From NCBI GenBank assembly GCA_035656635.1, contig DASRSD010000148.1, positions 1-35,159 on the forward strand: a stretch of DNA of 35,159 bases, written 5' to 3'. Below, piece after piece: positions 1 through 35,159 of this stretch. The position numbers and the translations under genes are program-made. How positions within the stretch are numbered: the stretch's first letter is position 1; each line of letters begins with the position of its first letter. Below the pieces are notes generated by a model. It ran no database searches and was not told the origin of the DNA. It saw only the letters and a list, made by a program, of their open reading frames with translations. This DNA comes from Pirellulales bacterium (GTDB lineage Bacteria > Planctomycetota > Planctomycetia > Pirellulales > JADZDJ01).

Positions 1-3000
1 TAGGAATCGCTTTTTTGCCGCTCAAATACGGTCCAGTAATCGAACTGGGCGATTTGCTGACTTGCTGCGGCGTTCCCTGAGCGACAATTTGCCCGCCAAA
101 TTCGCCGGCGCCGGGACCGAAATCGATCAGTTGATCAGCACTAGCGACGACTTCCTTATCGTGTTCGACAACCAACAGCGTATTGCCAAGATCGCGAAGC
201 TTTTGCAGCGCGCCCAGCAGACGGCGGTTATCGCGCGGATGCAAACCAATGGTTGGTTCATCCAACACGTACAGTACACCGCATAGGCCGCTGCCCACTT
301 GGCTGGCCAAGCGAATGCGCTGCGCTTCGCCGCCGGAAAGCGTGGGCGCCGGGCGACCTAACGTGAGATATTCCAAGCCCACATCGAGTAAAAACTGCAA
401 CCGATTGCAAATTTCGCGCAGCAGGTCGCCGGCAATTTTTTTCTCGGCGCCGGTGGGATGCCAGGCCGAAAAATCGGCCCATAATTTATTGAGCGGCTGG
501 CGGCATAATTCGCCAATGGTTTGATCGCGCAACCGCACCGCACCAGCCAATTCGTTCAAGCGGCTGCCATCGCACACCGCGCATTCTACTTCGTCAACCA
601 AGTGATCCAACTGCCCGCGCATGGTCGGCGACAAGCGTGCCGCTTCCTCCAGCGCCGGATACAGTCCTTTATATTGAAAGCGAAACAGCGGCGGGCTTTC
701 CGAAGTCGCTCCTTTTCGAGTCGCGGCTAAACCCGTTTCCACTGCTTTCTGCTTTCTGCTTTCTGCCTTCTGCGTTCCTCTCACGTCGAGCCAATCCTCG
801 CCCAGACCGTGCATCACGATCCGCCGTTCGCGGCTGCTCAACTGATCAAATGGAACGTCCGTCCGCAGGCCTGTGTGGGCCGCCAATGCCGTCAACATTT
901 GCTTGAACAATGGGCGGCCAACATTTGGCCACAATGCGATGGCGCCATCGGCCAACGAAAGTTTAGGATCGCGCACTAGCGCTGCCGGATTCGCACCCAA
1001 CTGCGTGCCCAAGCCTTCGCACTCTTTACACCAACCCAAAGGACTATTGAACGAGAAGCTGTGCGGCGTAAGGGGCTCGAAGCTACGGCCGCACTTATCG
1101 CAGGCAAAATGCTGGCTATGAATTTCCACCGGCCAGCGCTGTTCCTGAACGCCCTCCACAGGAAATGTGATGTGCAGCACGCCCTGTCCCAGCGACAACG
1201 CAGTTTCCACGCTGCTGGCGATGCGGCTGCGAGCGTCATCGCCGGGCCGAACCGTAATGCGATCGACGATGACTTCCACCGCATGTTTGCGCCGACGATC
1301 GATCGTCGGCGGTTGATCGACCGTGAACGTTTCGCCATCAACGCGCAGGCGTTGATATCCTTGCGCGCGAATTTCCTCCCACAGCGTCTCGTATTTCTCG
1401 CCGACGCGGATATCCAAGGGTGCCATCAAGTACAACTTGGTGCCAGCCTGTTCGGACATGATTTTTTCAATAATTTCGTCGGCCGATTGCGTGCCGATGG
1501 GCACATCGCATGCCGGACAGTAGGGTTTACCCAGCCGGGTCATCAGCACGCGCAAGTAATCGTAAATTTCCGTCACCGTTCCGACGGTGGAACGTGGCGT
1601 GTGCCCTAAGTTCTTTTGCTCAATCGCAATCGCCGGCGACAGCCCCTCGATGTGCTCCAGTTTCGGCTTTTGCATTTGGCCGACGAATTGCCGAGCATAC
1701 GAACTCAGGCTTTCCACGTAGCGGCGCTGACCTTCGGCATAAATGGTGTCCATCGCCAGCGAACTTTTTCCAGAACCGCTCAGCCCGCAACAAACCGTCA
1801 TTTGATCGCGCGGAATGTCGACATTCACGCCTTTCAAATTATGCTGCCAAGCCCCGCGAACCCGAATGGTTTGCTCGCCGAACAGATCGCCCGAAGATTT
1901 TTTATCCTTGCGCGATTTCGAATGAGTTGCCATCGCCGTTGCGGCCTCGCCATTCAAAATGGTCCGCAGCGCCGTAGCCGTGTGCGAAATGCTCGCCTGG
2001 CGGCTCGCGGCTAAACACTTGGACTTTGTAACGCCTGCCTTGCAATCACTGACCACCGACCGCTGACCACCGATCACTTCCTCCGGCGTGCCCACGGCGA
2101 TGACTTCGCCGCCGCCGGCGCCCCCTTCAGGCCCCATGTCGATGATCCAGTCGGCGGTTTTGATCACATCCAAATTGTGTTCCACGACCAGCACTGTATT
2201 TCCCACATCGACCAGGTCGTGAAGTACTTTGAGCAGCATTTGGATATCAGCAAAGTGCAAGCCGGTCGTGGGCTCATCCAGCAAATACAGCGTGCGACCC
2301 GTGCTGCGTTTCACCAATTCCCGAGCCAACTTAATGCGCTGGGCCTCACCGCCGGATAGGGTCGGCGAAGCTTGTCCGAGCTTCAAATAATCCAAACCCA
2401 CGTCGTGTAGCGTTTGAAGCTTGCGTCGGATGTCGGGAATGTTTTCGAAATGCGCCAGAGCTTCCTGCACGTCCATTTCGAGCACTTCCGCGATGCTCTT
2501 TCCTTTGAATCGCACTTGCAGCGTTTCCCGATTGAAACGATGTCCATTGCATATCGGGCAGGTAACCCACACGTCGGCCAAAAAATCCATTTCCAGCCGA
2601 TTGGAGCCGTTTCCTTCGCACGCTTCGCAGCGCCCGCCAGAAACATTGAAGCTGAAGCGTCCCGGCTTGTAACCGCGGGCCTTCGATTCCGGCAGTTTGG
2701 CAAATAAATCGCGAATGTCGTCGGCCAGTTTGATGTAAGTAGCCGGATTCGAGCGCGGCGTGCGGCCAATGGGCGATTGATCGATGGCGATCAGCTTATC
2801 CAGATGCTCCAGTCCTTCAATCCGATCGTGCGCACCGGGATTTCCGATCCCGCCGTTCAAATCGCGGTTGAGCGCTTCGGCCACAATATCGCTGACCAAA
2901 GAACTTTTGCCCGAGCCGCTGACCCCGGTCACGCACACCAGCGCCCCCAGCGGAATTTCGACCGTGACATCTTTCAGGTTGTTGTGCCGGGCGCCGACAA

Positions 3001-5044
3001 TGCGCAGATAATTGACCGGGTCCCCGCTCCCCGCGCGGGTTGCGGCTAAACCTTCTCCTGCCGAGCTTTTAATCCGCCGCTGCTTGGGAATCTCGATCTT
3101 GCGCTGACCATTCAAAAACTGCCCGGTGATGCTGCGCTCCGATTTAAGAATTGTTTCCAGCGGGCCGGATGCCACCAATTCGCCGCCACGGACACCAGGG
3201 CCAGGGCCGAAATCGAGGATGCAGTCAGCTGCCCGCATGGTGTCTTCATCGTGTTCAACGACGACGACCGTGTTCCCTTTGTCGCGCAGTTGATGCAGCG
3301 TGTCGAGCAGTTTTTGATTATCGCGCGGGTGTAAGCCGATGGAAGGTTCGTCCAGAATATACAGCACTCCGACCAGCCCGCAGCCGACTTGGCCGGCCAA
3401 CCGAATGCGCTGCGTTTCGCCGCCGGAAAGTGTGGGAGCGGTGCGGTCGAGAGCCAAATAATCTAGGCCGACGTTCACCAAAAATCCTAATCGGCCGCGA
3501 ATTTCTTTCACTGCTTCTGAGGCAATTTTGTGGCCCGTCTCGTCCAAAACCAAATTGCTGAAAAAGTTCGCGGCGTCGCTCACGGCCAGGGCGCATACCT
3601 CCGGCAAGCTGCGTGCCGGCCGGTCGGCAAATTGCAGATCAGCAGAGGAAAGCGTTACGCTGCAAGCTTGCGGGTTCAGTCTTGCGCCGTGGCAAGTCGC
3701 GCAGCGGATGACGCTCATGTATTTTTCCAACTGCCGTTGCTGCATCTTGCTGTTGGTATTGCGATGCCGCGACAACAATTGCGGAATGATGCCTTCGAAG
3801 TGCCCGCCGTACTTCATTCCTTGCGGACCATTGCGCCAAGTAAAGGTGATGTGCTGCTCGCCGGTGCCGTAAAGCCACAGTTTTTGTAATTCCGGCGAAA
3901 GCTCTCGCCAGGGCATTTCCAGCATCGTGCCGTGCTCTAGACCGTGCAGGCGCTCCACGGTGTCAGCCATCCCTTGATAAATGTGCCGCCGCCAGCGTCC
4001 CATGTCACGCCAGGGACCGACTAACTCAAGGGCCCCTTGAGCGAACGATAAATTTGAGTCGGGCACCAATCGTTCCGCCGCAAAACTGTAAATTTCGCCC
4101 AAACCGTCGCATTGCGGGCACATGCCTTGCGGGCTGTTGAAGCTGAACAGCTGCGGACTGGGTGGTTCGAAACTGATTCCACAGTTTGTGCAGGCATAGT
4201 GTGCGGAAAGCGTAATGTCTGAGCGCGCGGCGCGGCGGCTTGCCTTGCGTACCTTTCGGCGCGCGGTCGAGCGTTCGCTATCTGACTCTTCCTCTTCCTC
4301 AACACTAGGTGTCTTGCCTCCTGCATCCTCTGTTGCCACAATCAATTCACCCCTGCCCAGCCGCAACGCCAATTCCACGGCCTCGGCCAAGCGGGGCCGG
4401 ATTTGGGGGCCCGCCGTTAGCCGATCGATTACCACTTCAATGTGGTGCCGCATTTGACGATCGAGCTTCAAATCGTCGGCCAACTGTACCACTTGGCCAT
4501 CGACCCGAGCTCGCGAAAAGCCTTGCTTTAGCAGGTCTTCAAACAAATCGCGGTGCTCCCCTTTTTGTGCCCGAATGACCGGGGCGAGCACTAAAAACTG
4601 GGTGCGCTCGGGAACCTGCAAAATGCGCTCAATAATTTGTTCCCGGCTTTGTGCGGTAATGGGGCGTTTGCATTGGGGGCAGTGTCCTTGTCCGACACGA
4701 GCGAAAAGCACCCGTAAATAATCGTAAATCTCGGTGATCGTCCCGACGGTAGATCGCGGATTTTGGCCGGAAGCTTTTTGAGCGATGGAAATCGACGGCC
4801 TAAGGCCTGAAATATGATCGACATCAGGCTTCGGCATTTGCCCCAAAAATTGCCGGGCAAAACTGGACAGGCTTTCCACATACCGTCGCTGCCCTTCGGC
4901 ATACAAGGTATCGAAGGCCAGGGAGCTTTTTCCGGAACCACTGACACCGGTTAAGCAAATCAGTTGATTCCGCGGCAGCACCACGTCGACGTTGCGGAGA
5001 TTATGCTCTCTGGCGCCGCGGATAACGATATCGGAGGCAGGCAT
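1..5044 (-). CDS. uvrA: Excinuclease ABC subunit A, tandem double-length form (3' end outside window)
   Basis: This is the damage-recognition ATPase of nucleotide excision repair; it loads UvrB on DNA lesions in the cytoplasm. One open frame of 1681 codons runs from the ATG at 5044 off the left edge. Three ABC half-modules are visible. Walker A motifs GVSGSGKSS lie at about residues 33 and 707, and GLSGSGKSS at 1087. LSGGE signatures lie at about 538, 895 and 1570, each followed by a Walker B of the LDEPSIGLHPRD or LDEPTTGLHFAD type. Copy 1 (residues 1 to about 960) is a complete UvrA with its GGRCEACEGNG zinc module. After a linker of about 90 residues, copy 2 starts near 1055 and has reached the end of its first ATPase half at the edge, so a fourth ATPase module should lie outside. 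All three Walker A motifs were checked to be in one frame. Three repeat-derived insertions (near residues 665, 1000 and 1430) are unusual. Long UvrA fusions are known in planctomycetes; that copy 2 is complete is inferred. Confidence 0.96.
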   Translation of the reverse strand, partial: MPASDIVIRGAREHNLRNVDVVLPRNQLICLTGVSGSGKSSLAFDTLYAEGQRRYVESLSSFARQFLGQMPKPDVDHISGLRPSISIAQKASGQNPRSTVGTITEIYDYLRVLFARVGQGHCPQCKRPITAQSREQIIERILQVPERTQFLVLAPVIRAQKGEHRDLFEDLLKQGFSRARVDGQVVQLADDLKLDRQMRHHIEVVIDRLTAGPQIRPRLAEAVELALRLGRGELIVATEDAGGKTPSVEEEEESDSERSTARRKVRKASRRAARSDITLSAHYACTNCGISFEPPSPQLFSFNSPQGMCPQCDGLGEIYSFAAERLVPDSNLSFAQGALELVGPWRDMGRWRRHIYQGMADTVERLHGLEHGTMLEMPWRELSPELQKLWLYGTGEQHITFTWRNGPQGMKYGGHFEGIIPQLLSRHRNTNSKMQQRQLEKYMSVIRCATCHGARLNPQACSVTLSSADLQFADRPARSLPEVCALAVSDAANFFSNLVLDETGHKIASEAVKEIRGRLGFLVNVGLDYLALDRTAPTLSGGETQRIRLAGQVGCGLVGVLYILDEPSIGLHPRDNQKLLDTLHQLRDKGNTVVVVEHDEDTMRAADCILDFGPGPGVRGGELVASGPLETILKSERSITGQFLNGQRKIEIPKQRRIKSSAGEGLAATRAGSGDPVNYLRIVGARHNNLKDVTVEIPLGALVCVTGVSGSGKSSLVSDIVAEALNRDLNGGIGNPGAHDRIEGLEHLDKLIAIDQSPIGRTPRSNPATYIKLADDIRDLFAKLPESKARGYKPGRFSFNVSGGRCEACEGNGSNRLEMDFLADVWVTCPICNGHRFNRETLQVRFKGKSIAEVLEMDVQEALAHFENIPDIRRKLQTLHDVGLDYLKLGQASPTLSGGEAQRIKLARELVKRSTGRTLYLLDEPTTGLHFADIQMLLKVLHDLVDVGNTVLVVEHNLDVIKTADWIIDMGPEGGAGGGEVIAVGTPEEVIGGQRSVVSDCKAGVTKSKCLAASRQASISHTATALRTILNGEAATAMATHSKSRKDKKSSGDLFGEQTIRVRGAWQHNLKGVNVDIPRDQMTVCCGLSGSGKSSLAMDTIYAEGQRRYVESLSSYARQFVGQMQKPKLEHIEGLSPAIAIEQKNLGHTPRSTVGTVTEIYDYLRVLMTRLGKPYCPACDVPIGTQSADEIIEKIMSEQAGTKLYLMAPLDIRVGEKYETLWEEIRAQGYQRLRVDGETFTVDQPPTIDRRRKHAVEVIVDRITVRPGDDARSRIASSVETALSLGQGVLHITFPVEGVQEQRWPVEIHSQHFACDKCGRSFEPLTPHSFSFNSPLGWCKECEGLGTQLGANPAALVRDPKLSLADGAIALWPNVGRPLFKQMLTALAAHTGLRTDVPFDQLSSRERRIVMHGLGEDWLDVRGTQKAESRKQKAVETGLAATRKGATSESPPLFRFQYKGLYPALEEAARLSPTMRGQLDHLVDEVECAVCDGSRLNELAGAVRLRDQTIGELCRQPLNKLWADFSAWHPTGAEKKIAGDLLREICNRLQFLLDVGLEYLTLGRPAPTLSGGEAQRIRLASQVGSGLCGVLYVLDEPTIGLHPRDNRRLLGALQKLRDLGNTLLVVEHDKEVVASADQLIDFGPGAGEFGGQIVAQGTPQQVSKSPSSITGPYLSGKKAIP
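712..790 (-). repeat. In-frame repeat-derived insertion in UvrA copy 2
   Basis: On the minus strand this stretch is a run of near-identical GCAGAAAG units followed by GGTTTAGCCGCGACTCG. It is read in frame as a Lys/Gln/Glu/Ser-rich peptide ending in GLAATR, between a conserved UvrA segment (LGEDWLDV) and FRFQYKGLYP. Ordinary UvrA proteins have no such peptide at this place as far as I know. The same GTTTAGCCGC core recurs at two other places in this gene. Confidence 0.7.
1985..2080 (-). repeat. Repeat-derived linker between the two UvrA copies
   Basis: Read on the minus strand, the linker has TGACC/GATCGG-type tandem units (plus-strand form ctgaccaccgac, repeated) followed by GTTTAGCCGCGAGCCGCC. 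It encodes a non-conserved stretch including CLAASRQAS. It joins the end of UvrA copy 1 to a lysine-rich spacer before copy 2. Confidence 0.6.
3020..3062 (-). repeat. In-frame GTTTAGCCGC repeat inside UvrA copy 1
   Basis: This is the third copy of the GTTTAGCCGC core in this gene. It is read in frame as GLAATRAGSGDP just before the second ATPase half (YLRIVGARHNNL). It sits in the inter-domain linker, where an insertion would be tolerated. Confidence 0.6.
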
Positions 5045-5195
5045 GGCACTCGGGGGGCGGGAAAAGATAATTCATCCGTGAGTAACACCACATTTTAACG
5101 GGCAGGGCCCGCGGTGAACACCCCTACACTTTGCTTCTATTTGGAATTGGCGGCGCCAGGGCTTCTGTTTACGAAAAAAGCGGTCATTTTACCGA

Positions 5196-5204
5196 TGTTA
5201 TAAT
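5196..5204 (+). promoter_or_regulatory. Extended -10 promoter for the epimerase-glycosyltransferase pair
   Basis: TGTTATAAT is a perfect extended -10 (TGn followed by TATAAT, the hexamer at 5199-5204). I see no good -35 at 16-18 bp, which is usual for extended -10 promoters. Transcription would begin near 5211 and leave a leader of about 118 bases before the ATG at 5329. The 285 bases between uvrA and the epimerase hold nothing else I can recognise, apart from whatever drives uvrA leftward. Confidence 0.55.
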
Positions 5205-5328
5205 AGAGGTGCTTTTCGTCCGCTTGCTGGCCCGTCCCCCTGGCATTACTTGCTTGGAAGCGGTTGGAAATATTCTGCAATTGCATGCAACGGCCCTTTA
5301 CACTCGTTTTTTTTGCAATTCCGCATCC

Positions 5329-6396
5329 ATGAAGATTCTTATTACCGGCCTGTGCGGATTTGTCGGTAGTTCGGTAGCGCTTCGATTGCGGGAATGCCGC
5401 AGCGACATCACGGTTGTTGGAATTGACAACTTCAGCCGGCCGGGGAGCAAAACGAATCGTTCGCGGCTGGAGGCGGCCGGCATCAAGGTTGTTGAAGGAG
5501 ATGTAACTTGCAGCAGCACCGTAGATATGCTCGGCACGGCAGATTGGATCATCCACGCCGCGGCAATTCCCACGGTAATGGCGGGAGTAGATAACCGCAC
5601 CAGCAGCCGGGAACTGGTGAAACAGAATCTGCTTGGCGCGCTCAATCTTTTGGAACACGCACGAAACCACCGCGCGGGTTTCATCCTGCTTTCCAGTAGC
5701 CGGGTATACAACATTCCGCTGTTGGCTGAATTGCCGCTCAAAATACAGGGCGAAGCATTTGCGCTTGATGTCAGCGCCAATTTGCCCGTCGGCTGCTCGC
5801 GGCAGGGTATCAACGAATTATTTTCTACAGCGCCTCCAGCATCGTTGTACGGCGCGAGCAAGCTGGCCGCGGAGAGGCTGGCACTGGAATATGGCCAGGC
5901 ATTTGGCTTTCCTGTCATTATCAACCGCTGTGGCGTGTTAGCCGGCGGAACGCAATTCGGCGTTGCCGCGCAGGGGATTTTTTCGTTTTGGGTGCGAGCT
6001 TATGCGCAGCGCCGGCCATTGCAGTACATTGGCTTCGATGGCGCAGGGCATCAAGTGCGCGATGCGCTGCATCCGCACGATTTAGCTGACCTTTTAGCGC
6101 TGCAAATGCTCCAAACACCCTCATCGGGCGAAATCTGGAATGTTGGCGGCGGCTTGGAAAATGCGATGTCGCTGGCGCAATTAAGCCACTGGTGCCAGCA
6201 GGCGTTCGGTCCGCATACCGTGGAAAGCAAGCCGCAACCGCGCCCATTCGACGTGGCGTGGATTGTTATGGACAGTCGCCAAGTCGAAGCCGCATACCGC
6301 TGGCGTTTGCACATGTCTCTTCCGTCCATCTTGGAAGAAATTGCTGAACACCATCGCAAACATCCGGAGTGGTTGGATTTGTCGCAATCGCCATGA
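5329..6396 (+). CDS. NAD-dependent epimerase/dehydratase, CDP-paratose 2-epimerase-like
   Basis: This is a 355-residue short-chain dehydrogenase of the extended type that acts on a nucleotide sugar in the cytoplasm. The N-terminal Rossmann fold is plain: MKILITGLCGFVGSSVA contains the GxxGxxG motif at residues 7-13, and IDNFSRPGS follows the second strand, as in CDP-paratose 2-epimerases. The catalytic serine region is LLSSSRVYNIP, and YGASKLAAE is the YxxxK motif. INRCGVLAG and GFDGAGHQVRDALHPHDLADL also match this subfamily. An earlier in-frame start exists near 5131, but it would add non-conserved residues before the Rossmann strand, so the ATG at 5329 is preferred. Its stop overlaps the start of the next gene (ATGA), so the product probably feeds the neighbouring glycosyltransferase. 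The exact sugar substrate is inferred. Confidence 0.88.
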   Translation: MKILITGLCGFVGSSVALRLRECRSDITVVGIDNFSRPGSKTNRSRLEAAGIKVVEGDVTCSSTVDMLGTADWIIHAAAIPTVMAGVDNRTSSRELVKQNLLGALNLLEHARNHRAGFILLSSSRVYNIPLLAELPLKIQGEAFALDVSANLPVGCSRQGINELFSTAPPASLYGASKLAAERLALEYGQAFGFPVIINRCGVLAGGTQFGVAAQGIFSFWVRAYAQRRPLQYIGFDGAGHQVRDALHPHDLADLLALQMLQTPSSGEIWNVGGGLENAMSLAQLSHWCQQAFGPHTVESKPQPRPFDVAWIVMDSRQVEAAYRWRLHMSLPSILEEIAEHHRKHPEWLDLSQSP

Positions 6397-7166
6397 GCAA
6401 ATTTCACGCTCCCAATCCCGAAGCGCCACCGCTCACGCTGTTGTCGGTCGTAATTCCGGCGCGCGACGAGGAAGGCTGCATCGGCGCGACCGTCGAACAT
6501 GTTCACGTGGAATTGCGGCAACGCGGCATCCCGCATGAAATTGTCGTTGTCGATGATGGCAGCCACGACCGGACCTGGAATATTCTCCAGCAGTTGCAAG
6601 CCACGGTTTCCGAATTGCGGCCCGTGCAAAATCATGGGCCGCACGGCTTCGGTCGGGCGGTAATCAGCGGCATTGAAGCGGCGAGCGGCGATGCCGTGGT
6701 GATCATGATGGCGGACGAATCGGACGATTGCCGCGATTTGGTCGCCTACTGGCAGAAACTGACCGCAGGGTATGATGCGGTTTTCGGCAGCCGATTCATC
6801 AAAGGCGGAGGCGTAATTGATTATCCCTGGATCAAGTACATCTTGAATCGGGTGGCTAATTTATTCATCAAGTTTCTATTTCGTATTCCCCTGAACGACA
6901 CCACCAATGCGTTCAAGGCGTATCGTCGCAGCACGCTGGTTGGCTTGCGTCCCTATCTCTCGCCGCATTTCAATTTGACGGTGGAGTTGCCCCTAAAAGC
7001 CATTGTTCGCGGTTATACCTGGGCGGTAATTCCCGTCACCTGGCGCAACCGGCGCAGCGGCATGGCCAAACTTAAAATTCGCGAAATGGGAAGCCGGTAT
7101 TTGTTCATCGTTTGCTATTGCTGGCTGGAAAAGTATTTTAGCGGTGGGGATTATCGCAAAGATTAG
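6393..7166 (+). CDS. Glycosyltransferase family 2 (dolichol-phosphate-mannose-synthase-like)
   Basis: This 257-residue GT-A glycosyltransferase would transfer a sugar from a nucleotide donor to a lipid or glycan acceptor at the inner membrane face. It opens with LLSVVIPARDEEGCIGATV. IVVVDDGSHDRTW follows as the nucleotide-binding strand, and MMADESDDCRD stands where the DxD-like metal motif is expected. KFLFRIPLNDTTNAFKAYRR and the C-terminal TWRNRRSGMAKLKI segment are typical of polyprenyl-phosphate glycosyltransferases. There is no multi-span membrane tail, only hydrophobic patches. The ATG at 6393 shares bases with the TGA of the epimerase, which points to translational coupling and a shared pathway, probably a surface polysaccharide or glycolipid containing the epimerised sugar (inferred). 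Confidence 0.88.
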   Translation: MSKFHAPNPEAPPLTLLSVVIPARDEEGCIGATVEHVHVELRQRGIPHEIVVVDDGSHDRTWNILQQLQATVSELRPVQNHGPHGFGRAVISGIEAASGDAVVIMMADESDDCRDLVAYWQKLTAGYDAVFGSRFIKGGGVIDYPWIKYILNRVANLFIKFLFRIPLNDTTNAFKAYRRSTLVGLRPYLSPHFNLTVELPLKAIVRGYTWAVIPVTWRNRRSGMAKLKIREMGSRYLFIVCYCWLEKYFSGGDYRKD

Positions 7167-7305
7167 CAGGCGGCTGGGACGGTAGTGTTGCCGTGGAATA
7201 AAAATGGATGGATTGCCGGGGTCGAGGCCAAGCTATCTTGCTGAACTCCGGGGATCGCCTTATATTAACGAATTGCATTTTCTGACCCCTGACCCCTTGC
7301 CATCC

Positions 7306-7659
7306 ATGACCCTCGATAAAAGTCTTCGTATCCGCCGCGGCAGTGTGAAAGCCAGCAACGTCATGAAGCGCGGCGAGCGTATCGCCAAGCTGAAAGAATC
7401 GGAACGCTGGAACGATACCATGAGCGTATTGGGCCTGCCCAAGGTGCGCGTCATCAAGCTGACGATGAAGAAGAAGAAAAAGAAGAAGGAAGAGGAAGGG
7501 GCCGAAGGAGCCGCAGGCGCCGCCGCCGCTCCAGGCGCCGCCGCTCCCGCTGCTGGCGCTAAAGCTGCTGCGGGCGCCAAAGCTGCTGCTGCTCCTGCCA
7601 AGGGCGCCGCTCCCGCCAAAGCTGCCGCGGCACCGGCCAAAGGCGCTGGGAAGAAGTAA
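7306..7659 (+). CDS. PVC-group small basic protein (TIGR04137-like) with Ala/Pro/Lys tail
   Basis: This is a 117-residue protein. Residues 1-60 (MTLDKSLRIRRGSVKASN, then RGERIAKLKESERW, then GLPKVRVIKL) match the small basic protein seen throughout Planctomycetes, Verrucomicrobia and Chlamydiae, whose function is not known. It then has seven consecutive lysines, EEE, and a long low-complexity tail of AAAPA and AAKAA units. An earlier in-frame ATG at 7204 would add non-conserved residues, so 7306 is preferred. The start has no clear Shine-Dalgarno and is preceded by CTGACCCC repeats. The lysine/alanine tail resembles histone H1-like or ribosome-associated basic tails; a nucleic-acid-binding role is only a guess. 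Confidence 0.82.
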   Translation: MTLDKSLRIRRGSVKASNVMKRGERIAKLKESERWNDTMSVLGLPKVRVIKLTMKKKKKKKEEEGAEGAAGAAAAPGAAAPAAGAKAAAGAKAAAAPAKGAAPAKAAAAPAKGAGKK

Positions 7660-7672
7660 CCGGCCAAGCACA

Positions 7673-7738
7673 CAATGTCCAAATCCGAATGACTAATTGT
7701 GCTGGTTCCGTCATTGGTCATTGGAGGCTTGGACATTG
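7673..7738. repeat. Palindromic dispersed-type repeat between convergent genes
   Basis: CAATGTCCAA at 7673-7682 is inverted perfectly as TTGGACATTG at 7729-7738. A second inner pair, AATGAC with GTCATT, lies between them. The element overlaps the 3' end of the oxidase gene, so the oxidase's last residues (NNQCPSLQ) and stop come from it. It could serve as a folded 3' end for both convergent transcripts, though there is no clear U-run. Confidence 0.55.
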
Positions 7739-9217
7739 GTTATTTTTGATAACCGACTCCGCCGCTGCCTCCCCGCTTTGAATGCACTGCGGAATGCCCA
7801 CGCCTTCGAAAGCGTTGCCTGCCAATGCCAATCCGGGATGCTGTTCTAGCCGCTGGCGGATGCTTTGCAGACGCCGTATGTGGCCAAGCTGATATTGCGG
7901 CATGCTGGCCGGCCAGCGAAACACCAATGATAAAGAAGGGCCGCCTCGGATGCCGAGCAAAGCGCGCAGTTCTTCTTTGGCAGTGGTGAGGAGCTGATCG
8001 TCAGATAATGTCAGCATCTCCGGCTGCAGCGCCCCTCCCAAAAATACGCGAATCAGCACCTTCCCCGCCGGCGCGCGGCCTGGAAATTTCACGCTGGAAT
8101 AACTGGCCGATAGAATTTTCCGCCGCTCAATTGCCGGCACCACGAACCCAAAACTATCCAGTGCATTGGTAATTTGTTCGCGATCATAAGCCAGCGCCAC
8201 AATCACCGTCCCCGCAGATTCAATTTCTGAAAGCTCTCGGGCCAACTCGCCATCCATGCCGCCTAGTAACTTGGCCGATACCGACGCCGGAGTGGCCAAA
8301 ATCACGCCGTCGAAGTACTGTCCCCCGGTAGAACCTGGGGCTAACTGACCACTGACCCCTGACTCCTGATCCCTGACCACTGACCACCGACCATTCTCCC
8401 GCTCGATCCGCTCAATCTTCGCACTCAACCTCACGCAGCCATTGGGCAACCGGTCCGCAATTGCATTCACAAAGCTTTCGAGTCCGTCTCGGGGGGCGAC
8501 GAACATGCTGTATCGTGCCCCGCTGTCTTCTTCCGCGAGGCGAGTTTCGGCATCGGCATTGCGCTCGTCGAGTTTTGGTTTGCGCGCGGACCTTGCTGCC
8601 CTGCGCAAGCTCCCGTGCTTGCGCTCCATTTCCAAATAGCGCGGTAGCGTGGCCTCCAGGCTCAGTGTTTCCGGATTGGCCGTGTAAATGCCGCCCACCA
8701 ACGGTTGCACCAGTCGCTCGAATGCCTCCTGGCCCAGCCGTCGCCGAGCAAAATCAGCCACGCTTTCATCGCCCAGATTGCCTCCGGAGGGAATAAACCG
8801 CTCGCAGGCCGCGCGCAGTTTTCCCCGCCAGCTTAAAATCGGCGACCGCAGCAGGGGCCACAATCGCTGGGGCGACATCAGCACAAAACCGTCGGGAACG
8901 TGCTGCAGTTTCCCGCGGGCCACCACCATGGCGCCGCGATGGGCGGAGTCCATGGGAATCAATTGTTCCGCAAAACCGATCCGCCGGCATAAATTGATCG
9001 CCGCCGGAATCGTGGTGATAAAACTATCGGCGCTTTGCTCAATCAAAAAATCATCTTGCCGAACCGTGCGAATTATGCCTCCTAGCCGAGGGCTAGTTTC
9101 AAACAGCGTGATTGCTGCCTGCGGCGATAATTCTTTCACCCGATGTGCCGCGGCCAACCCGGCAATTCCTCCGCCGACGATGGCAACCTGCCGGGGTTGG
9201 GAGGACTGGTCTTCCAT
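7718..9217 (-). CDS. hemY: Protoporphyrinogen oxidase, oxygen-dependent HemY/PPOX type
   Basis: This flavoprotein oxidises protoporphyrinogen IX to protoporphyrin IX, the next-to-last step of protohaem synthesis (some annotations call it hemG). It has 499 residues from the ATG at 9217. The FAD dinucleotide motif VAIVGGGIAGLAAA is at residues 11-24. It is followed by LGGIIRT, SADSFI and the PLVGGIYTANPETLSLEAT segment typical of PPOX. The C-terminal GNAFEGVGIPQCIQSGEAAA is the second FAD-contacting motif. Another in-frame start eight codons upstream (9241) is less likely. A non-conserved stretch (WSVVRDQESGVSGQ and after), encoded by tandem CTGACCACTGACC-like DNA at about 8320-8395, interrupts the middle of the protein without breaking the frame. 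No other haem gene is nearby. Confidence 0.93.
   Translation of the reverse strand: MEDQSSQPRQVAIVGGGIAGLAAAHRVKELSPQAAITLFETSPRLGGIIRTVRQDDFLIEQSADSFITTIPAAINLCRRIGFAEQLIPMDSAHRGAMVVARGKLQHVPDGFVLMSPQRLWPLLRSPILSWRGKLRAACERFIPSGGNLGDESVADFARRRLGQEAFERLVQPLVGGIYTANPETLSLEATLPRYLEMERKHGSLRRAARSARKPKLDERNADAETRLAEEDSGARYSMFVAPRDGLESFVNAIADRLPNGCVRLSAKIERIERENGRWSVVRDQESGVSGQLAPGSTGGQYFDGVILATPASVSAKLLGGMDGELARELSEIESAGTVIVALAYDREQITNALDSFGFVVPAIERRKILSASYSSVKFPGRAPAGKVLIRVFLGGALQPEMLTLSDDQLLTTAKEELRALLGIRGGPSLSLVFRWPASMPQYQLGHIRRLQSIRQRLEQHPGLALAGNAFEGVGIPQCIQSGEAAAESVIKNNQCPSLQ
8320..8395 (-). repeat. CTGACC-type tandem repeat inserted in frame in the oxidase gene
   Basis: The plus strand shows repeated units of ctgacc, actgacc and ctgactcctgatcc. 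The minus-strand reading adds about 22 non-conserved residues between ENGR and QYFDGVILATPAS. Similar units occur at 2045-2075 inside uvrA and at 7281-7297 just before the small basic protein, so this is a dispersed simple repeat of the genome rather than a feature of the enzyme. Confidence 0.65.
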
Positions 9218-9384
9218 AGTCCGACGAGTATCGCAATTCACCCCGTCAGAGGCAAGATTCTCGCCGTTTTTCCGAATAACACTCCAGCTTCCTTCCAGAT
9301 ATGTTATGCTAACCTGCGGCTGGTCGCCGTGCTTTTCAAAATAAGACTGTTCACCATTTCCATTTGCGCGTGGAGTCGAAAGGC

Positions 9385-9864
9385 ATGCCGAATTCCTTGC
9401 AGCCAGATGATTCGCAGCACAACCTTTTGCGCAGCTTGTTGCGTTTGGTTGGTCCTATGCTGGTCGGGGTGGGGCTCCTGTTGATCATTATTGCCATGGT
9501 GAGTTTTTTCAGCGCATTTGGCGGAATGGAGCCGCCACGCTATTTTTGGTGTGCCTTTGTAGGCATGCCGGTTTTGGCGGTCGGATTGGCCATCTCCAGG
9601 TTTGCTTACCTGGGCGCTTTCGCCCGTTACATGGCCGATGAAGTGGCCCCGGTCGGCAGAGACGCCGCGAACTACATGGTCGATGGAACGAAAGACTCTC
9701 TGCGAGACATGGCAGCCGCCGTGGGCGACGGGTTCCGGTCCGGCAGCGGCCATGTTCCCGCGTCTGAGGAAGCCACGCCGGAAGTGAAAGTTCGCTGCCA
9801 AAAATGCCGCGCGTTGAATGACGAAGCTGCGAAGTTTTGTAATCAATGCGGCGCGCCGTTGTAA
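9385..9864 (+). CDS. Two-helix membrane protein with C-terminal zinc ribbon
   Basis: This is a 159-residue protein that I do not recognise as a named family. Residues about 20-45 (LVGPMLVGVGLLLIIIAMV) and 55-75 (FWCAFVGMPVLAVGLAIS) are membrane helices. A soluble segment follows. The C-terminus CQKCRALNDEAAKFCNQCGAPL has two CxxC knuckles of the zinc-ribbon type. The upstream TTG at 9364 is possible, but the ATG at 9385 is preferred. Small zinc-ribbon membrane proteins of this layout are frequent in planctomycetes, and their role is unknown. It lies 63 bases before the MGMT-fold gene and could be co-transcribed with it. Confidence 0.75.
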   Translation: MPNSLQPDDSQHNLLRSLLRLVGPMLVGVGLLLIIIAMVSFFSAFGGMEPPRYFWCAFVGMPVLAVGLAISRFAYLGAFARYMADEVAPVGRDAANYMVDGTKDSLRDMAAAVGDGFRSGSGHVPASEEATPEVKVRCQKCRALNDEAAKFCNQCGAPL

Positions 9865-9927
9865 AAATACTTGGCGCACCATCGAGCTTTGCAGTTGCAG
9901 CGAAAACTTATCTCAGGAAATGTCCTC

Positions 9928-10419
9928 ATGCCTAAGCGTAAATCGTGGCGGGAAAAACTGGCCGACAGCAAAGGCCTGCCCAAAACCGGCCGCATTGCCG
10001 GCAAAATGACCAAGCGTTGGGGCACGGGAACCATGGTGGTTCCCGCGCCGCGGGAAGTCGATGCCGTAATGAAGCGCGTGCCCAAAGGAAGGCTCATCAC
10101 CATCAGCGAAATTCGTGCGGCTTTGGCGAAACAACACGGCGCGAATGTTTGCTGCCCCATCACCACGGGCATTTTTGCCTGGATTTCTGCCCACGCCGCG
10201 GAAGAAGCTATCACCGATGCTACCGCCAATGGCCGCGGCAAGCCTAAAATCACGCCCTATTGGCGCACGCTGAAAACAGGCGGTGAATTGAATCCCAAGT
10301 ACCCTGGCGGAATTCCCCGGCTGCGCAAGCAATTAGCCGCCGAAGGCCACCGTGTGGTTGCCAAAGGCAAACGCTTTTTTGTGGCGGAGTACGAAAAATC
10401 GCTTGCCCACATCTCTTAG
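9928..10419 (+). CDS. MGMT-family (alkyltransferase-like) protein lacking the PCHR motif
   Basis: This is a 163-residue protein. The segment VPKGRLITISEIRAALAKQHG is the winged-helix DNA-binding fold of O6-methylguanine-DNA methyltransferases, and YWRTLKTGGELNPKYPGGI with LAAEGHRV matches proteins often labelled MGMT family. The active-site PCHR is not present; NVCCPITTGIFAW stands in its place. It is therefore unlikely to be a classical methyltransferase and may be a DNA-binding alkyltransferase-like protein (inferred). The N-terminus is strongly basic (MPKRKSWREK). The ATG at 9928 has AGGAAA 7-12 bases upstream, which supports this start over one 57 bases earlier. Confidence 0.75.
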   Translation: MPKRKSWREKLADSKGLPKTGRIAGKMTKRWGTGTMVVPAPREVDAVMKRVPKGRLITISEIRAALAKQHGANVCCPITTGIFAWISAHAAEEAITDATANGRGKPKITPYWRTLKTGGELNPKYPGGIPRLRKQLAAEGHRVVAKGKRFFVAEYEKSLAHIS

Positions 10420-10483
10420 TCGAATCTTCCGCAGTGTGTCGTTGTGCAAGTTTTCTCCGACCGCTTTTTTTAAGGGCTCCATC

Positions 10484-10939
10484 ATGCATCCGACCAAATG
10501 CGTTACCGCTGTTTTGTTAACTGCAGTGCTGGCGACTGTGTTTGGGTTAGGTCATCTGTCGGGCAATATTGCCGTCCAGGCCGAGGCCGCAGAAGCCGCC
10601 AAGCACAATCGGGTGTTCGAAATTCGCACGTATACCGCGGAGGAAGGCAAGCTCGATGCCCTATTGGCCCGGTTCCGCGATCACACCTGTGCGCTCTTTG
10701 AAAAGCACGGCATGACGAACATTGGCTACTGGGTGCCGCAGGACGAGCCGAAATCGAAAAACACGCTCGTTTACATCCTCGCGCATGAAAGCCGCGACGC
10801 CGCCAAGAAAAATTGGGCCGAATTCAGCCGCGATCCCGATTGGCAAAAAGCCAAAACCGATTCCGAAGCGGACGGCAAACTGACCACCAAAACCGAATCA
10901 GTCTTTGTCGACCCCACCGATTTCTCACCGTTGAAGTAG
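10484..10939 (+). CDS. Secreted NIPSNAP family protein
   Basis: This is a 151-residue protein. Residues 1-35 form a signal peptide (VLLTAVLATVFGLGHL core, then AVQAEAAEA). The mature part is one NIPSNAP ferredoxin-like domain: RVFEIRTYTAEEGKLDALLARF opens it, KHGMTNIGYWVPQDE is in the middle, and LVYILAHESRDAAKKNWAEF and DPDWQKAK follow. Secreted NIPSNAP proteins of this form are common in planctomycetes, and their biochemical role is not established. The start at 10484 is chosen because it begins the signal peptide; an upstream in-frame extension overlaps the previous gene. The next gene starts 11 bases after its stop, so the two are probably in one transcript. Confidence 0.85.
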   Translation: MHPTKCVTAVLLTAVLATVFGLGHLSGNIAVQAEAAEAAKHNRVFEIRTYTAEEGKLDALLARFRDHTCALFEKHGMTNIGYWVPQDEPKSKNTLVYILAHESRDAAKKNWAEFSRDPDWQKAKTDSEADGKLTTKTESVFVDPTDFSPLK

Positions 10940-10949
10940 CGCCACTCGT

Positions 10950-12461
10950 ATGACAGGCATGAGCTGCACCGCCACACGCTTAAACCTCTTTGCTCCGCAA
11001 CTACGATGGGCGGTGTTGTTAAGTGCATTGCTTCTTTCCTCCCTGGATCGGCCAACTCGAATCCACGCTCAACCGGCAGATCATCTAAACCCGCCTTCTG
11101 ATTACATCGACGATGCCAGTGGTTTGAATCGCACCCACGTTGCAGAAGTGTGGTCCATTCCGCCCGACGCAAAGTCTGCGGAGCAACAACTTGGCCAGTT
11201 GCTTGCCAAAGCTCAAAGCGAAAATCGGCATGTCTCGGTGGCCGGCGCGCGGCATAGCATGGGAGGCCACACCATTTATCCCGATGGCATCGTCATCGAC
11301 ATGCTCCCCTTCAATCATCTGGAATTGAATGCGGAGCAAAAAATCCTCCATGCCGGTGCGGGAGCACGCTGGTCACAAATCATCCCGTATCTCGACGCAC
11401 AGGGCCTCTCAGTGGCGGTGATGCAATCCTTCAACGATTTTAGCGTCGGCGGATCAATCAGCGTCAACGCGCATGGTTGGCAGGCTGCTCGGCCGCCAAT
11501 TGCTTCGACCGTGGAGGCGTTTCGGCTGATGACAGCGGATGGCCAAATTGTCCGCTGTAGCCGTAGCCAAAATCCAGAACTATTTAAGTTGGCCCTCGGT
11601 GGTTACGGATTATTTGGCATCATTTTAGATGTGGACCTGCACGTGGTTCCCAACCAACGTTACCGCTGCGAGTCGGAAGTACTTCCCGCAAGCAAATGGG
11701 CAGCTCGTTTTGCAGAAAAAATAAAAAATTCTCCCGACATCGGCATGATCTATGGACGATTGTGCATTGTGCCCGGCGACAACAGCTTTTTGCGCGAAGC
11801 AATTTTAACGTCATTTCATGCCGCCCCATGCAAACCTGACGAAATTCCTGCGCTTAAGCCATTAAATAACTCCGACCGTAGGCGCGAAATCTATCGGGCC
11901 CAGGTTGGCAATCTGGCCGCCAAGCAATTCCGCTGGGATGCGGAAAAAACAGCCGGCGAAATTTCCGCAGGAGTTTTTTATTCTCGCAACCAATTACTAA
12001 ATGAAGCGACGACACTGTTCCAGGAGCAAAATCCAGATCGGGTCGACATACTTCAAGAATATTTTGTGCCACCCGATCAATTGGCGCGCTTTCTCGATGC
12101 CATGCGCGAAATCATCCCCAAATACCCTGCCGATTTGCTCAATGTCACTTTGCGTGACGTCGAAGAAGATCACGATACGATTCTCAGATATGCCGACAAG
12201 AATATGGTGGCGCTAGTCCTGGCCTTTAATCAACTTCGCACGGAGGCTGCGGATCAACAAACTGAACTCATGACACAGGAACTCATCGCAGCAGCACTCC
12301 GATGCCAGGGGCGATATTATTTGCCCTATCGTTTACATGCTACCCCAGAGCAGTTTTTTCAGGCCTATCCTCAAGCGACAGAGTTTTTCAATCGCAAGCG
12401 GTTCTTCGATCCCCATGAACTATTTCAAAACGAGTTTTACGTGAAGTACAGCAAGCGCTAG
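10950..12461 (+). CDS. Secreted FAD-linked oxidase (gulonolactone/arabinonolactone oxidase-like)
   Basis: This is a 503-residue flavin oxidase of the vanillyl-alcohol-oxidase superfamily. A hydrophobic segment at residues 18-31 followed by HAQPADH suggests export. The FAD_binding_4 (PCMH) domain covers about 62-235. GARHSMGGH at 99-107 carries the histidine (H102) that in this family can bind FAD covalently, and FSVGGSISVNAHGW is the pyrophosphate loop. ALGGYGLFGIILDVDLHVVPN ends the domain. The C-terminal RYYLPYRLHATPEQFFQAYP and FDPHELFQNEFY resemble the D-arabinono-1,4-lactone oxidase domain. The substrate is probably a sugar lactone or polyol, but this cannot be fixed from sequence. A second ATG three codons downstream is possible. 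Confidence 0.85.
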   Translation: MTGMSCTATRLNLFAPQLRWAVLLSALLLSSLDRPTRIHAQPADHLNPPSDYIDDASGLNRTHVAEVWSIPPDAKSAEQQLGQLLAKAQSENRHVSVAGARHSMGGHTIYPDGIVIDMLPFNHLELNAEQKILHAGAGARWSQIIPYLDAQGLSVAVMQSFNDFSVGGSISVNAHGWQAARPPIASTVEAFRLMTADGQIVRCSRSQNPELFKLALGGYGLFGIILDVDLHVVPNQRYRCESEVLPASKWAARFAEKIKNSPDIGMIYGRLCIVPGDNSFLREAILTSFHAAPCKPDEIPALKPLNNSDRRREIYRAQVGNLAAKQFRWDAEKTAGEISAGVFYSRNQLLNEATTLFQEQNPDRVDILQEYFVPPDQLARFLDAMREIIPKYPADLLNVTLRDVEEDHDTILRYADKNMVALVLAFNQLRTEAADQQTELMTQELIAAALRCQGRYYLPYRLHATPEQFFQAYPQATEFFNRKRFFDPHELFQNEFYVKYSKR

Positions 12462-12487
12462 CCAATGCCGAAGATGGGCAACCCTGA

Positions 12488-13381
12488 CTACGCCTTCTTC
12501 AAAAACCCTTCGGTTTTCAAAAACTCGTAAAACTGCTGGATAAAGTCGTTGCTCGGCTTACCGGCGTTGCTGTCGCGCAGGCCGAAGCCGTGCTCCGTTT
12601 TGGCGTAAATGTGCAGCTCCGCCGAAACCCCGGCGTTTTTTAGCGACAGGTAGTGATTGGCCAGCATGGTTTGAAAATGATTGCCGTCTTCATCTCCCAC
12701 GGCGATAAACGTCGGCGGTAAATTCATCTCCTTCGTAATCGTTTGATTGCGAATGCCCAACGGGCCGGAATAAATGAGCGCCTGAAAATCGGGCCGGGCG
12801 CTTTGGCGTTCGACCGGATCGTCGGCCTCGTCCTTTCCTTTGCCGTCCGCATCGCACACCAGGGCCGCCAACTCGCCGCCGGCGGAACATCCCATAATGC
12901 CTACCCGATGCGGATCAATGCCCCACTCCTCGGCTCGGCTTCGCACCAGGCGCATGGCCCGTTGACCATCCTGCGTGGGCGCATCGGGCAGTTTGTAGGG
13001 CGAACCTTTCTCCCGCGCCAACCGATATTTGAGCACGAAGCAGGCCACGCCATGGTCGCTCAGCCATTTAGCCTCGTTCAATCCTTCGTGCACCATCCAC
13101 AATTCTCGATGCCCGCCGCCGGGGGCAATAACAACCGCTGCACCGGTCGCCTTTTCCTTCGGCGGCAAAAAAACGGTCAGCGACGGATTGTTTACATTGG
13201 TGATGGTATAGTCGCCGTGCCCCTTGTCGGTTTTCACATCGGGCATGTCTTTGCGATCTTCAAACCCCGGCACGCCGCCCGGCCACAGTGGAATTTCTTG
13301 CAGCGCTTCCTCCGCCTGTGCCACGGCACAAGACACGAGGAACCAAAACAACACCGCCGCCAAACTCCGCCGGGAACGCAT
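12488..13381 (-). CDS. Secreted alpha/beta hydrolase (esterase, BD-FAE/xylan-esterase-like)
   Basis: This is a 297-residue protein. Residues 1-23 are a signal peptide (LAAVLFWFLVSCAVAQA). IPLWPGGVPG near residue 30 is typical of planctomycete secreted esterases. The oxyanion motif is APGGGHRE (86-93), the nucleophile elbow is GCSAGG with Ser166, the acid is probably D230 or D232 in VGDEDGNH, and the histidine is H264 in KTEHGFG. These three residues make a complete catalytic set. A carboxylic-ester substrate such as acetylated polysaccharide is inferred. The gene is convergent with the FAD oxidase, the two stops being only 26 bases apart. Confidence 0.88.
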   Translation of the reverse strand: MRSRRSLAAVLFWFLVSCAVAQAEEALQEIPLWPGGVPGFEDRKDMPDVKTDKGHGDYTITNVNNPSLTVFLPPKEKATGAAVVIAPGGGHRELWMVHEGLNEAKWLSDHGVACFVLKYRLAREKGSPYKLPDAPTQDGQRAMRLVRSRAEEWGIDPHRVGIMGCSAGGELAALVCDADGKGKDEADDPVERQSARPDFQALIYSGPLGIRNQTITKEMNLPPTFIAVGDEDGNHFQTMLANHYLSLKNAGVSAELHIYAKTEHGFGLRDSNAGKPSNDFIQQFYEFLKTEGFLKKA

Positions 13382-13440
13382 GGTTAAAGTCTCCGATAGT
13401 TTCTTGCTGTGTGAAGATTATTCGATTGCCTGATGCTGTG

Positions 13441-13500
13441 GGTGCCCCAAGGGGGCAACCGAAAACAGCCTAGGCCAGGCGTAAGCGTCGGCCTGGGTGA
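13441..13500. repeat. Intergenic dispersed-type repeat
   Basis: A small hairpin (TGCCCC with GGGGGCA) is followed by GCCTAGGCCAGGCGTAAGC and a partly inverted GGCCTGGG. The block is non-coding and has the look of the CG-rich dispersed repeats found across planctomycete intergenic regions. I see no gene between 13382 and 13573. Confidence 0.4.
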
Positions 13501-13515
13501 AATGATTATTTGAAC

Positions 13516-13535
13516 AAAAAAGCCCCAACGGGGCG
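13516..13535 (-). terminator. Intrinsic terminator of the 51-residue gene
   Basis: Read on the minus strand this is GCCCC-gtt-GGGGC followed by TTTTTT. It lies 40 bases after the stop of the small gene at 13574-13729. The stem is only 5 bp but is all G:C and is directly followed by the U-run. Confidence 0.6.
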
Positions 13536-13573
13536 ACACTAAGCACTTGAATTGTTTCTCGTTCGGGCCGGAT

Positions 13574-13729
13574 TCACCGCTGCTTTTTGTCTTGCTGATT
13601 TTCTTTGTGATCTTCGCGAAAAAATTGGATGCCGCACAGCTTCAGCAAGAATTGACCAACCACAAAGACCAGCGCGCCAATCATCAGTGCGGTGCCAATG
13701 GCAATGGTTTTGGGGCGGGCGGTGCCCAT
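13574..13729 (-). CDS. Small single-helix membrane protein (51 residues), hypothetical
   Basis: From the ATG at 13729 the frame encodes MGTARPKTIAIGTALMIGAL, then VFVVGQFLLKLC, then a charged tail ending in ENQQDKKQR. There is one strong membrane helix at about residues 8-32, with a basic N-terminus and a polar C-terminus. Overlapping longer frames on both strands look like shadows, while this one has membrane-protein composition and an intrinsic terminator downstream. I do not recognise the family. Confidence 0.5.
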   Translation of the reverse strand: MGTARPKTIAIGTALMIGALVFVVGQFLLKLCGIQFFREDHKENQQDKKQR

Positions 13730-13955
13730 TCCATACAAGCAGCGCGGCAAACAGCACGATCACGCACGGCCATCTGACCCCCATGGCCGCATTGTAAGTA
13801 TTAGGCGTATATATGGCAGCCTATGCGGTAGCTAGCCGCAAGCCTGGAGCGGGGGTATTTTAGCAAATTCCACCCCATACGCTACAATGCGGGGCAGCCC
13901 CTAACCCATGGCCGACGCGTGGGGAACCGCCACTCGAACCTACAATCCATAAAAC

Positions 13956-14225
13956 ATGGACACCAACCGCTTAATTCGAGCAGTTATTTCCGCAGGATGC
14001 GTGGTCGCTGCGAGTCTGTGCCTTGCTGCGAGCTACATCAGTGCTGCCATAATGACGAGCACACTCCCGTATGCTTACCTGGCCGCACATACAGAAGAAG
14101 GTTTTTGCGAGCGATTGAAGCTAACGTGGCCGCTCTTAGTCATCGCAGCCGCGCTTTATATTACGACGGGGATCATCGCGATTTCCGCGATACGCCAAAA
14201 GGCGGCCCGGAGCATTGCTAACTAG
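13956..14225 (+). CDS. Small two-helix membrane protein, hypothetical
   Basis: This is an 89-residue protein with two hydrophobic spans, about residues 9-33 (AVISAGCVVAASLCLAASYI) and 58-80 (WPLLVIAAALYITTGIIAIS). The loop between them contains AAHTEEGFCERLKL. The C-terminus is basic. A TACAAT -10-like hexamer lies about 15 bases upstream of the ATG. The family is not recognised. The IS target site lies 113 bases downstream, so the element did not break the gene. Confidence 0.5.
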   Translation: MDTNRLIRAVISAGCVVAASLCLAASYISAAIMTSTLPYAYLAAHTEEGFCERLKLTWPLLVIAAALYITTGIIAISAIRQKAARSIAN

Positions 14226-14337
14226 CCCATGAAACTCCGCTTCACGATCCGCGACTTCCGACCAACACACTGTTAAGACACTACCATCAATTCAGCGCTC
14301 TCCCGAAGTACCAGACACTCTTAGCCAACACACCACC

Positions 14338-14345
14338 CTCAGCCC
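14338..14345. repeat. Target-site duplication, left copy (CTCAGCCC)
   Basis: CTCAGCCC abuts the left inverted repeat and is repeated at 16707-16714, outside the right one. With the flanking identical bases the shared sequence is 15 bp (ACCCTCAGCCCGGTG), because the IS ends begin with GGT and the target also has CACC and GGTG at its edges. Confidence 0.85.
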
Positions 14346-14368
14346 GGTGGTGTGTGAATATCTGTGGG
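14346..14368 (+). repeat. Left terminal inverted repeat of the IS element
   Basis: It begins GGTGGTGTGTGAATAT and ends TGTGGG. Compared with the inverted right end it differs at positions 4, 13, 16 and 17 only. A further GGCAACCT motif lies just inside both ends. Confidence 0.85.
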
Positions 14369-14403
14369 GAAAATAGGCAACCTCGCTGCCAATCTGAAAC
14401 GTG

Positions 14404-15075
14404 CTATTTCGGCAGAAGTAGTAGGTCATTAGGTTTTGCTATTTCTTTGTGTCCAACCACAAGAAAAAGTGTGCCATTCGGGACAAGTTCAGAATGGTTT
14501 AGGTGTATTCCATCGACACCAGATTTCTCTAGTGCATCACAAAGCAATGCGGCCGGAATGAGTTGTTTCCCCAACTCCTTTTCATCGGAAGTGTTGATTA
14601 TTGGGGTAAACACAACTACCCCATTCACTGAACCACCTTTCCACTCCTCGACATATTCGCATTTCCACTTTGCTCTGATTAGAGTCATAGCTATCTGTGC
14701 GAAAAGATTTACCGCTTCATCGTCAAATTTGTATGTTGCGATTTGCAAGGGCACTTTCTCGGCTGCCTCCAGCCGATCTTGCAGTACTCTCATCTGTTCT
14801 AATGAAAGTTTGCGTGCGGCAACCGCTTTGTTGGCATCCGTCGCTTCTTTTGATGCGGCCTCCAATTGTGCTTCTAATCGGGTGATATGTCTGTCTGCAA
14901 ATATCCCGCTTGCAAAAAATATCACTGTTAAAGCGAAGCCTGCAATCGCCGTCGCGCATTCTCCATACCAGTACAGCGATTTATCACGTCTCCCTAGCCA
15001 AGCCATCCAGCAATACGCTAGAGCGACGGCAAAACTAAGTGCCGAACCAGAGAAAAATAAAACCGTCTCTGCCAT
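14404..15075 (-). CDS. IS passenger: two-helix membrane protein with coiled coil
   Basis: This is a 223-residue protein. Two membrane helices are at about residues 5-27 (LFFSGSALSFAVALAYCWMAWL) and 40-60 (ATAIAGFALTVIFFASGIFA). A charged coiled coil follows at about 62-105 (ITRLEAQLEAASKEA, then LEQMRVLQDRLEAAEK). The C-terminal globular part of about 115 residues contains CEYVEEW, NGVVVFTPI, a region resembling a small alpha/beta domain, and NGTLFLVVGHKEI near the end. Similar hypothetical membrane proteins occur in many bacteria without known function. The gene is transcribed away from the transposase and ends 35 bp inside the left inverted repeat, so it travels with the element. It is not needed for any known IS1 transposition step. 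Confidence 0.75.
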   Translation of the reverse strand: MAETVLFFSGSALSFAVALAYCWMAWLGRRDKSLYWYGECATAIAGFALTVIFFASGIFADRHITRLEAQLEAASKEATDANKAVAARKLSLEQMRVLQDRLEAAEKVPLQIATYKFDDEAVNLFAQIAMTLIRAKWKCEYVEEWKGGSVNGVVVFTPIINTSDEKELGKQLIPAALLCDALEKSGVDGIHLNHSELVPNGTLFLVVGHKEIAKPNDLLLLPK

Positions 15076-15084
15076 GGAGGATCA

Positions 15085-15198
15085 ATGCCAAGCGCTTTGA
15101 GGTATGCGTTGATGTTTTTGGCGATTTTCTACCCAGCAATGGGAATTATTGCTCTGCTTGTTCGACGCAGTGCTGGCCGGCGCGAACCTCCTGCGTGA
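15085..15198 (+). CDS. Possible 37-residue membrane peptide inside the IS
   Basis: This short frame encodes MPSALRYALMFLAIFYPAMG, then IIALLVRR and a basic tail. It has one membrane helix followed by arginines. GGAGG lies 4 bases before the ATG, a strong if close ribosome-binding site. The frame starts 10 bases to the right of the passenger gene's start and runs the other way. It may be chance, because no promoter is evident inside the passenger gene. Confidence 0.3.
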   Translation: MPSALRYALMFLAIFYPAMGIIALLVRRSAGRREPPA

Positions 15199-15316
15199 AG
15201 GTGCATCTTAAACTCTCCAACGTTTTCGGAGAGTGACGCGCGCCTTGGTGGCGCAGCAGTTTTATACGCTGCCGGAGCGGTCGTTACAACGATGGGATCG
15301 AAACCCTTGCTCTCCG

Positions 15317-15517
15317 CTATGTCCGCCTGCCTACAAAGCCCCTGATTGCCCGCGTAACGGCTTCTGACCGGCTCCAGTCGTTAGGCTTTGCAATTGCATC
15401 TAATTGAGCCACAAGCGACTCAGGCACGGTAACGGCCACCATTATCGTCGGTCCGTCCGGCCCCGGCTTCCGTCCAGCACCCTTTCGCTTGCCCCCGTGC
15501 AATTTCTTTTTTGCCAT
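15317..15517 (-). CDS. Ribbon-helix-helix (CopG/Arc-type) regulator encoded by the IS
   Basis: This is a 66-residue protein. The N-terminus MAKKKLHGGKRKGAGRKPGP is a basic arm. TIMVAVTVPESLVAQLDAIA is the antiparallel strand followed by helix 1, NDWSRSEAVTRAIRGFV is helix 2, and the whole is a typical RHH fold. It is divergent from the transposase, and the 45-bp palindromic promoter region lies 20 bases upstream of its start. A GG-containing ribosome-binding site (AAAGG) precedes the ATG. It most likely binds the palindrome and represses both itself and the transposase (inferred). Confidence 0.82.
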   Translation of the reverse strand: MAKKKLHGGKRKGAGRKPGPDGPTIMVAVTVPESLVAQLDAIAKPNDWSRSEAVTRAIRGFVGRRT

Positions 15518-15537
15518 TTATCAACCTTTTTGAACAA

Positions 15538-15582
15538 ACTATATAAAATCATGTTGACGTACCCGATATGATTTTATATAGT
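15538..15582. promoter_or_regulatory. Palindromic operator over divergent promoters
   Basis: ACTATATAAAATCAT (15538-15552) is repeated as a perfect inverted copy, ATGATTTTATATAGT (15568-15582), around a 15-bp spacer. It covers the -35 and -10 of the transposase promoter and the -10 of the regulator promoter. Ribbon-helix-helix proteins bind such paired half-sites as dimers of dimers. It is the natural candidate operator for the regulator encoded 20 bp away. Confidence 0.7.
15554..15582 (+). promoter_or_regulatory. Sigma70-type promoter of the transposase
   Basis: TTGACG (15554-15559), a 17-bp spacer, then TATAGT (15577-15582). Transcription would start near 15589, about 140 bases before the transposase ATG. 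The whole promoter lies inside the palindrome. Confidence 0.65.
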
Positions 15583-15603
15583 GTATTCATGGTTGGCTGT
15601 CAA
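15575..15603 (-). promoter_or_regulatory. Sigma70-type promoter of the RHH regulator
   Basis: On the minus strand this is TTGACA (15603-15598), a 17-bp spacer, then TATATA (15580-15575). The -10 shares four base pairs with the -10 of the opposing promoter, so RNA polymerase can occupy only one at a time. Transcription would start near 15568, about 50 bases before the regulator ATG. Confidence 0.65.
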
Positions 15604-15609
15604 GCCAAT

Positions 15610-15648
15610 AAAAAAACCCCGGTGAAACCTTGGCGGGTCTCATCGGGG
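15610..15648 (-). terminator. Leader hairpin; intrinsic terminator when read leftward
   Basis: CCCCGGTGA (15617-15625) pairs with TCATCGGGG (15640-15648), with one G:U, and a further AACC/GGGT inner pairing. On the minus strand the stem is followed by TTTTTTT. It would stop antisense transcripts coming leftward out of the transposase gene before they reach the regulator promoter. In the plus-strand transposase leader it is simply a hairpin. Confidence 0.5.
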
Positions 15649-15728
15649 CAAAGACAACTAGGCTTTCGCCCAATCGTCCCTTGACAAGTTTGATTGTAGC
15701 GAGAGCCGCCGAAAAAGGCGACTTCGCA

Positions 15729-16694
15729 ATGGTCATTTCGACATGCTCACATGAAAGCTATGAAAAAAACGGCAAAACCAAGAGCGGTGCAATCCGTTTC
15801 CGCTGCAAATTGTGCGGTAAGTCGTGGACAGAATTCACCCAAGCATTCGATGGAATGCGTATCGGCATGGACTTGGCCGTGAAGATTATCAGCTTGATTT
15901 GTGAGGGAACGTCAGCATCGGCTGCTGCTCGCCTAACGAATACCGATGTCCACACAGTCATTGATTTGATGGTAATGGTAGGCCAGCGGTGCTCAGAATA
16001 CATGGCCCGCGCGATTAAAGGCGTTCATGTTGACGATGTTCAAATTGACGAAATTTGGCAGTTCATTTATTGCAAAAACTACACGGCCAAGGAGGAAAAA
16101 ATCGTCGGCGGTGCCGGGGATTCCTACTGCTACACGGCGATTGAGCGCAATACAAAACTGTTGATTTGCTGGCACTTGGGCCGACGCAACGAACCCGATA
16201 CGCACGAATTCTGCCGCAAGTTAAATGACGCCACAACCGGCGCGTTCCACCTGTCCAGCGATGGGTGGGCATCGTATCCGTTTGCTGTCCATCGTCAGAT
16301 TGGCAATCGCGTTGACTACGGCCAAGTAATCAAGTCATTCAAAGAACCGATCAAAGAGGACCGCCGCAAGTATTCGCCGGCCAGAATAATACGAATGGAA
16401 AAGCAGTGGATAATGGGCAACCCGGATATGAACCGTGTTTGCACTTCACACTGCGAGCGCATGAACGGGTCGATTCGCAACTTCTGCAAGCGGATGGGCA
16501 GGCTGACCTATTGCTTCTCAAAGCGATGGGGCAACCACCAAGCGGCCCTGGGCCTATTCTTTGCCCATTACAACTTCTGCCGGAAGCATCGCACCCTGGG
16601 CCGGATTACACCAGCAATGGCCCACGGCCTGGAGGATCACGCCTGGACCGTGCGGGAGCTTTTGGAGAAGATTATACAGGTTGCCCACACTTAA
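15729..16694 (+). CDS. IS1-family DDE transposase (single-frame type)
   Basis: This is a 321-residue transposase that cuts and joins the element's ends. An N-terminal zinc-ribbon-like segment (CSHESYEKNGKTKSG, then CKLCGKSW) covers residues 6-33, and a helix-turn-helix follows (SASAAARLTNTDVHTVIDLM). The catalytic triad is read as D107 (QIDEIW), D178 (SSDGW) and E243 (HCERMNGSIR). The spacing and the DEIW and RMNGSIR signatures fit IS1/InsB-type enzymes. The classical two-frame IS1 arrangement with ribosomal frameshifting is absent; this is one continuous gene. An in-frame extension to 15630 lacks conservation and overlaps the leader hairpin, so the ATG at 15729 is preferred. The stop codon lies inside the right inverted repeat. 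Confidence 0.88.
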   Translation: MVISTCSHESYEKNGKTKSGAIRFRCKLCGKSWTEFTQAFDGMRIGMDLAVKIISLICEGTSASAAARLTNTDVHTVIDLMVMVGQRCSEYMARAIKGVHVDDVQIDEIWQFIYCKNYTAKEEKIVGGAGDSYCYTAIERNTKLLICWHLGRRNEPDTHEFCRKLNDATTGAFHLSSDGWASYPFAVHRQIGNRVDYGQVIKSFKEPIKEDRRKYSPARIIRMEKQWIMGNPDMNRVCTSHCERMNGSIRNFCKRMGRLTYCFSKRWGNHQAALGLFFAHYNFCRKHRTLGRITPAMAHGLEDHAWTVRELLEKIIQVAHT

Positions 16695-16706
16695 TCACAC
16701 ACGACC
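16684..16706 (-). repeat. Right terminal inverted repeat of the IS element
   Basis: Read inward on the minus strand it begins GGTCGTGTGTGATTAAG and ends TGTGGG, mirroring the left end. It contains the last three codons of the transposase gene. Confidence 0.85.
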
Positions 16707-16714
16707 CTCAGCCC
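16707..16714. repeat. Target-site duplication, right copy (CTCAGCCC)
   Basis: Exact copy of 14338-14345, directly outside the right inverted repeat. An 8-bp duplication is within the range made by IS1-type transposases. Confidence 0.85.
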
Positions 16715-16719
16715 GGTGC

Positions 16720-17053
16720 TAGCAAAGTTGGCATGCGGTTTGCTCCTATTGGGGAGCCGTTCGAAGCATGCTCGAACGCCGGAAAGCCGAACGGGGCCGG
16801 AACACAGAAGAGGAAAGTCCTGTATCGGGGCCGGTTATCGGAGAAGTCGATGCCAACCGACCACATCTTGGCATCGATAGAAATGGTGGCTGATTTCTCG
16901 GTTCTGGAACAGGTTTAGGCATGGCGCCGGAACGCCATCGAAAGAGAAGGGTAGCCGTGATTCGAAAGAACCGAGCCTAAACAAATCAGCCATCGTTATT
17001 AGCAGGGCGAGTTGGGATACCAGAAGAGGTTCCCAACTCGCCTGCTCTTTTTT
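16720..17053 (+). ncRNA. Candidate structured small RNA with pseudoknot, family unknown
   Basis: No convincing gene fits here, but the folding signal is strong. A hairpin pairs TCGATGCCAA (16847-16856) with TTGGCATCGA (16868-16877). Then TGGCTGATTT (16887-16896) pairs with AAATCAGCCA (16983-16992) and encloses a pseudoknot. In it, CTCGGTTCT (16897-16905) pairs with AGAACCGAG (16967-16975), and GTTTAGGC (16913-16920) pairs with GCCTAAAC (16975-16982). A small ATGGCG/CGCCAT hairpin (16921-16938) sits in the loop. The strands abut with almost no unpaired bases, as in stacked pseudoknots. A strong intrinsic terminator at 17001-17053 ends the unit. Weaker hairpins lie upstream (GCTCC/GGAGC near 16742, GTTCGA/TCGAAC near 16759). 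The 5' end is uncertain and I find no clear promoter; the IS inserted just upstream. GAGGAAAGTCC at 16810 matches the RNase P core word, but the rest does not fit. Confidence 0.65.
17001..17053 (+). terminator. Strong intrinsic terminator of the candidate small RNA
   Basis: AGCAGG-g-CGAGTTGGGA (17001-17017) pairs with TCCCAACTCGCCTGCT (17031-17046), a 16-bp stem with one bulged G. An inner ACC/GGT pairing narrows the loop to AGAAGA. The stem is followed by C and then TTTTTT. No protein gene ends just upstream, so it must serve a non-coding transcript. Confidence 0.85.
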
Positions 17054-17701
17054 GCGTGCCCCATTATTGAACACCTGTGCGATTATGCAACGCGCCGCCA
17101 GCTCTCCGCTGGTCCAAAATCGATCTCAATGCGGGCCAATCTGCCGTCTCATTCAGATTCTTTTTTCCAGATTTGGGACGAAAATGGCTGGCTGAGCAGG
17201 GGTCTAAGGAAGGAATCACGGTTTTTAGAATTTTTTTCTTCGGCGGCAACTGTGGAACTTGAACGACAACCTGGCGAGTCCAGCATCACGGGCCGTGCCT
17301 AATTTGAACGAAAAATAGATGCAGCGACGGCTATCCCCCGGCCGTTTTGTTCGAGAAAACAGCCGGCGTCTAGGGACAGACGCCGCTACAATCCTTCCAA
17401 ATTATGCGACCACAACATCACGAACTTGCTAAGAGATTTTCGGGGCTTTTGATAGAATCGGGGTTAGTGTTGTGCCGGGAAATAAACCTGGGTATTGGTG
17501 CAGGGCGAATCGACTGGCGACTATGGGCTGGGTGGCCGTGGCGTGGCAGCGGCCCAGTATCCACCTGCGCGGGGTTAAATTCATAGTGTGCCAGAGGTAA
17601 TGTAAAGGATGCAAAGCGTGCATCCTGGTGACTCGACCGATCCGGCAACAGGCGCTGGAAAAATTGCGAGCTCACAATTGCACAAGCCAAGGGAGCAGAA
17701 C
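17054..17701. other. Gene-free stretch upstream of the DUF1549 gene
   Basis: I see no convincing coding frame in these 648 bases. They hold a small palindrome of dispersed-repeat type (GGCGTCT with AGACGCC, about 17365-17385, followed by GCCGCTACAAT) and a perfect hairpin, GGATGCA-aagcg-TGCATCC (17607-17625). The hairpin lies about 75 bases before the next start codon and could sit in its leader. TTGCTA and TTGATA 17 bp apart near 17428-17456 are a weak promoter candidate. Confidence 0.5.
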
Positions 17702-19471
17702 ATGGGAAGAATTGCGGCCAGCGTTAGCGCGATAATTCTTCTAATTTTTGCCGTCCACGTGTTGCCGGCGGAGGAAAATTCATCTCCGCCGCTGTCTCGC
17801 CCAGCGAGCATGACCGCCAGCACCACATCGTCCAGCTCCGCGGGCTCGATTTCTTCCGGCACGAATTCGGCCACATCCAAAACGGTTGCCGCCGAGCAAG
17901 TGCGGTACATCAACGATTACATTCACCAGGGCTGGCAAGCGCACAATTTGCTGCCTTCGCAGACGGCGACCGATGGCGAATGGTGCCGCCGGCTGTTTTT
18001 GGATTTGTTGGGCCGCATTCCCGACGTGGACGAAGTGGAAGGCTACTTGCGCGATCACTCGCCCGACAAAAAACAACACTTGGTGAACAAGCTGTTATCG
18101 GAAGATTATGTGGAGGAGTACGCCAACAATTGGGCCAACGTGTGGACGACCATTCTTATCGGCCGGCCGCCGGCACAGCCCGACCGGCGTTCACTGGTCG
18201 ATCGAGAAGGAATGCAAAAATATCTGCGCGATACGTTCGCCCGCAACAAGCCATACGATCAAATGGTGACCGACCTGCTGACGGCGGACGGCTCCAACAA
18301 GCCGGGCGAGGAAAACTTTCACGGCGCGGTGAATTTCCTGATTGGGAACATGGAAGATAGCGGCGTCAATGCCACAGCCAAAACCGCCAAAGTATTTCTG
18401 GGTCTGCAAGTGCAGTGCACGCAGTGCCACAATCATCCGTTTAACGATTGGAAGCAAAATCAGTTTTGGGAATTGAATGCCTTCTTCCGCCAAACCAAGG
18501 CGGTGCGCGAAGGCCCGCGCCGTACGCCCGAGCCGGTGGCCGAGCTCATCAACTCGGATTTCAACGGCGATCCCGGCGCTCCTAGCCCGGCGCAGGCGCT
18601 ATTGTTTTACGAGTTGCGCAACGGACAGTTGAAATCGGCCTATCCGGTGTTTGTCGACGGCACGGAAATCAATCCCGATGGGCGAGTTTCGAAAGTGAAT
18701 CGCCGCGAGGAGCTGGCCAAGCTGGTCAAATCTTCGCCGTACATGGATCAGGCCATTGTCAACCGTATGTGGGGACATTTCCTGGGTTACGGCTTCACCA
18801 AGCCGGTGGACGACATGGGTCCGCAAAATCCGGCTTCGCATCCGGAGCTGCTGGAAAAGCTGGCCAAAGATTTCGGCGCGCACAGCCACGACCTGAAGCA
18901 GCTTATCCGCTGGATTGTGCTCAGCGAGCCGTACGGCCTGTCGAGCAAAATGATGAAGGGGCATAACGACAAGGACGACCCCACTAAGGGCGAAAAGCCC
19001 ATGTTCAGCCATTTCTACCTGCGGCAAATGCAGCCGGAGCAGTTGTACGAATCGCTGCTGGTGGCCACGGCGGCCGACAAAACGCTCCGCAATTCCGACG
19101 AGCAGGAGCGGACGAAAAATCAATGGCTGCGGCAGTTCACCATTACCTTTGGCACGGACGACGGCGCCGATTCCACCACCTTCAACGGCACCATTCCGCA
19201 AACGCTGATGATGTTCAACGGCGATTTAATTCGCCGCGCCACCAACACCGGGCAGGGGGATTTTCTCGATCAACTGGCCAACGACGCCAAAATGAACAAC
19301 GCCGACCGCATCAATCGGCTGTTTTTGGCCACCGTGGCTCGTCGGCCGAACCCGGAGGAAATCTCCTGGGCGAACAAACTTTTGACTGCTCGCAAGGGTG
19401 ACCCCGTGGGCGCCCTGCAAGATGTATTTTGGGTTACGCTTAACAGCGCCGAGTTTATTTTGAATCACTGA
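17702..19471 (+). CDS. DUF1549/DUF1553 domain protein, secreted
   Basis: This is a 589-residue protein. A signal peptide covers residues 1-22 (GRIAASVSAIILLIFAVHVLPA) and a Ser/Thr/Ala-rich linker of about 35 residues follows. DUF1549 covers about 60-270: INDYIHQGWQAHNLLPS, then RLFLDLLGRIPDVDEVEGYL, then VQCTQCHNHPFNDW, where a single CxxCH lies at C239-H243. DUF1553 covers about 340-580, with YMDQAIVNRMWGHFLGYGF and LATVARRPNPEEI. The in-frame start at 17609 is less likely than the ATG at 17702, which has GGAG upstream and begins the signal peptide. Such proteins are abundant in planctomycetes, nearly always next to DUF1501 genes. The function is unproven; CxxCH suggests a haem- or metal-linked exported protein. 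Confidence 0.93.
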   Translation: MGRIAASVSAIILLIFAVHVLPAEENSSPPLSRPASMTASTTSSSSAGSISSGTNSATSKTVAAEQVRYINDYIHQGWQAHNLLPSQTATDGEWCRRLFLDLLGRIPDVDEVEGYLRDHSPDKKQHLVNKLLSEDYVEEYANNWANVWTTILIGRPPAQPDRRSLVDREGMQKYLRDTFARNKPYDQMVTDLLTADGSNKPGEENFHGAVNFLIGNMEDSGVNATAKTAKVFLGLQVQCTQCHNHPFNDWKQNQFWELNAFFRQTKAVREGPRRTPEPVAELINSDFNGDPGAPSPAQALLFYELRNGQLKSAYPVFVDGTEINPDGRVSKVNRREELAKLVKSSPYMDQAIVNRMWGHFLGYGFTKPVDDMGPQNPASHPELLEKLAKDFGAHSHDLKQLIRWIVLSEPYGLSSKMMKGHNDKDDPTKGEKPMFSHFYLRQMQPEQLYESLLVATAADKTLRNSDEQERTKNQWLRQFTITFGTDDGADSTTFNGTIPQTLMMFNGDLIRRATNTGQGDFLDQLANDAKMNNADRINRLFLATVARRPNPEEISWANKLLTARKGDPVGALQDVFWVTLNSAEFILNH

Positions 19472-19542
19472 TTCCATTAAGACTGTGAGCCCCGATTTTT
19501 CCGGGGATGTGAATACGCAGGCCACTGAATTGGAGAACCGCC

Positions 19543-20817
19543 ATGTTCAACTGTAATTGTCCTTCCGGCATGACTCGCCGTCACTTCATGACGCACTTGG
19601 CAGGCACCGCAGCCTTGGCTTCGCCGGCCATTGCTTTCACCAACACGCTGCTGGCCAATGCCGTTGATATGAAGCGGAAGAACAAAGCCTGCATCATGCT
19701 GTGGATGGGGGGCGGCCCGGCCACCATTGACATGTGGGACATGAAGCCCGGCTCGCCCACGGCCGGCGCGTTTAAGCCCATTTCCACCAAAGTAGACGGC
19801 CTGCAAATTTGCGAGCATCTGCCGCAGTTGGCCAAGCAAATGGATCAACTGGCCGTCATTCGCTCTATGAGCACCCGCGAAGCGGACCATGGCCGCGGCC
19901 GCTATTACATGCACACCGGTTATGTGCCCAACCCAACGATCGATCATCCCAGCTACGGCGCGGTGGTGGCTCACGAACTGGCCGACAAAATGCCGCATCT
20001 CGATATTCCCCCGTTCGTTTCTGTCGGCAGCGACAGCATTGGCCCCGGATTTTTAGGCATGACCTGGGCGCCATTCGTCGTCGATGCCAATGGCGATGTG
20101 AAAAATCTGAACAATGGCGGCAACATGGATCGCATGAACGAGCGGCTTACCGTACTCGAAGCGATGGATCACCAGTTCATGTTCGAAAATCGTGGCGAGG
20201 CTGCCGACGACCATATGAAAGTGACGAAAAAAGCCGTCAGCCTGATGACCAGCAAGCAAATGGCCGCCTTCAAAGCAGCCCAAGAGCCGCCGGATGTGCA
20301 GGAGCGTTACGGCAAAACCGGGTTCGGCAAAGGCTGCCTGATGGCCCGTCGCCTGGTGGAAGCCGGCGTGCCGTTTGTCGAAGTCGACATGGGAGGCTGG
20401 GATACGCACAGCAACAACTTCACGACGCTTGAGAAAACAAAACTGCCCGAGCTAGACAAAGCCATGTCGGCCCTCATTACCGATTTGAAAGATCGCGGCC
20501 TGTACGATTCCACCGCCATTATGTGGCTGGGCGAATTTGGCCGCACGCCGCGCATTAACGGCAACGCCGGACGCGATCACTATGCTCGCGCTTGGAGCGT
20601 GGTGGTGGGCGGAGGCAGCTTCAAACGCGGTGTGATCGTGGGCGCGACCAACGAAGATGGCACGCAGGTGACCAGCGATCCTTACACTTCGCAAGACCTG
20701 ATGGCCAGCGTGCTGAAATCGCTGGGTATTTCGCTCGACACCACCTTCACCAGCAACAGCGGCCGCCCAATGAAAATCGCCAACAGCGGCAAAGTAATTA
20801 AAGAGCTGTTTGCTTAA
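19543..20817 (+). CDS. DUF1501 domain protein (alkaline-phosphatase-fold, exported)
   Basis: This is a 424-residue protein with a twin-arginine-type leader (MTRRHFMTHLAGTAALASPA, the arginines at residues 12-13), so export by Tat is likely. The body is one DUF1501 domain: KACIMLWMGGGPATIDMWDMKPG opens it, EHLPQLAKQMDQLAVIRSM and STREADHGRGRYYMHTGY follow, then VPFVEVDMGGWDTHSNNF, and near the end WLGEFGRTPRINGNAGRDHY. These conserved Asp/His/Gly motifs are those of sulfatase/phosphatase-like folds. It lies 71 bases after the DUF1549 gene on the same strand. The two are a standard planctomycete pair whose joint role is unknown. Confidence 0.93.
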   Translation: MFNCNCPSGMTRRHFMTHLAGTAALASPAIAFTNTLLANAVDMKRKNKACIMLWMGGGPATIDMWDMKPGSPTAGAFKPISTKVDGLQICEHLPQLAKQMDQLAVIRSMSTREADHGRGRYYMHTGYVPNPTIDHPSYGAVVAHELADKMPHLDIPPFVSVGSDSIGPGFLGMTWAPFVVDANGDVKNLNNGGNMDRMNERLTVLEAMDHQFMFENRGEAADDHMKVTKKAVSLMTSKQMAAFKAAQEPPDVQERYGKTGFGKGCLMARRLVEAGVPFVEVDMGGWDTHSNNFTTLEKTKLPELDKAMSALITDLKDRGLYDSTAIMWLGEFGRTPRINGNAGRDHYARAWSVVVGGGSFKRGVIVGATNEDGTQVTSDPYTSQDLMASVLKSLGISLDTTFTSNSGRPMKIANSGKVIKELFA

Positions 20818-20863
20818 GCGGCATGCGGCTGGCAGCTGGCGGTAGGCAGCCGGCGGAAAATAT

Positions 20864-20890
20864 ATAGCCCGACTGTGTCAGTCGGGCTAT
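20864..20890. terminator. Bidirectional-type hairpin between convergent genes
   Basis: ATAGCCCGACTG (20864-20875) pairs with CAGTCGGGCTAT (20879-20890), 12 perfect base pairs around a TGT loop. It lies between the ends of the DUF1501 gene and the convergent DUF2007 gene. U-runs are short on both sides, so termination may be partial. Confidence 0.6.
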
Positions 20891-20896
20891 CGTTCC

Positions 20897-21139
20897 TCAC
20901 TCCGCCGCTTTGCCGTGATCCAGATGTTTGAGAATGCCCCGGGCGCGCCCTTCGTTCGAGGCGGCCACTAAAATTCGTGGAGCCGCGGACCAGCCGAGTG
21001 CATCGCCGCCCAAACCGCTTTGCAAATCATCGCCGTCGACCATCGCTTTAATGCCGGCATCTTCCAATTCGGAAACCATCATGTGCGCTTGCACGCTGCT
21101 TTTCGCCCGATAAACTTCCACCAAATCTTCCGTTTCCAT
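20897..21139 (-). CDS. DUF2007-like putative signal-transducing protein
   Basis: This is an 80-residue protein. DLVEVYRAKSSVQAHMMVSELEDAGIKAMVDGDDL is the strand-helix-strand pattern of DUF2007, and the end (PRILVAASNEGRARGILKHL) completes the ferredoxin-like fold. GAGG lies 8 bases upstream of the ATG at 21139, which decides this start over a GTG three codons earlier. The name 'signal transducing' is historical and no activity is known. Confidence 0.8.
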   Translation of the reverse strand: METEDLVEVYRAKSSVQAHMMVSELEDAGIKAMVDGDDLQSGLGGDALGWSAAPRILVAASNEGRARGILKHLDHGKAAE

Positions 21140-21323
21140 GTTCAACACCTCGCTTTAATATGCAGATCGGCCCGGAACTGGGCCAAAAAGCGATTCAATT
21201 CTCAATTGCTCGCCTCTTCAATATATCATTTCTTATCGACAAGGCCAGCATGGCGACTAGCCGGTGTTTCAGGCTATGGGTGTGCACAAAATCCGGCGGC
21301 AAAAGATACTTCCCACGGCAATT

Positions 21324-22286
21324 TCATTTGGCCGCTGGAGCATCTTTTTGCAACTGGCTGCGAATGTTCATCAAGATGTCGTAATATTTCCACGCCGCTG
21401 CCGCATCGGCCTCCTGATGATGATCGGGCTTAAGAATTAAATCACCGGTGGAAAGGAGGGCCGCTTTCACATCCGGATTTTGCTTCACCTTGGCCCACGT
21501 GGCTTCGACAATCAGCTTGTAGTGATCGCCTGGCTCGGCGGGCTTGTACGGCATTTGCCGGCCTTCAAAAGTGATCCAATCGATGCCCATTTTTTTCATG
21601 TTGTCGCTGGCCAAATCGCCGGCGTGCTTGGCGTCGAACGCGGTCATGCCGGCCACTTCGTCGCGCGTATGCTTCCACTGTAGGCCGGGGAATTTCGTCC
21701 GCACATCGTCCGCACCTTCTGGGTATTTCATCATCTGCCAGAAGCCTTCCAGGCTGGCGTATTTTTTGCCGTGAAATTCAAACGGCGTGAGGGCAAAGTT
21801 GGAGAGCAATCCCAAATCGGGCTGCCGTTTGGATAAAATCACTTCGCCCGCACCGGCTTCTTGCGGCAAAACTTCCCACTCCGGCGCGCCTGTCTTCGAT
21901 ACCGCTTTCCACCAGCGGGCCGGATAACGCCCGTCGCGCAATTCTTCCGCGCCCTTATTATTGGGCGCCGGCTCGCCGCCGCCAGTTAATTGCCCGGCTG
22001 CGGCAAGGGCGGTTGCCACGTTCGCTGCGTAAACTGGAATCGGCCAAGAAGGGTAATTCTTCTTCCAATTGTCATCCATCACTTGTTGCGTTTGAGCCAG
22101 CGCCTCGGGAGTAAATACTGGCTGGTGCGCTGCAATAAATGCCCGCTCGTCAAGATAGGCCTTGGTGGCAGCTTCACGAACCGCGGCAGTTTGTTTTCGC
22201 TGCTTCAGCATATAGCTGGCAAAATAAAAGGCGGCAATCGCCACAACGATCAGCAGTGTCCGCAACGTGAATTGGTCTTTTCGCAT
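21324..22286 (-). CDS. Membrane-anchored protein with C-terminal NADAR-like domain
   Basis: This is a 320-residue protein. Residues 1-28 (MRKDQFTLRTLLIVVAIAAF, then YFASYML) are an N-terminal membrane anchor of a form common in planctomycetes, and a charged helical segment and spacer follow. The C-terminal part (about 160-310) looks like a NADAR/YbiA domain: LGLLSNFALTPFEFHGKKYASLEGFWQMMKYPEG near its start, and YKLIVEATWAKVKQNPDVKAALLSTGDLIL near its end. NADAR enzymes cleave ADP-ribose or riboflavin-intermediate N-glycosidic bonds. The usual closing WG(I/V)G motif is replaced by AAAWKYYDILM, so activity is uncertain. An upstream in-frame start at 22346 would place 20 polar residues before the anchor and is disfavoured. 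Confidence 0.7.
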   Translation of the reverse strand: MRKDQFTLRTLLIVVAIAAFYFASYMLKQRKQTAAVREAATKAYLDERAFIAAHQPVFTPEALAQTQQVMDDNWKKNYPSWPIPVYAANVATALAAAGQLTGGGEPAPNNKGAEELRDGRYPARWWKAVSKTGAPEWEVLPQEAGAGEVILSKRQPDLGLLSNFALTPFEFHGKKYASLEGFWQMMKYPEGADDVRTKFPGLQWKHTRDEVAGMTAFDAKHAGDLASDNMKKMGIDWITFEGRQMPYKPAEPGDHYKLIVEATWAKVKQNPDVKAALLSTGDLILKPDHHQEADAAAAWKYYDILMNIRSQLQKDAPAAK

Positions 22287-22355
22287 GCCAGTTTGCATTT
22301 CCCACAACTCCATGCCGCAGGGCGTGGCACTTTCCCCCGTTGTCACGAGGATTAT

Positions 22356-22880
22356 TCAATCAAACTTCCAGTCGGGTTCGTCGGACGAGTTGAAATACAC
22401 CGCCGGCACGGGCACGTTAAGCAGCCGCAAGTATACGCACAATTGGGCCCGGTGATGAACCATGTGGTTCAAACACCACAGCCGCGAAATCTTCGCCTTC
22501 GAGTCACTGTGCAGCACTTGATTTCCCTGCTTCAAGCTCCAGGGGCGCTGTAAGCCGGCGTCATCAATTTTGGCAAGCGCTGCTTTGACTGCGGCTGCGT
22601 GCTTGTCGAATTCCTGCAGCAGGTCGGCGTGATTGTTCGGCTCGCGGCGAATTTCCGGCGGGTTGGCCATGTCGAGCGAGTCCTGCTCCAGCGTGGTGAT
22701 CATCCATTGCGGCAGCGTGGCGACGTGCATGGCCAGCCGGCCCAGGCTCATCGATTTTTCGTGCGGCTTCCAGCCGAAATGTTTTTCCGGCAGCCGCTCC
22801 AGCACTTTTCGCGTAACGTTCAGTTCGCGTTCCAAGTCGCAAAATGCGATGTCTTTGATCGATGTCGATGCTGCGGCCAT
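22356..22880 (-). CDS. DinB-family (DfsB-like) four-helix protein
   Basis: This is a 174-residue protein. The metal-binding histidines of the DinB fold are visible: LAMHVATLPQW in helix 2, and NHMVHHRAQLCVYLRLLNVPVP near the end, with the HHRxQ signature. DLERELNVTRKVLERLPE opens the bundle. DinB-like proteins act as metal-dependent thiol transferases or are of unknown use, and nothing here identifies a substrate. The three neighbouring minus-strand genes (NADAR-like, DinB, SRPBCC) are closely spaced and may form one transcript. Confidence 0.87.
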   Translation of the reverse strand: MAAASTSIKDIAFCDLERELNVTRKVLERLPEKHFGWKPHEKSMSLGRLAMHVATLPQWMITTLEQDSLDMANPPEIRREPNNHADLLQEFDKHAAAVKAALAKIDDAGLQRPWSLKQGNQVLHSDSKAKISRLWCLNHMVHHRAQLCVYLRLLNVPVPAVYFNSSDEPDWKFD

Positions 22881-22923
22881 TCATCATCTCCTTAAACTAC
22901 TGGCGATATAGGAAGCGGCACGT

Positions 22924-23322
22924 TCACACGTTCTTTGTAAGCCAAGCCCGCCAGGGCGTCCAGTAATGCTGCTGCCAACCTTGGCTGACGCCGGCAAAAT
23001 CGTTGTCGGCCACATTGATATGGTTCAGCTCAATCCGTCCGCCGCCATCTTCCGGCCAAAAGGAGAGGACCAAAATCGAGTCGATCGCCGTCGCCGAAAA
23101 ATGAACCGAGCGCCATGTTTGCACAATCAGCCGTTTCGGCTCCACGTGCAAAATTTTGCCGCTAATCATCCCGTCGAACGCTCGAAATTCACTGCCGCTT
23201 GCCGCGCCAATGACCACCGGATGCCCCGTGAAGGCCGCATGCGCTTGCGGATCTAAATACATGTCGAACAATTTTTCCGGCGCTGCGGGCAATGACGCCG
23301 CAATGATTACATTCTTAGGCAT
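22924..23322 (-). CDS. SRPBCC (AHSA1-like) domain protein
   Basis: This is a 132-residue protein. MPKNVIIAASLPAAPEKLFD opens a START/AHSA1 fold, with MYLDPQAHAAFTGHPVVI, then FRAFDGMISGKIL, VQTWRSVHF, and finally GWQQHYWTPWRAWL as the long C-terminal helix. Such domains bind small hydrophobic ligands; the ligand is unknown. A much longer in-frame extension exists upstream but carries no homology and crosses the promoter region of the divergent nuclease gene. The start at 23322 is therefore preferred. Confidence 0.85.
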   Translation of the reverse strand: MPKNVIIAASLPAAPEKLFDMYLDPQAHAAFTGHPVVIGAASGSEFRAFDGMISGKILHVEPKRLIVQTWRSVHFSATAIDSILVLSFWPEDGGGRIELNHINVADNDFAGVSQGWQQHYWTPWRAWLTKNV

Positions 23323-23508
23323 GGCCAGTGCTTCCTGAGCGTGAGAAGATGGGGCGATTACGCGAATGAGCGTCATTATCGGCTCCGCTCGGCTGCAGTC
23401 AAATCTCCGACCCTTTGCGCTACGTTGAATTCGCTGTAAATTAGTACAGGCATTGCAAGTTAAGCGATTTCCGCCCCTGTTGCTTCCGCATCCAATTTGT
23501 CTGAATTT

Positions 23509-26500
23509 ATGCCTGCCCAGGTTCAAGTTTGTGCCGGTCCGGCTCGCAGTGGGAAAACCGCGGAGTTGCTTGCGCGCTATCGGCAAATTTTGGCGGGGCA
23601 GGGGGATGGAAACATTTCGCAGCGTGTGCTGTGGTTGGCCCCCACACGGCATGCCGCCACGGAAATTCGCGGGCAGATTTTGGATGGCGGCTTATGCGGC
23701 TGCTTTAACCCCGGCGTGTACACGTTTGAGCAATTCGCCCAAGCGCTGATTATGGCCGCCGAAAGCCCGCCACAATACCTGGGGCAGTTGCTCAAGCGAC
23801 AATTGATCCAGCGGTTACTGGCCGAGGCAATGGCGGCGGACAAGCTCTCGTATTTCGCGCCGATTGCGGACACCGCTGGTTTGGTCGATCTCATGGCAGG
23901 CGTCATCGGCGATTTGAAGCGCCAGGAAGTGTCGCCCGATAAACTGTCCGAACTGGCGCACTCTGCCGACGGCTCCGAAAAAACGCGCGAAATTGCGGCC
24001 ATCTACAAAGAATACCAACGGATATTGAACGAGCACCACATGTACGACGTGGAGGGACGGTTTGCTGTTGCCGGCAAGCTACTCCGCGAAACGCCGCCGG
24101 AAAAATGGGGATCGTTCAGCGCCGTCCAATACCTGGTGCTCGATGGCTTTACCGATTTCACGCGTTCCCAGCACGAGGTGCTGCAGCTTTTGGCCACAAA
24201 GCATCCGGCGCTGACGGAATTGAAGATCACGTTGCCGTTGGAACAAGAGACTGGTCGGGCCGATTTATTTTTCAAACCGCAGCAAACGCTGAAGTTGCTG
24301 CAAGAACGTCATCCTCAATTGCAGCTTCACTGGCAGCCGCGGCAAACAGAAAGTGGCTGGCCCGCTTTGGCGCATTTGGAACGGTACGTATTCGCCAATC
24401 CGCGCGGCCTGCCGCCGGCCACTGACACGGCGGGAATTGAAATTATCGCCACCTCGGGTCAGAAAGCCGAACTGGAAGTGCTGGCCAGGCGCATCAAAAA
24501 ATTGCTCGTTCATGGAGATTCGGCCGGCTCAAGCGTCCCATCGAACGGCCACGGCGAACAGAACCCTCGACCGGTCCGCCCGGATGAAGTGGCCGTGGTG
24601 TTTCGCTCTTTGGAGCCGGTTTCGGCGTTGGTGGAGGAAGTATTTTCCGAATACGGCATTCCCGCCGCGATTGATTTGCCGCCGCGATTGGGCCGCTCCC
24701 CCATGTTGCAGGCATTGTTGGCGCTGCTCCGTTTGCAGTCGGGCGATTGGCCTTTCCGCCAACTGCTTGCCGTTGTGGGAAACAATTATTTTCGTCCCAA
24801 CTGGCCTGCGTGGCAGGAAATTGGCGCGCCGCTGGCCGTGGATTGGTCCATTCGTCAATTGCAGGTGCCCAGCGGGCGAAAAACTTTAATTTCGAATTTG
24901 GAATGGCGGACGAAATCCGGCGATGCGGTCATCCTGGCCACCGCGAACGATGCGGCAGACGAACCCAATGCACAGCGCAAAGCGGAACAACGCCAGCGGT
25001 TTGCCGTGGCGCACCACGTGTTAAGCCAATTGAGCAAAACGCTTCCCTCGCCGGAAAAGCGCCGCCCACTATCCGATTGGATTGGAATTTTGCAACGCCT
25101 GGTAGATGAGCTGGGGCTGTTGCGCACCGAGGCAGAGCACGCGCCGCTAAAGCTGGCCGCCCCTGCCGGCAATGATGACCAGCACGCCTGGCAAAGTTTG
25201 AAAAACGTTCTTTCTGCAGCCAGCCAGCTCGAACAAAAATTAGATGGCGAAGGTGCGCCATTGGGCTGCACGCTGCCAGAATTTATTGCTCGACTGCAAG
25301 ATATTTTGGCCGTCGAGGCGTTGCCGAATTCGAGCGAATTGATCGGCAAAATCCGGGTGCTTGCCGCGCAAAGCATTCGAGCCATCAGCGTGCCGTATTT
25401 GTTTGTGGCGGGCATGGCGGAGAAAGTGTTTCCGCCGCCGGTGCGCGATGACCGCATTTACACCGAGGCGGAATATCGCAGCCTGAGCGCGGCCGGAATT
25501 AGCTTTGTCGACAACCGGCAGCGAAGTTGCGAGGAAATGTTGCTGTTTTACGAAGTAGCCACTCGCCCGATGCGGCAGTTGGTTCTAAGTTATCCTGCGC
25601 TGGATTCCGCCGCCCAGCCGCTTTTGGCCAGCCCCTATGTGACCGAGCTGCAGCACGCTTTGGGGATCGAGCCCGTTGAGGATATTTCTCTTAGCCCCGT
25701 GCCCCAGCACCATGCGGTGTGCAGCCCCACCGAGTTGCGTGTTCGTGCCGTGGCTGAATTAATGGAAGATCGTCCGCAGCCGCTTGCGCAATTCCTCAGG
25801 CCCCGTGCTGCGGCAACTTCGCCGTCCGCCGCCGCGATGCCAGGCCTGTTGGCAGGCCTGCAAGCTATTGCCGCCCGCAGAAAAAGTGCTCGCTTCGGTC
25901 CGTTCGAGGGTTTGCTGCTGGGCGCAAAGGCGCAAGAGCGGTTGCAAAGGCATTTCGGTCCGGAGCATTGCTGGAGCGTAAGCCGGCTGGAAGATTACGC
26001 GTACTGCCCTTATCAGTTCTTTGCGAAACACGTGCTGGACCTGGAAGAACTGCCGGAACTTACGCTGGAAGTAGATTACGGCCGCCGCGGGGGCTTTGCT
26101 CACGATGTGCTGGCCCATTTGCATCGGCGCCTGAACAAAGTTGCCCAGCAATCGCCTGGCGATCTAACCAGCGACGACTACGAGCAAGTCATCAGCGAAA
26201 TTTTGGATGCTCTCCACGAAGCGCTGCAAGGCAGCCCGCTGGAAATTGCCCTGCAAACGGTCGATCTGCAACTCATTAAGGAATGGCTGGGCAAGTATGT
26301 TGCCCAGCATGCCGACTACGACAAATCGTTGGCCGCATCCACATTCGCCCAGCCGTTGCGGCCGGCTTATTTTGAGGTTTCCTTTGGATTGCAGCCGCGC
26401 GAAAGCCCGGAGATCGATCAGCTTTCGACAAACCAACCGTTCCATTTGCGTTGCGGCGAAGAGGTGGTTCGCCTGTCAGGCCGCATCGATCGCATCGACA

Positions 26501-26997
26501 CCGGCGTGATTGGAAACCAAATCGTATTTAACGTGCTTGACTATAAAACCGGCGTGAAGAAAAATTCTACACTGCCGGATGTTCAGTCGGGCTTGGCCCT
26601 GCAATTGCCGTTGTACGCACTAGCCGTGCAAGAGTTATTGCTGGCCGGCCAACAAGCCTTGCCGTGGCAAGTGGGCTACTGGTGGTTGAAGGAAAAAGGC
26701 TTTCACACCAGCGGCATCCCTCCGTTGTTTGAACTTGGCGCACAAGGACTGTGCGAAACGGAAGAATGGAAATCGCTGCGCGCCGAAATTTTGGCCCGCG
26801 TCGTGTCATTGGTGCAAGGCATTCGCGGTGGCAAGTTTCCGGTGTTCGGCGCAGAGAAAAATTGCACTACCAACTGCGCTTATTCCACCATTTGCCGCAT
26901 CAATCAAATTCGTTCCCTGGGCAAAGCCTGGCCGGAGGCCACTGCCGAGCCGTCCCATTCTCATCCTGCAGCCGATCAGGTTGCGGCCCTGCCATGA
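23509..26997 (+). CDS. addB: AddB-like helicase-nuclease subunit
   Basis: This 1162-residue protein pairs with AddA to resect double-strand breaks for RecA-mediated repair. The Walker A-like GPARSGKT is at residues 10-17, and VLWLAPTRHAATEIRGQIL follows. The middle part is inactivated helicase and is divergent. The C-terminal PD-(D/E)XK nuclease has VLDYKTG near residue 1010. The iron-sulphur cysteines fit AddB: one in DYAYCPYQFF (about 830), and three in CTTNCAYSTIC (about 1119-1129). The TTG four codons upstream is possible, but the ATG at 23509 is preferred. Its stop overlaps the next start (ATGA), so both subunits are made in a coupled way. AddB is weakly conserved in sequence; the identification rests mainly on the cysteine pattern, the nuclease motif and the partner. 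Confidence 0.88.
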   Translation: MPAQVQVCAGPARSGKTAELLARYRQILAGQGDGNISQRVLWLAPTRHAATEIRGQILDGGLCGCFNPGVYTFEQFAQALIMAAESPPQYLGQLLKRQLIQRLLAEAMAADKLSYFAPIADTAGLVDLMAGVIGDLKRQEVSPDKLSELAHSADGSEKTREIAAIYKEYQRILNEHHMYDVEGRFAVAGKLLRETPPEKWGSFSAVQYLVLDGFTDFTRSQHEVLQLLATKHPALTELKITLPLEQETGRADLFFKPQQTLKLLQERHPQLQLHWQPRQTESGWPALAHLERYVFANPRGLPPATDTAGIEIIATSGQKAELEVLARRIKKLLVHGDSAGSSVPSNGHGEQNPRPVRPDEVAVVFRSLEPVSALVEEVFSEYGIPAAIDLPPRLGRSPMLQALLALLRLQSGDWPFRQLLAVVGNNYFRPNWPAWQEIGAPLAVDWSIRQLQVPSGRKTLISNLEWRTKSGDAVILATANDAADEPNAQRKAEQRQRFAVAHHVLSQLSKTLPSPEKRRPLSDWIGILQRLVDELGLLRTEAEHAPLKLAAPAGNDDQHAWQSLKNVLSAASQLEQKLDGEGAPLGCTLPEFIARLQDILAVEALPNSSELIGKIRVLAAQSIRAISVPYLFVAGMAEKVFPPPVRDDRIYTEAEYRSLSAAGISFVDNRQRSCEEMLLFYEVATRPMRQLVLSYPALDSAAQPLLASPYVTELQHALGIEPVEDISLSPVPQHHAVCSPTELRVRAVAELMEDRPQPLAQFLRPRAAATSPSAAAMPGLLAGLQAIAARRKSARFGPFEGLLLGAKAQERLQRHFGPEHCWSVSRLEDYAYCPYQFFAKHVLDLEELPELTLEVDYGRRGGFAHDVLAHLHRRLNKVAQQSPGDLTSDDYEQVISEILDALHEALQGSPLEIALQTVDLQLIKEWLGKYVAQHADYDKSLAASTFAQPLRPAYFEVSFGLQPRESPEIDQLSTNQPFHLRCGEEVVRLSGRIDRIDTGVIGNQIVFNVLDYKTGVKKNSTLPDVQSGLALQLPLYALAVQELLLAGQQALPWQVGYWWLKEKGFHTSGIPPLFELGAQGLCETEEWKSLRAEILARVVSLVQGIRGGKFPVFGAEKNCTTNCAYSTICRINQIRSLGKAWPEATAEPSHSHPAADQVAALP

Positions 26998-29900
26998 GTT
27001 CCGTAGCAACCTACACCCCCGATCAGCAGCGCGCCATCGAAGCGCGGGATTATTCCGTGGCGCTATCAGCTGGGGCAGGGTGCGGAAAAACATTTGTGCT
27101 TACCGAGCGATTTCTGTCGGAATTAACCCCTCCCGATTCCGGCCGCCGCCAGCCTCCGGGGGAGTCCCTGGCCGATTTGCACGAAGTCATCGCCATTACT
27201 TTCACCGAGCGCGCTGCCCGCGAGATGCGCAACCGAATTCGCAAAAATTGCTACGAGCGTCTAAAAGCTCCCCAGGTGGATCAGGAACAGCATTGGCTGC
27301 GTTTGTTGCGCAATTTGGATGCGGCCCGAATTAGCACCATCCATTCGTTCTGCGGAGCGCTGTTGCGAGCGCACGCCGTCGAAGCGGGCCTCGATCCGAA
27401 TTTCACGGTGGTCGAACAGGCGCAGGCCGATACGCTGCTGGCCGAGCTGTGCGAAGACACGCTGCGCGATGTCCTCAGCGAAAGTTCCAATTCGCAGCGT
27501 TCGCCGCTGATCAATTTAATTGCCAAATTGAATTTGCGGCGCGTGCAGGAGGCGGTCGTTCAACTGATTGTCGAAAACAAAACCGCGGATTTTGAGCCGT
27601 GGATTCATTGCGGCCCCGCCGAAGTGGTTACCGCCTGGGAACAGCTCCGCTCCACGAAAATTATGCCGCTGCTGCTGGCACAACTGGCGCAGTCCGAGGC
27701 AGCCCAGTCGCTGTTGGAAATGATCGGCCAGCTCGGCGCTGCCCCACAAGCGGTGCGCGACCGCTGTGTGCCGCTTTCGCAATTGCTTTCTGCATTGCCT
27801 GAAAGCGGCAATCCTGTCAACGATTTAAAATTGATTTGCGAATATGCGCAAGTCAAGGGCATCAGTAATATCAAAAATTGGCCGGACGAATTGTTTTATG
27901 AGCGATACAAGAACTCCGCTGCAGAACTGCGCGAGGACGCGAAAAAAGTCGCCCGGTTTGCGCAACCCTGTGGCCAAAATGCGGAGGCGGATGCTCAAGC
28001 TGGCCTGCACCTGCTGGCATTGGCCCACACGGTGCAAACTCGTTATGCGAAGCAGAAGCGCGAACTGGGCTGGGTCGATTTCAACGATTTGCTGGTCCAG
28101 GCCCATCGACTGCTGACTGATCCGGCATTCGCCGCGTTGCAACAACAACTGGCCTCGCAAACGCGGCTGCTGCTGGTGGACGAGTGTCAGGATACCAATC
28201 TGCTGCAAGTGGAATTAATAAAAGCCTTGTGCGGCTCGCACGCACATCACGGCAAGCTGTATTTCGTGGGTGATTACAAGCAATCTATTTATCGTTTTCT
28301 GGGGGCCGATCCCACGGTGTTCGCCGGCTTGCAGGCGGAAACGCCCGAGTCGGGAAGATTGAAATTGTCGCGGAACTTTCGCAGCCAGCCGGCCATTTTG
28401 GATTTTGTAAACGCGCTGTTTTGCAACTCGCTTTCCATCCGCAGTTCCACCGGCGACCGCTCGGTTCAGCCGTACCAACCGCTTACGGCACAGCGCCCGC
28501 AAGCCACGGCCGTTCCTGCTGGCGAATTTTTGTGGGCCGCCGGCGAAGTCGAAGAGCAAACAGCCGGCACGGCAGGCCAATCGCGACAAAACGAGGCCGA
28601 TTTGATCGCGCGCCGGATTCGCCGCATGGTCGATTCCAGCGAGCTTCTCGTCGCCGAAAAGCAGTCGGACCATGGATACGTTCCGCGCGGCGTTCAATTT
28701 GGGGATATTGCCATTTTGTTTCGTGCGCTTTCGGACGTGCAGGCATACGAAGAGGCTCTCCGTAATTGCGATGTGCCCTATTATCTGGTCGGCGGACATG
28801 CCTTTTATATGCAGCAGGAAATTTATGACGTCGTCAATTTATTGCGGGCGCTGGCCAGCCCGGCCGATGTCGTCAGCCTGGCTGGAGTGCTGCGCAGTCC
28901 AATGTTCGGGCTGACCGACGAAACGCTGTTCTGGCTGGCACAACACTCGCAGGGTTTGGCGGCCGGGCTATTTGCCGAGCGCTGGCCGCAGGAACTGGAC
29001 GAAGCCCAGCAGCGCCGCGCAAAATTTGCCGCCCAAACGTTGGACCACTTGCGCTCGCGCAAAGATCGTTTGCCCATTGCCGCGCTCTTGAACGAAGCGT
29101 TCGCCCTGACGGGTTATGATGCCGCTCTGGTGGCCGAATTCATGGGCGAGCGAAAATTGGCCAATGTTCGCAAGCTGCTCGAGCAGGCCCGAACGTTCGA
29201 TCGCTCCGGCGTGATGGGCTTGGCCGATTTTATTGTGCAGCTTTCGCAATTTGTGGCCAGTGTGCCGCACGAGCCGCTGGCCGCCACGCATCCGGAAAAA
29301 ACCAATGTGGTGCGATTGATGACCGTCCATCAAGCCAAGGGTTTGGAATTTCCGGTGGTATTCATTGCCGACCTCAACCGCCGGTCCGCAACCACCAGCG
29401 ATCTTGCGAATTGGCATCCGGAGCTGGGCCCGCTGGTGCGCATCAATCCCAGCGACAAAAAAACCGACGGCGTAACGGGGCACGATTTGTTGCGCGTTCT
29501 GGACAATCAAGAGATCGAAGCCGAGCGCGTGCGGCTATTGTACGTGGCTGCCACGCGCGCCGCAGATTACCTGGTTCTCTCCGGAGGAATGAACGAGCCA
29601 AGCTTGCAGTCGCCCCAAGGCGAGTGGGCCAAATTTGTAGCTCAGCGGTTCGATTTGCAAACCGGCACATTTTGTGGCACGCTGCCCGACACCGGCGAGT
29701 ATAAAATTCCGCAAGTGAAAGTCACCACGATGCTCCCGCCAAACGCTGCGGCCATTCCAAAAAAACATGCCTGGCGCGATTTGGACAAACTGCTCAACCG
29801 CGCTTTGGAAATGGCGGCAGTTCCGGTCAGCAGTGGAATGCCCGATTCCAACGCTTGCCTGGCGCTGCCCGTGCAGATCGATTTTGCAGCCCAACGGCGG

Positions 29901-30653
29901 TTTTCCGTCTCGCGCTTAAATGGCCTGCTGGAACCGGTCGAGGAACAAGCCACCGCCTTGACGTTTCTGGCCGACGAAAGCGATAGCCGCCCGGCGCTCA
30001 GCGGCGCCGGAATTGATTTAGGCACGCTAATGCATCAGGCCTTGGCGCGGCTCGATTTTGCCGGGTGGGTTGCGACCGCATCAGACCATCCCGCAAAGCT
30101 GCGCGACATGGCATCTCGCTGTTTGGAATCGTGCGCCGGTTACCAGGCCGAGCTGGCCGATGCCGCCGTGGAAATGTTAATACGCTTTGCTCAATCGCCC
30201 CGGGCGCGCGAGCTGGCCAAGGCCAAGCTCGTGCGCCGCGAATTGGAATTTTTGCTGGCCTGGCCTCCGAGAGATAATGCACACGAAAAGCATTCGACGG
30301 CCGCAAAAATTCCGCGCATACGAAATCGCTATTTGCAAGGCTTCCTCGATTGCCTATACCAAGATGCGTCCGGCCGGTGGCATTTGCTCGATTACAAAAC
30401 CAACCAGGTTTCCGCCGATACGGCGGCCGCTTTGGCCTCGCAGTTCGAGCTGCAATTGGGAGTGTATGCTTTGGCAGTGGAGCAAATTTTGCAGCAGCCG
30501 CCGGTGGAGTTAACCGTGCATTTTTTGCGGACGTCGGTGGAACATCAATTTGTGCCCGATGCCGCCTTCCGCCAGCGCATGATCGACCGCGTGAACCAGG
30601 CCATCGATTCAGCCGTCATGAGCAAGGCCACCTCGATTTCTGCCGCCGGATAG
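26994..30653 (+). CDS. addA: AddA-like UvrD-family helicase-nuclease
   Basis: This 1219-residue protein is the 3'-5' helicase and second nuclease of the AddAB complex. Helicase motif I is SAGAGCGKT (25-33) and motif Ia is AITFTERAAREMRNRI. Motif II is VDECQDTN (about 393) and motif III is GDYKQSIYRFLGAD (about 425). VRLMTVHQAKGLEFPVVFIADL is motif V (about 775) and LLYVAATRAADYLVLSG is motif VI (about 845). The C-terminal nuclease has a helix region around the conserved histidine (GTLMHQALARLDF) and LLDYKTNQ (about 1132). All motifs look intact. A long upstream extension of this frame only overlaps the AddB gene; the ATG at 26994 matches the start of the helicase domain. Confidence 0.92.
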   Translation: MSSVATYTPDQQRAIEARDYSVALSAGAGCGKTFVLTERFLSELTPPDSGRRQPPGESLADLHEVIAITFTERAAREMRNRIRKNCYERLKAPQVDQEQHWLRLLRNLDAARISTIHSFCGALLRAHAVEAGLDPNFTVVEQAQADTLLAELCEDTLRDVLSESSNSQRSPLINLIAKLNLRRVQEAVVQLIVENKTADFEPWIHCGPAEVVTAWEQLRSTKIMPLLLAQLAQSEAAQSLLEMIGQLGAAPQAVRDRCVPLSQLLSALPESGNPVNDLKLICEYAQVKGISNIKNWPDELFYERYKNSAAELREDAKKVARFAQPCGQNAEADAQAGLHLLALAHTVQTRYAKQKRELGWVDFNDLLVQAHRLLTDPAFAALQQQLASQTRLLLVDECQDTNLLQVELIKALCGSHAHHGKLYFVGDYKQSIYRFLGADPTVFAGLQAETPESGRLKLSRNFRSQPAILDFVNALFCNSLSIRSSTGDRSVQPYQPLTAQRPQATAVPAGEFLWAAGEVEEQTAGTAGQSRQNEADLIARRIRRMVDSSELLVAEKQSDHGYVPRGVQFGDIAILFRALSDVQAYEEALRNCDVPYYLVGGHAFYMQQEIYDVVNLLRALASPADVVSLAGVLRSPMFGLTDETLFWLAQHSQGLAAGLFAERWPQELDEAQQRRAKFAAQTLDHLRSRKDRLPIAALLNEAFALTGYDAALVAEFMGERKLANVRKLLEQARTFDRSGVMGLADFIVQLSQFVASVPHEPLAATHPEKTNVVRLMTVHQAKGLEFPVVFIADLNRRSATTSDLANWHPELGPLVRINPSDKKTDGVTGHDLLRVLDNQEIEAERVRLLYVAATRAADYLVLSGGMNEPSLQSPQGEWAKFVAQRFDLQTGTFCGTLPDTGEYKIPQVKVTTMLPPNAAAIPKKHAWRDLDKLLNRALEMAAVPVSSGMPDSNACLALPVQIDFAAQRRFSVSRLNGLLEPVEEQATALTFLADESDSRPALSGAGIDLGTLMHQALARLDFAGWVATASDHPAKLRDMASRCLESCAGYQAELADAAVEMLIRFAQSPRARELAKAKLVRRELEFLLAWPPRDNAHEKHSTAAKIPRIRNRYLQGFLDCLYQDASGRWHLLDYKTNQVSADTAAALASQFELQLGVYALAVEQILQQPPVELTVHFLRTSVEHQFVPDAAFRQRMIDRVNQAIDSAVMSKATSISAAG

Positions 30654-30684
30654 TTACGATTGACAATTCGATTGCTTGCGGCCT

Positions 30685-31992
30685 ATGCCTTACCTCGACC
30701 CGCACAAACAGCGCCAGTTTGCCGTTGAAGTCGTGCGTCAACTGCGCGACCAAGGCTTTACCGCCTATTGGGCCGGCGGCTGTGTGCGCGATTCGCTCTT
30801 GGCACGCACCCCCAACGATTACGACGTGGCCACCAATGCTCTCCCGGAGCAAATTAGCGGAGTGTTCCGCAACCGCAAAACCCTTGCCATGGGCGCGGCG
30901 TTTGGCGTGATGACCGTGCTGGGTCCGCGCAGAGCGGGGCAAATTGAGGTCGCCACTTTTCGCCAAGATGTCAGTTACAGCGATGGGCGGCATCCCGACC
31001 GTGTGGCGTTTAGCTCGCCGGAAGAAGATGCCCAGCGGCGAGATTTCACCATCAATGGCATGTTCTACGATCCGCTGGCGGAGCAAGTGATTGATTTTGT
31101 CGGCGGCCAGGCCGATTTGCAGCAAGGCGTGGTGCGGGCCATCGGCAATCCGCTGGCGCGCTTCACCGAAGACAAGCTGCGGCTGCTGCGGGCGGTGCGG
31201 TTTGCGTCGGTCTTCGATTTTCGATTGGAGGAAAATACGCTCGTGGCGATTGGCGAAATGGCATCGCAAATTTCGATCGTCAGTGCCGAGCGCATCGCCG
31301 ACGAAATGCGCACCATGCTGGAGCAGCCGGGCGTGGTCCGCGCCGTGCAATTGCTGTACATCACCGGTTTGCTGGCGGCGATTCTGCCCGAGACCGTCAA
31401 AGTTGCAGAAATCGAAGGCTGGAGCCGCGAAGCAACGGCTGCCGAAAGTTCATCGCCGCAGGCGTGGCCCGCAACGTGTCGAACTTTGGCGCTCCTGCAG
31501 GCCATACAACAATCGTCGTTTCCGCTAGCGCTGGCGATTCTGCTGCATGCAGCCGCTGGAGAAAACTTGGCGGAAACAGTTGGCCGGCGCTGGCGGTTGG
31601 CGCGTATTGAAACCGATCGGCTGGCATTTCTGTTGAAAAATCAACATGCGTTAATCGGCGCGGCCAGCCAGCGTTGGTCGCAGTTGCAACCCTTGCTGGT
31701 GGCTGACGAGGCGGATGATTTGCTCAAGCTCTTTGCGGCACAGGCCGAATTAGGCTTGGCCGATCCGCGGGACGTAGCATTTTGCCGCGCACAGTTGCAA
31801 TTGCCCGCGGCCCAATTGAATCCGTCGCCGCTCATCACCGGCGCGGATTTAATCGCCCAGGGAATTCCCGCCGGGCCTGCGTTTGCGCGGCTACTGCAAT
31901 CTGCGCGCGAAGCGCAATTGGACGGCGAAATTGCCGACCGTGCTGCAGCGCTGGGTTTGGTCGAGCGTCTGAGGCAGGCCGGTCACACCTAA
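30685..31992 (+). CDS. CCA tRNA nucleotidyltransferase / poly(A) polymerase family
   Basis: This is a 435-residue class II nucleotidyltransferase, most likely the enzyme that adds or repairs the CCA end of tRNAs. GGCVRDSLLARTPNDYDVAT (residues 31-50) holds the GG motif and the catalytic DxD aspartates. GQIEVATFRQDVSYSDGRHPD and RRDFTINGMFYDP follow as the family's RRDF motif, and LRLLRAVRFA belongs to the RNA-binding head domain. The C-terminal half is divergent, as usual. TTG at 30676 is a less likely start. It follows addA by 31 bases on the same strand. Whether it adds CCA or only part (CC or A) cannot be told from these motifs. Confidence 0.88.
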   Translation: MPYLDPHKQRQFAVEVVRQLRDQGFTAYWAGGCVRDSLLARTPNDYDVATNALPEQISGVFRNRKTLAMGAAFGVMTVLGPRRAGQIEVATFRQDVSYSDGRHPDRVAFSSPEEDAQRRDFTINGMFYDPLAEQVIDFVGGQADLQQGVVRAIGNPLARFTEDKLRLLRAVRFASVFDFRLEENTLVAIGEMASQISIVSAERIADEMRTMLEQPGVVRAVQLLYITGLLAAILPETVKVAEIEGWSREATAAESSSPQAWPATCRTLALLQAIQQSSFPLALAILLHAAAGENLAETVGRRWRLARIETDRLAFLLKNQHALIGAASQRWSQLQPLLVADEADDLLKLFAAQAELGLADPRDVAFCRAQLQLPAAQLNPSPLITGADLIAQGIPAGPAFARLLQSAREAQLDGEIADRAAALGLVERLRQAGHT

Positions 31993-32105
31993 GAGCAAGA
32001 AATGTGATTGACTGGCCCCTAGCCCGGCCTGGGGCGCGGAGCTAAACTACCGCTTCGTCACGGTCGATTTGCTCGGCTCCACAACTCTTAATCCCCGCTT
32101 GTTCC

Positions 32106-32684
32106 ATGTATTGGTTCGCTCTGGCCTTACGATGGTTTCACTTGGTGGCCGCCATGGTGGCGGTGGGGGGAACCGCTTTCATGCGCTTTGCGCTGGTCCC
32201 CTCGGTGAGCGTGCTGGCCGATGAGCAAAGAAAAGCCTTGCACGAGCAAATTCGTTCTCGGTGGGCCAAGTTAGTGGCCGGCTCGGTTGCGTTTTTGCTA
32301 ATCAGCGGGCTGATTAACTTCGTGCTGTTTTTGACCGAGAGCAAAACCGAGCCTTGGGCGCAATGGCATCAGGCATATAACTCGCTGTATCAATTTGTGT
32401 TCGGAGCGAAGTTTGCTCTGGCGATGGTGGTGTTTTTTATCGCTAGCGCTCTGGCGGGCCGTGGGCAGGCAACGCAAAAATTTCGCCAGGATGCCACATG
32501 GTGGATGACGGTGAATTTGGTTCTGGCGCTGGTCGTTGTGGCACTCTCCGGCGTGTTGCGCTTCACCCACGTGGGACCAACGCTACCCAAGATCGCGGCG
32601 ACTGCGACGGCTCCGGTTGAAATCGCGCTTCCAAGCAGCTCGCCGCCCTCCGCTACCCCATCAACCGGAGCCCCCGGTGGATAA
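32106..32684 (+). CDS. Four-helix membrane protein, hypothetical (CopD/DUF2269-like topology)
   Basis: This is a 192-residue protein. Membrane helices fall at about residues 4-26, 58-76, 95-114 and 130-150 (for example WFHLVAAMVAVGG and VNLVLALVVVALSGVL). A histidine in helix 1 (RWFHLVAA) and another before the tail (LRFTHVGP) recall the small haem- or copper-linked CopD-like membrane proteins, but this is not proof. The C-terminal 40 residues are Ser/Pro/Thr-rich. The gene overlaps the next by 8 bases. Confidence 0.72.
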   Translation: MYWFALALRWFHLVAAMVAVGGTAFMRFALVPSVSVLADEQRKALHEQIRSRWAKLVAGSVAFLLISGLINFVLFLTESKTEPWAQWHQAYNSLYQFVFGAKFALAMVVFFIASALAGRGQATQKFRQDATWWMTVNLVLALVVVALSGVLRFTHVGPTLPKIAATATAPVEIALPSSSPPSATPSTGAPGG

Positions 32685-32847
32685 AAAAGCCAAAAAGCGG
32701 ATTGATGTCTTGCACCAAAAACTGCAAAAGCTGCGGCAACAACTGGCTGGCGCCAAGCAGCAGCCCGACGAGCCGGGGGACATTGTGCGCTTGGAAAAAG
32801 AAATTGCCGCCGCTGACGCGGAGTTGCAGCAATTGAAATCTGCGTAA
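32677..32847 (+). CDS. Small coiled-coil protein (56 residues), GTG start
   Basis: From GTG at 32677 the frame reads a lysine-rich start (DKKAKKRIDVLHQKLQKLRQ) followed by QLAGAKQQPDEPGDIVRLEK and a second heptad helix ending in LQQLKSA. It is a helical hairpin of two coiled-coil segments with no membrane span. The start lies 8 bases inside the end of the membrane-protein gene, so translation is probably coupled. Similar short coiled-coil proteins follow membrane genes elsewhere in planctomycetes as I recall; no role is known. Confidence 0.65.
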   Translation: MDKKAKKRIDVLHQKLQKLRQQLAGAKQQPDEPGDIVRLEKEIAAADAELQQLKSA

Positions 32848-32881
32848 ACGCTCAGCCGGCGGAGAAAATTCCGACGCCCGT

Positions 32882-35159
32882 TTACTTGGTCACGGTTTCT
32901 GACGGCTTCGCCGCGGTTTGCACGGCGCTGGAGCCGTTCACGTGGTACACGCCCACCGTGGCCCGGCCGCTGCCGTCGAATTTACCCACGACCGGAATGT
33001 CGCCGGCTTGCCCGAGTTGAACGACCTTGCAGTCGGCATCTAGCTTGTGGTGATTGTGGACATCGAGATAGAACGTGCCATTGCGGTACACGCCAATTTT
33101 CTCAATGCCGTCGCCGGTCCAATCGCCAACGACGGGAATATCTCCCTTTTGGCCGAACTCGCAGATCAAATCTTTCTCGGTCAATCGGCCGTCGCCGTCG
33201 ATATCCAAGCACCAGGTGCCGTTGCGGAACACGCCAATGTGCCGCAGGCCGGTTCCCATCCAATCGCCGACAATCGCTTTTTCCACCGCCGTGCCGTAGT
33301 GGAACACGTGGTCGATGTAATCGGCCCGCAGCTTGCCGTTTTCGCCGCGCTGTAAATCGCGGCGGCCACTGGTGGCGTCGTCGGCATCAGGCGGAATGTT
33401 TTTCTTGCGCTTGGCAGTAACTTGCGTTTTGTTGAGTGGCGAGGGGAGCCCGCGATCGACTTTCACGGCATGCGGATCGAGCGGCCAGGCGGGACCGTAC
33501 AAGCCGATGTCGTCTTTGCCGTCGCCGTTCCAATCGCCCACCACCGGCTGGTCTTCGCGCGTTCCCAGGCGGGCCCAAATATCTCCCTTGTCCCAGCGGC
33601 CGTCGCCATTCAAATCGATGAACCATTGTCCGTCGGCGTAGAAGCCCAACTCGCTTTGGCCATCGCCGCGGAAATCGCCGGCAATGGGAATGCCGTCTTT
33701 CATGCCGGTGAGTTGTTGCTGCACGGTCTGGCCGTTGGCATCGATGTATGTCAACTGGGCGGAAACCATGTTCATGTCCATCCAGGTGGCCGTTTCCATC
33801 GACACGTTCGATAGATCCACGGCCACGCTTTGGGCATCGCCGCCGCGCGGGAAGCCGGCATCGACAATGCTCAAGTGCCAGGTGTAGCCGATCGCATCGC
33901 CGCTGTTCAAATCGGGATTGTTAATCAGCGGTTGATACGGCGGAATCACCAGTGGGATGAGCGGCGGCGGCGTTTCGCTGGCCAGCGGCGGCGGATTCGT
34001 GGGTGGATTTTGCGGCGGCGGAATGAAGGGCACGCGCTGCACCACCACTTCGCTGAAATTATTTTCCACCGAGTTTTGCTCGCGGCCCAACGGGATGGTA
34101 ACGATGGCGTCGAAATTCGGATTGAACGGCAACGTCGGAATGGCCGAGGGGGGCGTGTTGTGGTTGATGGCCACGCCGCCGGTGCTGCCCGGCGTGTCGA
34201 TGCCGTCAATGTAATTGGCCGGCTGAAACTCGCGAACAATATAGGTGCCGGCATCCAAATCGTCGAACTCGTAGAAGCCGTTGGCATCGGTCACGGCGGT
34301 CCGCGGCTGGCCGGCATCGTCCAAAATGGGACTGCCCGATTCGTCATACAACGCCAGCGTTACGCCCGGAATGGGCTTGTCGCCGGGCGCCCGCACGCCG
34401 GTGCGAATGGTGTCGATATTGGGCAGCGTTTGGCCAATGCCCAACACAATCGGCGGGCCGTCTTGGAACACATAGCCGGAAATGCTGCTGGGCAAGTATT
34501 CGCAGAAATCGTAATCGATGCCGTTGGCGCCGGAGGTAATGACAATTTTGTTTAACAAATCGACGGACGTGTTTTCACCCACGGTAATGCCGCCGATGGT
34601 ACCCACCATGTCCATGCCTTCCTCGTAGCCGGCCGGCTGGTGCTCGAAGACCGAATACGTGTCGGGATCCAAATCGTCGAACTCGTAATTGCCCTGGGCG
34701 TCGGTCTTGGTCGTGGCGATGACGGTGCCGCTGCTATCTAGCAGGTCGATTTGCACGTCCGAAAGGGGCAAGTCGGTTCCCGGCTCGTACACGCAATCGC
34801 CGTTGGTGTCGTTCCAGACCTTCCCCTTGATGCTGCCGGGAATGTACTCGCAAAAATCGTAATCAATGCCGTGGGCATCGGAGGTGAGCGTGATGTTATT
34901 GAGTAAATCGACGGCGCTGTTCTCGCCCACTTTAATTCCGTCGATCGTGCCGACCATGTCCATGCCCTGGTCAAAGCCGGCCGGCTGATGCTCGAACACC
35001 GAGTACGTGCCGGGATCGAGATCGTCGAATTCGTAATTGCCCTGGGCGTCGGTCTTGGTCGTGGCGATGACGTTGCCGTGATTGTCCAGCAAGTCAATTT
35101 GCACATCCGCCAGCGGAAGATCTGTTTGCGGCTCGTACACACAGTCGCCATTCACGTCG
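32882..35159 (-). CDS. Large surface protein, SdrD_B and FG-GAP-like repeats (5' end outside window)
   Basis: The frame is open at the right edge, so the N-terminus with any signal peptide is missing. At least 757 residues are visible. Three SdrD_B (Cna_B-like) domains come first, each beginning like GKVWNDTNGDCVYEPGTDLPL and containing NYEFDDLDPGTYSV; the first two are almost identical copies with a 348-bp period. A Pro/Asn-rich linker (PPPQNPPTNPPPLASETPPPL) follows. The C-terminal part has FG-GAP/VCBS-type blade repeats: GDFRGDGQSELGFY, GDWNGDGKDDIGLYG, GDWTGDGIEKIGVYRNG and GKFDGSGRATVGVY, with Asp-rich calcium-loop-like motifs. Such proteins are exported, repetitive planctomycete surface or matrix proteins; ligand and anchoring are unknown. 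I see no clear sorting signal at the C-terminus (TAAKPSETVTK). Confidence 0.85.
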   Translation of the reverse strand, partial: DVNGDCVYEPQTDLPLADVQIDLLDNHGNVIATTKTDAQGNYEFDDLDPGTYSVFEHQPAGFDQGMDMVGTIDGIKVGENSAVDLLNNITLTSDAHGIDYDFCEYIPGSIKGKVWNDTNGDCVYEPGTDLPLSDVQIDLLDSSGTVIATTKTDAQGNYEFDDLDPDTYSVFEHQPAGYEEGMDMVGTIGGITVGENTSVDLLNKIVITSGANGIDYDFCEYLPSSISGYVFQDGPPIVLGIGQTLPNIDTIRTGVRAPGDKPIPGVTLALYDESGSPILDDAGQPRTAVTDANGFYEFDDLDAGTYIVREFQPANYIDGIDTPGSTGGVAINHNTPPSAIPTLPFNPNFDAIVTIPLGREQNSVENNFSEVVVQRVPFIPPPQNPPTNPPPLASETPPPLIPLVIPPYQPLINNPDLNSGDAIGYTWHLSIVDAGFPRGGDAQSVAVDLSNVSMETATWMDMNMVSAQLTYIDANGQTVQQQLTGMKDGIPIAGDFRGDGQSELGFYADGQWFIDLNGDGRWDKGDIWARLGTREDQPVVGDWNGDGKDDIGLYGPAWPLDPHAVKVDRGLPSPLNKTQVTAKRKKNIPPDADDATSGRRDLQRGENGKLRADYIDHVFHYGTAVEKAIVGDWMGTGLRHIGVFRNGTWCLDIDGDGRLTEKDLICEFGQKGDIPVVGDWTGDGIEKIGVYRNGTFYLDVHNHHKLDADCKVVQLGQAGDIPVVGKFDGSGRATVGVYHVNGSSAVQTAAKPSETVTK
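34625..35159. repeat. Tandem 348-bp coding repeat in the surface-protein gene
   Basis: The stretch around 34660-34735 recurs almost base for base 348 bp to the right (34691 aligns with 35039), encoding two near-identical SdrD_B units of 116 residues. The right copy is cut by the window edge, so more copies may follow. Near-identity at silent positions points to recent duplication or gene conversion. Confidence 0.75.

Follow-up and report, generated by a model that had tools for sequence, protein, structure and literature searches.

A predicted non-coding RNA gene in the window

The DNA analyzed here, called the window throughout, is a stretch of 35,159 nucleotides from a Pirellulales bacterium. 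Sequence features predict that it contains a non-coding RNA of about 16755-17053 on the + strand, which ends in an intrinsic terminator. The features of this region are as follows.

16728..16744, + strand: sigma54-type promoter TTGGCATGCGGTTTGCT (GG-N10-GC), the sole match without mismatches to TTGGCAYRNNNNTTGCW in the window
near 16755, + strand: predicted transcription start, placed from the sigma54-type promoter
16793..16813, + strand: site 1, in which 20 of 21 nt match the complement of a conserved sRNA segment (duplex -40.8 kcal/mol)
16827..16849, + strand: site 2, a degenerate copy with a mismatched center (GGGGCCGG...GGAGAAG), giving the second-best duplex (-33.0 kcal/mol)
16847..16877, + strand: 10-bp hairpin (16847-16856 with 16868-16877), exact pairing
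16887..16992, + strand: body domain with a 10-bp closing stem (16887-16896 with 16983-16992), exact and partly kept in relatives
16897-16905 with 16967-16975, + strand: inner 9-bp stem of the body domain, exact pairing
16913-16920 with 16975-16982, + strand: crossing 8-bp stem (the pseudoknot of the original prediction), exact in the window
16926..16952, + strand: possible weak third site GCCGGAACGCC...AAAGAGAAGGG (-27.2 kcal/mol, the level of shuffled controls)
17002..17053, + strand: intrinsic terminator; stem 17002-17017 with 17031-17045, 15 bp with one bulge, then six T
17057..17092, no strand assigned: palindromic DNA element of a degenerate TGT-N11-ACA type; half-sites 17057-17073 and 17076-17092, 19 bp apart

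The promoter, the motif at site 1 and the downstream palindromes are the better conserved parts of the locus, and they were absent from the original prediction, which had described a pseudoknotted small RNA with its own terminator. The helices on which that description was based were exact on recomputation: the 10-bp hairpin, the 10-bp closing stem and the two crossing stems of 9 and 8 bp, with base 16975 claimed by both of the latter. The arrangement was also beyond chance, as had been proposed. None of 400 dinucleotide shuffles had crossing 8- and 9-bp helices inside a 10-bp stem, and the crossing pair alone, without the enclosing stem, was present in 9 of the 400. There were three perfect helices of at least 10 bp (shuffled mean 0.04) and six of at least 8 bp (shuffled mean 0.67). 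The predicted fold of the 334 nt from 16720 to 17053 was more stable than that of shuffled sequences (z = -5.7; none of 100 as good). The terminator was present, but its stem has 15 bp with one bulged G, followed by six T, and not the 16 bp first reported. Judged by open reading frames, only short or overlapping frames cover the stretch, in agreement with the earlier view that no protein gene fits.

We searched for known RNA families. There was no Rfam 15 family at the gathering score anywhere in the window. The Rfam search that had been suggested was run over 16600-17150 and matched no family; below threshold it gave only chance-level matches to other families (best E = 2.7). Neither ARAGORN nor Rfam detected a tmRNA in the window, and there was no match to RNase P RNA (RF00010); the earlier exclusion of tmRNA, RNase P RNA and SRP RNA holds with Rfam and ARAGORN. 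The sequence GAGGAAAGTCC at 16810-16820 resembles what we take to be a conserved stretch of RNase P RNA. We rejected an RNase P identity for the window RNA because the genome's own RNase P RNA is on another contig (C107). The plasmid collection gave no match. The suggestion of a relationship to the Rhodopirellula-1 motif found no support in the search of the window against Rfam 15, which may not include that motif; a table row for the motif in PMC2864571 shows no Rfam accession. No described family matching the gene was found in the searched literature, which included PMC2864571 and PMC9029176.

Poor conservation of the crossing stem in the nearest relatives

We compared the window with two other genomes of its family, and scored conservation of structure on a three-sequence alignment of the window, a relative of the same genus (L003) and a relative of the same family (L004). 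The match in L003 was 77% identical across most of the window RNA. L004 was matched at the terminator, and by reading its layout was like that of the window. As aligned, the closing stem kept 9 of its 10 pairs in L003, with compensatory changes, and 3 of 10 in L004; the inner stem kept 8 of 9 pairs in L003, again with compensatory changes, and 1 of 9 in L004. Of the 10 pairs in the hairpin at 16847, one was kept in L003 and six in L004. A shifted form of this hairpin can be drawn by eye in L003, as can a shifted closing stem in L004. The crossing stem kept 4 of its 8 pairs in L003 and 2 of 8 in L004.

This stem-by-stem pattern gives partial support to the body domain and none to the pseudoknot. 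Because the crossing stem is poorly conserved in the two nearest relatives, the pseudoknot does not appear to be the essence of the RNA, and the original suggestion of a ribozyme or guide RNA defined by it is not supported. That the RNA is such a structured RNA is extremely unlikely in our view: the exact crossing helices, whose full arrangement was found in 0 of 400 shuffles, speak for it, and the poor conservation of the crossing stem in L003 and L004 and the lack of an Rfam match speak against it.

A motif of the RNA is complementary to a conserved, predicted sRNA of the same genome

The sequence GGGGCCGGAACAGAGAAGAGG recurred in weak matches from other genomes; the copy in the window, at 16793-16813, has one mismatch. 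Of 296 genomes of the order, 146 contained this motif within 2 mismatches; a control with the reversed pattern gave matches in two (G032 and G059). Many genomes had one perfect and one imperfect place. The two kinds of place differ in context. Read on the other strand, a perfect place has CGGCCTCTTCTCTGTTCCGGCCCCGCCG, a loop, CGGCGGGG and a run of T, and thus resembles the 3' end of an sRNA. Of the imperfect places, 37 of 40 inspected share the layout of the window by reading: a sigma54-type promoter, site 1, often a second site, a body, a terminator and downstream palindromic half-sites. The terminator often contains GGCGAG..CTCGCC, and in most of the 37 the half-sites are 19 bp apart. This first set consisted of 40 imperfect places among the matches listed; six near-identical places from one or two genera and some single places were omitted.

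The window's own genome has an sRNA-like gene of the first kind on another contig (G000:C19; L019, about 1390-1556, + strand, about 165 nt predicted). It has a sigma70-like promoter, its own terminator and the segment CCUCUUCUCUGUUCCGGCCCC before and within the terminator stem, and it lies between an inositol-phosphatase-like frame (by reading) and another frame. A set of 30 sRNA-like loci had the terminator stem in common, with compensatory changes in some, as well as a -10-like element and a variable body. A -35-like TGGAC was present in 29 of the 30, and the remaining locus (L032) has TAGAC. These loci were chosen by a perfect motif, so that the identity of the segment among them is by selection. 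Seven sRNA loci, including that of the window's own genome, had no Rfam match at the gathering score. In the named genome collection, the exact 21-mer occurred in at least 120 stretches. Among the 80 matches listed, 79 were from planctomycetes (Pirellulales, Gemmataceae, Isosphaera, Paludisphaera, Singulisphaera and others) and one was from an organism named only 'bacterium'. An sRNA-type T-run rule fit 72 of these 80 stretches, and six of the other eight were sRNA-like with a weaker T run. Two loci with the exact 21-mer, L259 and L296, have sigma54-like promoters and a sponge-like look.

The conserved segment would be the region through which the sRNA pairs. In the window's own genome, the sRNA gene and site 1 are the sole matches to GGAACAGAGAAGAGG with at most 1 mismatch. 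G106 and G008 each had one further place within 1 mismatch of the 15-mer, which counts against a sponge. Site 1 and the conserved segment of the sRNA from the same genome are complementary at 20 of 21 nt, as expected of an sRNA sponge. The predicted duplex (-40.8 kcal/mol) was not equaled by any of 500 shuffled RNAs (mean of the best duplexes -26.0, sd 2.9, extreme -39.2) or any of 500 shuffled seeds (extreme -33.8). The predicted fold leaves site 1 partly open, and much of the sRNA segment is predicted to be paired in the sRNA alone. The duplex at site 2 (16827) reached -33.0, and further places reached about -27, the level of shuffles. Because the best duplex of shuffled RNAs averaged -26.0 and one reached -39.2, site 2 taken alone is suggestive but not significant.

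In homologous loci, the second site often matches the sRNA at both flanks and not in the center. Of 101 loci, 73 had a bipartite pattern (45 of them once and 28 twice) and 28 had none; no locus had it after its sequence was reversed or reverse-complemented (0 of 101 in each control). The 101 loci comprised the 60 site-blind loci described below and 41 selected through the motif or their resemblance to the window; L043, L044 and L076 were excluded as another context. In at least three loci (L050, L051 and L068) the second bipartite match sits in the terminator. L043 (G020:C68) has a 2-mismatch copy of the motif after a frame; the copy can form a hairpin of its own, and the locus is without the sponge layout.

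Sites are enriched in homologs found without the motif

To recognize homologs without using the motif, we used a covariance model (R2) of the terminator and the downstream palindromes alone, built from 28 loci with two clean half-sites among 44 inspected. R2 matched 132 of 296 genomes of the order. From these 132 genomes we took 60 site-blind loci, mostly by order of score. Genomes fetched by the motif or already obtained had been set aside, which biases this test against sites. Of the 60 loci, 39 had a site with at most 5 mismatches in 21. The controls were near zero: dinucleotide-shuffled loci gave a mean of 0.1 (largest 1) and shuffled motifs a mean of 0.3 (largest 2), and the opposite strand had no site. 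Homologs of the window RNA thus have sites in excess over chance, as would members of a class of sRNA sponges.

We then asked how sites relate to the sRNA, counting as positive the 143 genomes with a strong match (E below 1e-8) to a model of the sRNA (R1) and counting 19 genomes with weaker R1 matches as lacking it. The mean best duplex with the sRNA core was -25.9 kcal/mol in the 45 loci with a strong R1 match in the genome, compared to -17.5 for shuffled sequences (15 shuffles per locus), and -19.6 compared to -15.8 in the 15 loci without one; energies differed between the two groups (Mann-Whitney p = 0.0016). A site within 5 mismatches was present in 35 of 45 loci with the sRNA and 4 of 15 without (p = 0.001). 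The contrast was also seen when we required at least 90% completeness and no more than 5% contamination (28 of 37 versus 2 of 12, p = 0.0005) and when each genus was represented by a single genome of this quality (23 of 31 versus 2 of 9, p = 0.008). A limit of 6 mismatches weakened it: p = 0.048 for the 60 loci, 0.013 for the better genomes, 0.044 for one better genome per genus and 0.14 for one row per genus and status. Over 296 genomes, 111 had both genes, 32 the sRNA only, 21 the RNA only and 132 neither, in a count that, like the others over the 296 genomes, takes no account of phylogeny. Ten of the 45 loci with the sRNA had no site at 5 mismatches, which counts against a sponge; judged by duplex energy, 7 of the 15 loci from genomes without the sRNA still resemble site carriers, and some of these genomes are incomplete.

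The same data bear on the idea that the motif is a binding site for a protein and that its complement in the sRNA terminator is coincidental. CsrA sites contain GGA, and so does the motif. However, the 21-nt complementarity is found in both genes across families and the presence of sites follows that of the sRNA, and we consider this explanation very unlikely.

Because the sRNA segment hardly varies in the sequences inspected, matched changes in the two partners cannot be seen. A search for variant sRNAs using R1 with looser filters in 23 genomes (the 21 with window-type RNA and no strong R1 match, plus G007 and G052) gave only weak matches, the best with E = 1.4e-4. Seven weak loci were inspected. 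L202 was rejected as coding-like (its other strand carries, by eye, an RNase III-like frame), and L224 as the antisense of a sponge site; the others, apart from L206, were chance-like. L206 (G043:C19) has a 13-nt piece of the sRNA segment (CCTCTTCTCTGTT) without the terminator stem; its genome had no strong sRNA match.

Four genomes (G043, G053, G105 and G228) have kept the RNA gene with no site within 7 mismatches, and have C-rich runs instead. Such runs (CCCTCCC, CCCCCC) were present in 18 of the 60 site-blind loci, whereas mononucleotide shuffles gave 3.9 and the opposite strand none. Loci with them include L177, L178, L179, L190 and f7 loci such as L057; in some lineages the sites are missing, and in others the runs accompany them. 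A pure sponge does not explain the C-rich runs. They raise the alternative that the window RNA itself regulates mRNAs through C-rich or purine-rich loops and that the sRNA is its antagonist. The excess of C-rich runs over shuffles, and their retention in lineages in which no sRNA was detected (L177-L179 and L190), fit this reading. On the other hand, the window RNA has no C-rich run, and the sRNA varies little while the sites vary, which is what would be expected of a hub and its sponge. We regard direct regulation of mRNAs by the window RNA as unlikely.

A sigma54-type promoter and downstream palindromes

At 2 mismatches, the TTGGCAYRNNNNTTGCW pattern was no more common in the window than expected by chance. 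Of the 60 site-blind loci, 46 have a similar promoter motif at a distance of 140-470 nt before the terminator module; neither the opposite strand nor the reversed control gave any (0 of 60 each). A gene for sigma54 was present in 24 of 24 genomes checked; because these included genomes without window-type RNA, its presence does not discriminate. A predicted -24/-12 promoter together with rpoN places the gene, by sequence, in the sigma54-dependent class.

Palindromic half-sites follow directly after the terminator and are TGTTGCAAAATTGAACA-like in homologs, many of which share the terminator stem GGCGAG...CTCGCC. The copy in the window is degenerate, with 5 mismatches in each half. Strong palindromes (at most 3 mismatches) were found in 22 of 246 genomes, each inside an R2 match, and the copy in the window was not among the 22; none of these 22 double palindromes lay away from a window-type gene. 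The palindromes sit downstream of the gene and not upstream, and they may perhaps function as a downstream sigma54 enhancer.

Genomic neighborhood

Downstream of the window RNA there is a PSCyt2/PSD1 (DUF1549/DUF1553) and DUF1501 gene pair (17609-20817), in which the PSCyt2/DUF1549 gene occupies 17609-19471. When 52 loci, including the window, were searched for a relative of PSCyt2, 31 showed synteny, with one lying downstream in the same orientation. Because of this recurrence, we considered that the window RNA could be a 5' leader or attenuator of the PSCyt2/DUF1549-DUF1501 operon, in which pairing of the sRNA would set termination versus read-through. The RNA is indeed in the position of a leader, with a promoter and a terminator. 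However, 21 of the 52 loci had no PSCyt2 relative within roughly 1.2-2.5 kb downstream (two longer contigs, L296 and L259, were searched whole), so the gene is not always upstream of a DUF1549 gene on the same strand. Other neighbors vary (MATE-like, miaB-like and others, by reading of frames), and in L097, L105, L108 and L411 the next long downstream frame is on the opposite strand. The genomes of three of these loci (G165, G126 and G161 for L097, L105 and L108) keep strong palindromes. Given the loci without PSCyt2, the varied or opposite neighbors and the palindromes kept, we take the gene to be free-standing with its own downstream element. A leader is improbable, and we rank it below a sponge. 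The original inference of a stand-alone, trans-acting RNA of a planctomycete class agrees with the homologs in 132 of 296 genomes, the promoter, the terminator and the absence of a fixed neighbor.

Directly upstream of the window RNA there is an IS1-like transposase gene (15630-16694). Similar transposase frames were upstream in G001 (L100) and G002 (L096) and were not seen in the other ten loci inspected.

A probable sponge for a conserved sRNA

Each of the two partners is a conserved non-coding gene with a promoter-like sequence and a terminator of its own, and the complementarity between them is strand-specific. Based on these sequences, 16755-17053 is probably a stand-alone non-coding RNA, transcribed by sigma54 polymerase, that serves as a sponge (target mimic) for the conserved sRNA of G000:C19. 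Because its sites match this sRNA almost base for base, the window RNA is probably a switchable decoy. An enhancer-binding protein, perhaps bound at the palindromes downstream of the terminator, would activate sigma54 polymerase, and the activated polymerase would make the window RNA. The RNA would offer a near-perfect complement (site 1) and probably another whose center is mismatched (site 2). By capturing the sRNA it would free mRNAs from control by the sRNA, which may act at purine-rich ribosome-binding sites such as AGAAGAGG.

A wider scheme is possible, although we doubt that it holds as a whole. The pair may form a class-wide planctomycete hub, in which an Hfq-free sRNA with a near-invariant 21-nt segment is matched by a dedicated, sigma54-controlled target mimic whose activator binds the palindromes downstream of the terminator. 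The unpaired center of the second site may protect from double-strand cleavage, and after loss of the sRNA the mimic may have been re-armed with C-rich loops for another partner.

Sponges for sRNAs in enteric bacteria are bound by Hfq or ProQ. Hfq was found in 0 of 9 planctomycete genomes in which positive controls were detected. CrcZ of Pseudomonas is a sigma54-dependent decoy RNA with repeated sites that captures Hfq/Crc; the proposed decoy would share its sigma54 dependence and repeated sites, but the target of CrcZ is Hfq/Crc and not an sRNA. The plant target mimic IPS1 has a pairing site with a mismatched center, like site 2, but it is eukaryotic and acts on a microRNA with Argonaute. GlmY draws off the protein RapZ by resembling GlmZ. 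The window RNA would also be a sigma54 decoy, but it is complementary to its partner, whereas GlmY resembles GlmZ. GlmY is described as a decoy sRNA, made from a sigma54-dependent promoter, that favors another sRNA (PMC7073468, PMC6075780). Antagonists of sRNAs that have been described include anti-sRNAs encoded by phages of E. coli (PMC4104026), an RNA that counters PinT (PMC12721325) and a cis-encoded antagonist processed by RNase III (PMC8687705). Like the anti-sRNAs, the window RNA is expected to pair with an sRNA and counter it. In contrast to them, it is a separate gene with its own sigma54-type promoter and complementarity of up to 21 nt in its class, its type often has a second site with a mismatched center, and no Hfq was found (0 of 9 genomes).

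Among the best matches in the open-access literature, we found no description of an sRNA circuit in Planctomycetota, and RNA regulation is little known in planctomycetes, the setting of the proposed decoy. If the sponge reading is true, it would provide a planctomycete sRNA circuit with both partners, their promoters and a testable 21-nt contact, with no Hfq found, and a way into the role of sigma54 in Planctomycetota.

The sRNA would be expected to repress an mRNA with a AGAGAAGAGG ribosome-binding site. A search of four genomes for candidate mRNA sites (15-mer, at most 2 mismatches) gave 39 places compared to 18 with the reversed control, and most of the 12 inspected were within long open frames. 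One candidate target of the sRNA, in the window's own genome, is L369 (G000:C181), in which the ribosome-binding site, GGAGCAAAGAAGAGGCAATG, resembles site 1; by reading, its frame resembles a polysaccharide flippase.
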